This document shows, one piece after another, positions 1 to 64,000 of a stretch of 64,000 nt of DNA. The DNA is from Pedobacter sp. SYP-B3415. GTDB taxonomy: Bacteria > Bacteroidota > Bacteroidia > Sphingobacteriales > Sphingobacteriaceae. A program made the position numbers and the translations under genes. The stretch's first letter is position 1; every line of letters begins with the position of its first letter. Below the pieces are notes generated by a model, which was not told the DNA's origin, did not search any database, and saw nothing but the letters and a program-made list of their open reading frames with translations. The stretch is from NCBI RefSeq assembly GCF_004138205.1, contig NZ_RXNQ01000011.1:124001-188000 (forward strand). The letters are read 5' to 3'.

Positions 1-42
1 TGCATTCACTTCAAATGTGGTTGTAAAATCCTGGTTATTCAT
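1..42 (-). CDS. SRPBCC-family (AHSA1-like) protein, N-terminal 14 codons only
   Basis: On the minus strand an ATG at 42-40 opens a frame that runs off the left edge after 14 codons. It reads MNNQDFTTTFEVNA. This opening resembles the start of Bacteroidota SRPBCC/START-like proteins of the Hsp90-activator-like group, which commonly begin with an NQDFTTT-type strand. An AAAGGA-like stretch lies just upstream. The gene is divergent from the GlxA-type regulator at 206, which may control it. A TAGTTTTG box on the minus strand (plus positions 85-92) is a possible -7 element for it. Only the first strand of the fold is visible, so the family call is tentative. Confidence 0.5.
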   Translation of the reverse strand, partial: MNNQDFTTTFEVNA

Positions 43-140
43 ATCCTTTATTTAGTTAACTGGTCAGTTCAGTATGACCGGAAGCAAAACTACATACACC
101 TTAAGACCACGAAAGGGTGTTAAATAGACAACATAATGGG

Positions 141-171
141 TTGATATGGACATTAACGATCATTAACTTTG
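141..171 (+). promoter_or_regulatory. Bacteroidota-type promoter for the GlxA-like regulator
   Basis: TTG at 141-143 is separated by 20 bases from TAACTTTG at 164-171. This matches the Bacteroidota pattern of a TTG/TTTG -33 element and a TAnnTTTG -7 element. Transcription would begin near 178, leaving a leader of about 28 bases before the TTG start codon at 206. A minus-strand TAGTTTTG (85-92) faces the other way, so the region looks like a divergent promoter. Confidence 0.5.
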
Positions 172-205
172 GTTTTAAATAATTGATCACCTATAAGTTA
201 CGGCT

Positions 206-1213
206 TTGAAACACTTAACCATCCTGGTTCCTGATGCACATACATCCCTCAACACCTTTGCCTGCATTGTAGGGGCTTATGATATTTTTAAACGCGCCAA
301 TGAACTTTGGGCCAGTAAGGGCAGACAACAGGTTTTTAAAGTAAATCTGGCCGGCGTCTCTCCACAACCGGAGGTCGATAAAGGTATCGTAGCTATCAAA
401 CCTGAGACCCATATATCAGCAGTCCGCAAAACGAACCTGATCGTTATCCCTGCGATCAATCCGAATTTTATAGATCCGCATAATGAGAATGCTGAGCTGG
501 TACAATGGATCCGCCAGCAATACAAAGGTGGTGCCGAGGTGGCCAGCATGTGTTCAGGCGCGCTGATCCTGGCATCGACAGGCCTGCTCGATGGGCAAAG
601 CTGTTCGATCCACTGGAACACCGCCGACCGTTTGCGGGAACTGTTTCCGAAGGTTATCGTTAAATCAGAACAACTGATTACTGATGCGAACGGCATCTAT
701 ACCAATGGCGGCGGGTATTCATTTCTTAACCTCATTCTTTACCTGATCGAGAAATATTATGACCGCGAAACTGCTATCTATTGTTCAAAGGTCTATCAGA
801 TCGAGATAGACAGGCAAAGGCAGTCGGCGTTTACCATTTTTACTGGGCAAAAATCCCATGGTGATGAGCTGGTCATGAAGGCACAGCATTTCATTGAGCA
901 GAACTTTCAGGAAAAGATCACCGTACAGAACCTTTCTGAAAAATTCGCCGTAGGGAGGCGGAATTTTGACCGGCGGTTTATAAAAGCGACGGGCAATACA
1001 CCTGTTGAATACCTGCAGCGCGTCAAGATCGAGTCTGCGAAAAAATCTCTTGAAACAACCAGGAAAACAATCAATGAGGTCATGTACGAAGTGGGCTATT
1101 CTGACGTGAAGGCCTTTCGTGAAGTATTCAGGAAAATTACCGGCATGTCTCCGCTTGAATACAAAGGGAAGTACAATAAAGAAGCGCAGAAGGCCTATTA
1201 CCAGGACAATTGA
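206..1213 (+). CDS. GlxA-type transcriptional regulator (DJ-1/PfpI domain plus AraC HTH)
   Basis: The 335-residue protein has an N-terminal DJ-1/PfpI-like domain (about residues 1-175) and a C-terminal AraC double helix-turn-helix (about 225-325). The first domain carries the nucleophile-elbow-like segment ASMCSGALILAS. The second ends with the usual GYSDVKAFREVFRKITGMSP signature. This is the GlxA layout, in which the amidase-like domain senses a ligand and the C-terminus binds DNA. The start is a TTG at 206; no in-frame ATG lies close by, and the protein begins directly with the expected first beta strand. It is divergent from the SRPBCC gene at the left edge, a common pairing for a local regulator, but the target is not shown by the sequence. 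Confidence 0.9.
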   Translation: MKHLTILVPDAHTSLNTFACIVGAYDIFKRANELWASKGRQQVFKVNLAGVSPQPEVDKGIVAIKPETHISAVRKTNLIVIPAINPNFIDPHNENAELVQWIRQQYKGGAEVASMCSGALILASTGLLDGQSCSIHWNTADRLRELFPKVIVKSEQLITDANGIYTNGGGYSFLNLILYLIEKYYDRETAIYCSKVYQIEIDRQRQSAFTIFTGQKSHGDELVMKAQHFIEQNFQEKITVQNLSEKFAVGRRNFDRRFIKATGNTPVEYLQRVKIESAKKSLETTRKTINEVMYEVGYSDVKAFREVFRKITGMSPLEYKGKYNKEAQKAYYQDN

Positions 1214-1283
1214 CTTCCACGCTAACAGATTTTGGAAAGACAGCAGGTTAACCCATTTCAGGTCAACCTGCTGCCTTCCGGTG

Positions 1284-3464
1284 TCAAAGCCTCAGTTTGA
1301 TGCCGCCGTTCATAACAAAACCGTCAACAGGGGCATAGATGTCTCTGAAAACCGGGTTATTTAGCGGACCCGTATAAATGGTATCAAAGCGGGTCTGGCT
1401 GGTATTAGTGAAATTTTCGAAGTTGAGGAAAATGGAGAAACGCTCCCAGAGTTTTTCGATCATAAAACCAGTGGTCCAGTAGCTGCGCCCAGTCAGTCCG
1501 TCGTTCAGTTGCTGTTTACTAAAGTAATATGCTTCAGCACCAATTTTCCATTTGTCTTCCAGTTCATACATCAGCACGTTATTCAGGCGGTGCCGCGATA
1601 CCAGTGGATAGGTGTTATTTACGCTACCCGCGTGATATTTGACATCCGCAAACGTATACCCTACAAAAAGTTTGAAATCACTAAAGGTAATTTTAACATT
1701 GCTCTCCATCCCGCGCGTATCGATGTGTGCGTTTGGCTGGACGTACTGCAGGTTGCCATCCGCCGCAGGCGAAAGTAAGATGGGTTTGTTAATACGGGTG
1801 TAGAAAAATAATTGGTTGATGCTGAGACCCACGGCTCCGTTAAAAAAGCTGGTGCGGTAATTCAGGTCGTAATTAAGCCCCGCTGAACGTTCGGCCGCTG
1901 TGGCAGATACATCGATTGGCTGGACGTTTCTAAACTGGATGCGCTCAGCATCTTCTGTAAATACGGTTGGCGCCTTGTAACCGAGACCGCCGCCAAGCCT
2001 TGTCGATACGTGTTCGCTGATCTTCCAGAGCGCAGACAGCCGGGGCAGCACGAACACACCATACGCATTATGGTAGTCAGCGCGGATACCCGATTCAATG
2101 CTTACCGGAGGTACCACAGTCCATGTATTCTGGACAAAGGCGCCTACCGTGCTGTAGCTGTAACTTCTAACGGCGGCGCTGCTGTTATGGTCTTCTTTGA
2201 AGTCTTCGGTAACGAAATTAAGGCCGGTAACCCAGTCAGCCTTTTCACCATTGCGGTTATATGTGGCCTCACTGAAAGTCGAAATCTGAACGCCTGAAAA
2301 AAGATAGTCGCGCAGGCCGATGCTCCTGTCAAAATAGCCCGCTGAGTTACGCAGCACAAACGTTTCACGCTCAGAAAGTCGGTGACGCAGCTCAAGCTGT
2401 GAGTTATACCGTCCCGTAATGTTTTTTTCAAAATAGGCATCCGGCTGGCTTGCTTTACCTTGCACATAACTTATATTTCCGCCGGTTCTTTTTTCGGTTG
2501 TTGCGGTAATGCCGGCAACAAGATCGGTAGAGGGACTGAGCGCAAGGAATAGTTTCGGATTGAGCGTGAACCGGTCAAACTCAGGTATAGCGGTAAGGCC
2601 GGTATGGAAGGGATCGTAGGCAGTACCCTTGTTGTATGCGCCATAAACAGTAAGCCCTGCCTTTTTAAACTGTTCTGCATAAAACATACTTGCATCCAGT
2701 CCCAGGGCCGAGGTGCCGTTGAGCATGACGTTAAGCTGCCGTTCGGCGGCCGGCTTTTTTGATACGAGGTTAACAAGTCCGGCAATGGCCCCGCCGCCGT
2801 AAAGTGTCGAAGCGGAACCCTTAACAACTTCGACCTGCTGGAGGTCAAGCGGAGCAATCTGAAGCAGACCGAGCCCACCTGAGAAGCCTGAGTACAGCGG
2901 GAACCCATCCCGGATAATTTGCGTATAACGGCCGTCAAGCCCCTGAATTCTGATGCTCGAATTTGCGCTTGTGGCAGAAGTCTGCTGGGTTTGTATACCC
3001 GTGCTTTCAGCGAGCACCATACGGATATCGCCGGGTTTCATATTGCTTTTTTCGTCAAGCTCTTCGCCGGCAATCACCTCAACGCGGGTTGGAATGTTGT
3101 CTATAGTACGGCTGCTGCGTGTAGCAGATACCACCACCTCATCAAGGTCCTCGTGTGATTCTGCTGGCAGGAGGTAAACAATGCGGATCGAGTCGACGGG
3201 CAGCGGCATGGTCACCGTGTCGACTTTTGTTTCATAGCCCAGATACGTGTAGCGAAACATGCGGATACCAGGGGGTACATTGCTGATCGTGATCCGGCCA
3301 AGGCTGTCTGCCTGCGTACCGATGCGGGCCGGGATGAGCATAACGGAGGCACCAGCCAGCGGCTGGTCTGTTTTTGCGTCTTTAACGACGGCTTTGTATG
3401 TGTTCTGGGCAAATGCGCCTGCTGCAAATAAAAGCAGTACGGCGGCCCCGATCAATTTTTTCAT
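1284..3464 (-). CDS. TonB-dependent outer-membrane receptor
   Basis: This 726-residue protein starts at MKKLIG (3464; an alternative ATG lies four codons upstream). It has a signal peptide ending near AGAFAQ, a carboxypeptidase-regulatory-like domain (about 22-110), a TonB plug (about 112-225, with DEVVVSATRSSR and a GGGAIAGLVNLVSKKP end) and a 22-strand-type barrel ending in aromatic-rich C-terminal strands. At about 730 residues it is the size of metal or siderophore receptors rather than of the 1000-residue SusC class. It lies 58 bases downstream of a Cys/His-rich small secreted protein on the same strand, which suggests metal or metal-complex uptake. The substrate is inferred, not seen. 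Confidence 0.9.
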   Translation of the reverse strand: MKKLIGAAVLLLFAAGAFAQNTYKAVVKDAKTDQPLAGASVMLIPARIGTQADSLGRITISNVPPGIRMFRYTYLGYETKVDTVTMPLPVDSIRIVYLLPAESHEDLDEVVVSATRSSRTIDNIPTRVEVIAGEELDEKSNMKPGDIRMVLAESTGIQTQQTSATSANSSIRIQGLDGRYTQIIRDGFPLYSGFSGGLGLLQIAPLDLQQVEVVKGSASTLYGGGAIAGLVNLVSKKPAAERQLNVMLNGTSALGLDASMFYAEQFKKAGLTVYGAYNKGTAYDPFHTGLTAIPEFDRFTLNPKLFLALSPSTDLVAGITATTEKRTGGNISYVQGKASQPDAYFEKNITGRYNSQLELRHRLSERETFVLRNSAGYFDRSIGLRDYLFSGVQISTFSEATYNRNGEKADWVTGLNFVTEDFKEDHNSSAAVRSYSYSTVGAFVQNTWTVVPPVSIESGIRADYHNAYGVFVLPRLSALWKISEHVSTRLGGGLGYKAPTVFTEDAERIQFRNVQPIDVSATAAERSAGLNYDLNYRTSFFNGAVGLSINQLFFYTRINKPILLSPAADGNLQYVQPNAHIDTRGMESNVKITFSDFKLFVGYTFADVKYHAGSVNNTYPLVSRHRLNNVLMYELEDKWKIGAEAYYFSKQQLNDGLTGRSYWTTGFMIEKLWERFSIFLNFENFTNTSQTRFDTIYTGPLNNPVFRDIYAPVDGFVMNGGIKLRL

Positions 3465-3522
3465 GTGGTTGTGCAATCATGTAATTTTAAATAAATAATG
3501 GTCTGAAGACCAGGTCTGAAAA

Positions 3523-3843
3523 TTACACCAACTGCGGCGGCTGCCAGATTGCCAGCGAGACCAGGGGCAGGGTAGAGGGAATATAACCAGCGCCATGTTG
3601 CATGAGTTCGGGCTGGAAAAGCGGATGAAGATTTAATGTAGCGGAAAACAGTAAACCGGCACCCGAACAACATACATAAAATGGTGAGCAGGTACTGCAG
3701 CAATCTGCGCTTTGCTCGTTACAGCCATTCGTCTTGCTGATCCGGGTTTCATGCACATGATAGTCAGGCTCTTCCAGGGCACAGCAGGGTGTTACGGTCA
3801 GCACCACAACGATCAACGAAAGGAAAAGCGCCAGGAATTTCAC
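3523..3843 (-). CDS. Small secreted Cys/His-rich protein (DUF6660-like)
   Basis: The likely product is 106 residues from a GTG at 3843 (VKFLALFLSL). The open frame extends upstream to an ATG at 3936, but that extension lacks signal-peptide logic and would overlap another small frame. The N-terminal hydrophobic stretch ends at TPCCALEEPD, followed by a Cys/His-rich segment (HVHETR, CNEQSADCCSTCSPFYVCC) and a hydrophobic tail. Proteins of this kind, small and multi-cysteine, recur next to TonB receptors in Bacteroidota, and I recall them as DUF6660. They have no established function; metal binding is a guess from composition. A TATCTTTG box (minus strand, 3855-3848) lies only five bases upstream of the GTG, so the transcript may be nearly leaderless or the box may be fortuitous. 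Confidence 0.6.
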   Translation of the reverse strand: MKFLALFLSLIVVVLTVTPCCALEEPDYHVHETRISKTNGCNEQSADCCSTCSPFYVCCSGAGLLFSATLNLHPLFQPELMQHGAGYIPSTLPLVSLAIWQPPQLV

Positions 3844-3904
3844 AAGGCAAAGATATAAAATTGGCGGTATACCGTTTTGCAGACAGCTCAATAGAAATAA
3901 GGAT

Positions 3905-4021
3905 TTATTTCTGGACCGGACATATGGCCGAAGCAAATGCAGCCAAAAGCGATATCATTATCAAAATTAACGCAGTACTTGCATTCCATGGCATAGCGAT
4001 TCCCTTTCCAAAGCGCGACAT
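3905..4021 (-). CDS. Possible 38-residue single-pass membrane protein
   Basis: The minus strand holds ATG (4021-4019) to TAA (3907-3905). The peptide has a basic N-terminus (MSRFGKGIAMPWN), one hydrophobic helix (STALILIMISLLAAFASAI) and a short tail, CPVQK. The distribution of a few basic residues, a PWN turn and one clean transmembrane segment looks more like a real small membrane protein than a chance frame. It precedes the Cys-rich gene and the TonB receptor on the same strand. No ribosome-binding motif stands out, and I do not recognise a family. It could be noise. Confidence 0.35.
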   Translation of the reverse strand: MSRFGKGIAMPWNASTALILIMISLLAAFASAICPVQK

Positions 4022-4068
4022 TCAGGTTACCCGTTCCGCTAAACCGTTATGAGGGAATAATTGCAAGG

Positions 4069-4812
4069 CTATTTTTTACTGAGCAGCTTTTTTAGCGTAT
4101 CCGCATTTTTTATGGCGTAGGTATGAATGTCGTTATTAAAAAAGGCCCAGACCTGGTGGCCGTCCTGCTGCCAGGAATGGATCTTCTCGGCATAACCCCC
4201 GAGTGTTTTTTTGCTGTAAGATGAGTCGTATAGTTTCGACGGACCATGAAACCGGAGGTAGATATCTTTAGCTGTAACTTCTTCATGATAGGGATAAAGA
4301 CCCGATTGCGCAATGACAAGGGTTACACCCGAGGTTTTCATCATCGAGATGCTTTCTGCCGAAAACCAGCTGGGGTGTCTGACTTCCATAGCAAAACGGT
4401 ATGCGCTGTAACGCTTCTCAAGGATGCCGTAGAACCTCTCAACCGTTTCGGGTTTGAATGAGAGGTTGTCTGGCAACTGAATAAGGACCGGACCGGTAAA
4501 TTCAGCCATGCGATCGATAACGCCAAAAAACCGCTCAAGCGGCTCTTCAGGATCGTTGAGTTTCTTCATGTGCGACAAGAACCGGCTCATTTTTGGGCAG
4601 ATTTTAAAGCCGGGAGGAAACTCGGTCATCCACTTTTCAATGGTGCCTGGCAGCGGAATGCGATAGAAACTGGTGTTCAGTTCGACGGCATTGTAACGTT
4701 CCGCGTAATATGTAAGATGTCTTCGTGCAGCGAGTTTTTCGGGATAGAAGCTGCCCCGCCAATGTTTATAACTCCAGCCCGAAGTGCCGATATAGACGCT
4801 GCCTGCTTTCAT
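4069..4812 (-). CDS. DUF72 (YecE-like) TIM-barrel protein
   Basis: The 247-residue product starts best at MKAGSVYIGTSGW (4812), because the family begins with this IGTSGW strand; a longer form from 4827 adds MLRRP. DUF72 markers include the WKGSFYP-like turn, FYRIPLPGTIEKW, FKICPKMSRFLSH, VLIQLPDNLSF, AMEVRHPSW and the late YLRFHGPSKLY. The length is normal for the family (about 240-280). Members adopt a TIM-barrel-like fold and have no settled biochemical role. The gene follows a small membrane-protein gene on the same strand with essentially no spacing (4827), so the two are probably cotranscribed. Confidence 0.9.
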   Translation of the reverse strand: MKAGSVYIGTSGWSYKHWRGSFYPEKLAARRHLTYYAERYNAVELNTSFYRIPLPGTIEKWMTEFPPGFKICPKMSRFLSHMKKLNDPEEPLERFFGVIDRMAEFTGPVLIQLPDNLSFKPETVERFYGILEKRYSAYRFAMEVRHPSWFSAESISMMKTSGVTLVIAQSGLYPYHEEVTAKDIYLRFHGPSKLYDSSYSKKTLGGYAEKIHSWQQDGHQVWAFFNNDIHTYAIKNADTLKKLLSKK

Positions 4813-4826
4813 GGGCCGGCGAAGCA

Positions 4827-5180
4827 CTACCGCCTGGAACTATAATCGGTGAGCAAATAATTGGCTGCTGCCATTGCTAAAAAACCGAGATGAAAGGCTA
4901 ATGTTTTTTTATTATTCCTGATCATCGGCGTAGCGGTCAGTAGGGCTAAACCTGCCAGAAATCCTATGTCTGCCTTTTGATGGTTCCGGAAGTCGATTTT
5001 TTTTGCCAGACCAACGGGTGTGTCAGAACATGCATTTACACCTAAAAATCCGGAACCAAGCCCGAGATAAGTCTGGGTTGCCTGCTTTGGAAGTCCAAGT
5101 GCTATGGGTGCCAGCAATTGAATACCCGAGAAAACGTAGTCTACGATTCCATGGTTTTTTGCGTTGAGTTGTTTTTTCAT
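4827..5180 (-). CDS. Small membrane protein of unknown function (117 aa)
   Basis: The 117-residue protein begins MKKQLNAKNHGIVDYV and shows three or four hydrophobic segments: roughly residues 14-32, 36-50, 70-88 and 92-112. The N-terminal HGIVDYVFSGIQLLAP pattern occurs in small Bacteroidota membrane proteins annotated as hypothetical or SPW-repeat-like. It ends where the longest form of the DUF72 gene begins, so the two are likely one transcript. No catalytic motif is visible. Function is unknown. Confidence 0.7.
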   Translation of the reverse strand: MKKQLNAKNHGIVDYVFSGIQLLAPIALGLPKQATQTYLGLGSGFLGVNACSDTPVGLAKKIDFRNHQKADIGFLAGLALLTATPMIRNNKKTLAFHLGFLAMAAANYLLTDYSSRR

Positions 5181-5239
5181 AGCCGTATGTTTCTATATGC
5201 CGGAAGACCAGCCGGTATTTTCATTGCCTACCGGAAAGT

Positions 5240-5542
5240 CTACCAGACATCTTTATTACTCATTTGCAGCATTTCGGTCACATAAAGACCAAGCTCATCA
5301 TTTTTAGGTTTACTTTTAATGTATTCATCTAGCCCGCGCAGCCAGTCTGAGATGGCGGTTTCAGGACTGTCTCCAAAACCAGCGATACCCGTTTCTTTGT
5401 CGGGCCCGAGTACGCAGCAAAATCTTCCTTCTTCTTTAAAAACGAGTGGTTGTAATTCTCTTGCTTTGATATTCATATCTTCTGCCTGGAAATCAATCAG
5501 CACCTTTGCGTCTTCGGGAACATTCATTTGTTTCATGATCAT
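5240..5542 (-). CDS. Hypothetical protein, 100 aa, weakly HicB-like
   Basis: The acidic 100-residue protein starts MIMKQMNVPEDAKV; the second Met may be the true start. The middle of the protein (FCCVLGPDKETGIAGFGDSP followed by ETAISDWLRGLDEYI) has the strand, glycine turn, short helix order of HicB-like folds, where a GDTPEEA-type loop follows a beta sheet. No toxin partner or DNA-binding tail is present, so an antitoxin role is not supported. It stands alone between a membrane-protein gene and the divergent AAA ATPase. The remaining 250 bases up to 5793 contain only a possible TACCTTTG -7 box at 5715-5722 for the ATPase. Confidence 0.6.
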   Translation of the reverse strand: MIMKQMNVPEDAKVLIDFQAEDMNIKARELQPLVFKEEGRFCCVLGPDKETGIAGFGDSPETAISDWLRGLDEYIKSKPKNDELGLYVTEMLQMSNKDVW

Positions 5543-5792
5543 CTGCTTTCAACATGCAACAGCTGATTTTCCCCTGTTGTTTAGCGGAGTTTGATTTTTT
5601 GGGTAAGGTTTCGGCCGGCTTTTCCCGTTGCTTTCCCTGTTTTTTAGTTCAGTATTTCGCCTGGATCAGGTTTCTTTTGATAAACTGTACCATGCGGCCG
5701 GTATTTGAAAAACTTACCTTTGTAGCAGAAAGCCGGGAGATGTCAGGTGTCAACAGCAACAGACATAAACGGCAGCTATCATAAAAAATCTG

Positions 5793-6512
5793 ATGTACCT
5801 TTCTGATCTGATCATAACCGGGCAACCGCAAATTTCTCTCGATGAACTTTTCCTGGACCCACTGGCCAGGGATGCCATCAATCAACTTCTTAAAGAACAC
5901 AATTATATTGATGAACTGAGGCGCTATGCCTTACCTGTCAACAATAAGATACTTCTTTACGGCAGTTCGGGCTGTGGGAAAACAACAACTGCCAAAGCCA
6001 TGGCGGCAGCCCTGGGAAAAAGCATTTATGTGCTTAATTTAAGTAATGTGGTTTGCGCCCGTATTGGTGAAACCGGTCAAAATCTGAAAATGGTCTTTGA
6101 TAAGGCCGCAAGAGAGAAAGCAGTCTTATTTCTTGATGAATTTGATCAAATCGGTAAGGAGCGGAGCGCTGATGATAAAGATTCGGGCGAAATGCGCAGG
6201 CTTGTAAATACACTCATTCAATTGATTGATTATTTTCCCGAACAGGCGCTGCTCGTTGTCGCAACTAATCACCCGGACCTGATTGACCCGGCGCTGGTAA
6301 GACGCTTTCAGCTGCGTCTCGGCTATACAATGCCATCGAAGGAAGTTCTCGATAATTATTACGATTCCTTACTTGATCGTTTTCCGGCAGAATTAAAAGC
6401 AGTAGAACGCCGGTACGCTATTTCGTTTGCCGAGGCAAAAGACAGCGTTTTAACTGCAGTAAAAGCGAAACTGATTGCGAGGTTGGAGAAACAGGCCGAA
6501 GCTTGTGAATGA
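5793..6512 (+). CDS. AAA-family ATPase, single-domain (239 aa)
   Basis: This is a compact AAA ATPase of the spastin/FtsH-like core. It has Walker A GSSGCGKTT (residues 57-65), Walker B VLFLDEFDQIG (about 110-120), a sensor-1 stretch VVATNHPDLID and an arginine-finger region ALVRRFQLRLGY. Only about 50 residues precede Walker A, so there is little room for a substrate-recognition domain, and the C-terminal lid is short. Its stop overlaps the YggS start by four bases (6509-6512), which implies translational coupling. AAA proteins of this size often act on a partner encoded nearby; none is evident here. The target is unknown. Confidence 0.85.
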   Translation: MYLSDLIITGQPQISLDELFLDPLARDAINQLLKEHNYIDELRRYALPVNNKILLYGSSGCGKTTTAKAMAAALGKSIYVLNLSNVVCARIGETGQNLKMVFDKAAREKAVLFLDEFDQIGKERSADDKDSGEMRRLVNTLIQLIDYFPEQALLVVATNHPDLIDPALVRRFQLRLGYTMPSKEVLDNYYDSLLDRFPAELKAVERRYAISFAEAKDSVLTAVKAKLIARLEKQAEACE

Positions 6513-7243
6513 TGAATAATGATATCCGGACCAATATAGAGTCAATCTTAAACAGAATTGCTTGCGCATGCGACAGAGCAGGGCGATCGCAAAATGAGGT
6601 GCAACTGCTTCTGGCCACAAAAACAGTAAGTGAAGCGCGCATCCTCATGGCGTTAAATGCAGGATGTACTTTAATAGCAGAAAACAGAGTTCAGGAGCTT
6701 AAAGAAAAACACCATGCCCTGTCTGCTATCGCGCATACCCGTCATTTTATAGGCCACCTGCAGACAAACAAAGTAAAAGAGCTGCTGAAGTATGACGTTG
6801 CGTGTCTGCAATCTCTTGACAGGTTGGAGCTTGCCCAAAAACTCGACGAACGCCTGGCCACAGCCGGACGTACAATGGATGTGCTGATCCAGGTGAACAC
6901 TTCAAACGAAAAAAGTAAGTTTGGTGTGCAACCAAAGCGCGCGCTCGAGCTTGTCAATGATGTGGCGCAGCTAAAGCAGTTAAAAATAAGGGGCCTGATG
7001 ACAATTGGTGTTTTCAGCAGCGACGCTCATCAGGTGCGCCAATGCTTCCGGTTGCTAAAATCGCTTCAGGAAACTATCAGACAGGCAGGTATCCAGGGTG
7101 TGGTCATGAAAGAACTGTCTATGGGAATGAGTGGCGATCTTGAGATTGCCGTTGAAGAAGGGGCCACAATTGTAAGGGTGGGGACAGCTGTTTTTGGCAA
7201 ACGGACTACAGAAGACAGTTATTATTGGAATGAAAACAAATAA
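6509..7243 (+). CDS. YggS-family pyridoxal-phosphate homeostasis protein
   Basis: The 244-residue protein matches the YggS/PLPBP family, which binds PLP in a TIM barrel without known catalysis and buffers vitamin B6 and amino-acid metabolism. The PLP lysine is K38 in LLLATK. Other markers are the IAENRVQEL helix, HFIGHLQTNK, LIQVNTSNEKSKFG, RGLMTIG, and the phosphate-binding end SMGMSGDLEIAVEEGATIVRVGTAVFG (given here as separate SMGMS and RVGTA motifs). Its length is normal. It starts within the stop of the AAA ATPase and is followed 36 bases later by a class I amidotransferase gene, so the three form an apparent operon. Confidence 0.93.
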   Translation: MMNNDIRTNIESILNRIACACDRAGRSQNEVQLLLATKTVSEARILMALNAGCTLIAENRVQELKEKHHALSAIAHTRHFIGHLQTNKVKELLKYDVACLQSLDRLELAQKLDERLATAGRTMDVLIQVNTSNEKSKFGVQPKRALELVNDVAQLKQLKIRGLMTIGVFSSDAHQVRQCFRLLKSLQETIRQAGIQGVVMKELSMGMSGDLEIAVEEGATIVRVGTAVFGKRTTEDSYYWNENK

Positions 7244-7279
7244 CAGCCAGTAAGGAAGAAAAAGAATTGGTTTTCAATT

Positions 7280-7981
7280 ATGAGAGTACATTATCTGCAG
7301 CATGTAGCCTTTGAGGGGCCGGGGTATATAAACGCGTGGTTAGACGTGAAAGGCTTCCCCGTTTCCGCTACTCATTTTTATAAAGAGGATTTTCGATTGC
7401 CCTCAGTCGCTGACATCGATGCCCTGATTATTATGGGGGGACCTATGGGTGTATATGACGAAGAAAGGTATCCCTGGCTAAAAGTGGAAAAGGCTTTTGT
7501 CTGTGAATGTATCAGGCTAGGCAAAGCAGTGCTGGGCATCTGTCTTGGGGCACAATTGCTTGCAGCGTGTCTTGGTGCAGCGGTTACATCGGCCGAACAC
7601 AAAGAAATCGGCTGGTACAAGATATTTCCAACCCGCGAATGCCGTAACATAACGTGGTTTTATGAGTTGTTTGCCGACAACCCCACTGTATTTCACTGGC
7701 ACGGAGATCAATTCGCCATCCCTGCAGGCAGCCACAATCTTTTAGTGTCTGACGCAAATAAAAATCAGGCGTTTCTCTATAAAGATCATGTGTTGGGTTT
7801 GCAGTTTCATCTCGAAACTGAAGAAGCAAGTATTGCAGGCATGCTGGATCATTGTGCGGGCGACTTTGACAAATCAGCATTTGTGCAAAGCCCTGAATTT
7901 ATACGCACACAAACTGGTAACGCGGTGGCAACCAATATCCTGATGCGCAAATTACTTGAGAAGTTTTTCCTGAACGCATAG
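7280..7981 (+). CDS. Class I glutamine amidotransferase-like protein
   Basis: The 233-residue protein is a stand-alone GATase-1 domain of the GMP-synthase-like group. The nucleophile is C88 in GICLGAQLLA, and the catalytic His-Glu pair sits in LQFHLETEE (about residue 177). An oxyanion strand IIMGGPMGVYDE precedes the nucleophile. Such free-standing domains hydrolyse glutamine or gamma-glutamyl compounds and often act in polyamine or amino-acid catabolism; no acceptor synthetase is adjacent, so the substrate is open. The ATG at 7280 gives a protein that begins directly with the first strand. It is the last gene of the AAA-YggS-GATase run. Confidence 0.88.
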   Translation: MRVHYLQHVAFEGPGYINAWLDVKGFPVSATHFYKEDFRLPSVADIDALIIMGGPMGVYDEERYPWLKVEKAFVCECIRLGKAVLGICLGAQLLAACLGAAVTSAEHKEIGWYKIFPTRECRNITWFYELFADNPTVFHWHGDQFAIPAGSHNLLVSDANKNQAFLYKDHVLGLQFHLETEEASIAGMLDHCAGDFDKSAFVQSPEFIRTQTGNAVATNILMRKLLEKFFLNA

Positions 7982-8092
7982 GACTTGCTTCAGTCACTGA
8001 CATTTAATACTCAGGGTTGTGCGATTGTGCTGTTGCAAGACAAACATTGGTCGGCTATACAGGTTTGTAATACAAAACTTTTAGACCATAAC

Positions 8093-9220
8093 ATGAAAAT
8101 ACAACTTAACATTCTTGCAATCGCACTGGCGGCGACACTGGCTTCCTGCACAGGTTCCGGTGATAAAGGTCAGACAGATTCCCTGGCTGCCGATACAACA
8201 ATGGCCGATACAGCTTCGACTCCTGCTGTGCTTAAACCAAAAGGGCCGAAACCGGCATGGGGTAATAACCTGACACCCGAAATGCAGGTGGTGCTTGAAA
8301 AGCTTGCCAGTTATGGCGATCAACCCATACCTACGCTCACGCCCGCCGGGGCACGCAAGAATCACACACCAACAGATGCCGTGATGGATGTGATGAAGGA
8401 AAATAATATACCTATGCCGCCATCAAAGGTCGATACGACTGGTAAATCTATCGCGGTTACGGGCGGAAGCATTCACCTGCGCATGTATAGGCCAAAAGAT
8501 GCGTCCGGCACCCTGCCCGTTATTGTTTATTACCATGGTGGCGGTTTTGTTATCGCAGATCTTGATGTCTATGATGCCGCACCGCGGGTACTTGCTGAAA
8601 AGACAGGTGCCGTTGTTGTATCGGTCGCTTACCGGCTTGCACCCGAACATAAATTCCCAACTGCGCATGAAGATGCCTTTGCGGCCTACCAATGGGTTGT
8701 TAAAAACGCAGCCAGCATAAACGGTGATCCGAAAAAAATAGCCGTAGCCGGAGAAAGTGCGGGCGGCAATCTGGCAGTCAATATGGCGATGATGGCACGC
8801 GACAAACGGGTACAACTGCCTGTGGCGGTCCTGGCGGTATACCCGGTTGCGGGCTCAGACATGACCACCCCGTCTTATCAGAAAAATGCGGCGTCAAAAC
8901 CTCTCGATAAACCAATGATGGAGTGGTTCGTAAAACATTATCTGAATAACATGGGCGAAGGAAAAGATCCCCGCATTAACCTGGTGGCTGCCAACCTGAA
9001 AAACCTGCCACCCGTTACCATCATTACCGCAGAATATGATCCGCTGCAGAGCGAGGGCCAGTTGCTGGCTAAAAAACTTGAATCGGCAGGTGTAACGGTA
9101 GACAGCAGAAACTACAATGGGGTTACACATGAGTTCTTCGGAATGGGTACGGTACTCCCCGAAGCACGTCAGGCGAATGACTATGCCGCATCAGCGCTCA
9201 AAAAAGCTTTTGCCCAGTAG
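8093..9220 (+). CDS. Alpha/beta hydrolase (HSL-type esterase), lipoprotein
   Basis: The start is ATG 8093 (MKIQLN), which gives a lipoprotein signal with lipobox LASC; the open frame begins further upstream at 7985 without a signal. The mature 375-residue precursor has a linker rich in Asp/Ala/Thr, then an alpha/beta hydrolase of the hormone-sensitive lipase type: YYHGGGF oxyanion motif, the nucleophile elbow GESAGGN (about residue 220), an acid in TAEYDPLQSEG and the catalytic His in VTHEFFG. These esterases cut short acyl or aryl esters; here it would act at the periplasmic face or outer membrane. It is probably monocistronic, with a terminator 22 bases after the stop. Confidence 0.9.
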   Translation: MKIQLNILAIALAATLASCTGSGDKGQTDSLAADTTMADTASTPAVLKPKGPKPAWGNNLTPEMQVVLEKLASYGDQPIPTLTPAGARKNHTPTDAVMDVMKENNIPMPPSKVDTTGKSIAVTGGSIHLRMYRPKDASGTLPVIVYYHGGGFVIADLDVYDAAPRVLAEKTGAVVVSVAYRLAPEHKFPTAHEDAFAAYQWVVKNAASINGDPKKIAVAGESAGGNLAVNMAMMARDKRVQLPVAVLAVYPVAGSDMTTPSYQKNAASKPLDKPMMEWFVKHYLNNMGEGKDPRINLVAANLKNLPPVTIITAEYDPLQSEGQLLAKKLESAGVTVDSRNYNGVTHEFFGMGTVLPEARQANDYAASALKKAFAQ

Positions 9221-9241
9221 ATCATAGCTATTTATTGTTGC

Positions 9242-9278
9242 AAACCCGGAAGATGAAAAATCCTCCGGGTTTTTTTTT
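9242..9278 (+). terminator. Rho-independent terminator after the esterase gene
   Basis: A perfect 9-bp stem (AAACCCGGA at 9242-9250 with TCCGGGTTT at 9264-9272) has a 13-base loop and runs into an uninterrupted T tract to 9278. It sits just downstream of the esterase stop at 9220. Confidence 0.9.
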
Positions 9279-9830
9279 GTACCTGAGCATATGGTCCGGG
9301 TGTCTGGTCTGATCAGAAGGGACGCCATGACGGGCGTTCGCACCTATGGCCTGTTGGTTGACCCATTTACTTCTTATTTTTCCTAAGTGTCTCTAAACTG
9401 GTTGTTCGCTGACCAATGCTATGCAGGCAAGACTTTAAATATTTTCTGTTTGATAAAATACAAGGCCGGTTTGCACCTAAGAAACTGGCGTCTGCACGTG
9501 AACCCCGAGGCTAAAAAAAAGATTTTGATTTAAAAAATTACTCTGACAATGCGCTGATACCGTGTAAACAGACACTGTCTGACTTCGCCAATTTCTGCCG
9601 GAGAGGAAAGGTCCCTGGTCTATAATGCAGGGTTGTGAATCTATCTGAGAAACCATACACCACATTTTTCCCGCTTTTGTATAAATCGTTTTACGTTCCT
9701 GCGCAACTAAGTGTGAAAAATACACAACTTGATTCACAACAAACTGTAAATCAGATGCTTTTGCGTTTTTTGACTTACCTTAGTTGATATTATTAATGAC
9801 CTATTTATTCCGCTTAATCTAAATTTCTAT
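9279..9830 (+). promoter_or_regulatory. 552-bp leader/promoter region of the polysaccharide locus with a long inverted repeat
   Basis: No convincing gene is present; open frames here lack any recognisable features. The region holds a perfect 10-bp inverted repeat, GTTGTGAATC at 9632-9641 and GATTCACAAC at 9731-9740, separated by 89 bases. Between the arms near 9709 lies a smaller dyad (AAGTGTG with CACAACTT). Another short hairpin (ACGCC/GGCGT) is near 9333. The last 120 bases are AT-rich. The best -7 match is TGCTTTTG at 9756-9763 (one mismatch), without a well-spaced -33 partner. The stretch must carry the main promoter of the long operon starting at 9831, but I cannot place it with confidence. 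Confidence 0.45.
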
Positions 9831-10601
9831 ATGAAACCGTTTGCGCTTATTAAATGTATCTTTTGGTTAATTTTTTTAACATCGTGCGGTCCGAGTCGCA
9901 ATTTGGTTTATTTCAGCGATCTAAAATCGTCGGGTGTAAATGCTACTCAGATACGTAATGAGATCGAACCGAAGATCATGAAAAACGACCTGCTTGCGGT
10001 CATAATTACCACCAGCAGCAACGAGTCGAACATGCTTTTTGCAGCGAACGCAGCAACGTTAAGTCCGAATGGGATGTATGAGCGCGAAGGTTTCCGGGTA
10101 GATAAAAACGGCAACATCAAACTTCCGGTTGTCGGAAACATCAGGCTGGAAGGGCTGTCTACAAGCGAGGCGCAAAAGACCCTGGAAAAAGCAATTGACC
10201 GGTTTGTTAAAAATCCGATCGTTACCGTTAAATACATGAATTTTCGTGTTACCGTTATCGGGGAGGTTGCCCATCCGGCCACGTTTACTGTTTCGAACGA
10301 TAAGATCAGTGTGCTTGAAGCGTTGGGCATGGCAGGGGATATGACACCTTATGGCAAACGGGAAAATGTGCTTATTATCAGAGAGAATGACGGTCAGCGC
10401 ACCACGACCCGCATCAACCTTAATCATAAAGACGTACTTAACTCACCCTACTTCTACCTACAGCAAAACGACGTCGTTTACGTGGAACCGGACAAAGCAA
10501 AGGCTATTGAGTACAGCCGCAGTACGCGGTCTCTCCCTGTGGTTGTTGCTGTCATTTCAGGCATTGCCGTCCTGGCAACAGCCCTGCTTAACCGTCTATA
10601 A
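9831..10601 (+). CDS. Polysaccharide export lipoprotein (Wza/BexD-like)
   Basis: The 256-residue outer-membrane lipoprotein has a signal ending in LIFLTSC, then a Poly_export domain (about 45-135, with the typical LLAVIITTSSNE and GFRVDKNGNIKLPVVG strands) and a SLBB-type domain (about 140-215, VTVIGEVAHPATFTV). A C-terminal hydrophobic segment (about 230-252) resembles the Bacteroidota Wza form, which crosses the outer membrane with one helix. It is shorter than E. coli Wza (about 380), as usual for this phylum. It would form the export pore for the polymer. It opens the operon and is followed 28 bases later by the Wzc-like kinase. Confidence 0.92.
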   Translation: MKPFALIKCIFWLIFLTSCGPSRNLVYFSDLKSSGVNATQIRNEIEPKIMKNDLLAVIITTSSNESNMLFAANAATLSPNGMYEREGFRVDKNGNIKLPVVGNIRLEGLSTSEAQKTLEKAIDRFVKNPIVTVKYMNFRVTVIGEVAHPATFTVSNDKISVLEALGMAGDMTPYGKRENVLIIRENDGQRTTTRINLNHKDVLNSPYFYLQQNDVVYVEPDKAKAIEYSRSTRSLPVVVAVISGIAVLATALLNRL

Positions 10602-10629
10602 CATTCAATTATCATAATCATTAAACGTA

Positions 10630-12918
10630 ATGGCATTCCAACAACAACACCGGGCTCACAAGCAGGACCTGCGTACGCAAGTGTTTAAATACCTCACTCA
10701 TTGGCGGCTGTTCCTTATCTGCATGGTATTGGGTCTCGCTGGTTCATATATCTATATGCAGGTAACCGTTCCGCAATACAAGATCAAAAGTACTTTATTG
10801 GTACTGGAAGATACCAAGGGCGATGGTATGCTGAAGGGAACGGCGTTCAGCGATCTGAACATGTTCAAGTCAACGAGCACGGTAGACAATGAGATGGAGG
10901 TGATCCGTTCGCGGGACCTCCTTTATAAAGTGCTGGACAGCCTTTCTTTGCAGACTACTTATTTTACCAAACCGCTGTTTATAAAGAAAGAGGTTTACGG
11001 CGCCAGGGTTCCGCTGCGGGTGGAAACCGGCAAACTTACCGAGGAAGCGTATAAAACCGAGTTGAAGGTTGAAGTGATTGACAGCACACGCTTTCGGTTA
11101 AGGGATAAAGACTATGCCGGCGTGTATCGGTTCGGCGAACTGGTCAACCGGCCCGCTTATGAGTTTCGTGTCTTCAAAACCGCGGCCTTCCGAACAAACA
11201 GCCCCGACCTGTATATTCATTTCTCAGATCTGGAGGCACTTGCCGAGGCTTATAGCATGAGCAAACTCGTTGTACTGCCCGTTGTAAAAGATGCCAATAC
11301 GATTGTGCTGAGCCTTGTAGATGCGCTGCCGCAGCGCGGTTTAGACATCCTGAACACACTTATCGGCATGTATAACCGGGAGAATGTGCAGAAGCGTAAC
11401 CTGATTGCGCTAAACACCATCCGATTTATCGATAAAAAACTGGCATTCCTGTCAGGCGATCTCTCAGGCGTCGAAGCTGACGTTGAAAGTTACAAACGCT
11501 CAAACCGGATCACGGAGCTGAGCGCCGATGCACAGCAGAGTCTTGCCTCATCGGGAGACTACAGCCAGCAGCTGGCCGCGACCGAAGTACAGCTTGAGCT
11601 CGTACAGTCCCTGTTGTCTTACCTGGCATCTTCAGGCAATTCATATACAACGGTTCCGACCACACTCGGCCTAAAGGACCCCATTCTGCTCAGCCTGATG
11701 GAAAAGTATAACAGTTTACAGGTAGAAAAGGAGCGGCTGCTCCGCACAAATCGTGTAGACAACCCGCTTGTGGTAAACATTACCGAGCAGCTTGCCGGAC
11801 TGAAAAGAAACCTTGCTGAGAATCTGCAGGTCATCCGAAAAGGACTTGTCCTTGAGCGCAACGGTTTTCAGCGTAAGTCCCGGCAGTTTGAGGCGCAGCT
11901 GAACAATGTGCCCGTTGTAGAGCGTGGATTGCTCGAAAGAAGCCGGGTACAGGGTGTTAAGACCAGTATTTATCATTACCTGTTGCAAAAGCGGGAAGAG
12001 ACAGAATTGTCGTTGTCTGCAACCATACCAACTTCGCAACTTATTGACCGTCCGGCGTATAGTGCTATACCGGTTAAACCCCGGGGGCAGCTGGTCTATC
12101 TGCTGGGGCTCATGATCGGTGTGGCTGCGCCGTTTTCCTTCATCCAGCTGCGGTCGCGCTTCAATACAAAAGTTTCGGGATTCACCGATGTTGAAGCGGT
12201 GTCTGGTAATGTAAGGATACTTGGCGAGCTCACGCATAAGGCTATTGCGGGTCCGATCGTGGTACATCGGGATAAAACGACTACCATTTCGGAACTTTTC
12301 CGGTATATACGCAACAACCTGCAGTTTTTAAATGGCAACAATCTGAACCAGGTGCTCCTGGTCACCTCCTGCTCAAAAGGAGAAGGGAAAACCTTCTTCT
12401 CCGTGAACCTGGGTATCACCCTTTCGCTGGTCGATAAGAAGGTGGTATTGCTTGAGTTTGATCTTCGTAAGCCCGATCTGCTGAAAGATATTAAAATGGC
12501 CAACGAGTACGGGCTGTCAGACTATCTGTCAGGTGCTCGGTTAGCCGTGAAAGATATTGTCAAGCCTGTTAGCGGCTCGCCCAACCTGTGGGCGATTGGC
12601 TGCGGCAAAATACCCAGAAACCCTTCAGAGCTGCTGCTTAGCGGGCGCCTTGACGAACTTTTTGACGAGCTGAGGCAGGAGTTTGATTATATCATCGTCG
12701 ATACATCGCCTGTAGGGCTGGTCTCAGATGCCTTCTCACTAGCAGGATATGCAGACGCGAGCATTTATGTAGTGCGCTACAATTATACAAACTTATCAGA
12801 TCTGGCTGTGCTGGAGGATATCTATGCGAATGACCGCCTGAAAAACCCTATGGTCGTCTTCAACGACGCCAAAAAAGAAAACCGCGTATCGCGCTACGGC
12901 CATTACGGCTACAACTAA
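10630..12918 (+). CDS. Wzc-like polysaccharide co-polymerase / BY-tyrosine kinase
   Basis: The 762-residue inner-membrane protein has a Wzz domain between two membrane helices (about residues 28-50 and 488-508), a GNVR-like coiled region (about 270-430), and a cytoplasmic bacterial tyrosine-kinase domain (about 530-762). Kinase motifs are Walker A SCSKGEGKTFF (about 580), Walker A' LLEFDLRKPD (about 606) and Walker B YIIVDTSPVG (about 688). The tail RYGHYGYN supplies a small tyrosine cluster for autophosphorylation. It controls chain length and export through the Wza-like pore. No cognate low-molecular-weight phosphatase is seen in the window. Confidence 0.93.
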   Translation: MAFQQQHRAHKQDLRTQVFKYLTHWRLFLICMVLGLAGSYIYMQVTVPQYKIKSTLLVLEDTKGDGMLKGTAFSDLNMFKSTSTVDNEMEVIRSRDLLYKVLDSLSLQTTYFTKPLFIKKEVYGARVPLRVETGKLTEEAYKTELKVEVIDSTRFRLRDKDYAGVYRFGELVNRPAYEFRVFKTAAFRTNSPDLYIHFSDLEALAEAYSMSKLVVLPVVKDANTIVLSLVDALPQRGLDILNTLIGMYNRENVQKRNLIALNTIRFIDKKLAFLSGDLSGVEADVESYKRSNRITELSADAQQSLASSGDYSQQLAATEVQLELVQSLLSYLASSGNSYTTVPTTLGLKDPILLSLMEKYNSLQVEKERLLRTNRVDNPLVVNITEQLAGLKRNLAENLQVIRKGLVLERNGFQRKSRQFEAQLNNVPVVERGLLERSRVQGVKTSIYHYLLQKREETELSLSATIPTSQLIDRPAYSAIPVKPRGQLVYLLGLMIGVAAPFSFIQLRSRFNTKVSGFTDVEAVSGNVRILGELTHKAIAGPIVVHRDKTTTISELFRYIRNNLQFLNGNNLNQVLLVTSCSKGEGKTFFSVNLGITLSLVDKKVVLLEFDLRKPDLLKDIKMANEYGLSDYLSGARLAVKDIVKPVSGSPNLWAIGCGKIPRNPSELLLSGRLDELFDELRQEFDYIIVDTSPVGLVSDAFSLAGYADASIYVVRYNYTNLSDLAVLEDIYANDRLKNPMVVFNDAKKENRVSRYGHYGYN

Positions 12919-13166
12919 CATCGGGCAGAACGATCTGCCTGCTGTGAACCTGAATTACAGAGGGGCCCGCCGTTTTATAGCGGCGCATCCCTGAGCATAC
13001 AACCTGACGCTGCTTTGGCAGCCATATAACCCTAAGCCACACCATTGACCGGTGTGCACCACCAATACCCTTTGCCTGGGGCAAAAAAAACAAAAAAATA
13101 CTCATGTAAGTGAGGTGGCGAAGCCGTATCCGGCCGCGCCGGATCATCAAATTAATCTGACCTGAA
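12919..13166 (+). promoter_or_regulatory. Structured 248-bp leader upstream of the UpxY-like gene
   Basis: The gap between the kinase and antiterminator genes carries several short perfect hairpins: CGCCG/CGGCG (12968-12972 with 12981-12985), TTTGCC/GGCAAA (13071-13076 with 13080-13085, then A8) and ATCCGGC/GCCGGAT (13128-13134 with 13138-13144). None is followed by a T tract on the plus strand, so they are not ordinary terminators. In Bacteroides, UpxY proteins act on the 5' untranslated leader of their own capsule operon. This leader is therefore a candidate target or pause site. No clear -7/-33 pair was found. Confidence 0.4.
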
Positions 13167-13694
13167 ATGACAAACTCACTGCCTCCGGCATCTTCAGCCG
13201 CCGCCAAGAACTGGTATGTTGTGTACACCTGGCCACGTTGGGAAAAAAAAGTTACAAGATCGTTCGAAATGCATGGCATTACAACCTATTGCCCGCTTCG
13301 AAAGGTAAAAAACCAGTGGGCAGACCGCGTAAAAGAAGTAGAATTACCGCTTTTTCCGAGTTACGTATTCATCCACATCAGCATGAAAGAAGAGCTGAAG
13401 GTAAGAAGCACGCTGGGTGTGGTAAACTTCGTCTACCATGTCGGGAAGCCGGCAAAGGTATCTGAAGAGGTGATCGAACAGGTGAGACATTACCTCAGGA
13501 AGTTTCCCGAAGCAGAGGTTGTTTCTTACCAGGTTTTCGGTGCAGGTGACCGTGTTCGTGTTAAATCCGGCCTGATGACGGATAAAGAGGGAGAGGTGAT
13601 CCGTATCCAGGGCAAACACGTTCTCGTTGTGATTGATAGTTTATCATGTGCGCTGGTCTCGAAGTTGCCAGCTTCATCGCTTGCACTTGTGTAG
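13167..13694 (+). CDS. UpxY-family transcription antiterminator (NusG-like)
   Basis: The 175-residue protein is a NusG paralogue. It has an NGN domain (about residues 10-110: KNWYVVYTWPRWEKKV, FPSYVFIHI, VVNFVYHVGKPAKV) and a KOW-containing C-terminal domain (about 120-170: AGDRVRVKSGLMTDKEGEVI). Specialised NusG proteins of this type let RNA polymerase read through long surface-polysaccharide operons. In Bacteroides the gene usually stands first; here it is third, after the Wza- and Wzc-like genes, and a 248-base structured gap precedes it. That placement suggests it serves the long downstream block of glycosyltransferase genes. Confidence 0.92.
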   Translation: MTNSLPPASSAAAKNWYVVYTWPRWEKKVTRSFEMHGITTYCPLRKVKNQWADRVKEVELPLFPSYVFIHISMKEELKVRSTLGVVNFVYHVGKPAKVSEEVIEQVRHYLRKFPEAEVVSYQVFGAGDRVRVKSGLMTDKEGEVIRIQGKHVLVVIDSLSCALVSKLPASSLALV

Positions 13695-13736
13695 CAGTGG
13701 CTTTAATTCAAGTATTGCCCGGCAATCTTCCAGAAA

Positions 13737-15179
13737 ATGAGCTTAAAAGAAAAGACCCTTGCTGCCCTGGCCTGGGCGTTCAGTCAGCAGATCAGTGCGC
13801 AGGTCATTAACCTGGTTGTCAATATTTTACTGGCACGCATGCTGATGCCGGCCGCCTTTGGTATGATAGCCATGTTAACGGTCTTTATACAGGTGGCAAC
13901 CAGTTTATTAGATAGTGGACTCACGTCATCGTTGATCAGGGATACAGATGCCGGACAGGATGATTACTCTACAGTCTTTTTCTTTAACCTGGGCGGCGGA
14001 ATTATCGCCTATTCGTTTGTCTTCATGATAGCTCCGGCCGTTCAGGATTTTTACCACCAGGCTGGTCTGGCCGATGTGCTTAGGGTTTATGCGCTCGTTT
14101 TTGTGATCAACGCCCTGTTCAGCGTACAGAATGCCCGGCTGACCGCACAGATGAATTTCAAAATCCAACTGCTGATGCATATCCCCTCTGTAGCAGGGGC
14201 AGGTCTGCTCGGTTTGCTGTTGGCGTATCTCGGATTTGGTGTCTGGAGCCTTGTCTGGATGAACCTGTTTCTCGCGCTGTCGCTGGCCGTGCTTCACTGG
14301 ACTTTTTCCGCCTGGCGCCCGTCCTGGGTTTTCAGCATGGCATGTTTCAGAAAACACTTCAGGTTCGGCTACAAAATGACCCTGACCGGCTTGCTCGAAA
14401 TTCTTTACCGGAATTTATACGTGCTTCTGATCGGAAAGTATTACAGCGCTGCGCAACTCGGTTATTATGCGCGGGCCGATTCACTTAGCCAGCTGCCTGT
14501 TGTAACCGTTTCTACGGTAATCGGGAAAGTTACCTATCCCATGTTTTCAGGTATTCAATCTGATAACCTGCGTCTGAAGCAATTGTACCGGAAGATCATG
14601 CAACAGGTCCTTTTTTGGAACGCGCCGGTACTGATCTGCCTTACGCTGATTGCCGAGCCCTTGCTTGTATTACTTCTCACAGAGAAGTGGTTGCCGGCCG
14701 TACCATACTTTCAAATCCTGGCCCTGGCCGGGATTATGTACCCGCTGCATGCCTATAACCTGAATATTCTGAAGGTAAAGGGAAGAAGCGATTTGATTCT
14801 CCGGCTGGAAGTCATTAAAAAACTGGTATCGGTGGGTGGTATTGCCGTGGCACTTCCATTCGGTATTTATGGCCTGCTGTTTTTTCAGCTTGCATTCAGC
14901 TTTCTCGGCTACGGGATAAATTCCATGTACAGCGGGCGGCTTATCGGTTATCCGGCCAAAGAACAGATCGCAGATATGCTGCCGTCATTTGCTTCTTCAG
15001 GGCTTAGTGCGGCCGTCTGCATGCTGGCCGCACCCTACATGTATCCGCAACTGAGCGGTTCGCCGATGCTCCATATCATCTATACCGCAAGCCTGTTTTT
15101 TCTCGCTTACGGAGTGGTCAGCGCCGCATTCAGAGTACAGCCCGCTATTGATCTGAAAAACCTAATCTTAAAAAAATGA
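13737..15179 (+). CDS. Wzx-type oligosaccharide flippase (MOP superfamily)
   Basis: The 480-residue integral membrane protein has about 14 hydrophobic segments and the N-terminal amphipathic start of the MviN/Wzx group (LKEKTLAALAWAFSQQ). An internal AQLGYYARADSLSQLP motif is typical of polysaccharide-biosynthesis flippases. It would move lipid-linked repeat units across the inner membrane for assembly by the polymerase at 21316. Its stop overlaps the next ATG (ATGA at 15176-15179), so translation is coupled to the aminotransferase gene. Confidence 0.9.
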   Translation: MSLKEKTLAALAWAFSQQISAQVINLVVNILLARMLMPAAFGMIAMLTVFIQVATSLLDSGLTSSLIRDTDAGQDDYSTVFFFNLGGGIIAYSFVFMIAPAVQDFYHQAGLADVLRVYALVFVINALFSVQNARLTAQMNFKIQLLMHIPSVAGAGLLGLLLAYLGFGVWSLVWMNLFLALSLAVLHWTFSAWRPSWVFSMACFRKHFRFGYKMTLTGLLEILYRNLYVLLIGKYYSAAQLGYYARADSLSQLPVVTVSTVIGKVTYPMFSGIQSDNLRLKQLYRKIMQQVLFWNAPVLICLTLIAEPLLVLLLTEKWLPAVPYFQILALAGIMYPLHAYNLNILKVKGRSDLILRLEVIKKLVSVGGIAVALPFGIYGLLFFQLAFSFLGYGINSMYSGRLIGYPAKEQIADMLPSFASSGLSAAVCMLAAPYMYPQLSGSPMLHIIYTASLFFLAYGVVSAAFRVQPAIDLKNLILKK

Positions 15180-16330
15180 TACCCGTAACCAAGCCATTTT
15201 TGCCTGATATGCAGGCTTATCATGCCTATATGGGCAGTATCTGGGAGCGCCAGTGGTTAACCAATAACGGGCCGCTGGTCAATGAGCTGGAGCTGAAGCT
15301 AAAGTCCTACCTCGGGTTAGAACACCTGCTGTTTGTGAGCAACGGGACAATCGCCCTTCAAATGGCGATCAGGGCATTAGAACTGACCGGTGAAATCATT
15401 ACTACGCCGTTCTCATTCGTAGCCACAACAAACAGTATTATTTGGGAAGGCTGCAAACCGGTCTTTACCGATATAGATGCTGAGACCTTCAATATTGATC
15501 CGGCTAAAATTGAAGCCGCTATCACGCCACGAACCTCGGCCATTCTTGCCACGCATGTATACGGCAATCCCTGCGATATCGATGCGATCCAGAACATTGC
15601 CGACCGCCACAACCTGAAGGTAATTTATGATGCTGCTCATTGTTTTGGAACAAAGTTCAGGGGCAGGTCTGTCTTTTCGTATGGAGATATCAGCATTACC
15701 AGCTTTCACGCTACCAAACTGTTTCATACTACAGAGGGCGGGGCTGTGTTTACAAATGATCCTGACCTGCTGAAAAAACTTTCGCTGCTCAGAAATTTCG
15801 GGCACAATGGCACTGAAGATTTCGCAAGCCTTGGTATTAACGGGAAAAACAGCGAATTCCACGCGGCAATGGGACTATGCAACCTGCAGCACGTTGATGA
15901 AATACTCGACAAAAGAAGACTGCTGTCATTCTACTACTGGCGCAAACTGGCCGAACTGCCGTTGAAATATCCCAAACTGAATGCTGATCTGGATTATAAT
16001 TATGCTTATTTCCCGGTGTTGTTCGACTCCCGCGAGCTGATGCTGAAGTGCCTGAAATCGCTTGAAAATGAAAAGATCTATTGCCGAAGATACTTCTACC
16101 CGGCACTGCACACGCTTGCACATGTAGAAGCCGGCCGGCTGCCCGTATGTGAATCGGTTGCCGAGCGCATACTCTGCCTGCCTATGTACCATTCGTTAAC
16201 CAGCAGTGATCTCGATCTGATTACCCGTATCATTCATCGCGTGCGTAACTACGAAATGGATAGCCAGGAAACCCGGCCATTAACCGTAGGCGCAGGCAAT
16301 CTTGAAGCGCTTTCTGAAGATATTTTTTAG
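15176..16330 (+). CDS. DegT/DnrJ/EryC1/StrS sugar aminotransferase
   Basis: The 384-residue PLP enzyme fits the sugar-nucleotide aminotransferase family (usual 360-400). The Schiff-base lysine is K181 in SFHATKLFHTTEGG. Other markers are SNGTIALQMAIRAL near the N-terminus, the ILATHVYGNPCD strand and the DAAHCFG motif with the PLP-pyridine aspartate. It would transfer an amino group to a keto-sugar nucleotide, probably the product of the dehydratase at 36359. A Ser/Glu-rich tail of about 25 residues extends past the normal end. It is coupled to the flippase upstream and followed two bases later by a GT2 gene. Confidence 0.93.
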   Translation: MIPVTKPFLPDMQAYHAYMGSIWERQWLTNNGPLVNELELKLKSYLGLEHLLFVSNGTIALQMAIRALELTGEIITTPFSFVATTNSIIWEGCKPVFTDIDAETFNIDPAKIEAAITPRTSAILATHVYGNPCDIDAIQNIADRHNLKVIYDAAHCFGTKFRGRSVFSYGDISITSFHATKLFHTTEGGAVFTNDPDLLKKLSLLRNFGHNGTEDFASLGINGKNSEFHAAMGLCNLQHVDEILDKRRLLSFYYWRKLAELPLKYPKLNADLDYNYAYFPVLFDSRELMLKCLKSLENEKIYCRRYFYPALHTLAHVEAGRLPVCESVAERILCLPMYHSLTSSDLDLITRIIHRVRNYEMDSQETRPLTVGAGNLEALSEDIF

Positions 16331-16332
16331 CC

Positions 16333-17196
16333 ATGCAGCATAGTTTGAATACTCCTGGTGTGAGCATTTGCTGCCTCACATATAACCATGAACCGTACAT
16401 TGCGCAGGCAATTGAAGGTTTTCTGATGCAGCAGACCAGCTTTGCATTTGAGATCCTGGTTGGCGATGACCTGTCTACAGATGGCACCACCCAGATTCTG
16501 CGCAGGTATGCTGAACAGCACCCGGAAAAGATCAGGCTGTTTGCGCGCGAACAGAACCTTGGTGCGGTGGAAAACCACCTACGGCTTATTGCTGAAGCAA
16601 AAGGACGCTATATCGCCATGTGCGACGGAGACGATTTCTGGACCGACCCGCTCAAATTACAAAAGCAGGTCGGTTACCTCGATACCCATCCCGAAGCCGT
16701 TATCTGCTGTCACTATACCCGCGTTATCGATCATCATGGCAAACTGGTATACGTGAACGCTGATCCGGTTCCATTCGATTTTACCTATCAGAATATTCTG
16801 ATGGGCGAACGCGAAGAAACGCGAATGTCTACGCTGATGGTGCGCAACATTCCTGAAATCAGGAGCATTGCGAACCAGCCCTGGTATCACAAAGGCTGGG
16901 GCTCAGATACGCTTTTTAAGCTCTACGCCACCAGCCGCACAGGTCTGAAGCTCCATGTGCTGCCGGAAGTGATGGCAACCTACCGCTGGCATCCCGGCGG
17001 TGTCTGGAGCATGATTGATTCGCGCCTCAGAAAACACCGGATGGTCAATGATTTCAACATCATGATACACAACTTCAGCTATCCCGCCAGAATGAAATAT
17101 CGGCTGCTCGCCTTTTACCTGAGGCGGTATTTCCTGTTCGACATCAGATACTTCAAGTTAAAAAGGGCGCTTACCACACTTGTTAAATTGGTCTGA
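16333..17196 (+). CDS. Family 2 glycosyltransferase
   Basis: The 287-residue protein is a GT-A fold GT2 enzyme. The nucleotide-binding start is VSICCLTYNHEPYI, the second strand is FEILVGDDLSTDGT, and the DXD-like motif is MCDGDDFW (about residue 95-100). The later region is variable and ends with a basic, amphipathic tail (about 255-287), suggesting membrane association. It would add one sugar of the repeat unit on the cytoplasmic side. Its stop overlaps the next start by one base (TGATG at 17194-17198). Confidence 0.92.
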   Translation: MQHSLNTPGVSICCLTYNHEPYIAQAIEGFLMQQTSFAFEILVGDDLSTDGTTQILRRYAEQHPEKIRLFAREQNLGAVENHLRLIAEAKGRYIAMCDGDDFWTDPLKLQKQVGYLDTHPEAVICCHYTRVIDHHGKLVYVNADPVPFDFTYQNILMGEREETRMSTLMVRNIPEIRSIANQPWYHKGWGSDTLFKLYATSRTGLKLHVLPEVMATYRWHPGGVWSMIDSRLRKHRMVNDFNIMIHNFSYPARMKYRLLAFYLRRYFLFDIRYFKLKRALTTLVKLV

Positions 17197-18335
17197 TGGC
17201 TGCGCTTAATATTGCCTTCGTCATCAACAGTCTGGGTGGGGGCGGCGCTGAAAGGGTGGTGGCCAGGCTGAGCAGTCACCTTGCCGCGCAAGGATTTGGT
17301 GTGCTGATCATTTGCCTGAATAAGGCTGAGACTGCGTATCCGCTGCATCCGGCCGTGCGGGTAAAAACCCTGGTTGACCGCAAAAAACACGAAGGTCTGG
17401 TACGCCGTGCCTGGTATGCCTGGTTAACATTCTCCCGCCTTGGCACTGCACTTAAAGAAGCAAAACTAGCATGTGTTATCGCGTTTATGACCAGCGCAAA
17501 CATATGGACGGCCCTGGCGGCTAAAAGGCACCGCATTCCGTACATCGTCTCAGAGCGCAACGCCCCCGAATATGGGGTGAGCGAATTAAACAGGCTGGCA
17601 CTCAGGGTATGTGCAAAGCTTTACCAGCAGGCAGATGCGGTCGTGCTCCCATCAGCAGGCATCGCCGAAGGTTTGAAAAGACAGAGTGCATTTGCAGGTC
17701 TTGCAAACTATGTAGTGATCAATAATCCGGTAGACCGGCAAATCAGTTACCCTGTGGCAGCAGTCCACCCGGAACCTTTCATCCTCGCCGTGGGGCGGCT
17801 CAATTACCAGAAAGGTTTTGACCGGCTGATTGATGCCTACAGCAAGCTTGGAGCAGGTGCCCCCGACCTGCTTATTGCGGGCGAAGGAGGGGAGCGGGCG
17901 GCACTGACAGAACAGATCAGTCGCCTGGGCCTTATGGGCCGTGTCGTTCTGCTCGGCCCGGTTAAGGAACTGCAGGGCTATTACCTTCAGGCCCGGCTCT
18001 TTGTGCTGTCATCGCGCAACGAGGGTTATCCGAACGCACTGATCGAAGCCATGAGCTGCGGTTGCGCATGTATTGCTGCCGACTGCGAGTTCGGTCCCGC
18101 CGAAATCATTAAAACAGGAGAAAATGGCCTGTTAGTGAGAAACGGCGATCAAAATGCCCTCGTTAACGCCATGCGATTGCTTCTGAAAGATGAAGGCCTT
18201 CGTAAAAAAATCGGCCGTCAGGCAGCTGCCATAGCAGAATCAAATTCTATAGAAAAAATTTCCCATCGCTGGGTCACCCTGCTGAATCATTCAGCACGTC
18301 GTGTGAACCGGACCGATTCCAGTAAAGTAATTTAA
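17196..18335 (+). CDS. Family 4 glycosyltransferase
   Basis: The 379-residue GT-B enzyme has the N-terminal glycine-rich loop NSLGGGGAERVV (about 11-22) and the GT4 C-terminal signature EGYPNALIEAMSCGCA (about 276-291). A VGRLNYQKGFDRLI strand opens the second Rossmann domain (about 200). A GT4 enzyme of this kind adds hexoses or related sugars with retention. It is coupled to the GT2 gene and precedes the second aminotransferase by ten bases. Confidence 0.92.
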   Translation: MAALNIAFVINSLGGGGAERVVARLSSHLAAQGFGVLIICLNKAETAYPLHPAVRVKTLVDRKKHEGLVRRAWYAWLTFSRLGTALKEAKLACVIAFMTSANIWTALAAKRHRIPYIVSERNAPEYGVSELNRLALRVCAKLYQQADAVVLPSAGIAEGLKRQSAFAGLANYVVINNPVDRQISYPVAAVHPEPFILAVGRLNYQKGFDRLIDAYSKLGAGAPDLLIAGEGGERAALTEQISRLGLMGRVVLLGPVKELQGYYLQARLFVLSSRNEGYPNALIEAMSCGCACIAADCEFGPAEIIKTGENGLLVRNGDQNALVNAMRLLLKDEGLRKKIGRQAAAIAESNSIEKISHRWVTLLNHSARRVNRTDSSKVI

Positions 18336-18345
18336 AAACATTGAT

Positions 18346-19587
18346 ATGAATATCTCATTTTCACCCCCCTTCATTGATCAGCAGGTAATCGATGAGGTAC
18401 TCGACACGTTGAACAATAACTGGATCACCACCGGTCCGAAGGTGAAAGCGCTCGAGTCTGAAATAATCAAACTGACGGGTTCGCAGGCAGCCATTTGTGT
18501 CAACTCCTGGACTTCAGGAGCGATCATGATGCTGAACTGGTTTGGCGTGGGACCAGGGGATGAGGTCATTTTGCCCGCCTACTCATACTGTGCAACCGCC
18601 CTTTGTGTGCTGCATTGCGGCGCCACACCGGTAATGGTAGACATTCTGGACGACCTGACCATAAACCCCGAGGCAATTTCTGAAAAGATAACCAGCCGCA
18701 CCAAGGCCATTATTGCCGTTGATATAGCGGGGCTCCCCTGTCATTATAACCGGCTGAATGCACTTGTGCACAGCGAGGCAATGTCGTCGCGGTTTATACC
18801 CGAAAACCCGAAACAGGCAGCGCTGGGCAGAATCCTGCTCATCAGCGATGCAGCCCATTCTATAGGCGCACTGTACGATGGTGAGCCGGCAGCCAGAAAA
18901 AGTGATGTTACGATCTTTTCGTTTCATGCCGTGAAAAACGTAACCACTGGTGAAGGGGGCTGTATCTGTCTGAACCTGCCCGAGTCATTTAACGTTCCCG
19001 AAGAATTCAGTTACCTGAAAATGCTTTGTCTGAATGGCCAGAGTAAAGATGCCTTTACCAAATCGCAGGGTGCCAGCTGGAAATATGACATCATGTTTAA
19101 GGGTTTTAAAATGAATATGCCCGACATCTGCGCAGCCATTGGCCTGGCCCAGCTCAGGCAATACTCGGGTGAGCTTTTGCCGCGCCGTAAAGCCATTTAT
19201 CTGAAATATCTGGATGCCTTTCAACATCAGGACTGGTGCATTGCGCCGCTGTTTTCAGATCATATCCGGCAATCGTCGTGTCACCTGTTTGCCCTGCGTA
19301 TCAGCGGAATAACCGAAGAACAGCGGGATGAAGTTATCGCTGAGCTGGCCGCCGCCGGCATACAGGCTAATGTCCATTTTATCCCTATGCCAATGCTGAC
19401 GTATTTTAAGACGCTGGGCTACCATATCTCAGATTTCCCTAAAAGTCTTAAACATTTCTCCTGTGAAATCTCCCTGCCGATCTATCCGCAGCTGCGTGAC
19501 GAAGAGACAGACTTTATTATCAGCCAGGTTCTTGATGCCGTTAACCGGAAGGTGGCCCTGCGCGAAGTCCCGGTTTTAAGTGCCTGA
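18346..19587 (+). CDS. Second DegT/DnrJ/EryC1/StrS sugar aminotransferase
   Basis: The 413-residue PLP enzyme has Schiff-base lysine K197 in SFHAVKNVTTGEGG, the DAAHSIGA motif, and the ILPAYSYCATALCVLHCGATP segment (read as the usual PAYSY and CGATP motifs). It matches UDP-4-amino-4-deoxy-type aminotransferases (ArnB/PglE/PseC group). The locus therefore has two independent amino-sugar aminotransferases plus a relative at 33800. The gene lies directly before the priming transferase, an order often seen in N-acetylbacillosamine-type pathways. The exact sugar cannot be read from sequence. Confidence 0.93.
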   Translation: MNISFSPPFIDQQVIDEVLDTLNNNWITTGPKVKALESEIIKLTGSQAAICVNSWTSGAIMMLNWFGVGPGDEVILPAYSYCATALCVLHCGATPVMVDILDDLTINPEAISEKITSRTKAIIAVDIAGLPCHYNRLNALVHSEAMSSRFIPENPKQAALGRILLISDAAHSIGALYDGEPAARKSDVTIFSFHAVKNVTTGEGGCICLNLPESFNVPEEFSYLKMLCLNGQSKDAFTKSQGASWKYDIMFKGFKMNMPDICAAIGLAQLRQYSGELLPRRKAIYLKYLDAFQHQDWCIAPLFSDHIRQSSCHLFALRISGITEEQRDEVIAELAAAGIQANVHFIPMPMLTYFKTLGYHISDFPKSLKHFSCEISLPIYPQLRDEETDFIISQVLDAVNRKVALREVPVLSA

Positions 19588-19589
19588 CC

Positions 19590-20237
19590 ATGAAAAGGAA
19601 GAGGTTCTTTGATGTGTTTTTCGCGCTGACCGCGATCACAGCGTTGTTTCCCCTGCTGCTGCTGCTGGGTATGGCTGTCAGGTTAAATTCGCAGGGACCG
19701 GCATTTTATGTGCAGGAACGGGTAGGGCGAATGGGCCGTCGCTTCAGGCTCTTTAAATTTAGGACCATGTATAGCCATCAGCCGGAGGGAAAACTTCTCA
19801 CTGTTGGCATGCGTGACAGCCGGATCACCCCGTTGGGATACTACCTGAGAAAGTACAAGATCGACGAATTTCCGCAGTTGTTCAATATCCTGCGTGGAGA
19901 AATGAGTTTTGTAGGCCCGCGCCCTGAAGTGTCCAAATATGTGGCATTTTATAGTCATGAACAGATGCGCGTTCTCACTGTCAGACCAGGTATAACCGAC
20001 TGGGCATCGATCTGTTTTTTTGATGAAAACAGACTTCTCGATTCGGCCGACGATCCTGAGCAATATTATGTAAACCACATTATGCCGGTAAAGCTCTCTT
20101 TTAACCTGCGCTACGTGGCCCACCATAACCTCAAAACAGATCTGAAAATTCTGCTGCTGACTTTTAAGCGCATTTTTTCCATCCCTGATCCGGAATTGGC
20201 AGGCATTGACATTGCACTCCCCGCTAAACAGGCATGA
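19590..20237 (+). CDS. Priming sugar-phosphate transferase (PglC/WcaJ C-terminal type)
   Basis: The 215-residue protein is a minimal monotopic phosphoglycosyl transferase: a re-entrant hydrophobic helix (about residues 6-30), then the Bac_transf core with GPAFYVQERVGR, FKFRTM, DEFPQLFN and GEMSFVGPRPE. It moves a sugar-1-phosphate from UDP-sugar to undecaprenyl phosphate and starts repeat-unit synthesis. The short form lacks the N-terminal membrane domain of WbaP/WcaJ and resembles PglC, which uses diacetamido-sugars; this agrees with the neighbouring aminotransferases. Its stop overlaps the next ATG by four bases. Confidence 0.93.
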   Translation: MKRKRFFDVFFALTAITALFPLLLLLGMAVRLNSQGPAFYVQERVGRMGRRFRLFKFRTMYSHQPEGKLLTVGMRDSRITPLGYYLRKYKIDEFPQLFNILRGEMSFVGPRPEVSKYVAFYSHEQMRVLTVRPGITDWASICFFDENRLLDSADDPEQYYVNHIMPVKLSFNLRYVAHHNLKTDLKILLLTFKRIFSIPDPELAGIDIALPAKQA

Positions 20238-21307
20238 AAACTTTAAAAATCATCGACTGGCCCGAGCAGCGATTTTACGGCGACAGTCATCCGCTGCACC
20301 GTTGGCGCAAACTGATGACAGCGCACGATGTGCAGGTTGAATTTTTTAATAGTCACCTTGATCCGGCGTTAGATCAGGCAGATTACCTGCTTATCCATTC
20401 CCGGTATTTTAAATCGTGGCAGCATCTGCAGACGCGCAATGCTGAAAATGAAGAGCGGCTGCTTCGTTATCTGGAGGGCATGCGTTCAAAGGTGGGCAGG
20501 CTGATCTGGTTTGATGCCGCCGACTCAAGCGGCTCGGCCGATCTGGGCTTGTTTCCCTTCGTGGACCTGATTCTGAAAAAGCAGCTGCTGAAAGACCGCA
20601 GTTATTATACAGGGCCGGGCAGCAGACGCGATCTAAGGATCTGGCTCAACAAACCCGGCGCGCAGCCCGCTACTCCGTTTCAGCCCTGTACGCCAACCGA
20701 CCTGCCGAGGCTGCGGCTGGCCTGGAACCTCGGGTTAAACGATTATCGCTATTATGCCTATAAAACAAGCAGGCTGAGTAACGTGCTCAGCCGGAGACTT
20801 TATCCCGATAAGGTGGTGCCGGTGTTCAAAACCCGTATCCATGACCTGGCTTTCCGCGGCACGCTGCATGCCGATTCATCTGTTAACCAGATATCCGCGC
20901 AGCGAAATACGCTGCTGCAGCTGCTTGGCACACTGGGCCGCAACGTTGTAACCGGCAAATATGTTGGTAAAGCTGCCTACCTCCGCGAATTGAGAAACTC
21001 AAAGGTGAGCATAAGCCCCTACGGCTGGGGCGAGATCTGCTACCGCGACTTTGAGACCTTTCTGGCAGGCAGCCTTCTTATTAAACCCGATATGGGGCAT
21101 CTGGAAACATTTCCCGACCTGTTTATCGCTAACCAGACCTATTTACCGGTAAGCTGGAACCTGACTAACCTGCCTGAGCTGATAGACTGCGTTCTGGACA
21201 ATTATAATGAATACAGACACATTGCTCATGATGCCCAGGACCACTACCGCCAACAGAGCAATGACGGGATTGCATTTGTACAGTCCCTTTTGAAAAATAT
21301 CGAATAA
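20234..21307 (+). CDS. Probable glycosyltransferase (GT-B-like, family uncertain)
   Basis: The 357-residue soluble protein has no sharp family signature. The C-terminal half contains KVSISPYGWGEICYRDFE (about 257-274), followed by FLAGSLLIKPDMGHLETFPD. This arrangement is seen in exostosin-like and Glyco_trans_1_2-like GT-B enzymes, where the glutamate binds the donor ribose. The N-terminus (KIIDWPEQRFYGDSHPLHRW) is unusual. Position inside a coupled run (four-base overlap upstream, eight-base gap to the polymerase) supports a role in repeat-unit synthesis. Confidence 0.65.
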   Translation: MKTLKIIDWPEQRFYGDSHPLHRWRKLMTAHDVQVEFFNSHLDPALDQADYLLIHSRYFKSWQHLQTRNAENEERLLRYLEGMRSKVGRLIWFDAADSSGSADLGLFPFVDLILKKQLLKDRSYYTGPGSRRDLRIWLNKPGAQPATPFQPCTPTDLPRLRLAWNLGLNDYRYYAYKTSRLSNVLSRRLYPDKVVPVFKTRIHDLAFRGTLHADSSVNQISAQRNTLLQLLGTLGRNVVTGKYVGKAAYLRELRNSKVSISPYGWGEICYRDFETFLAGSLLIKPDMGHLETFPDLFIANQTYLPVSWNLTNLPELIDCVLDNYNEYRHIAHDAQDHYRQQSNDGIAFVQSLLKNIE

Positions 21308-21315
21308 GTATATCT

Positions 21316-22539
21316 ATGAAATTGTTAACTGTCTTTTTTGTCTGTCTTTATTTGTATGCGCTCTCGCTTGGCGTGTTCATGACAGAGCTTTTCAGACTGC
21401 CTGCCCCCTTGCTATTCTATCTTCCACTCGTTTTCCTCTTTAAGGCACACCATGAGCGGGTCGGCGGTTACAGCAGAGAAGTGATGCTGCTTGGTATCAG
21501 TTCCTTTCTGTTTTATGCCGTAGGCCTGTCAGACCTTACGGCGTTTATTGCGAACTCCTTATGTATGGTACTGTGTGCGGCCTACTTCTATTATTTTGTC
21601 GCATCTGAGCCCGGACGTCTTAACCAGGGTATGATTATATTTTTCAGCCTGCTGGCATTTTCAGGCTTGATTCTGGTCCTGAACCACTTTCTCGGGGCAA
21701 GCATTGACAGGCTGCGCGAGCAGATCCTGGGCGAACAGGTCATGCAAAGCCCCTCCGGACTTTCGAAAAGCCAGTTTGCTTTCGGTTATCAGCTTGCAGC
21801 ATTCTGCACCATGATCTTCGTGGCTGCCGTTGTTTTTAAGCAGAATCTGCTGGTGAAGCTGCTGGCCTTTGCTGTCTGTCTTGGCTTACTGTTTCTTGGC
21901 ATGCAGCGCTCAGCTTTTGTTGCATTTGCATGTTGCACAACACTTTTTCTGGTAGCCTACTACCGTTTCCGAGCCGTTTTTGCGCTTGCGTTGATGCTGC
22001 TTATCTGTTACGGCATTTATCATTTTTATCTGCAATACCAATTGGATGGGGTAGAGAACATCATTACAAAAAATGAGCACAACGATGCTACCTATAACAG
22101 GTCATCACTATCTGGCGAAAACCTCCGTATTTATCTTGATTACCCTTACGGGCTCATTTTTTACGGGAAAAATTGGGCAGATGTCATTTACCGCAACCAG
22201 GTTTTTTCTTCGGGCGTTACCTCGCACAATGCCTATCTGATGTTCCTGACCTATCTGGGGCCGTTTCTCGGTCTGGGTTTGCTTGGGCTGATTTACAGGC
22301 AGCCTGTAAAGATCTTTTTCTACGTTCTGCGGAACATACGGCAACCGGGTAACGCGCTGCTCATTTGTTTGAGCTTTGCCTTTCTGGCCACCTCCGTAAA
22401 TGCGCTTTCTCACAATCCCTGGCTTATCAGCAGTGATGGTCCGACGCTTTTTCTGTATTTCGCGCTACTGCATACCTGGGCGCTCAGGCAGGAGCAGGTA
22501 GCTGCGGCCTCACACTCTTCAGCATTTGTGTATGCTTAG
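21316..22539 (+). CDS. Wzy-like O-antigen/polysaccharide polymerase
   Basis: The 407-residue integral membrane protein has about ten to twelve hydrophobic segments and a large periplasmic loop (about residues 240-300) after a QLAAFC/GMQRSAF segment. The loop includes the SSLSGENLRIYLDYPYG and TSHNAYLMFLTYLG region; an SHN(A/S)YL motif before a membrane helix is characteristic of the O-antigen ligase/polymerase superfamily. It would join repeat units in the periplasm after flipping by the protein at 13737. No second polymerase is present in the window. Confidence 0.85.
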   Translation: MKLLTVFFVCLYLYALSLGVFMTELFRLPAPLLFYLPLVFLFKAHHERVGGYSREVMLLGISSFLFYAVGLSDLTAFIANSLCMVLCAAYFYYFVASEPGRLNQGMIIFFSLLAFSGLILVLNHFLGASIDRLREQILGEQVMQSPSGLSKSQFAFGYQLAAFCTMIFVAAVVFKQNLLVKLLAFAVCLGLLFLGMQRSAFVAFACCTTLFLVAYYRFRAVFALALMLLICYGIYHFYLQYQLDGVENIITKNEHNDATYNRSSLSGENLRIYLDYPYGLIFYGKNWADVIYRNQVFSSGVTSHNAYLMFLTYLGPFLGLGLLGLIYRQPVKIFFYVLRNIRQPGNALLICLSFAFLATSVNALSHNPWLISSDGPTLFLYFALLHTWALRQEQVAAASHSSAFVYA

Positions 22540-23641
22540 GTTAAAAATTGTCCATATTATCGGCTCGCTGACACGCGGCGGCGCCGAGCGGCTTGTTGTC
22601 GATCTTTGTAACGAGCTGAGCCTTTCTGGCGGGAACGAGATCATCATCGTGTCACTCAATGCCAATGCGGAGCAGGCCACATTTGTTGCAGACATTAACC
22701 CGAGGGTCAGATATGTCAGTTTCAACAAACAAGCCGGCTTTAGTTTGCGGGTGCTGTTAAACCTGAACCGCTGGCTGCGCCGCGAGCGACCTGATGTGGT
22801 TCATTCTCATCTCAATGCGTTTGAATACCTGTATCCCTATCTTCTGACCGGCCGCCGCGCGGGATTTCTACATACCGTTCACAATGTTGCCCATGAAGAA
22901 TGTCCGTCCAGAGCGGTCAAGGCGCTCAGATCGGTTTTCTATCGCATCGGCCGGGTAAAGCCGGTTACCATTTCCCAGAACGGACGCATGTCTTTCAGAA
23001 GCTATTACGGCCTTACAGGTGATCAGCTTATTGAAAATGGCTGCAAATCGGTTGCAGCCAGTAATGCCGGGTCCCTGCTGCGCGAAAAGTATCAAAGCTC
23101 TTCCAACACCAGGCTGCTGCTGCATGTTGGGCGGCTGGCGCCGGAAAAGAACCAGGAAATGCTGATACGCGTTGTGAAACGGTTCAACCGCGAGGAGCGG
23201 ATCAAATGCCGGCTGCTGATCATCGGCGAAGTGCACGATAAAGCTCTTGCGGGCAGGCTTACAGCGCTTGCAGGAAACGATGAAGCGATCGAGTTCCTTG
23301 GCGGACGAGCAGATGTAGCCGATTTCCTTTCCGTCGCAGATATCTTTTGCCTGCCTAGCCTGTATGAGGGCATGCCTATCTCATTGCTCGAAGCAATGTC
23401 TGCCGGCTGTATACCCGTATGCAGCCCTGCCGGGGGAATGAGCGAGATGATCGATCATGGCTTCAACGGATTTCTTAGCAGCGAAATAACAGAAGAGGCT
23501 TATTATCAGGCACTCAGATGTGCTGTTTACACACGGGAAACTGCGGCGCTTAAAGAACGCATTCGCAGTACATTCAGTTCCAGATACCACATCACCATTA
23601 CAGCCCGGAAACACGAGCTGCTGTATAAGCAATTGATTTGA
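22532..23641 (+). CDS. Family 4 glycosyltransferase
   Basis: The ATG at 22532 (MLRLKIVHIIGSLTRGG) overlaps the polymerase gene by eight bases; an upstream TTG at 22526 is less likely. The 369-residue GT-B enzyme has the LTRGGAERLVVDL loop (about 12-24), a VGRLAPEKNQEMLIR strand opening the second domain and the SLYEGMPISLLEAMSAG donor-binding signature (about 280-296). It is a typical GT4 enzyme and would add one residue of the repeat unit. Confidence 0.92.
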   Translation: MLRLKIVHIIGSLTRGGAERLVVDLCNELSLSGGNEIIIVSLNANAEQATFVADINPRVRYVSFNKQAGFSLRVLLNLNRWLRRERPDVVHSHLNAFEYLYPYLLTGRRAGFLHTVHNVAHEECPSRAVKALRSVFYRIGRVKPVTISQNGRMSFRSYYGLTGDQLIENGCKSVAASNAGSLLREKYQSSSNTRLLLHVGRLAPEKNQEMLIRVVKRFNREERIKCRLLIIGEVHDKALAGRLTALAGNDEAIEFLGGRADVADFLSVADIFCLPSLYEGMPISLLEAMSAGCIPVCSPAGGMSEMIDHGFNGFLSSEITEEAYYQALRCAVYTRETAALKERIRSTFSSRYHITITARKHELLYKQLI

Positions 23642-23674
23642 CTGAATAAGAAACGCCACAAAATAAAACATCAT

Positions 23675-24880
23675 ATGATTGATTTTACACCGGCCGAACG
23701 CCGGATTGTCCGGAAAATGGAAAGGCTGAAGGCCGAAGCAGGTTCGCATTCGCCCAGTATATTTACGCTTCGCCAGAAGCTGAGCGAGGTTGAGATCAGG
23801 GTTGACGCCTGTTTTCTGTCAAATCCCTATGCTACCGAGCTTTTTATCGAATATTTCAACCGCGAGATCCTGGAGACCGGCCGGATGCGCGACCTGATGG
23901 AGTGTTATCCCTCGCAAAACCAGGTGATTGCAGAAACGCTCGCTGAGTTTCTTCGGGTTGATCGCAGGAACATCTTTATCGGGAACGGGGCCATAGAAAT
24001 TATCCAGGCCGTGATTCACAACTTTACGAAAAGGAAGGTGATCATCAATATCCCTACGTTTTCAAGTTACTACGAGTACGTGAAGGATGGCGTTGAGGTC
24101 ATATACAATGTGCTCCATAAGGAAGATAATTATGAGCTTGATGTAGACAGCTACATCGATCTGGTGAAAGAACACAGACCCGATACGATTGTGCTTATCA
24201 ATCCGAATAATCCCAACGGCGCTTATACGCGTGTATCGGCTATCCGGAGAATCCTCGAGGAAGTTCCGTTTGTAGACCAGGTTATTGTAGACGAAAGTTT
24301 TATTCATTTTGCTTATGAAGACGATACGTACGGACTGATGTCGCTGAGCCACCTGGCCGCAGAATATCCTAACCTTGTCGTAGTTAAAAGCATGTCAAAA
24401 GATTTTGGCGTTGCCGGCATCAGGGCGGGTTACGGTATCATGTCTGAAAGCCGGGTGCAAAGTCTGCTGCGTAACGGTTATCTATGGAATTCGAATGGTC
24501 TGGCAGAATATTTTTTCAGGCTTTATGCAAGGGCAGATTTCGCTTTTCGTTATGAAGAAGTTCGGGTCAAGTATATCCTGGAAAACCTGCAGTTTATCGA
24601 ACAGCTGAAACAGGTTGAAGGCATCAAGGTATACCCAAGTATGGCAAATTTTGTGCTTATCGAACTTCCTGCCGGCATCAGGTCGGCAGATTTTGTTGCC
24701 AAACTGCTTATAACATACGGAATCTACGTCCGCGTGTGCGATGACAAAATTGGCCTTGACGGTCAGTTTATCAGGCTGGCATCACGCTCAAGTACAGAAA
24801 ACAGGTATATTCTTCAAAGCATCAATGCCTGCCTCAACTTTACGCTGACAAAAGAACTTGTTAATGAACAGGTTGATTAA
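23675..24880 (+). CDS. HisC-like class I/II aminotransferase
   Basis: The 401-residue PLP enzyme belongs to the aspartate-aminotransferase fold, closest to histidinol-phosphate aminotransferase and threonine-phosphate decarboxylase. Motifs: GNGAIEIIQAVI (cofactor phosphate), INPNNPNG, DESFIHF and the Schiff-base lysine K242 in KSMSKDFGVAGIRAGYG. The N-terminal 70 residues carry an unusual basic helical extension and replace the normal NENPYGP-type opening with FLSNPYATELFIEYF. No histidine-biosynthesis gene is nearby. It overlaps the HAD gene by 17 bases, and an ATP-grasp gene follows, so it most likely makes or activates an amino-containing substituent for the polysaccharide. That role is inference. 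Confidence 0.85.
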   Translation: MIDFTPAERRIVRKMERLKAEAGSHSPSIFTLRQKLSEVEIRVDACFLSNPYATELFIEYFNREILETGRMRDLMECYPSQNQVIAETLAEFLRVDRRNIFIGNGAIEIIQAVIHNFTKRKVIINIPTFSSYYEYVKDGVEVIYNVLHKEDNYELDVDSYIDLVKEHRPDTIVLINPNNPNGAYTRVSAIRRILEEVPFVDQVIVDESFIHFAYEDDTYGLMSLSHLAAEYPNLVVVKSMSKDFGVAGIRAGYGIMSESRVQSLLRNGYLWNSNGLAEYFFRLYARADFAFRYEEVRVKYILENLQFIEQLKQVEGIKVYPSMANFVLIELPAGIRSADFVAKLLITYGIYVRVCDDKIGLDGQFIRLASRSSTENRYILQSINACLNFTLTKELVNEQVD

Positions 24881-25409
24881 AAACCTGATCGTTCGATCGG
24901 TGGGGCAGTTTTTCTCCTTGCAGCTGCACGCTGCCTTAAGCCGCCGGCCGGCTTCAGACACGGTACATGTCGTAGATATTGACAATACGCTTGCTCATAC
25001 CTGGCCATCCCTCTGCGACGGTTATTGCCGCAGCGAAATGAAACGGTATGAATCGCTGTCAATCTTCAGAGGCATGCGTGATCACATCCTGGCACAGGCT
25101 GCTGCGGGTCACAGCATTATTTTTGTTTCAGCGCGCAGCTACGACTGCTATTTTCTAACCCGGCGCTGGCTGCGCGACTGCGGTGTGCCTTTTGACCAGT
25201 TGATCCTGGTTTATCATGTAAAAGAAAAGCTCGACTTTATCAATCTGCTGTTAAAAAAAGGGAAGAAAGTCGTGTACATTGATGACCTGAGTTACAACCA
25301 TGAGGCTGGCGAGACCAAATTTTATGAAGACACGATCCGTCGTGTAAAACAACTGCCTATCCGGTACATCGGCGCCGCCGAGATCGAACAAATCAATTAC
25401 CCATCTTAA
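24864..25409 (+). CDS. HAD-superfamily hydrolase
   Basis: The 181-residue protein starts at ATG 24864, 17 bases inside the preceding gene. HAD motifs are complete: motif I VDIDNTLAHTW (two Asp), motif II IIFVSAR, a lysine in HVKEKLDFI for motif III and motif IV VVYIDDLS. There is almost no cap insertion, as in small C0 phosphatases acting on large or flexible substrates. The first 30 residues are basic and hydrophobic. It is wedged between the HisC-like and ATP-grasp genes and could dephosphorylate the product of the aminotransferase. Substrate unknown. Confidence 0.82.
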   Translation: MNRLIKNLIVRSVGQFFSLQLHAALSRRPASDTVHVVDIDNTLAHTWPSLCDGYCRSEMKRYESLSIFRGMRDHILAQAAAGHSIIFVSARSYDCYFLTRRWLRDCGVPFDQLILVYHVKEKLDFINLLLKKGKKVVYIDDLSYNHEAGETKFYEDTIRRVKQLPIRYIGAAEIEQINYPS

Positions 25410-25415
25410 AAACCA

Positions 25416-26486
25416 ATGATTAAAATTCTGAAGAGGTGCTGGCGCATTGCTGCCATCATCAGGCTTATTGATTGGCGCGGATTTTTCAAGCATCACCATA
25501 CAGACGCCCGTATCTTGCTGTGGATTCCAAAAATGTCGCTGAAATATTTTGGCAGCGACGCGCTGATCTGGGACATGGCTACACTCGCTGCTTTGATCCG
25601 CCAGAAAAAGCCGTTCAAAATCGTAACCGGCAGGAAGATAGGGCGCTACCATCGCAAAAAAATCTTCTTTTCGCTGAGCCTTACGTATAATATTTATGGT
25701 TTTGCCAACCATACAGCTGTACTTGAACACATCGCCACGCAGCTTGAAAGACAGGGAAACCGGATCTTTCCGTCCAAACACGAACTGTCTTTCTGGGAAA
25801 ATAAGGCCCGCATGCACGAAGCCTTCAGAGCTGCGGGTGTTCATGAACCACTGTCGCAGATCTGCACAAATCCCGTTGCGCTGCTTGCTGATCACCCGCC
25901 ATTTCCCTTTCTGATCAAGAGCGAACATTCGTGTGCATCCCAGGGGCTGTACAAAATTGAATCGACCGAACAGCTCATCAACCTGGTCAAAGACAAACAG
26001 TTTATGCGCGAGAATAAAACCGTCATTGTACAGGAACTGATCAATATGCGCCGCGATCTGCGTGTTATTCTTGTTGGCAATGAGGTTGTTTCGCATTACT
26101 GGCGTATCAACCTGGCCAAAGAGTGGAAACCAACGGCAACGAGCAAAGGCAGCCGGGTCGACTTTGATAACTTTCCTGAAAAGTGGCGCCAGCACATTCA
26201 GGATACTTTCGCCTCACTGAAGCTTACTACCGGTGCGTTTGATATTACCTGGCAGAACGATGATCTGGACACCCTTCCGCTTTATCTTGAAGTGAGCCCA
26301 TTTTATCAGCCGAATCCCAGAATGAAGGCATGTCAAAAACCTTATTCAAATTACAAAACCGGGCTGCAGTTAAAAAAATCCTGGGATGTAGCCTACGTCA
26401 GGCTGGTTTTTGCCATCAAAGAAAAACAGGTGGCGCAGTATCTGAAACGCCCGTCATTTTCGAAAGAATTAAGTCCGGCCATCTGA
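25416..26486 (+). CDS. ATP-grasp domain ligase, RimK-like
   Basis: The 356-residue protein has an ATP-grasp core over about residues 120-305. Visible elements are the NKARMHEAFRAAGVHEP helix, the ATP lysine in FPFLIKSEHSCASQG, the adenine-hinge strand IVQELINMRRDLRVILVG, and the metal-binding end GAFDITW ... PLYLEVSPFYQPNP. The LEVSP-F-QPN ending replaces the usual LEVNPxPG. ATP-grasp enzymes of this kind join a carboxylate to an amine through an acyl phosphate. In this locus it may couple an amino acid or other acid to a sugar amine, but the substrates cannot be read. It is four bases upstream of a GT4 gene. Confidence 0.75.
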   Translation: MIKILKRCWRIAAIIRLIDWRGFFKHHHTDARILLWIPKMSLKYFGSDALIWDMATLAALIRQKKPFKIVTGRKIGRYHRKKIFFSLSLTYNIYGFANHTAVLEHIATQLERQGNRIFPSKHELSFWENKARMHEAFRAAGVHEPLSQICTNPVALLADHPPFPFLIKSEHSCASQGLYKIESTEQLINLVKDKQFMRENKTVIVQELINMRRDLRVILVGNEVVSHYWRINLAKEWKPTATSKGSRVDFDNFPEKWRQHIQDTFASLKLTTGAFDITWQNDDLDTLPLYLEVSPFYQPNPRMKACQKPYSNYKTGLQLKKSWDVAYVRLVFAIKEKQVAQYLKRPSFSKELSPAI

Positions 26487-26489
26487 GTT

Positions 26490-27566
26490 ATGGAACAGTT
26501 AAAACGTATTCTGTTCCTCACGCCTTCTATGAGCAAGGGTGGGGCAGAGACACAATTGCTGAAACTGGCGCGCTTTCTCGCCGCCGCCGGACACCAGGTT
26601 CATATCATATCGCTCAAGCCCATTAATGAGTTTGAAGGACTTCCGCCAGGCAGTCATTTGAAGATCAGCTACCTGCGCGACTGGAATGGAAACGGCCTGA
26701 GGAATATCAGAAAGCTTGTAGCCATCTGCACAACCTTTAAACCCGACCTGGTGGTGGCTTTCATGTTTGTGGCCATCATTTTTGCGCGGATTCTTAAAAT
26801 GAAGTTTCCATTTAAACTGATTTCGAGCATCAGAATCTCCACCATTCAAAGTAAATGGAAACTTATGTTCAGGCTTACTGCCAAGTTTGATGATGCGGTC
26901 GTGTACAATTCTCAGGCTTCCCGGATCAATTTTGAAAGCCGCGGACTGGCCAGGAAGAATGGCATCGTCATACACAACGGAATCGCCTTACCTGAGATGC
27001 CTGTTAATTCTGACGGTCATACGATCTTTCGCTGGGTTTGTATTGCGCATCTGCGATGGAATAAAGACTATAAAACGCTCTTCAGGGCCATCGCACTGCT
27101 CAGACATATGCCGTTTAAGGTCTGTATTGTCGGCGATCTGGACAAGGCATCGTGGCCGCGGCAAATGATCTGTGAGCTGGGCATCACAGATCATGTCGAG
27201 CTGCTCGGATTTAAAAAAGATGCGGTTTCGGTGCTGCAGGGCGCGCAGGCCTTTGTGCTGTCATCAATTTCAGAAGGTATGCCCAATGCGCTGCTCGAAG
27301 CCATGGCCTACGGATGTCCTGTTGTCGCGACCGACATTGACGGGATCCGCGAACTCGTCGGGCCTGCAGGCTGCGGCTTTCTGAGCGCACCCGGCAATGA
27401 GCATCACCTGGCAGCCTGTATGGAAATGATGATGCAGTTAAGCCCCGCCGAACGGAGCCGTAAAGGGCTTCTGGGCAGGTCTTTCATCGAGAACAACTTC
27501 GAGGACCAGAAAATCATGGCTGACTGGATGCAGCTTATCAACTCTACTTCACTACACCACAAATAA
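26490..27566 (+). CDS. Family 4 glycosyltransferase
   Basis: The 358-residue GT-B enzyme has the SMSKGGAETQLLKLA loop (about 13-27), the second-domain strand AHLRWNKDYKTLFRAI (about 188) and the SSISEGMPNALLEAMAYGCP donor signature (about 254-273). All three are normal for GT4. The ATG follows the ATP-grasp stop by three bases, and the next gene (AsnB-like) begins two bases after its stop, so it lies in the same coupled run. Confidence 0.92.
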   Translation: MEQLKRILFLTPSMSKGGAETQLLKLARFLAAAGHQVHIISLKPINEFEGLPPGSHLKISYLRDWNGNGLRNIRKLVAICTTFKPDLVVAFMFVAIIFARILKMKFPFKLISSIRISTIQSKWKLMFRLTAKFDDAVVYNSQASRINFESRGLARKNGIVIHNGIALPEMPVNSDGHTIFRWVCIAHLRWNKDYKTLFRAIALLRHMPFKVCIVGDLDKASWPRQMICELGITDHVELLGFKKDAVSVLQGAQAFVLSSISEGMPNALLEAMAYGCPVVATDIDGIRELVGPAGCGFLSAPGNEHHLAACMEMMMQLSPAERSRKGLLGRSFIENNFEDQKIMADWMQLINSTSLHHK

Positions 27567-27567
27567 T

Positions 27568-29442
27568 ATGTGCGGAATTTTCGGAACCCTGAATCACCAG
27601 GGAGAACTAGATGCTTCTGTTGTTTTCGACGGTCTGCGTCATCGCGGACCTGATCAGCAGGACAGCCTCATAATCGATACGCTGAAACTTTATCATACCC
27701 GGCTTGCCATCCAGGATCTGAGCAGTACAGGCAGACAGCCCATGGCATACAAGGACCTGTACATCGTTTTTAATGGCGAGATATACAATCACATGCAGCT
27801 GCGTACCAGGTATCAGCTGAAAGCGGCCTCAAATTCAGACACGCTCACCATTCTGATGTTGTACGAACGGCTCGGCATGGCAATGCTTGCTGAGTTTGAC
27901 GGCATGTTTGCCTTTGCACTTTATGACCGGAAAAACGGAAGGCTGTTTTTTGCCCGGGACCGTGCAGGTAAAAAGCCGCTGTACCTGTACAGGGATGCCG
28001 GCATGCTGGCCTTCTCATCTGAACTCAGCCTGCTCAACACAATTTTCAGCCCCGAGCCGGATCTTTCATCCTTGTCTGCCTATCTGTATCTCGGGCACCA
28101 TTACCGTAGAGCTGTCCCTTACCGTAAGGTTACGGAACTTGAAAACGGGCATTATCTGCAGATTGATACGCACAACGGCACAGAAAAACAGGTAAGCTGG
28201 TTTTCAATCGAGGAACGTTATCAGGTTCAGACCCGGCTGCCCCTGGGTGATGCACTTGCCCGGGTCGATGCGCTGCTGCAAACAGCGGTTGCAAGCAGAA
28301 TGACCAGCTCGGATCTTCAGGTCGGCTGTTTTTTAAGCGGCGGAATAGATAGCGGCCTGGTTACAGCGATGGCTGCAAAACATACAGACCGTCTCAAGAC
28401 CTTTACAGTTAAGATGGCGGGCGGCTTTGATGAGTCTGAGCTCGCGGGCAAGGTGGCACGGCGGTACGACACAGATCATACTACCATCGAGATCGACTTC
28501 TCTGATCTGGCAAATGATATTGAAATGATCATTGCCAACTATGGTGAGCCGACGTCAGACAATTCGGTCATTCCAAGTTATTATGTTGCAAGGGAAGCAG
28601 GCAAACATGTGCGTGTGGTATTGAACGGGGATGGTGCAGATGAACTTTTCGGCGGCTATCGCCGGTACGTCCCATTCAGGTATGTAGACTTTTTCCGCTC
28701 CGGTTCCCTGGCTGCCGGTACGTCGAAATTACTTAGTACCCTGCTGCCGGTAGCCCATCAGAAACAAAGCAATTATACCTATCTGTACAGGCTGCTTGAA
28801 TTCAGTGCCAAAAGGGATCCCCTGCAGGTCTTCGCATCAGCAGGAGCCGACCTGATGAACGGGTTTGAAGAGTGGTTTATCTGTCCGCCTGCGTTGGCCG
28901 CCATTCGCGCCGACCTGGAACGCGTAAACCGCCTGAGTATCTCACCGTTGAAAAAGATGCTGCTGATGGATTTTCAGTCCATGCTGTTCGGCCGCCTGCT
29001 GCCCAAAATGGATATCGCCACAATGGCTCATTCTCTCGAAGGCCGCAGCCCTTTTTTATCAGACGGCTTGCTGAGATTCGTACCCGGAATAAATGATGCT
29101 CATAAAATTTCCGGACTTGAAACAAAAGTTATCCTCCGCCGCCTGGCTGAAAAATACTTACCCGCCGAACTGGTGCACCAGCCAAAGCGCGGCTTCGAGA
29201 TTCCGCTTGCCGACTGGGTAGACGGGCAGCTCAGGGAAATAATCGGCGATTACCTCGGTTCGGCCTCAACCCTTTATAAATCGCTGATCTCTGAAAGATT
29301 TGTAAGGGACCTGATGGCCAGGAAACTGCGCATCTCTGACCAGCGCAGGGCAAAGATCTTATTTGCTGTCTTCAGCCTCGAAGTATGGAACAAACAAAGA
29401 ACGAAAAAACCTACACATAAACCTCAAATCGTACACGCATGA
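27568..29442 (+). CDS. asnB: AsnB-like glutamine-dependent amidotransferase
   Basis: The 624-residue protein has an N-terminal glutaminase domain with the exposed catalytic Cys (MCGIFG, C2) and a synthetase domain with the PP-loop LSGGIDSGL (about 255). The NGDGADELFGGYRRY segment is also conserved. In primary metabolism this makes asparagine; in O-antigen and capsule loci AsnB homologues (WbpS type) amidate uronic acids. Its stop overlaps the start of the uronate epimerase gene by four bases, and it is embedded among glycosyltransferase genes, so uronamide formation is the better guess. The sequence alone does not separate the two functions. Confidence 0.9.
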   Translation: MCGIFGTLNHQGELDASVVFDGLRHRGPDQQDSLIIDTLKLYHTRLAIQDLSSTGRQPMAYKDLYIVFNGEIYNHMQLRTRYQLKAASNSDTLTILMLYERLGMAMLAEFDGMFAFALYDRKNGRLFFARDRAGKKPLYLYRDAGMLAFSSELSLLNTIFSPEPDLSSLSAYLYLGHHYRRAVPYRKVTELENGHYLQIDTHNGTEKQVSWFSIEERYQVQTRLPLGDALARVDALLQTAVASRMTSSDLQVGCFLSGGIDSGLVTAMAAKHTDRLKTFTVKMAGGFDESELAGKVARRYDTDHTTIEIDFSDLANDIEMIIANYGEPTSDNSVIPSYYVAREAGKHVRVVLNGDGADELFGGYRRYVPFRYVDFFRSGSLAAGTSKLLSTLLPVAHQKQSNYTYLYRLLEFSAKRDPLQVFASAGADLMNGFEEWFICPPALAAIRADLERVNRLSISPLKKMLLMDFQSMLFGRLLPKMDIATMAHSLEGRSPFLSDGLLRFVPGINDAHKISGLETKVILRRLAEKYLPAELVHQPKRGFEIPLADWVDGQLREIIGDYLGSASTLYKSLISERFVRDLMARKLRISDQRRAKILFAVFSLEVWNKQRTKKPTHKPQIVHA

Positions 29443-30533
29443 GCAAAATTCTTGTAACCGGCGCTGCCGGCTTTATCGGCTTCCATCTTGTCCAGGCCTT
29501 GCTGGCCCAGGGCGACGAGGTTGTTGGAATCGACAATCTCAATGATTATTATGATGTGAGCCTGAAACATGCGCGGCTGCAGCAATCGGGAATCAGCGTG
29601 CTCGGCCTTGCACCCGGAAGACAGATGTTAAGCGTTACCAATCCTGCTTACCGCTTTATCCAGTTAGATCTTACCGACAAATCAGGGCTCGAAAAGCTGT
29701 TTTATGAGGAAGGTTTTGAAAAGGTTTGTAACCTGGCAGCCCAGGCCGGGGTGCGTTACAGCCTGACAAATCCCGCAGCGTACATCGACTCAAACATCAG
29801 CGGTTTTCTGAATATACTCGAGAACTGCAGGCACTTCAGAATTGGTCATCTTGTCTATGCAAGTTCGTCGAGCGTATATGGTCTGAATAAAAAGTTTCCG
29901 TTTGCGGTTGAAGATGAAGCTGTCCATCCGGTTTCACTCTACGCCGCATCTAAAAAAAGCAACGAACTGATGGCGCATACCTACAGCCATGTGTTCGGTC
30001 TTCCAACAAGTGGCCTTCGTTTCTTTACTGTATACGGACCCTGGGGAAGGCCGGATATGGCGCTGTACCTGTTCACAAAAGCGATGCTTGAAAACAAAAG
30101 CTTTGACGTCTACAACTATGGGCAGATGAAACGCGACTTTACTTATATAGATGATATCGTCTCGGGTATTGTTAATGTGCTGGAGGCGCCGGCCACGCCC
30201 AATGCTTTCTGGGATCCGCTGCAGCCTGATCCCGCTTCTTCAAGCGCACCGTTCCGTATACACAACCTGGGCCGCGGCTCATCTGTAAGTCTGATGGAGT
30301 TTATCTCTGAAATTGAACAGAATACCGGTATAAAAGCAAAAATGAATATGCTGCCCATGCAGGATGGTGATGTGGAAGAAACCTGTGCAGATGTGGGAAC
30401 AATTGCACGAAGACTGGGTTACGCGCCATCCGTTTCTGTAGCCGAGGGTGTGAGGAAATTCGTTGAATGGTACATTGCGTATTATGGTCCGCAGTTACCC
30501 GCAGCGCTCGAGGAACGCTCGGCTGCGAGTTAA
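29439..30533 (+). CDS. NAD-dependent UDP-glucuronate 4-epimerase-like enzyme
   Basis: The 364-residue SDR enzyme has the NAD loop TGAAGFIGFHLV (about 7-18), the NLAAQAGVRYS motif, the catalytic serine in YASSSSVYG and the YxxxK pair in YAASKKSNELM. AGVRYS and the RFFTVYGPWGRPDMA segment are typical of UDP-glucuronate 4-epimerases of the Cap1J/GAE group rather than of GalE. It would make UDP-galacturonate for the polymer. It is coupled to the AsnB-like gene and closes the first block of the operon; 399 non-coding bases follow. Confidence 0.9.
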   Translation: MSKILVTGAAGFIGFHLVQALLAQGDEVVGIDNLNDYYDVSLKHARLQQSGISVLGLAPGRQMLSVTNPAYRFIQLDLTDKSGLEKLFYEEGFEKVCNLAAQAGVRYSLTNPAAYIDSNISGFLNILENCRHFRIGHLVYASSSSVYGLNKKFPFAVEDEAVHPVSLYAASKKSNELMAHTYSHVFGLPTSGLRFFTVYGPWGRPDMALYLFTKAMLENKSFDVYNYGQMKRDFTYIDDIVSGIVNVLEAPATPNAFWDPLQPDPASSSAPFRIHNLGRGSSVSLMEFISEIEQNTGIKAKMNMLPMQDGDVEETCADVGTIARRLGYAPSVSVAEGVRKFVEWYIAYYGPQLPAALEERSAAS

Positions 30534-30876
30534 AATTCGCTTACCGGCGGGTCAGTTAAGGGCCAGTTATGGCGGAAAATTCTTTTCAGCCGCAGCAACT
30601 ACAGTGTAAATACTGTGAAAAAGCGTATAAAAACCTGTTACTCCAAAAATTTTTTGAAAAATAATTCAAAAAAAATGTATCTGGCAGGCTTTCTGATGCG
30701 GTGAAATATTTTTTCTTATTAAGAATAGCAGGAGGGGACGTGTTTACCCGGCATTAAAAGTCTGATTGAGGTATTTAATACATGCTGTGCGGAAGTTAAT
30801 ATGTCAAAAACACCTGAATTTCGCTTCCGGCTGAACGGGCCGTTTTTATATAAAAAAGCAGACATTTTTCAAAAAG
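30534..30876. other. AT-rich intergenic region between epimerase and lyase genes
   Basis: No gene is supported. It contains an ACAGT/ACTGT mini-hairpin near 30601 and a perfect 9-bp AU-rich hairpin, TTTTTTGAA at 30650-30658 with TTCAAAAAA at 30665-30673 (six-base loop). The latter could weakly terminate the upstream transcript or mark AT-rich promoter DNA. No TAnnTTTG box is found before the lyase start. Confidence 0.4.
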
Positions 30877-30930
30877 TCAAATAGTGTACCAAAACGAAAT
30901 ACGCATTCGTTAGGGCTGTATACTATTTGA
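30877..30930 (+). promoter_or_regulatory. Nested dyad element immediately upstream of the lyase start
   Basis: Outer arms TCAAATAGTGTA (30877-30888) and TATACTATTTGA (30919-30930) pair over 12 bases with one mismatch. Inside them AACGAA (30893-30898) pairs with TTCGTT (30906-30911). The two dyads are nearly concentric, and the structure ends two bases before the ATG at 30933. It could be an operator for a dimeric regulator or an RNA fold that hides the start codon. Confidence 0.5.
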
Positions 30931-30932
30931 AC

Positions 30933-32303
30933 ATGAAGAACAAACAAACTACCAAATCAATTCTGATGAATTCGTTTTTAGTACTGGCTATGCTGGCTAC
31001 GGCAAGCTGCGAAAAAGACAAGATCGATCCTGTTGCTGAATCGCCCGTGATTTACAGCAAACAAAGTGCGGCCAATGAGCAGGCCGGCATGCTGGTCATT
31101 GATACAAGACGTGTCATTGCTGAGGCAGGCAACGCCTTCAAACTTCACAATATAGGTGAAACCGGCGATTCGCCCGCCGATACAGACGCCTCAAGTATGC
31201 GTCTGTTTGAAGACGGGGTGGAAATAGGACCTGCGCATACCAACCATGACCAGATTCGCCGAAACGGCGGCGGCCGTTTTAGTCACTGGCAGGGTGAACT
31301 GTTTTTTAGTTCATCAGACAACAGCGACCCGCGCACAAATGGCAGAACGTACACGTACCAGCTGCACAGGCAAGCTACAAGTGCCGCGCCGGGGCTTGGT
31401 GCACTTATCCCATTGCCGCTGACAGGCCCGATCGGCTACGCGGCAATGAATGGGATGACAACCGGCGGGCTAGGCGGCCCGGTAGTCACCGTCAGAAGCC
31501 TGAACGAACTTAGAAATGCCCTGGAGTCTGCTCAAAGGTTGATTATACGCATCCAGGGAAATATAAGCGGTTCAGGTTTTCTGAATGTGAAATCAAATAA
31601 AACGATCCAGGGTGTGGCGGGTTCCGTCATCGACGGCGTCGGATTATTGATCTATGGTGCCAATAACATCATCATCCAGAATGTGACCATAAGAAATGTG
31701 GTTGGCTACTCCAACATCATGATTAAAGAAGATGCCCATCATGTCTGGGTAGACCATTGTGATCTTTCGTCAGACCGCGATCATGGCTGGGAATATTATG
31801 ACGGGTTGCTCGACATTGGCAAACGCGCTGATTTTGTGAGCGTCTCGTGGAACCGGTTTCATGATAACCACATCCCCATGCTGATCGGTTTTGATGACCG
31901 CAACACCGATGATGAGGGCCACCTGCGTGTCAGCGTATATAACAACTATTTTTATAATGTATCTGAACGTCAGCCAAGTGTGCGCTTTGGAACCGTACAT
32001 TGTTTCAACAACTACCACAGGAATGGTAGCGGTTATGCAGTAGGCGCCACGATGAATGCGACAGTGCGTACTGATAACAACTACTATGAAAACCAGAAGG
32101 AACCGATCAAGACAAATTTCAATGCGAGACCGGGTTATGTGAGCGGTACTGAAACAAATATTTACAAAAACAGCGGGCAAAACCGCATCACTACCTCGGC
32201 TTCGTCGTGGACTCCGCCTTACAGCATCCGCGATCTGCTGAACACAGCAAATCTCCTGCCTTCACTCATCCCTGCTTCAGCGGGCGCTACGTTAATTCTG
32301 TAG
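30933..32303 (+). CDS. Pectate-lyase-like polysaccharide lyase (PL1-type), lipoprotein
   Basis: The 456-residue precursor starts at MKNKQTTK (ATG 30933; an upstream TTG at 30927 is less likely) and has a lipobox near MLATASC. After an N-terminal region of about 160 residues lies a right-handed beta-helix of the PL1 type. Visible marks are IRIQGNISGSG, VDHCDLSSDRDHGW (the calcium/WIDH-like motif) and a late VRFGTVHCFNNYHRN segment with the catalytic-arginine region. PL1 enzymes cut polygalacturonate by beta-elimination. Being located inside a locus with a uronate epimerase, it may trim the bacterium's own polymer. It stands alone between non-coding regions, with a hairpin terminator after it. 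Confidence 0.85.
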   Translation: MKNKQTTKSILMNSFLVLAMLATASCEKDKIDPVAESPVIYSKQSAANEQAGMLVIDTRRVIAEAGNAFKLHNIGETGDSPADTDASSMRLFEDGVEIGPAHTNHDQIRRNGGGRFSHWQGELFFSSSDNSDPRTNGRTYTYQLHRQATSAAPGLGALIPLPLTGPIGYAAMNGMTTGGLGGPVVTVRSLNELRNALESAQRLIIRIQGNISGSGFLNVKSNKTIQGVAGSVIDGVGLLIYGANNIIIQNVTIRNVVGYSNIMIKEDAHHVWVDHCDLSSDRDHGWEYYDGLLDIGKRADFVSVSWNRFHDNHIPMLIGFDDRNTDDEGHLRVSVYNNYFYNVSERQPSVRFGTVHCFNNYHRNGSGYAVGATMNATVRTDNNYYENQKEPIKTNFNARPGYVSGTETNIYKNSGQNRITTSASSWTPPYSIRDLLNTANLLPSLIPASAGATLIL

Positions 32304-32329
32304 ATTAAAAAGCGATCCATACTGGTATC

Positions 32330-32353
32330 CCCGGCAGCATTCCTGCCGGGTTT
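32330..32353 (+). terminator. Hairpin terminator after the lyase gene
   Basis: An 8-bp GC-rich stem (CCCGGCAG at 32330-32337 with CTGCCGGG at 32343-32350) has a 5-base loop and only three T residues after it, then a T-rich stretch. It lies between the lyase stop (32303) and the next gene start (32399). Termination is likely but may be partial because the T tract is weak. Confidence 0.55.
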
Positions 32354-32398
32354 ACTGCTTTGAGCCGGACCGGTTTGCTGAGTAACCTCCATTTTATC

Positions 32399-33550
32399 AT
32401 GAAACAAATATTGATATCCTGCGATTCTCCCCGCTCATTACTCGATTTCAGGGGAAAACTTATTGAAGAGCTGGTAGCTCAGAACAAAGTTGCTGTTTTT
32501 AGTCCGCCTATTTCACAGCAGTCAATCAGGAAACGGCTGCAGGATTTGGGTGTTACCGTGTATGAGAACCGCCTGAATCCGAGTTCAGTCAGCCTTAGCC
32601 AAGATCTCAGGTACATGGTCGATTTGTATCGCCTGCTGCGAAAACTCAAACCAGACGTCTTTTTTCCTTATACATTTAAACCTGTAATATACGGTTTACT
32701 GATCGCAAAATTATGTCGGGTCGGCCGTCTTACGCCCATGCTTACGGGGCTCGGAAACACTTTTATAAAAAGGGAGCGCCGGCCAACCGCCGTACAAAGA
32801 ATTACCTACTTGCTTTTGAAACTGTGTTTATCGCCGGCGCGAAACCTGCACCTCATCCTGCAGAACCAGGATGACTACGGTACCCTCAGGCGGTTTGGCA
32901 TTCTGAAAAGTAAGGCCAATGCCTACGTTGTAAACGGTTCGGGTGTCGACCTCGATTCGTATGCCTATACCCCTCCCGATATGACGCAGTTTAATTTCCT
33001 GATGGTTTCACGCCTGATCAACGCCAAAGGCATCCTGGAATTTTTTGAAGCTGCCAAACTGATCAAACGAAAGTATCCGGAAGCCAGCTTTACCCTCATC
33101 GGTGCTTTTGAAGATAATATCGACTCCATCAGCCGGGAACTATATATGCAGATCGCTGCGGGAGACATTGTTGACTACCATGGTCTTGTTCAGGATGTCC
33201 GGCCTTTTGTCAGTGCGGCTTCGGTTGTCGTCCTGCCATCATATTATGGAGAAGGGGTGCCCCGGAGCCTGCTCGAAGCTATGGCGATGGGACGGGCTAT
33301 TATTACCTGCGATTCGGTGGGTTGCCGGGAAACAATCCATCCCAACCTTGAACGGCGAAACGGCCTGCTCGCCCAGGTGAGAAATGCAGCAGATCTCGCC
33401 GAAAAAATGGAACATTTTTTACGCTGCCCCCAGGATATAATCGATTTTGGCTTACGCGGCAAAAACTTTGTGAAGGAAAAATTCGATGTCAATAAGGTCA
33501 ATGTAGATATGCTGCGCATTATGGACATTCTGCCATTGGCATCCGCCTAA
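32399..33550 (+). CDS. Family 4 glycosyltransferase
   Basis: The start at ATG 32399 (MKQILISCDSPRSLLDFRG) gives a 383-residue protein; the longer frame from 32360 lacks support. It is the WcaA/PglA-like GT4 type that opens with an N-terminal domain holding LPYTFKP-like FFPYTFKPVIYG and the TGLGNTFI motif. The donor signature is SYYGEGVPRSLLEAMAMGRA (about 281-300). Enzymes with the TGLGNTF motif commonly transfer to an N-acetylated priming sugar as the second step. It lies after the lyase gene and before the repeat island. Confidence 0.92.
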   Translation: MKQILISCDSPRSLLDFRGKLIEELVAQNKVAVFSPPISQQSIRKRLQDLGVTVYENRLNPSSVSLSQDLRYMVDLYRLLRKLKPDVFFPYTFKPVIYGLLIAKLCRVGRLTPMLTGLGNTFIKRERRPTAVQRITYLLLKLCLSPARNLHLILQNQDDYGTLRRFGILKSKANAYVVNGSGVDLDSYAYTPPDMTQFNFLMVSRLINAKGILEFFEAAKLIKRKYPEASFTLIGAFEDNIDSISRELYMQIAAGDIVDYHGLVQDVRPFVSAASVVVLPSYYGEGVPRSLLEAMAMGRAIITCDSVGCRETIHPNLERRNGLLAQVRNAADLAEKMEHFLRCPQDIIDFGLRGKNFVKEKFDVNKVNVDMLRIMDILPLASA

Positions 33551-33595
33551 AGCCTGCAAAGAATCCGGCGGCCAGGACGGCCACGGCTGCTAAAT

Positions 33596-33725
33596 ACGGC
33601 AGCTGACCGCCCAGGCGCGCACTCTCATATCTCATATCTCAAATCTCATATCTAAGAACAGCTGCCGTCTGAGGGGTTCGGCGCGCTGTCTCAATACTCA
33701 TATCTCACATCTCAAATCTATAAAC
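33596..33725. repeat. Heptanucleotide repeat island with flanking inverted repeat
   Basis: The 249-base gap holds tandem 7-mers of the form TCTCAWA. The first array (33623-33653) reads TCTCATA, TCTCATA, TCTCAAA, TCTCATA, TCT; the second (about 33689-33720) is a degenerate copy. Each array is preceded by GGCGCGC (33614-33620 and 33680-33686), so the whole is an imperfect direct duplication with a 66-base period. A perfect 10-bp inverted repeat, ACGGCAGCTG (33596-33605) and CAGCTGCCGT (33659-33668), encloses the first array. The element may be one copy of a dispersed intergenic family. Confidence 0.75.
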
Positions 33726-33799
33726 AAATCTTCCCATCTGCCTTTTGCGCCTATGCGAATCAGGCTGCCATAACCTATGTATGCTGAAAAAAAATACCC

Positions 33800-34804
33800 A
33801 TGACAAAAAGCTCCAAAACTAAGTTCGACATTCGCCAGTCCGCGCCGGGAAAAATGAAATCCATCGGCGGTTATCTTGAACTGCAGCTGTCCCGGGATTC
33901 AGAATACTATCCAGCTATGATCCGGCTCAATACGGGAAGAAATGCGCTTGAATATATTCTGAAAATCCGCGGCTATACGCTCATTTATCTGCCTTATTTT
34001 ACCTGTGAGGTCATTATGGAACCTGTCCGCAAACTGGATATCCAGTACCGGTACTATACCATCAACGAGCACATGGAACCCGTGCTTGACTTTGAGCTCG
34101 GCGAAACGGAATGTCTGCTCTACACCAATTATTTCGGACTAAAACAGGAAGCCATTACAGGCCTGCGCAGGAAATTTAAAAACCTGATCGTCGATAACTC
34201 ACAGGCTTTCTTTTCTGAGCCGGTTCAGGATACAGATACATTTTATTCCTGTCGTAAATTTTTCGGCGTGCCAGACGGTGCTTATCTGCATCTGGCAAGC
34301 CCTGCAAGACTAAAACTTGAGCGCGATGTCTCAGTGAATCGTTTTTCTCACTTAATCAAGAGCATTGATTTGGGAATAGAGCAGGGGTATCAGGATTATG
34401 TGGCTAACAATGATGTGCTGCAACAAAATCCGATACGCAAAATGTCTGCACTGACACATGCCATACTGGAGGGTATTGATTACAAGGCCTGCCGTTACAG
34501 AAGGAATTCAAATTTTATGTATCTGCATGATTTTCTGGTTAACCATAACGACTATTCTTTCGATGCATCGAACGTAAATGCGCCCATGGTTTACCCTTTT
34601 TCCCACCCCTCAACATCCCTGCGCGAAAAACTTCTGGCAAAACGCATATACGTGGCTACATACTGGCCGAACGTCTACAGTTGGACAACGAAACAGATGT
34701 ATGAGTATTACCTTACCTCACACCTCATCCCGCTGCCAATAGACCACCGCTACAGCCATTTAGATATGAAGCGTATCATCAATGTTCTCAAAAATCTGCT
34801 ATGA
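33800..34804 (+). CDS. DegT-like PLP-fold protein, divergent
   Basis: The 334-residue protein looks like a remote member of the DegT aminotransferase fold. NTGRNALEYILKIRG corresponds to the cofactor-phosphate helix, VDNSQAFFS to the aspartate strand, and YSCRKFFGVPDGAYL to the Schiff-base lysine loop. The usual GEGG motif is replaced by PDGA. The protein is shorter than catalytic members (about 370). It may be an active aminotransferase with unusual substrate use, or a non-catalytic relative. It is coupled (four-base overlap) to a GNAT gene, so the pair probably acts on the same amino sugar. Confidence 0.6.
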   Translation: MTKSSKTKFDIRQSAPGKMKSIGGYLELQLSRDSEYYPAMIRLNTGRNALEYILKIRGYTLIYLPYFTCEVIMEPVRKLDIQYRYYTINEHMEPVLDFELGETECLLYTNYFGLKQEAITGLRRKFKNLIVDNSQAFFSEPVQDTDTFYSCRKFFGVPDGAYLHLASPARLKLERDVSVNRFSHLIKSIDLGIEQGYQDYVANNDVLQQNPIRKMSALTHAILEGIDYKACRYRRNSNFMYLHDFLVNHNDYSFDASNVNAPMVYPFSHPSTSLREKLLAKRIYVATYWPNVYSWTTKQMYEYYLTSHLIPLPIDHRYSHLDMKRIINVLKNLL

Positions 34805-35292
34805 AAGTCGAAATTTACCTCCGTCCGCTGCAATTCGCCGATATGGAACTCTCGTACCGGTGGCGAAACGTACCTGAAATCTGGACATACACCCGTTTCA
34901 GGCCGCAGCACCCCATCACCCTGGCTATGGAGCGCAGCTGGTATGCAAATGTTTCGATACGTACGGATCAGGTTCGGTTTGCGATCTGTCTGCTCGATGA
35001 CGACCGTTACATCGGAAATGTACAGCTCATCAATATTGGCCGGAACCGTGCCGAATTTCACATGTTTATCGGCGACAAGGCCTGCCATGGAAGGGGGCTG
35101 GGGAAGCGCGCCACTGCCCTCATGATGGAAATCGCATTTGCTGATATGAACCTGCACCTGGTAACACTCGACGTACACGAACTGAACCTGGCCGCCCGGA
35201 GAATTTATGAGTCGCAGGGCTTTGTGAAAAGTGGTTATGCTGCGCCTTTCATCCGCATGCAGGCCCAAAGGAACACCTACACTATTTCTTAA
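34801..35292 (+). CDS. GNAT-family N-acetyltransferase
   Basis: The 163-residue protein has the RimJ/RimL/PseH-like GNAT layout. It opens with IYLRPLQFADMELSYRWRN, has the central strand IGNVQLINIGRN, the acetyl-CoA loop KACHGRGLGKRAT (Q/RxxGxG/A type, about 97-109) and LNLAARRIYESQGFVKSG near the end. The family member PseH N-acetylates a 4-amino sugar nucleotide. Being coupled to a DegT-like gene and followed ten bases later by a FemAB-like gene supports amino-sugar acylation. The substrate is inferred. Confidence 0.85.
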   Translation: MKVEIYLRPLQFADMELSYRWRNVPEIWTYTRFRPQHPITLAMERSWYANVSIRTDQVRFAICLLDDDRYIGNVQLINIGRNRAEFHMFIGDKACHGRGLGKRATALMMEIAFADMNLHLVTLDVHELNLAARRIYESQGFVKSGYAAPFIRMQAQRNTYTIS

Positions 35293-35301
35293 AGATATCA
35301 T

Positions 35302-36351
35302 ATGAAAAGAACGATTCCGCTGGAAAACCGGACGGCCTGGAATGACTATGTTCAAAGGTCACACAACTATGATTTTTATCATACGCATGATTACCATTGC
35401 CTGGAAGCATCGGGCGAAAGCCTGTTGTTTGTCTACCAGGAAGGCGAGGTCTATATCGCCGTACCTGTTGTCAAAAGACGCATTCCGGGCACAGATCAGT
35501 TTGACCTTTCTTCTGTTTACGGTTACACCGGACCAGTTTCTAACCGTCCCTTCCACATTCTGACACATGAATTTTCAGCCCGTTTCTGCAGCGCCTTCCA
35601 GGATTTTTTTGAAGAGCAGCGCATCATCTCGGTTTTCCTGAGGATGCATCCCTTTTATCATCAGTCGCGCGTTTTTGACAGCCTCGGCGGTATGCATAAC
35701 AATGGTGATGTTGTGGCAATAGATCTCCAGATTCCTATTGAGGAGCAACGCGCCCGTTATCAGCCGCAGATCAGGGCCAATATTAAAAAACTGCAGGGAC
35801 GCGGGTTTACGGTCAGGGAGGCATCCGGTCCTGAAGCAGTATATACCTTTCATCAGTTATACACCGAAAATATGCATCGCGTTCAGGCTGATGAAAAATA
35901 CTTCTTTTCAGAAACGCACTTCAATGCCCTGCTGAACTCATCCAATTTCAAGGCGATGATTCTCTTTGTTTATAATGAGTTCAATCAACCTGTCTGCGGA
36001 ACCATCATTGTGCTGACAAATCATATCATGCAGGCCCACCTCATTGCCACCGCTGATGCCTATCTGGCAGACTCGCCGGCTAAACTGATGGTAGACCATG
36101 TCAGCGTAATTGGCAGGGAGCTGGGCATGAGGTATTATAACCTGGGCGGCGGCTTCGGCTTTAAAAGGGATAATCTTTTCAGGTGGAAGACCGGCTTTTC
36201 GCACACATTCTTCGCCTTTACGACCTGGCGTTACATTGCCAACGTGGCGCGATATGCCGAACTTCTGGCCAGCCAGGAACTTGATCCGGAAGCCGGTATT
36301 GATTTCTTTCCGCTTTATCGCTACAAGTCGCTTGAACTGTCTCACAACTAG
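35302..36351 (+). CDS. FemAB/BioF2-like GNAT acyltransferase
   Basis: The 349-residue protein resembles FemAB-like double-GNAT proteins. An N-terminal half with YDFYHTHDYHCLEASGE is followed by a core GNAT half with RANIKKLQGRGFTV, FKAMILFVYNE and the late YYNLGGGFGFKRDNLFRWKTGFS (read as LGGGFG and FRWKTGF motifs). Relatives add amino acids to peptidoglycan from aminoacyl-tRNA or are found in exopolysaccharide loci as acyltransferases of unknown specificity. Here it lies between a GNAT gene and the dehydratase, so a polysaccharide or sugar-nucleotide acceptor is likely. Confidence 0.75.
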   Translation: MKRTIPLENRTAWNDYVQRSHNYDFYHTHDYHCLEASGESLLFVYQEGEVYIAVPVVKRRIPGTDQFDLSSVYGYTGPVSNRPFHILTHEFSARFCSAFQDFFEEQRIISVFLRMHPFYHQSRVFDSLGGMHNNGDVVAIDLQIPIEEQRARYQPQIRANIKKLQGRGFTVREASGPEAVYTFHQLYTENMHRVQADEKYFFSETHFNALLNSSNFKAMILFVYNEFNQPVCGTIIVLTNHIMQAHLIATADAYLADSPAKLMVDHVSVIGRELGMRYYNLGGGFGFKRDNLFRWKTGFSHTFFAFTTWRYIANVARYAELLASQELDPEAGIDFFPLYRYKSLELSHN

Positions 36352-36358
36352 TCTCACT

Positions 36359-38281
36359 ATGAAAAAGCTTTTATTTAATAAGTCGTTTCATTCCAGGTGG
36401 CTTATCCTGGTTATAGATCAGGTAATTGTATTCCTGTCCATGATGACTTCGGTCCTGATTATCCAGGAGCTGAGTCTGGACCGGAGACCCGTTCTGGATA
36501 TTTTCGCCTGTGTACTAACCTATCATGCCCTTGCAGCGCCGTTGTTTGTTGTGATGCGCATGCACACCGGGATGATTCGTCATTCAAATATGACAGATGT
36601 ATTCAAGGTGTTTAAAACCGTTCTGGCAGGCGGACTGCTTTTTTCCCTTTCGGGATGGCTGGTTCTTATGCCTTACTTCGGCCTCAGCTGGAAATGGTTT
36701 TACAGCATGATTGTGCTGAATTTCTTTATATCTGCTACGCTGCTCATGGTGATGCGCATGTTTATAAAGGTATTGTTCTCATCCCTGAATGATGCCAGAG
36801 ACACCAGAAAAGAATCCGTATTGATCTATGGTACAGACCGGAATGCAGTGTTGATAAAACACGGGCTCGACCTGGGACAGGACCCGGGCGTTCGCATTGT
36901 TGGTTTTATAGATGACCGCCCGGCCCGTGCACGCATGCACATTGAACAGAAAAATGTATACCGCACCAGCGATATCCCTGCCCTGAAGCGGAATCAACAG
37001 GTAGACAAAATGATCGTTTCTGCCGCCTGTCCTGATCCCGAAGCCCGCAAAGCTGCGGCCCAAATGTGTCTTGAAGAAGGCATCGGGGTCATTTCTGTAA
37101 CGGCACCCTCAGAGTGGCTTGACGGCGAACTTCGCATCGGAGATCTTCCTGAAATGAAGATCGAAGACCTGCTGCAGCGTGATCCCATTAAGTTTGACCG
37201 GGAGCAGATTTTTACAGGGCTGACAGGTAAACGGGTACTGGTAACGGGGGCGGCCGGTTCTATAGGATCTGAAATTGTGCGGCAGGTATTGCGCTGTAAA
37301 CCCGATCTGGTTATTCTCTGTGATCAGGCGGAGACGCCTTTGCATCATATGCAGCTGGAATTGGAAGCACGGTTTCCCGACAGCAATTGCATGTATTATA
37401 TGGCAAATATCCAGGATCAGAAACGAATGAAACGTCTGTTTGCATCGTGCTGGCCCGAGATTGTATTTCACGCGGCAGCGTTAAAACATGTGCCCATGAT
37501 GGAGAATAACCCGGAAGAGGCTGTACTGACCAATGTCTGGGGTACCAGGAATCTTGCAGACTTGTCGGTCAGTTTTAACGTGAAGAAGTTTGTCATGATC
37601 TCTACAGACAAAGCGGTGAATCCTACCAATGTTATGGGTGCTTCAAAACGTATTGCAGAGATGTATATACAATCATTGCAGAAATCACGTGAAAACCTGG
37701 GGTCAGATACGTGTTTTATTACAACCAGATTTGGCAATGTTCTGGGTTCAAACGGCTCTGTGGTGCCTCTTTTCAAGTCTCAGATTGATGCAGGCGGCCC
37801 TGTAACGATAACACACCCGGATATAACGCGTTATTTTATGACGATCCCCGAAGCGGTCCAGCTTGTACTCGAAGCGGCATCTATGGGCAATGGGGGAGAG
37901 ATATTTATATTTGATATGGGAGAACCGATCAAAATTGTTGATCTGGCCGTCAGCATGATCAAGCTGTCCGGTCGTGCACCATATAAAGATATTGATATTG
38001 TATTTACCGGGCTTCGGCCGGGCGAAAAGCTATATGAGGAGCTGCTGAACAGGTATGAAAGTACCCAGGTTACGCGACATGAAAAAATTATGATCTCAGA
38101 TGTTGCCCCACTGCAATATGGACAGATCAGCAGGGAGATTGAAGAACTACTTTACATCAATTTAAACCAGAACGCAATGGAAACCGTTCGAAAGATGAAA
38201 GAGATGATCCCTGAATACAAAAGCAACAACTCAGTGTTCAATTCACTGGATGTTGCTTTTCAAAGTGAACCTGAATATTAA
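36359..38281 (+). CDS. FlaA1/WbpM-type UDP-sugar 4,6-dehydratase (CapD family)
   Basis: The start is ATG 36359 (MKKLLFNKSFHSRW); an open frame continues upstream through the FemAB-like gene but is not needed. The 640-residue protein has four to five N-terminal membrane helices (about 15-135), a first Rossmann-like domain (about 145-260) and the catalytic SDR domain (about 275-600) with TGAAGSIGSEI. The active site reads STDKAVNPTNVMGASKR, that is a Met replaces the usual Tyr of SYK, as known for the large WbpM class. It would make the 4-keto-6-deoxy sugar used by the aminotransferases upstream. It closes the biosynthetic operon. Confidence 0.93.
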   Translation: MKKLLFNKSFHSRWLILVIDQVIVFLSMMTSVLIIQELSLDRRPVLDIFACVLTYHALAAPLFVVMRMHTGMIRHSNMTDVFKVFKTVLAGGLLFSLSGWLVLMPYFGLSWKWFYSMIVLNFFISATLLMVMRMFIKVLFSSLNDARDTRKESVLIYGTDRNAVLIKHGLDLGQDPGVRIVGFIDDRPARARMHIEQKNVYRTSDIPALKRNQQVDKMIVSAACPDPEARKAAAQMCLEEGIGVISVTAPSEWLDGELRIGDLPEMKIEDLLQRDPIKFDREQIFTGLTGKRVLVTGAAGSIGSEIVRQVLRCKPDLVILCDQAETPLHHMQLELEARFPDSNCMYYMANIQDQKRMKRLFASCWPEIVFHAAALKHVPMMENNPEEAVLTNVWGTRNLADLSVSFNVKKFVMISTDKAVNPTNVMGASKRIAEMYIQSLQKSRENLGSDTCFITTRFGNVLGSNGSVVPLFKSQIDAGGPVTITHPDITRYFMTIPEAVQLVLEAASMGNGGEIFIFDMGEPIKIVDLAVSMIKLSGRAPYKDIDIVFTGLRPGEKLYEELLNRYESTQVTRHEKIMISDVAPLQYGQISREIEELLYINLNQNAMETVRKMKEMIPEYKSNNSVFNSLDVAFQSEPEY

Positions 38282-38297
38282 ACTTAAGCAACACGAT

Positions 38298-38660
38298 ATG
38301 CACGACGGAGAAACTGTAGAGCTTGTGATCAGGCGCGACCAGATCAGTATAAGCGAATTATCAAGAAGGCTTCATGTTAGCAGGAAGTCGATTTACAACT
38401 GGTTTAAACAAAAACAGCTGAATGTAGAACTGATTCATCGCATTGGTCAGAGTATCAGTTATGATTTTGCAAACGATTTTCCCGAAAAATACAATGGCTT
38501 TCACGCTGCGCGGAGCGCAGAGGAGGGGCCGGGAATTAAAGGGCATGCTGATAGTACCTCAAACTCTCCACAATACTGGCGGGATAAGTACATCAGGCTG
38601 CTGGAAACCTATACATCGTTTTTATCACAACATAATCCCTTAGTGAATGATGAACATTAA
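38298..38660 (+). CDS. Small helix-turn-helix protein (paralogue A)
   Basis: From ATG 38298 the product is 120 residues; an in-frame upstream extension overlaps the dehydratase gene and is not supported. It begins MHDGETVELVIRRDQ, has a helix-turn-helix (about residues 14-45, ISELSRRLHVSRKSIYNWF) and ends with a helical segment YWRDKYIRLLETYTSFL. It is clearly related to the protein at 39995 through the shared NWF motif, the HRIGQSI/HTIGRMI helix and the YW..KYI.LLE tail. It follows the dehydratase by 16 bases. Function is regulatory by inference; no ligand domain is seen. Confidence 0.75.
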   Translation: MHDGETVELVIRRDQISISELSRRLHVSRKSIYNWFKQKQLNVELIHRIGQSISYDFANDFPEKYNGFHAARSAEEGPGIKGHADSTSNSPQYWRDKYIRLLETYTSFLSQHNPLVNDEH

Positions 38661-38750
38661 TCTGACAACGAACTCCCGGCAGCGCAGGCACGCCGTTCCC
38701 TTCAACCTGGATAACAATGCGTGGTCTGCGTACTGTAGCCCGGTTCAGCT

Positions 38751-39845
38751 ATGAAGCCAGACTTGCCACGGTTACAGCCTGGCCTGAGAGACAGGCCTCG
38801 CCATGCGCTTCTTTCTTACTGGGATAAAGATCTGGTTTGCCGTTTTGCCAATGCCGGCCTGTCTTACTGGTTTGGCGAGACGCCTGATAACGCTGTCGGG
38901 AAAACGACTTTGAAAACCCTGCTCGGGGCGGGATTTGAACAGCATGCCATCGCTATCGAATCGGTAATGGAGGGTTATAAGGAAACGCAGCTTCTGGAAA
39001 TGGAAGTTGGAAGCGGGAAAACAATCATTGCCGAAGCCAGTTATTTCCCTGACTCGGGCGAGCAGGAAATATCAGGCTTTTTTCTCTGTCTTACTGAATC
39101 TGAGGAGCAGGCAGATGGATACATGAGGTATGTGCCTGCTGCCGAACAGTCGAAATTTGGCCCTGTGCAGGGAACACGTGAGTGTATGCTGCGGGTTAGC
39201 CGCTACCTGCAGGATCATATTTTATCTGAGTTTCCAACGATCAAAGAGATCGCAAAAGCACACCTGATATCATCGTCTAAGCTGATGCGCGATTTCAGAC
39301 TCGTATTTCATACGAGTCCGCACGAGTATTACCGCGACCTGCAGATGGAATTTGCCGAACGCCACATGAAGGAAACCGGCTGTTCAAAAAAGACAATGGC
39401 GCTGATGCTTGGCTTTTCAAACCCCACAAATTTTAATTCGCGTTACCGCCGGTACCTTGAAAAAAAAATGTCCGAAACAGTTAAAACGGACCCCAAGCCC
39501 GATCTGGCTGACGAGCATGAGGTACTGCTTGTTCAGGCCCCGGTTGCGCTGGCGATACTGGACGTGGACCGGCACTTTCTGATGGCATCAGAAAAATGGA
39601 TCAGCGATTTCCATCCGGATCACCGCGATGTGACCGGCAAAAGCTTTTTCGAATTCTTCCCGGAAGGGAACGTTCCCTGGCCTGGCCTGCGCGATGACCG
39701 CCAGCCTTATCTGCCGCAGAAAACCTTGTTAAAAGACAAATACGGGCGCCAGCATTTGCTTTCGCTAAGCGTTAAGCCCTGGACAGACCATACCGGGCGC
39801 CCTGTAGGGTCAATAATTTGTGCAACCGAGCATGTAGACTCCTGA
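38751..39845 (+). CDS. PAS-AraC-PAS transcriptional regulator
   Basis: The 364-residue protein has an unusual order. A PAS-like domain (about 18-120; LLSYWDKDLVCRFANAGLSYWFG) is followed by an AraC double HTH (about 140-235; PTIKEIAKAHLISSSKLMRDF, MALMLGFSNPTNFNSRYRRY) and a second PAS-like domain (about 255-360; PVALAILDVDRHFLMAS, GKSFFEFFPE). AraC regulators usually carry the HTH at the C-terminus, so a central HTH is atypical. It is flanked by two paralogous HTH genes and lies directly after the polysaccharide operon, which it may control. The ligand or cofactor is not apparent. Confidence 0.8.
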   Translation: MKPDLPRLQPGLRDRPRHALLSYWDKDLVCRFANAGLSYWFGETPDNAVGKTTLKTLLGAGFEQHAIAIESVMEGYKETQLLEMEVGSGKTIIAEASYFPDSGEQEISGFFLCLTESEEQADGYMRYVPAAEQSKFGPVQGTRECMLRVSRYLQDHILSEFPTIKEIAKAHLISSSKLMRDFRLVFHTSPHEYYRDLQMEFAERHMKETGCSKKTMALMLGFSNPTNFNSRYRRYLEKKMSETVKTDPKPDLADEHEVLLVQAPVALAILDVDRHFLMASEKWISDFHPDHRDVTGKSFFEFFPEGNVPWPGLRDDRQPYLPQKTLLKDKYGRQHLLSLSVKPWTDHTGRPVGSIICATEHVDS

Positions 39846-39994
39846 TTTGAGTACGAACAGCTATTTTTTGAGCGTCAGAAGGTTCACCGGGGTTTAAATA
39901 GGCGGTACTTTTATAGAAGTAGCCGCTAATTTATTGATAGGGAGGCGGCTACGGGGATTCTACCTAAAATTATTCTGTACCAATTAAAGAAGCT

Positions 39995-40363
39995 ATGGTC
40001 CATAACGCCGGAGAAATAGTGGAATTAGCTGTGCGTCGTCAAAACGTCAACATCAGCGAACTTTCGAGGAAATTGAACGTCAACAGACGGACAATGTACA
40101 ACTGGTTTCAGCAGCGAAAGCTGAGCGCCGAACTTGTTCACACCATTGGTCGCATGATTCAGCACGACTTTTCAAAAGATTTTGCTGACGAACAAAGTAT
40201 TCAGGCCCTGAATAAACATGTAAAACATACGTCACCCGCATCAACAGAAGAAAATGGCCGTCCTGATGCCATTTATTACTGGATGGAAAAATACATCCAG
40301 CTTCTGGAAGAATACAAAGCGCTGCTGCAAAATAATGATCAGAATAACCCGCCGGTAAGATAA
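39995..40363 (+). CDS. Small helix-turn-helix protein (paralogue B)
   Basis: The 122-residue protein starts at ATG 39995 (MVHNAGEIVELAVRRQNV). The HTH (about residues 17-47) reads ISELSRKLNVNRRTMYNWFQQ. The C-terminal segment YYWMEKYIQLLEEYKALL is helical and similar to the one in paralogue A at 38298. The two flank the PAS-AraC-PAS gene. The 149 bases upstream hold no clear promoter box. It is followed by a terminator, so this is probably the last gene of the plus-strand block. Confidence 0.78.
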   Translation: MVHNAGEIVELAVRRQNVNISELSRKLNVNRRTMYNWFQQRKLSAELVHTIGRMIQHDFSKDFADEQSIQALNKHVKHTSPASTEENGRPDAIYYWMEKYIQLLEEYKALLQNNDQNNPPVR

Positions 40364-40488
40364 CCAGCGGCATACCGGCCCGGGGCGCCGGAAACCATCG
40401 TTTGTTCTGATAAGGGACGCGTGTGCATCTGTCTGGAGAAGATCAGGATGACGCCGTCGGCCTGTACCAGGCAATGGTGTGTAAAACC

Positions 40489-40525
40489 GGGCCCGAAGAA
40501 ATCATTTTCTCCGGGCCCTTTTATT
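40489..40525. terminator. Bidirectional terminator between convergent genes
   Basis: GGGCCCG (40489-40495) pairs with CGGGCCC (40512-40518), and the inner bases (AAGAAAT/ATTTTCT) extend the stem. T-rich tails follow on the plus strand (TTTTATT) and, less strongly, on the minus strand (GGTTTTAC). It lies between the plus-strand HTH gene (stop 40363) and the minus-strand M23 peptidase gene (stop 40552). Confidence 0.8.
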
Positions 40526-40551
40526 GAATGCATCAGCATATGCGTTTCGAT

Positions 40552-41889
40552 TTAACGGGCCGTCGCCTCGGCAATCCAGCCGGTCTCGTTCTTCGAATTA
40601 GCAATCAGCGCGTAGCCTTTAAAGCTGCCTTTTATATCAGCGCGTTCGCCGGGCTGAAGCCGGAACCGTACTGCAGCATTTGCAGCAGGCCCATCGAAAA
40701 CATCAATGGCGGTCTGTCCCGTCTTAAATGTGCGTAACGCTGCGGTGGCCGGTAAAACCCTTGCTGCAGGAACATGGGCTAAGGTTCCGTCAGGAAATGA
40801 AACACGGTATTGATCGCCGTTTGCTCCTTCTGCACGCATTAGCGTACCGGGGGCCAGGGTCATCAATGAATCGGTTCCCGATGGGGCGGTTACCCGCGTG
40901 GTTATGGCCTGCCTGAGGCGAACACTGGCATTTAGAGACGCCAGCGTGGCGCGCACAGCAGGCACCTCAGGTACGGTGGGATTGATGAAGGGCAGCGGAT
41001 CGACAGCGCCGCCGCTGGTGTAAATACCAAAGTGGAGGTGAGGCGGCGTAGTGCGCGCATTCCCGGTATTGCCCACCAGGCCCAGCGTGTCTCCGGGTTT
41101 TACAATTTGCCCGGGTGTGGCGATCTGCTTATCGAGATGCGCGTAATAAAGTGTGTAGTCCTTGCCTTCGGGTCTCATCCAGACTACCCGACCCCCGAGA
41201 TTGTTTTCGTTGACCCGTACCACTGTGCCGTGGGATGCCGATATGGCCGGCGTGCGGAAGGCCGCAAAGATGTCAACTCCCTCGTGCCTGCGGGTATTCC
41301 CATCACGGCCAACGCCAAACAGGCTGCCGATATTTTTTCGTCCGGCTCCCTTAACAGGGAACCCGAGCGAAGGGCCGGTTCCGATCTCTACCGTATATGA
41401 GCCGCCCCGGAGAAGTTCCGGCTGCAGTCGTAACAGGTATGTCTCTGATTCGTCGGCTTCAAACTCAAACGGATTGTTAAGTGTATCTGCAAATGCCAGT
41501 AACTTTGGTTCCTTTCCTGAGCGGATCTGCCACAGATCAGCGTAGATCCGGAAGTCAGCAGCGGCCTTTTTTGTAATGCGTATACTCAGCTTCTGGCCCT
41601 GGACGACCGAAAAACGGTATGATGCAGCAGTTACACGGTCGGCCGGGAAATACCCGCTTTCTCTGAAAGGCACCTCAATTGTAAGTGGTGCACGCAGGCT
41701 TTTTTCTGCTGCTTGCAACCATTGCGTACCTATAGCTGTGCGATCCAGCCCTGCATGCTGCAGCATACTGGTGTATTTATCGTGGGGCGAGCGGCCGGTA
41801 AACAAACCGGGCATCCTGGACTTGCAGGAATGTAAAACCAGAATGGCGATCAGAAGAAAAAGAGGCGTCAGGAATTGGCGTAGTCTCAT
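40552..41889 (-). CDS. M23 metallopeptidase (LytM-type) lipoprotein
   Basis: The 445-residue precursor has a lipoprotein signal ending ILVLHSC. The central M23 domain (about 195-310) holds the zinc ligands in RRHEGVDIFA and PPHLHFGIY and the YYAHLD catalytic motif. The segment before it (about 75-165) looks like a beta-sandwich, and the C-terminus (about 330-445) contains an SH3-like segment (LAPGTLMRAEG and LQPGERADIKGS) followed by a second SH3-like copy. Such enzymes trim peptidoglycan peptides or act on outer-surface substrates. It is monocistronic and convergent with the HTH gene. Confidence 0.9.
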   Translation of the reverse strand: MRLRQFLTPLFLLIAILVLHSCKSRMPGLFTGRSPHDKYTSMLQHAGLDRTAIGTQWLQAAEKSLRAPLTIEVPFRESGYFPADRVTAASYRFSVVQGQKLSIRITKKAAADFRIYADLWQIRSGKEPKLLAFADTLNNPFEFEADESETYLLRLQPELLRGGSYTVEIGTGPSLGFPVKGAGRKNIGSLFGVGRDGNTRRHEGVDIFAAFRTPAISASHGTVVRVNENNLGGRVVWMRPEGKDYTLYYAHLDKQIATPGQIVKPGDTLGLVGNTGNARTTPPHLHFGIYTSGGAVDPLPFINPTVPEVPAVRATLASLNASVRLRQAITTRVTAPSGTDSLMTLAPGTLMRAEGANGDQYRVSFPDGTLAHVPAARVLPATAALRTFKTGQTAIDVFDGPAANAAVRFRLQPGERADIKGSFKGYALIANSKNETGWIAEATAR

Positions 41890-41984
41890 GCATGCGGCTT
41901 TTTATCATAACAACTGCCAGCGGTTCATGTTTTATACCTTGCGAATCTGATAATGCGGGATGTTAAGGTTTGACCGGCCACTCT

Positions 41985-42704
41985 TCAGCGGAAGCTCATC
42001 CAGAATACGAATGGCCAGAGGTTATTGCATATATGCAGCAGGCAGCTCCACAACAAACCAAGCCGTAACGCAGTCCAGTTTAGTATGAGACCGTTGATGA
42101 AAAATGGCAGCAAGGTTATTCCAATTGTAAGTTCAGCGGCAGACCCGAAATTGAAGTTGAAATAATGCCATAGTGCAAAACACGCAGCACTTATCCAGGA
42201 TAGCGCGCGCTGGGCGGGATGTGTGCTGAGCGCGGCGTGCAGCTTCCGGAACGGCCTGGCAGGCAGGGCCAGAACCAGCATTGAACCGGTCAGCGCAAGC
42301 GCCGTATGCAACGACATCAGATAAAAATTCCAGCCGCATAGCCTGCATACAGTCAGGTACGTGACCGCAACCAGCGCAGCCCTGAACCACCGGCTGTTCC
42401 TCTGAAGAATCCCTCTGAAGGCAAGCTCCTCAATGAGTGGTCCGAGCAGGACGAACTCGAAAAATAGTCCCGCCTGCGACATTCCGCGCAGATAATCCGG
42501 CAGTCGCCGGCCGGCAATAACATCGTCAATGATGCCATACCTGACCAGCAGAACCTGGATCCCTGCACAGACGAAGTTCACGGCCAGCATAAACAAGAGG
42601 GACTTACCAATAAATAAAGCATTCCTGGCCGGATTTGCCGGCAAACCGGATGATGAATTGTGCTCGCTGAGAAAACAGTAAAAGTCGCGCAAATAGGCGG
42701 CCAT
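41985..42704 (-). CDS. CPBP-family intramembrane metalloprotease
   Basis: The 239-residue membrane protein has about six hydrophobic segments. The first CPBP (Abi/CAAX-protease-like) motif is intact: LIEELAFRGILQR (about residues 89-101), with the paired glutamates. A later ISAACFALWHYFNFNFG segment supplies the second-motif histidine, and HICNNLW near the C-terminus supplies the third. Family members cleave prenylated or bacteriocin-related substrates; the local substrate is unknown. It is on the opposite strand from the DinB-like gene, with a shared promoter region. Confidence 0.88.
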   Translation of the reverse strand: MAAYLRDFYCFLSEHNSSSGLPANPARNALFIGKSLLFMLAVNFVCAGIQVLLVRYGIIDDVIAGRRLPDYLRGMSQAGLFFEFVLLGPLIEELAFRGILQRNSRWFRAALVAVTYLTVCRLCGWNFYLMSLHTALALTGSMLVLALPARPFRKLHAALSTHPAQRALSWISAACFALWHYFNFNFGSAAELTIGITLLPFFINGLILNWTALRLGLLWSCLLHICNNLWPFVFWMSFR

Positions 42705-42737
42705 GGGTCGATGTTAAGATTTGTAAGGTTTTACCAC

Positions 42738-42753
42738 CAAATTTATACATTTG
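42738..42753. promoter_or_regulatory. Back-to-back divergent -7 boxes between CPBP and DinB-like genes
   Basis: Plus strand TACATTTG (42746-42753) and minus strand TAAATTTG (plus positions 42738-42745) touch each other and form a short dyad, CAAAT...ATTTG. The plus box has a TTTG at 42720-42723 with a 22-base spacer, slightly long for a -33. No clear -33 is seen on the minus side. Both are consistent with the gene starts at 42784 and 42704. Confidence 0.4.
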
Positions 42754-42783
42754 GCCATTCCTTTTAGCGATCTGACGTTACCT

Positions 42784-43341
42784 ATGAAAGAAAACTACCT
42801 CACAAGTGTTCAAAAACAGTTTATGTATTATAAGTCGCTCGGCGACCGCGCCATGCAGCAGGTAAATGACGAACAACTGTTTGCACAGCCCGGCGCAGAG
42901 AGCAACAGTATTGCCATCATTGTGCAGCATATGGCAGGCAACATGAAGTCGAGATTTACCGACTTTCTGGGTTCAGACGGTGAAAAGGAATGGCGCAACC
43001 GCGATCGCGAGTTCGAGGCAGTGTTACACAGCCGGACCGAGGTTCTGACAGCCTGGGAAGAAGGTTGGCAGGTCCTCTTCGGTACCCTCTCAGCCCTTCA
43101 CGAAGAGCAGCTCGCAGAGATCGTTTATATCCGTAACGAAGGGCATACCGTTTTGGAAGCGCTGAACAGGCAATTATCACATTATCCCTACCACGTTGGG
43201 CAGATCGTCTTGCTGGCAAAAATGTTCGCAGGCTCCTGGCAAAGCCTTTCCATCCCGCGCAGCGGATCGGCAGAATATAACGCCGGGAAATTCGACAGGG
43301 AAAAACAACGCAGGCACTTTACCAACGACCATGAAGCCTGA
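42784..43341 (+). CDS. DinB-like (DUF1572) protein
   Basis: From ATG 42784 (MKENYLTSVQKQFMYY) the product is 185 residues; a longer frame begins at 42751 but would place the start inside the -7 box. It is a DinB-like four-helix-bundle protein. The metal-site helix IAIIVQHMAGNMKSRF (His about residue 46) and the late LNRQLSHYPYHVGQIVLLAK helix with two His fit the DUF1572/YfiT-like layout. Such proteins are thiol transferases or stress proteins of poorly known role. No partner gene is adjacent. Confidence 0.88.
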   Translation: MKENYLTSVQKQFMYYKSLGDRAMQQVNDEQLFAQPGAESNSIAIIVQHMAGNMKSRFTDFLGSDGEKEWRNRDREFEAVLHSRTEVLTAWEEGWQVLFGTLSALHEEQLAEIVYIRNEGHTVLEALNRQLSHYPYHVGQIVLLAKMFAGSWQSLSIPRSGSAEYNAGKFDREKQRRHFTNDHEA

Positions 43342-43410
43342 CCGCTCAGGTAACAGGGTTCCTTTCATCCTAAGGTATACCAATTTCTACCATTAATTGT
43401 GAATAAAGTA

Positions 43411-43442
43411 TTAATTGTCAAATTGTTAACAGGGTATTTTTG
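43411..43442 (+). promoter_or_regulatory. Promoter of the GH5 mannanase gene
   Basis: TATTTTTG at 43435-43442 matches the -7 consensus. TTG at 43415-43417 gives a 17-base spacer, and TTAA at 43411-43414 gives the 20-base spacing seen at other promoters of this locus. The leader before ATG 43473 is about 22 bases. Confidence 0.5.
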
Positions 43443-43472
43443 GTGCGTAAACACTAACCAAATCTTAAACCC

Positions 43473-44675
43473 ATGAAAACAATGAGACATCTGCCGGTGC
43501 TGCTGGCATTGCTGGTATGTTACGCTGCATGTAAAAAAACGGAGCATACAGCAGGAGAAAACGCGGGGAGCCCGGCTAAACAGTCCCCTGTGGCCCGCAT
43601 AAATGCCGTTGGGTCGGTGAGCATTTCAGGTAATAAATTTTATGTAAACGGCAAACAGATCTTTTTCAACGGCATCAACACCGCCTGGCAGAAACAAAAT
43701 GATTACAGCCTTGACTTTCTTGATCGCAATTATGATCCAAACTGGTGGAATGCGGAATTCGCGCGCTACAATCAGAACCGGATTAACCTGGCCAGGATAT
43801 GGATTCATGGCTCTGGTGCCTATAGCCCCGGCATAGACGGCAATGGTTATACTTTAAGTCCGAGCAGCCGTTTCCTTTCAGATATGGACGGACTGGTTCA
43901 GAAAGCCAAGGACTGGAACATTTATATCATGCCCACTTTCTGGTCTTTTGATATGGCGAAAGGCAGCAAAGCCGTCCAGTTCAGGAACATCATCACAGAC
44001 ATCAATAAAACAAATTCCTATATTAATAATTTTCTGATCCCGATCGTAAAGCGCTATAATTCAGTTCCTAATATAATGGGCTACGATTTATGCAATGAGC
44101 CCGAACATATCTGGCGCGATGCCGATTGCGGCAGGCTGGACCGCAATAAGGTGATCAGGTTCCTGGCCATGTGTGCGGCTGCCATCCATAAAAACTCTAC
44201 AAAGCCAGTAACCGTAGGGTCTATGTGGATTTGTTTTAATAGCGACCGGTACATTGGCTATAATACCTACACGGGCGATAACCGGTATACCGGGAATAAT
44301 TACAGCAATGCATCGTTACAGGCACAGTTTAACGATTCGCAAGCCTATCTTGACTTCTGGTCTCCGCACTGGTATGCCTGGCAGAGCAGCAGTGGCCCCT
44401 TTGCAACTTCTATTGGTTACTGGCTGGACAACGGCAATAAACCTGCATTGATCGGCGAAACTTATGGCGGTAATGTAAGCAGCTCGACGCCAAACAACAG
44501 TGGCAATTATAATATCACTATGGAAAATTATTATAAACAATCATACTGGAACGGGTATGCAGGTGTATGTGCCTGGAAAAATCCATGGGAGAACGATGGA
44601 TACGGTTCTTTTAATGGCATTGCTGCCGGAACGAACGCGTTTTACACGGCTTACCCGGCACTGGTATATCCTTAG
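43473..44675 (+). CDS. GH5-family beta-mannanase-like lipoprotein
   Basis: The 400-residue precursor has a lipobox near VCYAAC. The rest is a clan-A TIM barrel of the GH5 mannanase type. GKQIFFNGINTAWQ begins the barrel, the acid/base glutamate is in YDLCNEPEHIWRD (about 206-210), an SPHWYAW motif follows and the nucleophile is in ALIGETYGG (about 328). Tryptophan-rich loops suit a beta-mannan or glucomannan groove. As a lipoprotein it probably acts at the cell surface. The gene has its own promoter and terminator and stands first in the mannan locus on the plus strand. Confidence 0.88.
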   Translation: MKTMRHLPVLLALLVCYAACKKTEHTAGENAGSPAKQSPVARINAVGSVSISGNKFYVNGKQIFFNGINTAWQKQNDYSLDFLDRNYDPNWWNAEFARYNQNRINLARIWIHGSGAYSPGIDGNGYTLSPSSRFLSDMDGLVQKAKDWNIYIMPTFWSFDMAKGSKAVQFRNIITDINKTNSYINNFLIPIVKRYNSVPNIMGYDLCNEPEHIWRDADCGRLDRNKVIRFLAMCAAAIHKNSTKPVTVGSMWICFNSDRYIGYNTYTGDNRYTGNNYSNASLQAQFNDSQAYLDFWSPHWYAWQSSSGPFATSIGYWLDNGNKPALIGETYGGNVSSSTPNNSGNYNITMENYYKQSYWNGYAGVCAWKNPWENDGYGSFNGIAAGTNAFYTAYPALVYP

Positions 44676-44685
44676 CACCTTTATA

Positions 44686-44722
44686 GTTCACGGATCCTTA
44701 ACGTTAATCCGTGGACCTTTTT
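44686..44722 (+). terminator. Terminator after the GH5 gene
   Basis: GTTCACGGAT (44686-44695) pairs with ATCCGTGGAC (44707-44716) over ten bases with one G-T pair, followed by a T5 tract at 44718-44722. It lies 11 bases after the GH5 stop. Confidence 0.8.
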
Positions 44723-44745
44723 CACTGCTTATTGTTAAAAAAACA

Positions 44746-44777
44746 TTAGTGATGGCTGGCCGATCAAAATATCTTTG
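44746..44777 (+). promoter_or_regulatory. Promoter of the epimerase gene
   Basis: TTAG (44746-44749), 20 bases, then TATCTTTG (44770-44777). The same TTAG-N20-TATYTTTG layout occurs before the second GH26 gene. The start codon lies 35 bases downstream. Confidence 0.5.
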
Positions 44778-44812
44778 GAGACCGGGTTTGCATACGGAGC
44801 CTGGAATATGTT

Positions 44813-45988
44813 ATGATGGAACTCTCAAAAGCTAATGTCGATAAGGAGCTGCAGGCTATTCTGAACTATTGGAGAACGAAGATGGTAGATCCGGCGGGCG
44901 GCTTTTTCGGCAGGATCGATGAAAACGAACGTGTTGACACGGCTGCGGCTAAGGGTGTGGTGCTGAACGCAAGAATTCTATGGACTTTTTCGGCGTGTTG
45001 GAATTACACCCGGAGCAGGCAAGATTTTGAGCTGGCACAACGCGCGGCCGATTATATGCATGATCATTTCACTGATCTGGAAGCCGGGGGCGTATATTGG
45101 TCTGTGACCGCTAACGGACAGCCACTGGACACAAAGAAGCAGATTTACGCGCAAGCGTTTGCCATCTATGGGCTCTCGGCGTTTTACCGGATTGCCTCCC
45201 GCCAAAAAGACCTGCAGCTCGCAATTGATCTGTTCAGGTGTATTGAACAATACAGCGTCGACCGTGGGCTTGGCGGTTATCTTGAAGCATTTTCACGCGA
45301 ATGGACTGAACTTGCTGACTTACGGCTTAGCGAGAAAGATGCCAACGAAAAGAAAACAATGAATACGCACCTGCATATTCTTGAAGCCTATACACTGCTC
45401 TACCAGGTATGGCCGGATGCAACATTGAAAAACAGCCTGAGGTCATTGCTCGATGTATTTGCCGATCAGATATACGATCACCAAAGGCGCCACCTGCGGC
45501 TTTTTATGAATGAAAAGTGGGAAAGCAAATTGAATATCGTATCGTTTGGTCATGATATCGAGGCCAGCTGGCTGCTGCTTGAAGCCGCTCAGGTTTTGGG
45601 CGATGCACATTTGCTGACCCGTGTTCAAACACTGGCGCTTGAACTGGCGGATGCCTCGCTGGAAGGAATTGCGGCTGACGGCGCTATGATTTATGAATAT
45701 GATGCTGACTCGAAACACATGAATAACGAGCGCCACTGGTGGGTACAGGCTGAAGCGATGGTTGGGTTTCTGACAGCGGCACAGCTAAGCGGGGATTCGC
45801 GCTTTTACAGCGTCACCGCGGGGTTGTGGGATTATACCGCTAAGGCGATCATTGACCGGACAAACGGGGAGTGGTATTGGGGGCGGAAGGGGAACGGAGA
45901 ACTTATGCCGGGAGAAGACAAAGCGGGTTTCTGGAAGTGCCCTTATCATAACAGCAGGGCTTGCCTCGAATTACTTAACAGACTTTAA
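44813..45988 (+). CDS. AGE-family cellobiose/mannobiose 2-epimerase
   Basis: The 391-residue protein is an (alpha/alpha)6-barrel epimerase. Catalytic histidines lie in FGHDIEASWLL (about 242), RHWWVQAEAMVGF (about 310) and FWKCPYHNSRACLELL (about 380); the NTHLHILEAYT helix is also conserved. In Bacteroides, the mannobiose 2-epimerase converts beta-1,4-mannobiose to mannosyl-glucose, the substrate of the GH130 phosphorylase encoded next, convergently, at 46034. The pairing makes the mannobiose role more likely than N-acylglucosamine epimerization. Two ATG codons open the frame; either could serve. No signal peptide is seen, so it is cytoplasmic. Confidence 0.9.
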   Translation: MMELSKANVDKELQAILNYWRTKMVDPAGGFFGRIDENERVDTAAAKGVVLNARILWTFSACWNYTRSRQDFELAQRAADYMHDHFTDLEAGGVYWSVTANGQPLDTKKQIYAQAFAIYGLSAFYRIASRQKDLQLAIDLFRCIEQYSVDRGLGGYLEAFSREWTELADLRLSEKDANEKKTMNTHLHILEAYTLLYQVWPDATLKNSLRSLLDVFADQIYDHQRRHLRLFMNEKWESKLNIVSFGHDIEASWLLLEAAQVLGDAHLLTRVQTLALELADASLEGIAADGAMIYEYDADSKHMNNERHWWVQAEAMVGFLTAAQLSGDSRFYSVTAGLWDYTAKAIIDRTNGEWYWGRKGNGELMPGEDKAGFWKCPYHNSRACLELLNRL

Positions 45989-45998
45989 GCTTAAAAGT

Positions 45999-46033
45999 AA
46001 CCGGCTCATGCATATTGCATGAGCCGGTTTTAT
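45999..46033. terminator. Bidirectional terminator with a perfect 14-bp stem
   Basis: AACCGGCTCATGCA (45999-46012) and TGCATGAGCCGGTT (46016-46029) pair without mismatch around a three-base loop. A T-rich tail follows on the plus strand, and TTACTTTT on the minus strand. It lies between the convergent epimerase and GH130 genes. Confidence 0.92.
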
Positions 46034-47209
46034 TTAGGATACGGCTACGCTATTGGCACCGATCAGGTTGTTGATAGCTCTTACAGATGCCGCTGAGCTC
46101 AACCCGTCTTCGGGTGTATTGATCACATAATCAATAAGTTGCTGTACGCTGGTTTCGGCTACATGCATACGTGTGTCTGACGATGCATAATAGACCAGCA
46201 CGCGGTCACCATCCTGAATCCAGCCGTTTGAAAAAACCACGTTAGAAACATCACCGATCCGTTCTTCACCTTCCGGTGCGATAAAATAACCTGCGGGTTT
46301 ATGAATAATCCGGGTCAGGTCGTCTAGAGCAGTCATAAACAGGTAAAGTGTGTAGCGCAGTCCCGCGGCCGTGTTTCTTACGCCATGCGCCAGGTGAAGC
46401 CAGCCCTTATCCGTTTTAAGCGGTGCCGGACCAAGGCCATTTTTGGCCTCGTAAATGGTATGGTATACCTTCCGGTCAAGAATGACTTCTTTGCTCACGA
46501 CAGCCGGGTTCATGCTTTCGGCCAGGCCGAAGCCGATGCCGCCGCCGTTACCTGCCTCGATGAAACCATCCTGCGGACGGGTGTACAGCGCATACTTCCC
46601 GTCGACAAACTCAGGATGAAGCACTACGTTACGCTGCTGCGGTGAAGGTGTTTCCAGGTCGGGCAGGCGCTCCCAGGTTTTAAGGTCGCGCGTACGTACA
46701 ATGCCACACTGGGCAATGGCAGCGGTCTGGTCGCCTTCGGGCGCTTCAGGGTCACGCCTTTCTGTGCAGAAAAGGCCGTAAATCCAGCCGTCTTCATGCT
46801 GCACAAGGCGCATGTCATATACGTTGGTGTCGGGTTCATCATTTTCAGCAAGCGTAACCGGCTGTTCCCAGAATCTGAAGCCATCAATTCCGTTGGCACT
46901 TTCTGCCACTGCGAAAAAAGACTTCCGGTCTGAGCCCTCCACGCGGGCAACGAGGATATAACGGCCCTCGAAAAGGATCGCACCGGCATTAAAAACCGCG
47001 TTTATGCCAATCCGCTCCATCAACCAGGGATTGGCTTCCTCATTGAAGTCATACTTCCAGTTCAGCGGCACATGTGCTGCCGTCAGGACGGGGTTTTGAT
47101 AGCGGAAAAAGAGTCCGTTCCCCAGTTCCTCGCGCTGATTTGGCCGCCTCAGATACGCTTCGTATTGCGATTTCAGTTTGTCTGATCTTTCTTGAAAATA
47201 GGTGTTCAT
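46034..47209 (-). CDS. GH130 beta-1,4-mannosyl-glucose phosphorylase
   Basis: The start at 47209 (MNTYFQERSDKLKSQYE) avoids overlap with the transporter gene; an upstream Met at 47236 is possible. The 391-residue cytoplasmic protein is a five-bladed propeller of GH130. Characteristic parts are NWKYDFNEEANPWLMER, NAVFNAGAI, RVEGSDRKSFF, EPDTNVYDMRL with the catalytic Asp, and the phosphate-site region RNVVLHPEF. It fits 4-O-beta-D-mannosyl-D-glucose phosphorylase, which releases mannose-1-phosphate and glucose. It is the last gene of a minus-strand run behind the symporter and convergent with the epimerase that supplies its substrate. Confidence 0.92.
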   Translation of the reverse strand: MNTYFQERSDKLKSQYEAYLRRPNQREELGNGLFFRYQNPVLTAAHVPLNWKYDFNEEANPWLMERIGINAVFNAGAILFEGRYILVARVEGSDRKSFFAVAESANGIDGFRFWEQPVTLAENDEPDTNVYDMRLVQHEDGWIYGLFCTERRDPEAPEGDQTAAIAQCGIVRTRDLKTWERLPDLETPSPQQRNVVLHPEFVDGKYALYTRPQDGFIEAGNGGGIGFGLAESMNPAVVSKEVILDRKVYHTIYEAKNGLGPAPLKTDKGWLHLAHGVRNTAAGLRYTLYLFMTALDDLTRIIHKPAGYFIAPEGEERIGDVSNVVFSNGWIQDGDRVLVYYASSDTRMHVAETSVQQLIDYVINTPEDGLSSAASVRAINNLIGANSVAVS

Positions 47210-47232
47210 ATTTATTGGATGAAATGTGTAGT

Positions 47233-48639
47233 TCAATTTCGGGGTTCGCCACGGGCTTCCCGGCGGCGCGAAAGTTCTTTTGAGAGGTCAATCATATAGG
47301 TGTCACTTAGTTTGTAAAACAGGATGATGCCAACCGATAACAGCGAGCCGGCGGCGGGGATGAGACTCATCATGTACCTGATGCCGGTTTGTGCGGCTTC
47401 ATTCTGGACGGCGTTCGCCTGGAAACCGTACGATGCGAGAATCCAGCCGGTCAGTGCGCCGCCTAGCGTCCAGCCAAGTTTTTGCGACATTGAAGAGGAA
47501 GAAAAGATCAGCCCTGTTGCCCGGCGACCGGTTTTCCATTCCGAATAATCGGCAATGTCCGCATACATCGACCACAGTAGGGGGAAGATGCTGCCGGCAC
47601 AAATGCTGATCAGAATCTGCAGCGCAAAAACCAGGAAGACATCCTGAGGCGAGCAGAGGTAGAACACGATGCTTAATGCGGTAGCAAGAAGCATGGCTCC
47701 GATAAACGTATTTTTCTTTCCTGTCCGGTCCGACACTAGTTTAGCAAGCACAACACCCACAATATTTGCGGCTTGTCCAAGAACCAGGTACAGCGTGCTG
47801 TAACTGAACTGCATGCCTAAAAGGGCGATGCCCTGGCTGTTGCCGCCGAAATAGTATTTGAAATAATAAACGGCGGAACCGTCGCGAAGGGAGTTAAATA
47901 TCAGTGTACATACGCCTGCGCCCAGTAAAATGAACCATGGCTTGTTGCGGGCCAGATCTTTCAGGTCAGCGCTAAGGTTGCTTTTCTGTGCCGGCAGATC
48001 GGTTATCCGCTCGCGTGTCCAGGCAAAAGTGAGGTAAAACAGTACCACTGCGATCAGGGCATAAACAGCTATGCTTGCCTGCCAGCCTGTTTTCAGTGCC
48101 TGCTGATCGGTTTTACCGTCGCTGAACCATTCGACCAGCGACTCGGCGCTTCCCAGGACGAGGATGCTTCCGGCGAAGGCGAATACGAAGCGGAAGGTCG
48201 ACAGGGCGGTGCGCTCGCGGGTGTCAGCGCTCATCACACCCATCAGCGAGGCATAAGGTACGTTGATAGCAGAATAGATCATCATCATCAGCGTGTAGGT
48301 TACATATGCATAGATGATCTTTCCCGTGCTGCTGAATTCGGGAGCGGTGAAGGTAAGTACACCGATCAATCCGAATGGAACAGCTACCCAAAGCAGGTAG
48401 GGGCGAAATTTACCCCAGCGGGTCTGGGTGCGGTCGGAGAGCACACCGATGAGCGGGTCAAGTGCGGTGTCCCAGATCCGGGTAATCAGGAACATTGTTC
48501 CTACCACGCCGGCCGCAATACCGAAAACATCGGTATAATAATATAAAAGGTATACGGAAAATAGTTTCCAAAACATGGATGAGGCGAAGTCGCCGAAGCC
48601 GTAGCCGATCTTTTCTTTTAAGGAGAGTGCTTGTTTCAT
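47233..48639 (-). CDS. GPH-family sugar/cation symporter (MFS)
   Basis: The 468-residue protein has about 12 membrane helices and the glycoside-pentoside-hexuronide signature: KIGYGFGDFASSMFW at the N-terminus, DPLIGVLSDRTQTRWGKFRPYLLW in loop 2-3 (read as DPLIG and RWGKFRPYLL) and INVPYASLMGVMS. GPH transporters move di- and oligosaccharides with Na+ or H+. In this setting it probably brings mannobiose into the cytoplasm for the epimerase and phosphorylase. It lies 51 bases after the GH26 gene and 23 before the GH130 start. Confidence 0.92.
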   Translation of the reverse strand: MKQALSLKEKIGYGFGDFASSMFWKLFSVYLLYYYTDVFGIAAGVVGTMFLITRIWDTALDPLIGVLSDRTQTRWGKFRPYLLWVAVPFGLIGVLTFTAPEFSSTGKIIYAYVTYTLMMMIYSAINVPYASLMGVMSADTRERTALSTFRFVFAFAGSILVLGSAESLVEWFSDGKTDQQALKTGWQASIAVYALIAVVLFYLTFAWTRERITDLPAQKSNLSADLKDLARNKPWFILLGAGVCTLIFNSLRDGSAVYYFKYYFGGNSQGIALLGMQFSYSTLYLVLGQAANIVGVVLAKLVSDRTGKKNTFIGAMLLATALSIVFYLCSPQDVFLVFALQILISICAGSIFPLLWSMYADIADYSEWKTGRRATGLIFSSSSMSQKLGWTLGGALTGWILASYGFQANAVQNEAAQTGIRYMMSLIPAAGSLLSVGIILFYKLSDTYMIDLSKELSRRREARGEPRN

Positions 48640-48690
48640 GCGTTACTGAAAGTGGTCTTGTATTCGACGAAGGTCTTCATTTTTGCGCGT

Positions 48691-49713
48691 TTACCAGCCT
48701 GGCATTTTATCGAGCGTGATCACGCGCGAAGCGCTGTGGAGCGCACTAAGTTGTTCGCTGCTGTTTTGCTGAAATACAAGCTCAGACCAGCCCATAAAAA
48801 ATGTCCATTTTGGCTGCTCCAGTAATTGCTGGGCTGTTGGCAGCTTATCACATTCGCCGATCGCTATAGGTTTGCCTTCGGCGATACGAAGCATAGCCTG
48901 GTATTTTGCAAGCGTGAATCCGCTGCCATCATAAAAATCAAGCGCAGCTACATCCCAGTATTCTTTACCAGGATTATAGTTTGTCAGATCAGAGGACAGG
49001 GTAGGGAAGTCCTGCATATCCCACACCCAGATCAGGTTGCTTAAACCTTTAACATTTTTCATGTAATTGTGTGTGTATTGCCAGAGCTTTCGCGTGCCGT
49101 TTGCGCTGGGCCGGCCACCCCACCAGAATTTACCCTGGTTCATTTCATGCAGCGGACGCCAGAGAACCTCAACGCCCTGGTCTTTAAGAAATTTCAGATA
49201 CCCGCTCACTTCGTCCATCATAGACTTCCATTTTGTGTTGATGGCTGTTCCTTCCGTTAGCAAATCGTTCCATTCCTTGTCAGAAAGTGCGCTCATTACC
49301 CCCTGACCGTTGTCCCATTCACAAGGCTGAGACTTGGCAGGATTACAGGCATGCCACATAATATTAATCACGGCACCCTTTTTCCATTGGTTGAGCGCTT
49401 CGCTGATCATGATCTGGCGGTTGCTGATGTTATCCTGCTGAAACAGAAAATCACCGCTCCAAAGCGCCGGATATTTTCCGGTAACCGACTTCATCTGTTC
49501 GGTAAACCGCGCGGGCGTACTATTCGGTTCCCGGTTGTGCATTCCTGATAGTGTTTTGTTTCCTGAAATGCTGTACAGGTAGTTTAGGGTCTTGAATGGT
49601 GTGTTCGGTGTGACCGGATCGGGTTCTTTTTTCTCCTGATTGTCTCCGGCCGGTTTTTTACAGGCCGAAAGGCCTGTCGCAACACAAAGCAGGAAAAGCA
49701 GTATACGCTTCAT
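48691..49713 (-). CDS. GH26 beta-mannanase, lipoprotein form
   Basis: The 340-residue precursor has a lipobox in ATGLSAC. The GH26 barrel carries the acid/base glutamate in WRPLHEMNQGKFWWGG (about 190) and the nucleophile in IAIGECDKLP (about 295), with SGMHNREPN and MWHACNPA near the N-terminal side. It shares most of its sequence with the second GH26 at 56637, but that copy has a cleaved signal without a lipobox Cys. As a lipoprotein this one probably works on the surface. It lies between the glycan-binding lipoprotein and the symporter in a six-gene minus-strand operon. Confidence 0.93.
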   Translation of the reverse strand: MKRILLFLLCVATGLSACKKPAGDNQEKKEPDPVTPNTPFKTLNYLYSISGNKTLSGMHNREPNSTPARFTEQMKSVTGKYPALWSGDFLFQQDNISNRQIMISEALNQWKKGAVINIMWHACNPAKSQPCEWDNGQGVMSALSDKEWNDLLTEGTAINTKWKSMMDEVSGYLKFLKDQGVEVLWRPLHEMNQGKFWWGGRPSANGTRKLWQYTHNYMKNVKGLSNLIWVWDMQDFPTLSSDLTNYNPGKEYWDVAALDFYDGSGFTLAKYQAMLRIAEGKPIAIGECDKLPTAQQLLEQPKWTFFMGWSELVFQQNSSEQLSALHSASRVITLDKMPGW

Positions 49714-49790
49714 AGTTTTTCGATTATAAGTCAGGCGGTTCCGGCTGGTGCCGGAACACCCGAAGCTGATAGTTAATGATAAGTTGCGTC

Positions 49791-50723
49791 TTAGTTTTTC
49801 CTTACATCGATCCAGAAACGTCTGGGTTTCTTTACAAACTTGTCGAGGTCGCTGTAGATATTTCCCCAGTCATCGTTGCCGTTCAGCGTAAACTCAAATG
49901 ACTGGCTGGCAACCGTTTTTTTCGCGTTGTTACCCAGGTCGATGGTGCCTGCACCGATAAATTTGCCCGTAGCGGTTTTTCCGTCTGCAAACGTAAAGGT
50001 GATGGTATTGTTTACATAATTGCGGCTCCACTTGCCTTCGCCTTTTGGTATGGTCCTGTAAAAGCTGTTTACGTCTGTCTGCGGCGTGCCGGTAAACAGG
50101 AAATTGGCATATTTACCGTCGGCACCGGCATTGTTGCTGATGTTTCCGAAAGTGTTGCCTTCAGCAGTTACGCCGCCGAAGGTAAATACAAGCTGGTTGT
50201 CGAGTTCAGCCGCGGGACCATCGGCCGCCGGCCAGATCCAGGGTTTGTCGGTCATTTTTAGCACAGCTGCGCCACCGTACTCCGGCCCGGTACCGCCATA
50301 TACCACCAGGTCTGTTACGGCGTAGGTGCCCAGGATACTTTCTGTAAACGGGACCAGTTCTACCGTCCATTCGCGTGTTTCGCCGCTTTCGGCAGTTACT
50401 GTGTATTTTGTCTTGTTGCCGTTGCCGCTAAAGTTGATCGTCTCACCCGATGCCGGACTGATACTGGCTTTGTAGGAACTCTGAATACTCGGACGAACTT
50501 TGCTAAGGTCTGTATTACCCTGCATGAGCACCTTTACCATAACGGTACCGGCGCTGCGGTTAATTTCAGCGGGACCGATCTGGACAAGTCCATCGCCAAG
50601 CGTGAAAGCTTCTATAGACTTTTCGTTACTCTCGACGTCTTTATAGGGGTCTTTCTGACAGGCCAGGGCTGTAATCAGCATGATGCAGAGCCAGATATTT
50701 TTCATGATCGCGTTTGTTTTCAT
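49791..50723 (-). CDS. Surface glycan-binding lipoprotein (SusE-position)
   Basis: The 310-residue precursor has a lipobox near ITALAC; MKTNAIMKN or the internal MKNIWL could be the start. Residues about 30-120 form a DUF5018-like beta-sandwich (IEAFTLGDGLVQIGPAEI, GETREWTVEL). The rest is predicted beta-rich, with ILGTYAVTDLVVYGGTGPEYGG and aromatic residues (DKPWIWP, RRFWIDV) that could hold sugar. It lies eleven bases after SusD in the place normally taken by SusE/F-like proteins, so it probably binds mannan at the surface. It is not a known enzyme. Confidence 0.75.
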   Translation of the reverse strand: MKTNAIMKNIWLCIMLITALACQKDPYKDVESNEKSIEAFTLGDGLVQIGPAEINRSAGTVMVKVLMQGNTDLSKVRPSIQSSYKASISPASGETINFSGNGNKTKYTVTAESGETREWTVELVPFTESILGTYAVTDLVVYGGTGPEYGGAAVLKMTDKPWIWPAADGPAAELDNQLVFTFGGVTAEGNTFGNISNNAGADGKYANFLFTGTPQTDVNSFYRTIPKGEGKWSRNYVNNTITFTFADGKTATGKFIGAGTIDLGNNAKKTVASQSFEFTLNGNDDWGNIYSDLDKFVKKPRRFWIDVRKN

Positions 50724-50733
50724 GATGTTAAGT

Positions 50734-52266
50734 TTATTTGATTAAAGGGTTGGTATCAATTTCACGTTGCGGGATAGGGAAGAAGTAGGCGCCGCTTGTT
50801 ATGGTTTTGCCATATTTCTGCACCAGAATTTTTTCCATGCTGTTTGTACGGCGCAGATCGAACAGGCGGTTGCCTTCGAAAGCCAGCTCAAGCGCCCGTT
50901 CTTCAACTATGGCGTCGCGAAATGCCTGCAGCCCGAGTGCGGGGTTGAGCGGGCCAATACCCGCCCGGGCCCTGATGCGGTTTACTGCTGCATAACCTTC
51001 GGTAGTCGGGCCGGCAGCTTCGGCAAACACCAGGAGAATGTCTGAATAACGTATTACAGGCGAATTGCAGCTGCTTTTATCGCCAACGCGCAGCGGATCA
51101 ATGAACTTTCTTGTGAACGGCCGCGAGCTGCTTGTGATATCCAGATTATAGGTGGTGCCGGCGTTTGTATAACTTGACACGATGAGTTCAGTTTTGCGCC
51201 TATCGTTGGTTGCATAGGCATTATAGATGGCAGCTTCTGTGCGGAAATGTGCCCAGCCCTGGCCTATATTGATGGTCCTGCTGGCAGGATCGCTGGCGTC
51301 GTATGGAATGGTCATCGGCCGGTCGGCTGGGAGAAACATGTTTGGCAGTTTCGAGAAATTTCCTTCAACCTCGCCGGTGCGGTCTACTGCCGCGTCGAAG
51401 ATGTGCTCAGACACGGCAGTTTTTTTATAAACCTCGGTATCAAAAATTTCTGGCAGCCGCTCGGTAAAACCGAAAGTGGTCTGACCGGAAATTACCCGGG
51501 AAGCGGCGGTACGCGCTTGTGTGTAAGCTGCTTCAGCATCGGGAACAAAGCCATAACCGGGTGCGCCCGTGGCTTTAGACGAGGCCAGGTGCAGGTGTAC
51601 TTTCGCCAGGAGCGCATCTACTGCTACCTTATTCGCGCGGCCTTCGCTGATCCGCGGAACGGTGATTAGTTGTCCGGCTTGGTTCAGGTCAGCAAGGATC
51701 AGGTCAAAGATGTCTTTCAGCGAGGCTTTTGGGGCGGGAATCTGCGCTACGTCAGATATTGTTTCCAGGCGTAAGGGAACTTCGCCAAACATCCGGACCA
51801 GGTTAAAATAATGCAGTGCACGGAGGAAATGGCCTTCGCCAACAACCTGATTTCTTGCAGCCTCGGGCATGGAACTGATGTTGGGCACATTCGTGATAAC
51901 CGCATTGGCACGTGCAATACCCCGGTAAATATAGGTCCAGATGTTGTCCAGATCAGAATTGTTCGGGGTGGTACGCAGTTCGTCGAGTTCGAAGTTTGCG
52001 GCACCGGCATCTCCTTTTTGCGTCAGGTTTTCTGTAGGCAGTTCGGTAATAATGTAGTAGCCGCGCGAATAATAGCCAACTTCGGGCAGCACAGAATAGG
52101 CATAGATGATTGCTGATTCGGCATCGGCAGCTGTCTTATAGAAAGATCCGGTATTGGTCAGTCCGTATGGCTTTTCTTCCATCTTGCCGCAAGCCGTCGG
52201 AAACAGTGATGCTGCAGACAAGGTGCCGATGAGAATAAATTTATAGTTGAGTTTTTTGATGTTCAT
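50734..52266 (-). CDS. susD: SusD/RagB-family nutrient-binding lipoprotein
   Basis: The 510-residue lipoprotein has a lipobox in LFPTAC, then the SusD TPR-like N-terminal region (ESAIIYAYSVLPEVGYYSRG; FLRALHYFNLVRMFGEVPL) and the C-terminal half with RYSDILLVFAEAA, AVNRIRARAGI and EERALELAFEGNRLFDLRR. It is the usual partner that lids the SusC transporter and captures oligosaccharides. It is encoded twelve bases downstream of SusC. Size and motifs are standard; the glycan specificity follows only from the neighbouring mannanases. Confidence 0.95.
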   Translation of the reverse strand: MNIKKLNYKFILIGTLSAASLFPTACGKMEEKPYGLTNTGSFYKTAADAESAIIYAYSVLPEVGYYSRGYYIITELPTENLTQKGDAGAANFELDELRTTPNNSDLDNIWTYIYRGIARANAVITNVPNISSMPEAARNQVVGEGHFLRALHYFNLVRMFGEVPLRLETISDVAQIPAPKASLKDIFDLILADLNQAGQLITVPRISEGRANKVAVDALLAKVHLHLASSKATGAPGYGFVPDAEAAYTQARTAASRVISGQTTFGFTERLPEIFDTEVYKKTAVSEHIFDAAVDRTGEVEGNFSKLPNMFLPADRPMTIPYDASDPASRTINIGQGWAHFRTEAAIYNAYATNDRRKTELIVSSYTNAGTTYNLDITSSSRPFTRKFIDPLRVGDKSSCNSPVIRYSDILLVFAEAAGPTTEGYAAVNRIRARAGIGPLNPALGLQAFRDAIVEERALELAFEGNRLFDLRRTNSMEKILVQKYGKTITSGAYFFPIPQREIDTNPLIK

Positions 52267-52277
52267 GACTGTAGTTA

Positions 52278-55200
52278 TTAGAATCCGACATTTATTCCCA
52301 GTGAAAATGCTCTTGGGCGAGGATAACCGCCTGTGTTGATGCCCGTTTCACCAACCTCCGGATCGTAACCCGGATTAAATTTGGTAAAGGTGTACAGGTT
52401 ATTTGCAGAGAGATAAGCACGCAGGCTGTTCAGACCTTTTACCAGGCCCGGCTTGAAGTTGTAACCGAGTGTAATGTTTTGGATGCGAAGAAAAGAACCG
52501 TCGGTCAGGAAAAAATCTGAAGCCTTGTACCCCCGGTTCGCATTGGCCCGGGGAAACTCGTTGCTGGCATTGTCTGGTGTCCAGCGCAGAATCTGGCGGC
52601 TTGGTGTCATTTTGTTAAAGTCCCAGACATCGTTGCCCTGAACACCATAAAGCTGTGCAGACAGGTCGAAACCTTTGTACCGCAGACTGGTGTTGATGCT
52701 GTACAGGAAATCGGGGTTCGGGTTACCAATAATGGTCCGGTCGTTCGCATCTATGATGCCATCGGGTACACCTTGTGGGCCGGAAATATCCATATATTTG
52801 ATTTCCCCCGGCAGGGCTTCAGAACCGGTCAGACCGGCAGCAATACCTTCCTCAACCGTCTGGATAATACCGGCCGAGCGGTAACCGTAAAAGGCGAACA
52901 TCGGCTGCCCAAGCGTGTAGGTGCTGATGCGCTGGCGCACGGCTTCATAAAGCGTTCCGACTTCCACCCGGTTACTTTCACCCATGCTTACCACTTCATT
53001 GCGATTCAGCGTAAAGGTTCCGCCAATGGTCCAGCTCAGGGCTGAGCCGCGCAGAATGTCTGCATTCAGACCAAGTTCAAAACCCGTGTTTTTTACCTCT
53101 CCGTCGTTTATCCATTGCTGGTCGTAACCGGCCGATGGGGCGATCGTTTTCAGGCGAAGCAGATCATTCGTCTTTTTGATATAAAAATCTGCTGTAAGCG
53201 TAAACCGCTGGTCCATCAGGCCAATGTCTATACCTGCATCAAACGAACGGGTGGTCTCCCAGCGAAGGCTATTGTTTCCCAGACCGCCTACCACGGTTCG
53301 ACCCTGCTCATCATTGGCGCCGGCCAGTCCGGGACCAAAGCCTGTCTGAAACGCGGCGCCGGTAAAGTAACGGTATGAACCAAAACGGTCGAGCGTCTGG
53401 TATGGACTGATACCCTGGTTTCCGGTAAGACCATAACTGGCGCGAAGTTTCAGCTCAGAGAAAATTTTCATCGATTTAATGAAGTCTTCTTCGTTCAGTT
53501 TCCAGGCAACGGCGCCCGAAGGGAAGAAAGCCCATTTGTTATTTGCGCCGAATTTAGTCGAGCCGTCTGCCCGGGCTGTAGCTGTAAAAAGGTATTTATT
53601 AAATAAGGAATAATTCAGCCTGCCATAAAAACTGTTCAGATCGAAGCGGCTTAAGCCGTTTGAAAGCGATTTGGTTACCGCAGTTTCCAGGTTCTCGTTC
53701 AGAAGGTTATCATTTACGAATTCCCGGCCGATCAGCAAACTCGACCGGTTTACCGTTTTCTGGATGGTATTTCCCGCAACCAGGGTAAACTGATGATCAT
53801 CGCCGAAGTTCTTCGTTGCCGTAAAATAGTTTTCGTTAAGCAGGTCGGTATAATTTCCGTTGTCGATCGAGCCGAAACCTTTGTTTTCAAACCCGCGGAA
53901 GGTTACATCGCGGGGATCGTACTGGTCGTTGATTGCATTGCCATATTTCGAGCTGAGCTGACTTCTGAACTGCAGCCAGCCGGTAATTTTCGCGTCGACA
54001 AATAGTGTTCCGAAGAGATCGAAAGATTTGCTGCGGTTCAGCACACGGTTGGCCAGGGACAGCGGATTGCCATAGTCAGTGCTGCTCATTCTGAAATAGT
54101 TTCCGTTTTCGTCGTATGCAGGAAAAATCCGGCTTCTGCCTACGCCAAGGCCCATGCCCGTGTTGTTCGTGTAGGCAAGTACGATGTTTGTGCCAACGGT
54201 AATTGCTTTGTTCAGCTGCTGGCTAAGGTTTAGCCGCCCGGTATATTTGTCAAACCCATTATTGATCGCTATGCCATCTTCATTATAATAATTTCCTGAC
54301 AGCGAATATTTGGTTTTCTCCGAGCCGCCGTCTGCGCTGAGTGTATAACTTTGGGAGAAAGGATTCCGGTAAACCAGGTCCACCCAGTCGGTATCATATG
54401 GCCATGGTCCTTTTCCGGCGGCAAGTCCGCGCAGCTCTGCGATTGACGGGTAATAGATGGTCTTGCTGCCTTCGCCAAACGGGCGGTTGATCCCGATATA
54501 GGGAATATCTGTTGCAATGGCGCCGCCGTTTATCGCAGCTTCGTTGGCATAGATAGCCTCATCGACAGGATCGCGCCAAAGATCTGGTTTGTTGGACAGG
54601 GTAGAAAGTGTGTTGAGTGAACTGAATGTAATGCGCGACTGACCGGCTTTGCCTTTTTTTGTTGTGACCAGGATAACGCCGTTGGCGGCACGGGAGCCAT
54701 AGATTGCTGCAGACGACGCGTCTTTAAGTACCTCAATGCTTTCAATATCTTCCGGGTTAATCTGTTTCAGGTTGCCGGCATCGCCGAAAGGCAGACCGTC
54801 TACAACCATGAGCGGATCTTTTGATCCGTTCAACGAGCTGGCGCCGCGGATACGGATTGTTGCGCCAGATCCCGGCTGTCCGCCCGATGTGATAACCTGC
54901 ACCCCTGCAATTTTTCCCTGGAGCAGCTGGTCTACAGATGCCGCCGGTGTGCGGTTAAGTTCACTTCCCTTGAGTGTGGCCACCGACCCTGTCAGGTCGC
55001 TCTTCTTTACAGCCCCGTAACCTACCACCACCACATCATCGAGATCTTTGTTGTCTGCCTGCATGGAAACGTTCAGACTTGCCTGCGCGATGCCTACACT
55101 GACCTCCCGGGTCTGCATACCTATATAAGTAAATACCAGGGTTTTGCTTCCGTTTACTGCGATTGAAAAATTGCCATCGGGATCGGTACTGCTGCGTACA

Positions 55201-55355
55201 TTTTCGCCCTTAAGGGTAACTACAACACCCGGCAAGCCGGCACCCTGCGCGTCGGTTACCCGGCCCTTTACCGTGCGTGTTTGCGCAAACAGCGGACCTC
55301 CGGCAGTAACTAAAAACAGGATACAGGTAAGTATCTTGTACAAAGTTTTGTTCAT
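52278..55355 (-). CDS. susC: SusC/RagA-family TonB-linked transporter
   Basis: The 1025-residue protein has a signal peptide ending PLFAQ, a carboxypeptidase-regulatory-like domain (about 28-110; VKGRVTDAQGAGLPGV), the TonB-box-like DVVVVGYG, a plug domain (about 115-225; RIRGASSLNG, SSAAIYGSRAANGVI) and a long barrel ending in RAFSLGINVGF. It imports oligosaccharides together with the SusD protein encoded behind it. A TATCTTTG -7 box lies about 46 bases upstream of the ATG. It heads the minus-strand operon SusC, SusD, binding protein, GH26, symporter, GH130. Confidence 0.96.
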   Translation of the reverse strand: MNKTLYKILTCILFLVTAGGPLFAQTRTVKGRVTDAQGAGLPGVVVTLKGENVRSSTDPDGNFSIAVNGSKTLVFTYIGMQTREVSVGIAQASLNVSMQADNKDLDDVVVVGYGAVKKSDLTGSVATLKGSELNRTPAASVDQLLQGKIAGVQVITSGGQPGSGATIRIRGASSLNGSKDPLMVVDGLPFGDAGNLKQINPEDIESIEVLKDASSAAIYGSRAANGVILVTTKKGKAGQSRITFSSLNTLSTLSNKPDLWRDPVDEAIYANEAAINGGAIATDIPYIGINRPFGEGSKTIYYPSIAELRGLAAGKGPWPYDTDWVDLVYRNPFSQSYTLSADGGSEKTKYSLSGNYYNEDGIAINNGFDKYTGRLNLSQQLNKAITVGTNIVLAYTNNTGMGLGVGRSRIFPAYDENGNYFRMSSTDYGNPLSLANRVLNRSKSFDLFGTLFVDAKITGWLQFRSQLSSKYGNAINDQYDPRDVTFRGFENKGFGSIDNGNYTDLLNENYFTATKNFGDDHQFTLVAGNTIQKTVNRSSLLIGREFVNDNLLNENLETAVTKSLSNGLSRFDLNSFYGRLNYSLFNKYLFTATARADGSTKFGANNKWAFFPSGAVAWKLNEEDFIKSMKIFSELKLRASYGLTGNQGISPYQTLDRFGSYRYFTGAAFQTGFGPGLAGANDEQGRTVVGGLGNNSLRWETTRSFDAGIDIGLMDQRFTLTADFYIKKTNDLLRLKTIAPSAGYDQQWINDGEVKNTGFELGLNADILRGSALSWTIGGTFTLNRNEVVSMGESNRVEVGTLYEAVRQRISTYTLGQPMFAFYGYRSAGIIQTVEEGIAAGLTGSEALPGEIKYMDISGPQGVPDGIIDANDRTIIGNPNPDFLYSINTSLRYKGFDLSAQLYGVQGNDVWDFNKMTPSRQILRWTPDNASNEFPRANANRGYKASDFFLTDGSFLRIQNITLGYNFKPGLVKGLNSLRAYLSANNLYTFTKFNPGYDPEVGETGINTGGYPRPRAFSLGINVGF

Positions 55356-55400
55356 AAGATTTGCTTAAATGAATATTTGGTTGCTTGATTTGGTTCGATT

Positions 55401-55432
55401 CAAAGATAGAAGCGCCGGGATCGGATAACTTA
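55401..55432 (-). promoter_or_regulatory. Probable SusC promoter within the 367-bp divergent intergenic region
   Basis: On the minus strand TATCTTTG (plus 55401-55408) is preceded after 20 bases by TAAG (plus 55429-55432). The leader to the SusC ATG is about 40 bases. The remaining intergenic DNA up to the AraC start at 55723 is AT-rich. It has no gene and no clear plus-strand -7 box, but it probably holds the binding sites of the AraC regulator. Confidence 0.45.
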
Positions 55433-55722
55433 ATAGTATTTTAACATTTGCTTATATTTAATCTTGCTTTTTCATGCTGATGCGTCTCTTCGCTATGATG
55501 GTAGTATTCTGGCACCGGCAATGAATAGCGTGTACTCAATTAATGATCTTCCGTACAAATCCTGTTTACTTCCTGGGGTTGTAGCCTGTACGATCAATAC
55601 ATGCACTTTTTTAGGAATGCTTTAGACACTGTGCGCACACAACCGGACTGAACCGGATTGATATTTTTTTAACAAATTCTTGTCTTTTTCAAGTCGTTGG
55701 CAACAGTGTTTAGCGCGATATC

Positions 55723-56640
55723 ATGATTTCTACTATTTTAGCTTCTAAACCAAATATGAGCACGATGTATAACGGCATGATCCGGGAAATAACCCCGCTA
55801 ACTGTTCACGACTGTTTCACGATTTTCTCCCGCGTTAAATCTGAATTCGATTTTCCGCTTCATAATCATGAAGAAATGGAGCTAAACCTCATTCTCGATG
55901 CCTCGGGGGCAAAACGAATTGTTGGTGACCATATTGACGAGATCGGTAATCATGAGCTTGTATTTGTCGGCTCAAATCTTCCTCATGGCTGGTTTAATCA
56001 CAACTGCCGAAGCCGGGAAATCAGGGAATTTACGGTACAGTTTCATAAAGATTTTATCGACGAGAGTTTTTTGCGCAGAAATCAGCTAAGCCAGATCAGG
56101 AAGATGTTTGAGCAGGCCAAACAGGGTATTCTGTTTTCGAAAGAAACCGTTGAAGAGATCACGCCGCGCATCCTGGCCCTTGTAGACCAGCGGGGATTCG
56201 GCTCTATACTCGAACTGCTTTCTATTCTGCACGCGCTTTCCAACTCAAAGAATTACCGGACCCTCTCTGACGCGAGTTTTACGAATGAAAAATATAATTT
56301 CAACAGCCGGAGGATAGAAAAAGTCTTTGAATACATGAATGCCAATTTTCATAAACTGATCAGCCTGGCCGATGTGGCGAAAGTGGCCAATATGCCCGAA
56401 GCTTCGTTCAGCCGGTTTATCAAAAAACGGACAGGTTACAGTTTTATAGACAGCCTGAACGAGATCAGGCTGGGGCATGTATCGCGTATGCTGATCGATA
56501 CCACACATTCGGTATCTGAAATTGCCTTCAAATGCGGGTTCAACAACATGGCGAACTTTAACCGCACTTTTAAAAGTAAGAAGGGATGCACGCCCAAGGA
56601 GTTCAGGGAAAGTTACCTCGGGACGCGCGTGTTTGTTTAA
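55723..56640 (+). CDS. AraC-family regulator with cupin sensor domain
   Basis: The 305-residue protein has an N-terminal cupin-like domain (about 30-140; FDFPLHNHEEMELNLIL carries a His-rich turn) and a C-terminal AraC HTH (about 195-300; ISLADVAKVANMPEASFSRF and ISEIAFKCGFNNMANFNRTF). The first eleven residues may not be translated if MSTMYNG is the start. It is divergent from SusC and convergent with a GH26 gene, with a four-base tail overlap (56637-56640). Cupin-AraC proteins beside PULs commonly control them in response to sugars, so it is the likely local mannan regulator. Confidence 0.9.
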   Translation: MISTILASKPNMSTMYNGMIREITPLTVHDCFTIFSRVKSEFDFPLHNHEEMELNLILDASGAKRIVGDHIDEIGNHELVFVGSNLPHGWFNHNCRSREIREFTVQFHKDFIDESFLRRNQLSQIRKMFEQAKQGILFSKETVEEITPRILALVDQRGFGSILELLSILHALSNSKNYRTLSDASFTNEKYNFNSRRIEKVFEYMNANFHKLISLADVAKVANMPEASFSRFIKKRTGYSFIDSLNEIRLGHVSRMLIDTTHSVSEIAFKCGFNNMANFNRTFKSKKGCTPKEFRESYLGTRVFV

Positions 56641-57632
56641 CGTTTAATCTTATTTAGCTCGTCGAGCGTCAGAACCCGTTTGTCTGAGAACAAAGCTTTG
56701 ATTTCCGCTTCACTGTTGTATTTATAAACAAGTTCAGACCAGCCCATAAAAAATGTCCATGCAGGCTGTTTAGCTAACGTTTCAGCGGTAGGGTAGACCT
56801 GGCATTCGCCCAGGGCGATGGGTTTGCCGGCAGCCGCTTTTTTAATGATATCGTATTTCTTTTGAGAGAAACCCGTTTTGTCGTCATAAATATCAAGAGC
56901 AAGTATATCCCAGTAAGCATCACCCGGTTTGTAAGCTACCGCATCCTGTTCAAGGGTCTCAAAGTCCTGAATATCCCATACCCAGATCAGGTTATTTAAC
57001 TTCTTTTCCTGCGTCAGGTAATCATGCGTCAGTTCATACAGCTTTCGCGTGCCCTCGGCCCCGGGTCTGCCACCCCACCAGAAAATACCCTGATTCATCT
57101 CATGAAGGGGCCGCCACAGTACCTCTACGCCCGCCTTCTGTAGCTGTTGCAGGTAGGGCGCAACGGCATCCATACGTTTTTTCCAACGATTGTTCAGCTC
57201 CGAACCTTTTGTCAGCAGCTCTTTCCATTGTTGGTCGTTCAGCTTACTCAGTACACCCTGCTTGTCCCAGCCGCAAGGCTCTTCCAGTGCCGGATTACAG
57301 GCATGCCACATGATATTCACCACTGCACCGCGTTTCCATTGCCGAATGGCCTCATCAACCATTTTTTGCCTGGCGGCGATGTTCTCAGACTGGAACAGGA
57401 AATCGCCACTCCAAAGAGCCGGATAACTGCCCGTCGTTTTTTTGATTTCATCCGTCCAACGTGCAGGTGTATCGTTTGGTTCACGGTTGTGGATACCGGA
57501 AAGCACTTGTTTGCCCGAGATCTTGTAGAGCAGATCAAGCGTCTTAAATTTTTTAACAGGCTTTACCTGCCGGGCAATGACCGGCGAATAGAGTGCTGCG
57601 AGCAGAAGTATACAGATCAGTTTTGGTTTCAT
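56637..57632 (-). CDS. Second GH26 beta-mannanase, secreted/periplasmic form
   Basis: The start at 57632 (MKPKLICILLLAALYSP) gives 331 residues and a signal peptide cut near VIARQ; the longer frame from 57674 is not needed. The barrel has WRPLHEMNQGIFWWGG (acid/base) and ALGECQVYPTAE (nucleophile) with SGIHNREPN near the start, so both catalytic glutamates are intact. It is closely related to the GH26 at 48691 but has no lipobox Cys, so it should be soluble in the periplasm or secreted. In B. ovatus a surface endo-enzyme and a periplasmic exo-enzyme form such a pair. Whether this one is an exo-mannobiohydrolase cannot be read here. Confidence 0.92.
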   Translation of the reverse strand: MKPKLICILLLAALYSPVIARQVKPVKKFKTLDLLYKISGKQVLSGIHNREPNDTPARWTDEIKKTTGSYPALWSGDFLFQSENIAARQKMVDEAIRQWKRGAVVNIMWHACNPALEEPCGWDKQGVLSKLNDQQWKELLTKGSELNNRWKKRMDAVAPYLQQLQKAGVEVLWRPLHEMNQGIFWWGGRPGAEGTRKLYELTHDYLTQEKKLNNLIWVWDIQDFETLEQDAVAYKPGDAYWDILALDIYDDKTGFSQKKYDIIKKAAAGKPIALGECQVYPTAETLAKQPAWTFFMGWSELVYKYNSEAEIKALFSDKRVLTLDELNKIKR

Positions 57633-57649
57633 ATCGGTTTGTTTGCAGT

Positions 57650-57681
57650 CAAAAATAGCGGCAGTGACTTGCACCTGCTAA
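57650..57681 (-). promoter_or_regulatory. Promoter of the second GH26 gene
   Basis: On the minus strand TTAG (plus 57678-57681), 20 bases, then TATTTTTG (plus 57650-57657). The leader to the ATG at 57632 is about 12-18 bases. The spacing equals that of the epimerase promoter at 44746-44777. Confidence 0.5.
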
Positions 57682-57929
57682 TATTAATTTGACAAAAAAT
57701 GGTGTTTTAAGCCCCGACCTCGTTGTGGGTGCGGATAATGCGCGGCGACCGGCTGGCTCATCTGCCGGCGGATTGCCTGAATATTACCGGGATACCAGAC
57801 CGGCACTTTTCGTACTTGAAAATAAAAACACCATTAATTGGCAAAATTGTATTGACCCTTTTTTAAACAGGGACGTAGCTTTGGCTAAACCAAATCGCTC
57901 AGCTATGCCATTTACAGTTGCCGGTCTCA

Positions 57930-58331
57930 GGCGTTTCTTTTTTCTCATGTTGCCCGGGCTTATTCAGTATCATACAGATACCTGTTTGCACGGAAGCGGC
58001 GGCCACCTATTGGTCCGGGCAGTGACTATAAAAATTCCCTTGGTGCAGTTCATGCCTCAGACATCGATTACGCACTCGGAAACTTTGGCTTAAACAGGCG
58101 CTACCGGTGGCAACAGGCCGACCGGGATGCTTCGAATACGTTTTCCGGTTACGTGATAAAGTTTGTAAAGACCGGCAACCCGGATGGTAAAAACCTTGCG
58201 GTATGGCCCGGTCTGCAAGCAGCATTCCAAAGGTAATGGAGATCGATTCGCTCTGCGTTGCCCGGCCTGAAAAAGATGGTAAACGGTATGTCCGGCTGGA
58301 TCAGCTTTTTAGTTCACAATTAAATAATCCC
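57930..58331 (+). pseudogene. Carboxylesterase type B, frameshifted C-terminal remnant
   Basis: One frame (to a TAA near 58231) encodes a clear carboxylesterase C-terminus: YRYLFARKR, then GAVHASDIDYALGNFG with the catalytic-His region, and FVKTGNPDGKNLAVWPGL. The expected continuation, PKVMEIDS ... ARPEKDGKRYVRLDQL, is found in the neighbouring frame, so a one-base shift near 58226 separates the two parts. The N-terminal two thirds of the esterase, including the nucleophile elbow, are absent; 57675-57930 does not encode them. The second frame runs in phase into the next glycosidase gene. The gene was probably an acetyl-mannan esterase of the locus and has been lost. Confidence 0.8.
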
Positions 58332-58340
58332 GACACCTAT

Positions 58341-60008
58341 ATGAAACGTATAAAATTACTATTGATCCTGACGCTGAGCGTTCTCGCGGTGCGTAACCAT
58401 GCCCAAACAAAAATTACGCGTGTCAGAAATGTGACGGCAAATGCCGTTCAGTATGAGTTGGCTGAATGGCAGGTTGATTTACAGGCCGCATTTCAAAATC
58501 CTTTTCTGCAGGAAGAGATCACCCTGGATATGTTGATTACCAGCCCGGCGGGCAAAACCCTCGTCTTACCGTGTTTTTTCGATTCAGGTGCTCCTGAGGC
58601 GTCGGTATGGCGGGCGCGGTTTTTACCACAGGAAAAAGGCAAATACCGCTGCAGCTTCAGGCTTCGGACACCGAAGGGGACACATGAAAGTGAAGCCATG
58701 GTTTTTGTCGTGAAAAGGGGAAGCGGCAAAGGGATTCTGCATGCTAACAACCAATGGACATTTCGGTACGATAACGGGGAGCATTACCGCGGACTGGGTG
58801 AGAACCTGTGCTGGGAATCGCGCGATAACGACGATTCGAAATTTTTCAAGGCCCTGCATGAAAACAAAAAGTACAATTACGAGTATATGCTGCCGTCGCT
58901 GGCAAAACACAGTGGCGATTACTTTCGTACCTGGATCTGTTCTTGGAACCTGCCGATCGACTGGAAGAGTGGTTTCAACAACAGCAGGTACACACCGTCA
59001 GATGCTTACTTCAACCCAAGCGCGGTACGTAAACTTGACCGGCTGGTAAGGCTTTCTGATTCGCTTAAATTACACATGATGCTCACACTGGGTGCTGGAA
59101 CGCATACCAACAAACATGGTCGTTACGAGGTCGATATGCACCGCTTCTTTACAGACGAACAGGCGAAAGCTCAATACCGGAATCGTCTGCGTTTCATTGT
59201 TGCGCGCTGGGGATACAGTCCGTCTATAGGCGCCTGGGAATTTTTCAACGAAATCGACAACATCCAGTTCCGGGATCAGAATAACCCAATTCCAGCTGCT
59301 GATATTGTGCGCTGGCATGACGAGATGAGCGCTTACCTTGCCACAATTGATCCATACGAACATCTGATTACCACCAGCATTTCGCACCGTGATCTGGACG
59401 GTTTAAATAACCTGAAATATATTGACTTCAATCAAAAACACATTTACCGGAACAACCGCGCCCTGCCGACAACAATTGTCGATTATGGCAAACGTTTCTC
59501 CAAACCTTATGTGATCGGGGAATATGGCTTTGAGTACGACTGGCAGAAAAACTTTGACCTCTTTGCAGCAGAAATGGACAGCGATTTCAAAAGAGGGCTT
59601 TGGTATGGTTTGTTCAGTCCGACACCGGTTTTGCCGCTCTCCTGGTGGTGGGAATATTTTGATAACCGGGGTACTGACGCCTACCTTGCTCATGTAAGAC
59701 CCGTGCTTGATGCGATGATGAAGGCCGGCAGGGGAGGATTTGCAACGGTGGAGTTCCGCAACACGCAGCCCGGTCTTGAAGTGTTTGCGGTTAAATGCGG
59801 CAAAAAGACGTTCGTGTATGTGTATAATCCGGGAAAAGAAGTGCTTGAAACAAAAGTCCGCTTTCCAGGCTCGGGCCCGGTGCGCAGCGCCTGGGTTTAC
59901 GACTGCGAGCGTGCATCGTGGAGTAAGATTCACCTGAAAAAGGATGTCTCCGGTTCGCTGAGTGGTATTCGCGTTGCCCCTGGTGAAGATGTTGTCCTGG
60001 TTTTTTAA
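58341..60008 (+). CDS. DUF5060-containing TIM-barrel glycoside hydrolase
   Basis: The start is ATG 58341 (MKRIKLLLIL); an in-phase frame upstream is the esterase remnant, not part of this protein. The 555-residue precursor has a signal peptide ending NHAQ. A DUF5060 beta-sandwich (about 25-110) is followed by a GH5-like barrel (about 130-470) with WEFFNEIDNI (acid/base) and KPYVIGEYGFEYDW (nucleophile), and a small C-terminal beta domain (about 485-555) of the collagen-binding-like type. DUF5060 glycosidases include poorly characterised exo-acting enzymes. The mannan setting suggests a mannan side-chain or oligosaccharide substrate, but this is inference. Confidence 0.82.
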   Translation: MKRIKLLLILTLSVLAVRNHAQTKITRVRNVTANAVQYELAEWQVDLQAAFQNPFLQEEITLDMLITSPAGKTLVLPCFFDSGAPEASVWRARFLPQEKGKYRCSFRLRTPKGTHESEAMVFVVKRGSGKGILHANNQWTFRYDNGEHYRGLGENLCWESRDNDDSKFFKALHENKKYNYEYMLPSLAKHSGDYFRTWICSWNLPIDWKSGFNNSRYTPSDAYFNPSAVRKLDRLVRLSDSLKLHMMLTLGAGTHTNKHGRYEVDMHRFFTDEQAKAQYRNRLRFIVARWGYSPSIGAWEFFNEIDNIQFRDQNNPIPAADIVRWHDEMSAYLATIDPYEHLITTSISHRDLDGLNNLKYIDFNQKHIYRNNRALPTTIVDYGKRFSKPYVIGEYGFEYDWQKNFDLFAAEMDSDFKRGLWYGLFSPTPVLPLSWWWEYFDNRGTDAYLAHVRPVLDAMMKAGRGGFATVEFRNTQPGLEVFAVKCGKKTFVYVYNPGKEVLETKVRFPGSGPVRSAWVYDCERASWSKIHLKKDVSGSLSGIRVAPGEDVVLVF

Positions 60009-60142
60009 GGGCATGGTATGCGGACCCTTGACCGTGCTCCCGGCATCTGATCATGGGTTGTGACTAAAGCCCGGAACAATATCCCTTCGTGCGGTGTTCC
60101 GATTGGACAGCCTGCCTGACGCAGGCGTAACCAATCGCATAT

Positions 60143-61129
60143 GTGAAAACAGTCACTCACCCTTACATAGCAATCGGCTCGTCAGCAGGCGGTTGGGAGA
60201 CCCTGCCGCTTGTTTTGGAGAATCTGCCGGAAGATTTTCCTGCGTCTATATTTGTTGTTCAGCATCTATCAGGCGAATCTATTGGTGCCGGCTTTTTGAA
60301 TCATCTGTCCAGAACAAGCGTACTGCCCTGCGCTTTTGCTGTGGATAACGAGCCTGTAAAACCAGGCCGCGTTTATCTTGCACCGCCCGATCATCATATG
60401 TTAAAAGGCGGTGGCCGGCTACGCGTTACAAAGGGGCCGCGTGAAAATGGTTTCCGGCCCTCCCTTGACACGCTTTTCCGGTCGATAGCATACAATTTTC
60501 CTGGACAATCTATCGGCGTGATTCTCTCCGGCATGGGAGATGATGGTACAGAAGGACTTGCTACAATCGGCCGCACCGGTGGTATAACAATGGTGCAAGA
60601 TCCACAAGATGCACCTTTCCCTGATATGCCGCAAGCCGCTATAGAACAGATGGAGATTGACTACAAGGTTAAGGGAGTGGATATGGGCCTGGTCTTGGCG
60701 AACCTCGTGTATCGCGAAACAAAAGGGTATGCTGGTTTACCCGAAGACGTGGCGCAGGAGGCGGCGATCGCTGAACGGGTCCTGACGTCGATAGATGCCA
60801 TCGAAGAAATCGGTATTGCCTCGCCTTTTACCTGTCCTGACTGCGGGGGCGTGCTGCATGATATCGATCACCAAAACGGAGTCCACAGCTTTCGATGTCA
60901 CGCTGGTCACGCCTTCAGTGCGAAGACCCTTTTCAAATTGAAGTCAAAAGAGGCCGAGGAGGCGCTGTGGGCATCTTTACGGCTGCTTGAAGAGCAAAAG
61001 CGCATGCTTAGGCGGTTTCCGTCTGCTATTACAGAAACAAGCTCGGTAAGCCGCCGTCTTGCAGAAAATGACAGGTACATTACTTTGCTGAAAGACATTT
61101 TGTTAAGTGATGCGGAATCGCCCGACTAA
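60143..61129 (+). CDS. CheB-like methylesterase without receiver domain
   Basis: The start is a GTG at 60143; an ATG at 60141 is out of frame. The 328-residue protein has a CheB methylesterase domain (about 6-190) with the catalytic triad: Ser in IGSSAGG (S14), His in FVVQHLSGES (about 41), Asp in SGMGDDGTEG (about 134). No receiver domain precedes it. The C-terminal part has CPDCGGVLHDI and FRCHAGHAFS, a four-Cys/His zinc-ribbon-like segment, and a basic helical tail. No CheR or receptor gene lies nearby, so a chemotaxis role is doubtful; such proteins may act on PAS/kinase sensors instead. Confidence 0.88.
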   Translation: MKTVTHPYIAIGSSAGGWETLPLVLENLPEDFPASIFVVQHLSGESIGAGFLNHLSRTSVLPCAFAVDNEPVKPGRVYLAPPDHHMLKGGGRLRVTKGPRENGFRPSLDTLFRSIAYNFPGQSIGVILSGMGDDGTEGLATIGRTGGITMVQDPQDAPFPDMPQAAIEQMEIDYKVKGVDMGLVLANLVYRETKGYAGLPEDVAQEAAIAERVLTSIDAIEEIGIASPFTCPDCGGVLHDIDHQNGVHSFRCHAGHAFSAKTLFKLKSKEAEEALWASLRLLEEQKRMLRRFPSAITETSSVSRRLAENDRYITLLKDILLSDAESPD

Positions 61130-61359
61130 CTGTATATTAACCTACGTACTTGGCGAGACACATACGGTACATGACATTATGCGTGCTGCGTACATTGATT
61201 TGCCACAACGGGTATCATAGGCTTGAACAAGTTATATGATATCTCTGTTTATTGTTGAACGACAGGTGCCGCATTAAAATGATGCTTTCCAGCTTGAAAG
61301 GCAATCCATGCGGCAACGCCAGATTCGCAAATTTAATTAATCACAGAAAGAACTCTTCT

Positions 61360-63558
61360 ATGTACCCGGTATCATCTTTTACAGCAGCAGCAGTCGCCGA
61401 GCTAAAAAACGCAAAGCCGCTCTTTGAAACAACCCATGCCGCTTACGAGTTTAACATCTATTTGAGTGGCGATTCACTGTGGTTAACAGCAGGACAGAAA
61501 AAAGCCGGCAGAATAGCATTCAGGCTTGCCTTTTCCGGCGGCAACGAACTTACACTTGATAGCCAGAGCGAGGATGCCGGTCGCCTTGTTTTCAGTCTTA
61601 GATCGGCTACGGGCGATCTGCGCGTTGAGTTAACCTTTTCAGACGATGGGATTTTCAGGTATACAACGACCCTCAAACCAGGAAGGCCTACGCTGATTCC
61701 CTTCTGGCCAAAAGACATGCTACCGTTAGCAGGAAACGGCGATTTACAGGTAGGAGGAAAGATACATGCTGCACAGGTGGGTACGCGCTCGGGGCTGATG
61801 TATCTGAGCATGGCCAAACCAAAAAGCGGGTCGGTCTTCTATTTCCAGAACTTTAGCGCGTTAAATCCATTTTTTGAAGCGACGAAGACCTCTGCAGCTG
61901 AAACCGTAGGCGGCAAATGGCCGGAGCTCGGTTTTGCATTGCCTGCAGTAACAGAACAACCGCTTCCGGAGAACGAAGAATTTATCATATCAGATGCATT
62001 TGTTCGGCTAACGCCGGATGTCCCGGAGGGTGATATAGCAATTACAACAGCATTTCTCGATAATCTGGCCGCAGTATACCGGCTGATGCCGCGTCCGGAA
62101 GTAAAGTACCATGAGTGGCGCGAAACAGCGGCAAAAGGCCTCGACGGTCTTGCGAATCACAAAGGCTGCTGGACCTTCGCCGGGGGGCACCCGTACCTGA
62201 ACGCCTATCTCTCAGATTATAAGACGCCGCCGGAAATTATGGTGCAGCTGGCAATCATGCTCCCGTTACTGGAATATTGCGACTGGACCGGCGAAAAACA
62301 TCAGATGATGGCTGAACTGCGCGACGGGCTGCCTGCATTTTGGGATGAAAAACTTCAGACGGTAGTCAGATGGCTGCCCGTGCTGAACGGGAATCTTGAC
62401 AACAGTGAAGAACAGAAACAGGTTGGTGTGATGGATTCCTGGTACCTCCATCACCCGCTGATGAATATGACAAGGCTGGCTGACCGGGGCGACAAACTCG
62501 CGCGGGAGCTCCTGATCCCATCAGTCGACTACGCCATTAAAGTAGCAAAACACTTCGATTATGAATGGCCGGTATTCTATAAAATGGATACGCTGGAGGT
62601 ACTGAAAGAAGAGACACAGCCCGGCGAGGGCGGAGAAAAAGACGTTCCGGCCGCATATGCAAAACTGATGGTCGAAGTTTGGGGCCTGACCGGTGATGAT
62701 AAATACCTGCAGGAGGCCAAGCGTGCCGTAAAGTCTTTGGATGGTCTTGCTTTTGATGTTTTTTACCAGGCAAATAATACGGCCTTCGGCGCCGTCGCTT
62801 TGCTAAGACTATATAAACAAACCAAAGATGAGTGGTTCCTGAATATGAGTTATGTCTGCATAGCCAGCATTTTCAAAAATGTGCAGTTGTGGGATTGCGA
62901 TTATGGGTGCGGTAAATACTTTCCGTCATTCTTTTCGGTTTTTCCGTTAAAAGATGCGCCCTATACTGCCGCTTATGAAGAACAGGAAGTTTATTCGACT
63001 TTGCATGGTTATTTACAGGAATCGAGCGACATCGATATTCTGCCATCAGTAAGGCTGCTGGTTTCTGAATTTGTACGTTATGCAATTGCAAGAATGCCTT
63101 ATTATTTTCCGACCATGCTGAATGAGGAAATGTTATCTGAAGAGGTTAAAACGGGAGAAATTGATCCGAATCTCTGGATTCCGCTGGAGGATATTCATGA
63201 CGGATGGGAAAAGTCTGGTGAAGTAGGACAGGAGGTATATGGAGCCTGTGTGTCTTTCGGGATTGTTCCGCGTCAGTATTTGAAACTGCCGGATGATATG
63301 ATGCTGTATGTAGATTACCCGATCTCGGATCTGAAAATGAGAAGGGGTAAAGGGGCCAGCTTCCGTCTGCTTGGCGATGCCGGCTTCAGCTGCAGGTGTA
63401 TGATCTTCTTTTATAATGAGCCGAGGGATGTCGAAGTTTTGCTTGGATCAGGTAAGCGCACAGAACAGGTGAGTACAACAGAATCAGACAGCAGCGACAA
63501 ACCACATATCGAATTTATGGTTCCCGGAAACGCAGAGATTAAACTTAAGTGGGGATAA
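61360..63558 (+). CDS. Large protein of unknown function with alpha/alpha-barrel features
   Basis: From ATG 61360 (MYPVSSFTAAAV) the product is 732 residues; the frame extends upstream to 61252 without support. No signal peptide is seen. Residues about 1-240 look beta-rich (TLDSQSEDAGRLVFSL; LTFSDDGIFRYTTTLKPG). From about 270 to 600 repeated helical pairs resemble the (alpha/alpha)6 barrels of glycosidases and epimerases: PPEIMVQLAIMLPLLEYCDWTG, AAYAKLMVEVWGLTGDD, AFGAVALLRLYKQTKDEWFL. The C-terminal 100 residues are again beta-like. This order is seen in sugar-active enzymes, but I cannot assign a family. It follows the CheB-like gene by 230 bases and is probably monocistronic. Confidence 0.6.
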   Translation: MYPVSSFTAAAVAELKNAKPLFETTHAAYEFNIYLSGDSLWLTAGQKKAGRIAFRLAFSGGNELTLDSQSEDAGRLVFSLRSATGDLRVELTFSDDGIFRYTTTLKPGRPTLIPFWPKDMLPLAGNGDLQVGGKIHAAQVGTRSGLMYLSMAKPKSGSVFYFQNFSALNPFFEATKTSAAETVGGKWPELGFALPAVTEQPLPENEEFIISDAFVRLTPDVPEGDIAITTAFLDNLAAVYRLMPRPEVKYHEWRETAAKGLDGLANHKGCWTFAGGHPYLNAYLSDYKTPPEIMVQLAIMLPLLEYCDWTGEKHQMMAELRDGLPAFWDEKLQTVVRWLPVLNGNLDNSEEQKQVGVMDSWYLHHPLMNMTRLADRGDKLARELLIPSVDYAIKVAKHFDYEWPVFYKMDTLEVLKEETQPGEGGEKDVPAAYAKLMVEVWGLTGDDKYLQEAKRAVKSLDGLAFDVFYQANNTAFGAVALLRLYKQTKDEWFLNMSYVCIASIFKNVQLWDCDYGCGKYFPSFFSVFPLKDAPYTAAYEEQEVYSTLHGYLQESSDIDILPSVRLLVSEFVRYAIARMPYYFPTMLNEEMLSEEVKTGEIDPNLWIPLEDIHDGWEKSGEVGQEVYGACVSFGIVPRQYLKLPDDMMLYVDYPISDLKMRRGKGASFRLLGDAGFSCRCMIFFYNEPRDVEVLLGSGKRTEQVSTTESDSSDKPHIEFMVPGNAEIKLKWG

Positions 63559-63629
63559 TGTGAGTGATGCGGGGAGTTTTCCGGATCACGCAATCCCCCC
63601 GTGGTAACAATTTAAAGTACATAGAGCTT

Positions 63630-63661
63630 AGGCTTCCGCCAGCAGGCCGGAAGCCTTTTGT
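63630..63661 (+). terminator. Terminator after the 732-residue protein gene
   Basis: AGGCTTCCG (63630-63638) pairs with CGGAAGCCT (63648-63656) around a nine-base loop, followed by TTTGTTTT. It lies 72 bases after the stop and also sits between convergent genes; the minus side has no T tract. Confidence 0.85.
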
Positions 63662-63684
63662 TTTAGATGTCCGAACGATGCAAA

Positions 63685-64000
63685 TTATACCCGCCCGCCC
63701 GCCTGGGCCGAGGAAGTATCATCAGGCTGGTTCAGATACACTGTTGTAGTCGGATTGGCGAAGCCGATACCTTCTTTAGCAAAGGTTTCAAAAATTCGCA
63801 GGTTTATTGATTGCTGGATGTCCATATAGGTGTTGTAATCTGAGCTCAGTACAATGTACACAACTTCAAAGTTCAGACTGAAAGTTCCGAAGGTAGTCCA
63901 ATGTGCGCGATCAAATTTTACCATCCGGTGTTCCTCTACAATCGCTTTCAGCATACCGGGAATTTGTTTGAGTTTATCCGGAGTGATGTCGTACACCACA
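63685..64000 (-). CDS. MscS-family mechanosensitive channel, C-terminal part
   Basis: The frame enters from the right edge and ends at 63685, so only the last 105 residues or so are present. VYDITPDKLKQIPGML, FDRAHWTTFGTFSLNFEVVYIV and INLRIFETFAKEGIGFANPTTTVYL are the C-terminal cytoplasmic alpha/beta domain of MscS channels, which ends in this FANPTTT strand. A short Ala/Gly/Ser-rich tail follows. The membrane part lies outside the window. It is convergent with the 732-residue protein gene. Confidence 0.88.
   Translation of the reverse strand, partial: VVYDITPDKLKQIPGMLKAIVEEHRMVKFDRAHWTTFGTFSLNFEVVYIVLSSDYNTYMDIQQSINLRIFETFAKEGIGFANPTTTVYLNQPDDTSSAQAGGRV

Follow-up and report, generated by a model that had tools for sequence, protein, structure and literature searches.

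What do three genes singled out as not standard for repeat-unit synthesis contribute to a polysaccharide locus of Pedobacter sp. SYP-B3415? The question arises from a 64,000-nucleotide stretch of this genome (the window), for which an earlier note, made from the letters alone, had described a coupled unit of an aminotransferase-like enzyme, a HAD protein and an ATP-grasp ligase. The observation holds: the genes are real, contiguous and coupled, forming one run on the + strand (23675-26486). We favour, with moderate confidence, a reading in which they decorate a uronic acid in the polysaccharide with ethanolamine, bound as an amide, with ligation followed by likely phosphate removal. The support comes from the layout of the genes, their co-occurrence, their conserved catalytic residues, the predicted folds, and loci in which single parts are replaced.

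The proposed pathway and its genomic setting

In the first step of the proposed pathway, L-serine-O-phosphate would be decarboxylated to phosphoethanolamine by a SMUL_1544-type decarboxylase-like protein (23675..24880, + strand, 401 aa), a PLP-dependent enzyme with a conserved N-terminal extension (AGSHSPS...DACFLSNPY). In the second step, a RimK/LysX-like ATP-grasp amide ligase candidate (25416..26486, + strand, 356 aa, E-x-S metal-site motif) would use ATP to activate the carboxylate of a uronic acid and join the amine to it as an amide, and a small HAD phosphatase-like protein of the DxD type (24864..25409, + strand, 181 aa) would then likely strip the phosphate. By analogy with Campylobacter jejuni, the acceptor would be a uronic acid provided via a UDP-uronate epimerase, and this is probably either galacturonic or glucuronic acid.

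The decarboxylase and HAD genes overlap by 17 nt, and the HAD and ligase genes are separated by 6 nt. A further 3 nt separate the ligase gene from a GT4 glycosyltransferase gene (26490..27566, + strand, assigned by Pfam), which continues the run and keeps its position in 9/9 same-genus loci, while another GT4 gene (22526-23641) precedes the cassette. Downstream lie an AsnB-like glutamine amidotransferase (27568..29442, + strand; TIGR01536, 378 bits against a cut-off of 267.1), whose product may be a primary uronamide, and an SDR epimerase (29439..30533, + strand), most likely a UDP-glucuronate 4-epimerase. The latter matches PDB 5u4q (460 bits) and 6zl6 (158 bits), structures whose depositors' names are other or general, and it is from family motifs that we take it to be a UDP-GlcA 4-epimerase. 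A lipoprotein-like pectate lyase homologue (30927..32303, + strand; PF00544, 106 bits) stands beside it.

The surrounding locus carries export, flippase, glycosyltransferase, DegT aminotransferase, sugar-phosphate transferase and polymerase-like genes, together with a Polysacc_synt_2 (4,6-dehydratase-like) gene and acetyltransferase-like genes. Among these are a Wzx-type flippase (13737..15179, + strand; PF13440, 292 bits) and a Wzy/O-antigen-ligase-like membrane protein (21316..22539, + strand; PF04932, 26.7 bits, under the cut-off of 31.7).

The decarboxylase-like enzyme

The top Pfam match of the 23675 protein is the class I/II aminotransferase family. Its best structural match is SMUL_1544 of Sulfurospirillum multivorans (PDB 6oux), which scores 410 bits over residues 11-387 compared with 103 bits for the second-best structure, and the two proteins are 47% identical over 388 aligned positions, N-terminal extension included. 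SMUL_1544 is named by NCBI as a norcobamide biosynthesis serine-O-phosphate decarboxylase, and its N-terminus matters for phosphoserine conversion. Among the best 120 of 2,916 database matches to the window enzyme, K242, D206, R367 and R371 are invariant (120/120); from knowledge of the family, we take K242 to be the PLP lysine and the other three to be active-site residues. The N-terminal motif (AGSHSPS and DACFLSNPY) is also conserved, 15 of its 16 positions being kept in at least 115 of these 120 sequences, which marks the extension as a trait of the SMUL_1544-type family. Most of the 120 are nameless, and Campylobacter is absent from the names that are given.

The earlier description of this enzyme as HisC- or threonine-phosphate-decarboxylase-like with an N-terminal extension survives in its second half only. 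With the HisC model TIGR01141 the protein scores 162.5 bits, 114 short of the equivalog cut-off of 276.55, and with the CobD threonine-phosphate decarboxylase model TIGR01140 it scores 158 bits, 132 short of the cut-off of 290.55. By the best evidence, it is closest to the serine-O-phosphate decarboxylase rather than to either of these enzymes, and its predicted product is likely phosphoethanolamine.

Whole-length similarity, the N-terminal extension and the PLP site are thus common to SMUL_1544 and the window enzyme, whereas the genomic setting differs. The window enzyme is encoded in a polysaccharide locus, and CbiB has no match in the window genome (as a control, the family was detected in 8 of 14 genomes). 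A norcobamide role was therefore set aside, and the phosphoethanolamine is probably used elsewhere, for which the polysaccharide locus is the obvious candidate.

The candidate ligase and phosphatase

The predicted fold of the 25416 protein is that of ATP-grasp enzymes, and the carboxylate-amine ligases LysX and ArgX are nearest, in a search that barely tested the first 30 residues. The metal-binding motif of RimK is E-x-N. In the window ligase it is replaced by E-x-S, with E292 and S294, as it is in 120/120 of the best 120 of its 343 database relatives, which bears out the earlier description of a RimK-like protein with a modified metal motif. Since the usual Asn metal ligand is missing, the chemistry of the ligase could differ. 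Compared with RimK, LysX and ArgX, it is also longer at the N-terminus, by a largely helical segment of about 30 residues. Membership of the RimK family of alpha-L-glutamate ligases was rejected both on this motif and on the subfamily score (TIGR00768, 48.3 bits against a cut-off of 143.4), and membership of the TupA-like (Cj1438C type) family was rejected because PF14305 has no match at E 0.01 among 28 ligase-family members scanned. Where the best 120 relatives carry names, these are hypothetical, ATP-grasp or RimK-type; the closest named relative among the matches listed is from Pedobacter yulinensis (69%).

The HAD protein was correctly recognised in the earlier note. Its catalytic motifs (DxD, S/T, K and DD) are those of HAD superfamily phosphatases and are kept in 33-34 of the 34 listed relatives. 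It has no match at E 0.01 to the HAD-IB models TIGR01490 and TIGR01488, and its BLASTP similarity to a HAD-IB phosphatase from another decarboxylase genome (G304) is not significant. The predicted model (pLDDT 82, from 17 sequences) gives middling structural matches.

A precedent in Campylobacter jejuni

The logic of such a pathway is already known from the HS:2 capsule of C. jejuni, contrary to the earlier claim of a new substituent pathway. Three papers (PMC12409886, PMC11800379, PMC11800397) describe conversion of phosphoserine to phosphoethanolamine by Cj1436. The C-terminal, TupA-like ATP-grasp domain of Cj1438 (Cj1438C), a proven uronic-acid amidoligase, then couples this product, or serinol phosphate, to glucuronic acid at its C6 carboxylate. 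According to the same papers, dephosphorylation falls to the HAD protein Cj1435, which acts on the amide product; C. jejuni makes both amides, and Cj1437 is a transaminase. The chemistry predicted for the window resembles the HS:2 and HS:19 amidation in its formation of phosphoethanolamine from phosphoserine, its ATP-dependent uronic-acid amide and its HAD phosphatase, Cj1435, Cj1436 and Cj1437 being likened to the window proteins by their described functions.

As in C. jejuni, a decarboxylase, an acid-amine ligase type and a HAD protein are thus found together in a polysaccharide locus. The ligases differ: that of C. jejuni is a TupA-like domain fused to a GT2 domain, whereas that of the window is a stand-alone RimK/LysX-like ATP-grasp protein, which is analogous to Cj1438C and belongs to a different subfamily. 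What looks new here is the use of a RimK-like family of ligases with an E-x-S motif for such a reaction, together with the exchangeability of the cassettes described below. The HAD subgroup also looks new in such a role; it appears distinct from the HAD-IB phosphatases of the exchanged cassettes. In the literature searched, mainly outside subscription journals, neither this Bacteroidota cassette nor an ethanolamide in the polymer of a Pedobacter was the subject of any paper, which is weak evidence of absence.

Distribution of the cassette

A set of 118 genomes was searched, comprising the window's own and relatives that come mostly from its genus and class. Strong matches to the ligase number 11, and another four are weak (E 9e-5 or worse). 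The HAD protein has strong matches in exactly the same 11 genomes and weak ones in two others, and the decarboxylase is found in these 11 and in two more (G103 and G048). Nine of the 10 other genomes with the trio belong to the same genus, and nearly the whole locus is common to them over 20 kb; one otherwise shared same-genus locus (L023) has no match to the 20234 gene. Because nearly the entire polysaccharide locus is conserved among them, these nine are not independent witnesses. In G108, the trio sits in a polysaccharide locus unlike that of the window.

A scan of named genomes identified 27 loci, 13 from Pedobacter and 14 from elsewhere. Following the check proposed in the earlier note, the same three-gene order was sought among them: all three genes are present in 22/27 loci, and they are contiguous and in the same order in 18/27. 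In 23/27, the ligase gene is preceded by the HAD gene at a distance of no more than about 260 bases. In four loci (L042, L045, L046 and L055) the decarboxylase gene is one to a few kilobases off, on the opposite strand in L042 and L046. Two contigs of less than 7 kb yield partial cassettes, one starting at the ligase gene with the decarboxylase absent from the stretch (L037) and one with only the HAD and ligase genes (L044); L048, on a contig that is not this short, likewise has the HAD and ligase genes without the decarboxylase, and a 3.7-kb contig (L052) has the ligase gene alone. Four records (L091, L092, L093 and L025) appear identical to L050, L041, L049 and L051, so that the two surveys overlap. 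Chance adjacency of the three genes was set aside on the basis of these counts and the co-occurrence in the 118 genomes.

The cassette is rare. In a sample of the phylum, the ligase was found in one of 395 genomes, the window's own, and the decarboxylase in 2/395 genomes of the phylum and 7/395 of the class, in scans that scored four to five candidates per genome and may therefore overstate the rarity. In 12 chosen loci of the 22 complete ones (two of the 12 from Pedobacter), the distances of the genes correlate (Spearman 0.67-0.75); this shows no more than joint inheritance, for which species history would suffice, and it is not counted here as an argument. The ligase of G014 is intact, the flagged in-frame TAA being its own stop codon at the end of the match.

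Exchange of parts between cassettes

Several loci carry the cassette with a part replaced. In Flavipsychrobacter (L053), a HisC-like enzyme, a HAD-IB phosphatase and a window-type ligase are encoded in a row, the HisC-like enzyme scoring 280.7 bits (above the hisC cut-off of 276.55) and being only distantly related to the window decarboxylase. In G103 and G304, a PaaK-like adenylate-forming enzyme, a SMUL_1544-type decarboxylase and a HAD-IB phosphatase stand in a row. These cassettes share with that of the window the decarboxylase family, whose gene has those of a HAD phosphatase and of an enzyme of an acid-activating kind as neighbours, and differ from it in the adenylate-forming enzyme and in the HAD-IB phosphatase. 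L042 has a PaaK-like gene beside the decarboxylase gene, in addition to the window-type HAD and ligase genes. In G669, the decarboxylase and a HAD-IB phosphatase are followed by a TupA-like ATP-grasp protein (PF14305, 138.7 bits against a cut-off of 25); by analogy, the window ligase thus fills the slot of a subfamily that includes a proven uronic-acid amidoligase.

Outside the genus, the decarboxylase was found in seven genomes (G103, G108, G304, G520, G543, G555 and G669), and a HAD gene of either type adjoins it in all seven, four of which appear identical to named loci already counted. Within the genus, a decarboxylase relative in G048 (41% identity) adjoins a gene for a MobA-like nucleotidyltransferase, and no such HAD or ligase gene lies in the 19 kb scanned there. 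The presence of the decarboxylase is therefore not enough to predict an amide. The relative is intact, the two flagged TGA codons being its own stop codons at the end of the match.

We put at about even chances a broader reading of these arrangements, in which one phosphoserine decarboxylase would serve as the base of interchangeable ethanolamine-decoration cassettes for acidic surface polysaccharides, with at least three ligase types (E-x-S RimK-like, TupA-like and PaaK-like) and two HAD subgroups swapped, and in which the RimK-like family would be a previously unassigned class of polysaccharide amidoligases that take a phosphorylated amine. The exchanged cassettes offer a natural experiment on the fixed step, the phosphorylated amine. 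The proposal extends the C. jejuni pathway and gives a testable function to the ligase family and to a large aminotransferase-like family; from genes alone, it predicts that Bacteroidota carry an amide that takes away charge from acidic sugars of their surface, and it provides candidate enzymes for producing amide-modified polysaccharides.

Alternative readings and the acceptor sugar

The earlier note had proposed a unit that makes an amine, removes phosphate and then forms an amide. The unit itself is supported by co-occurrence and by the exchange of parts, while its order is not: by the C. jejuni analogy, removal of phosphate probably comes last. An order in which the HAD protein first frees ethanolamine from phosphoethanolamine for the ligase is considered unlikely. 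It would agree with the HAD and ligase genes being the tightest pair in the named loci, from which the order of reactions cannot be told, and it runs against the case of C. jejuni, where the amine is still phosphorylated when the ligase uses it and the amide is the substrate of the phosphatase. The 23675 protein might instead be a transaminase, for example one converting dihydroxyacetone phosphate to serinol phosphate, so that a serinol (or other) amide would be formed. Such an activity has parallels in Cj1437 and the second C. jejuni amide, and in Flavipsychrobacter, where a ligase of the same family accompanies a HisC-like enzyme, but the full-length similarity to SMUL_1544, extension included, and the gap between the two best structural scores make it quite improbable. 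Attachment of phosphoethanolamine as a phosphodiester via a nucleotide-activated form, with the ligase and phosphatase unrelated, is suggested by the nucleotidyltransferase gene in G048; none of that kind was found among the window genes scanned near the cassette, the ligase and HAD genes accompany the decarboxylase gene in 11/11 genomes, and we regard this reading as highly improbable.

The acceptor is the least certain part of the explanation. The ligase could target an acid other than a uronic acid, such as an acyl group or amino acid carried by an amino sugar that the locus makes, and the DegT, Polysacc_synt_2 and acetyltransferase-like genes do make acylamino sugars likely. Outside Pedobacter, moreover, only 4/14 loci (L041, L042, L048 and L051) have a match to an epimerase or a UDP-sugar dehydrogenase near the cassette, that in L051 being strong and the other three modest (51-130 bits). 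Against this stand the uronic acid that the C. jejuni counterpart uses as acceptor and the epimerase and pectate lyase homologue that adjoin the Pedobacter cassette; overall, a different acid is judged rather unlikely. For the favoured uronic acid acceptor, the epimerase is the likely source, and the pectate lyase homologue beside it hints at a uronic acid in the polymer. The epimerase gene is near the cassette in 13/13 named Pedobacter loci, and the pectate lyase homologue is present in 11/13, the contigs of the other two ending first. A candidate UDP-glucose dehydrogenase-type gene is located elsewhere in the window genome, which is congeneric with the Pedobacter genomes compared, on another contig.

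Related cassettes in other genomes

Besides the trio of decarboxylase-like, HAD and RimK/LysX-like ATP-grasp genes, relatives of the first gene occur with other ligase types. A PaaK-like adenylate-forming gene adjoins a SMUL_1544-type decarboxylase in three loci from other genomes (L070, 6305-9467; L086, 4593-7710; L042, 3678-6155), accompanied in the first two by a HAD-IB gene, and this pairing constitutes a putative second type of amidation cassette. In a Bacteroidota genome, decarboxylase, HAD-IB and TupA-like ATP-grasp genes are consecutive (L094, 7483-10257), the arrangement closest to the C. jejuni capsule enzymes. A distant but intact relative of the first gene (41%) adjoins a MobA-like nucleotidyltransferase gene (L071, 8993-10866), where the same phosphorylated amine as in the cassette may feed a different, nucleotide-activated route.

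Cassette genes are also carried by three short contigs of 3.7-6.5 kb (L044, L052 and L054). Binning assigned these contigs to Anaerolineae, Microthrixaceae and Acidimicrobiaceae; they are more likely misbinned Bacteroidota DNA than products of transfer.

Neighboring genes in the polysaccharide locus

The locus starts with a NusG-like gene (13167-13694), possibly an antiterminator serving the long gene run. Within it, an AsnB-like amidotransferase (27568-29442), with homologs in several further trio loci (L046, L047 and L051), may form a second, primary amide on uronic acids. A pectate lyase homolog with a lipoprotein-like start (30927-32303), which adjoins the epimerase gene in Pedobacter loci, is possibly a polymer-trimming enzyme of the same locus.
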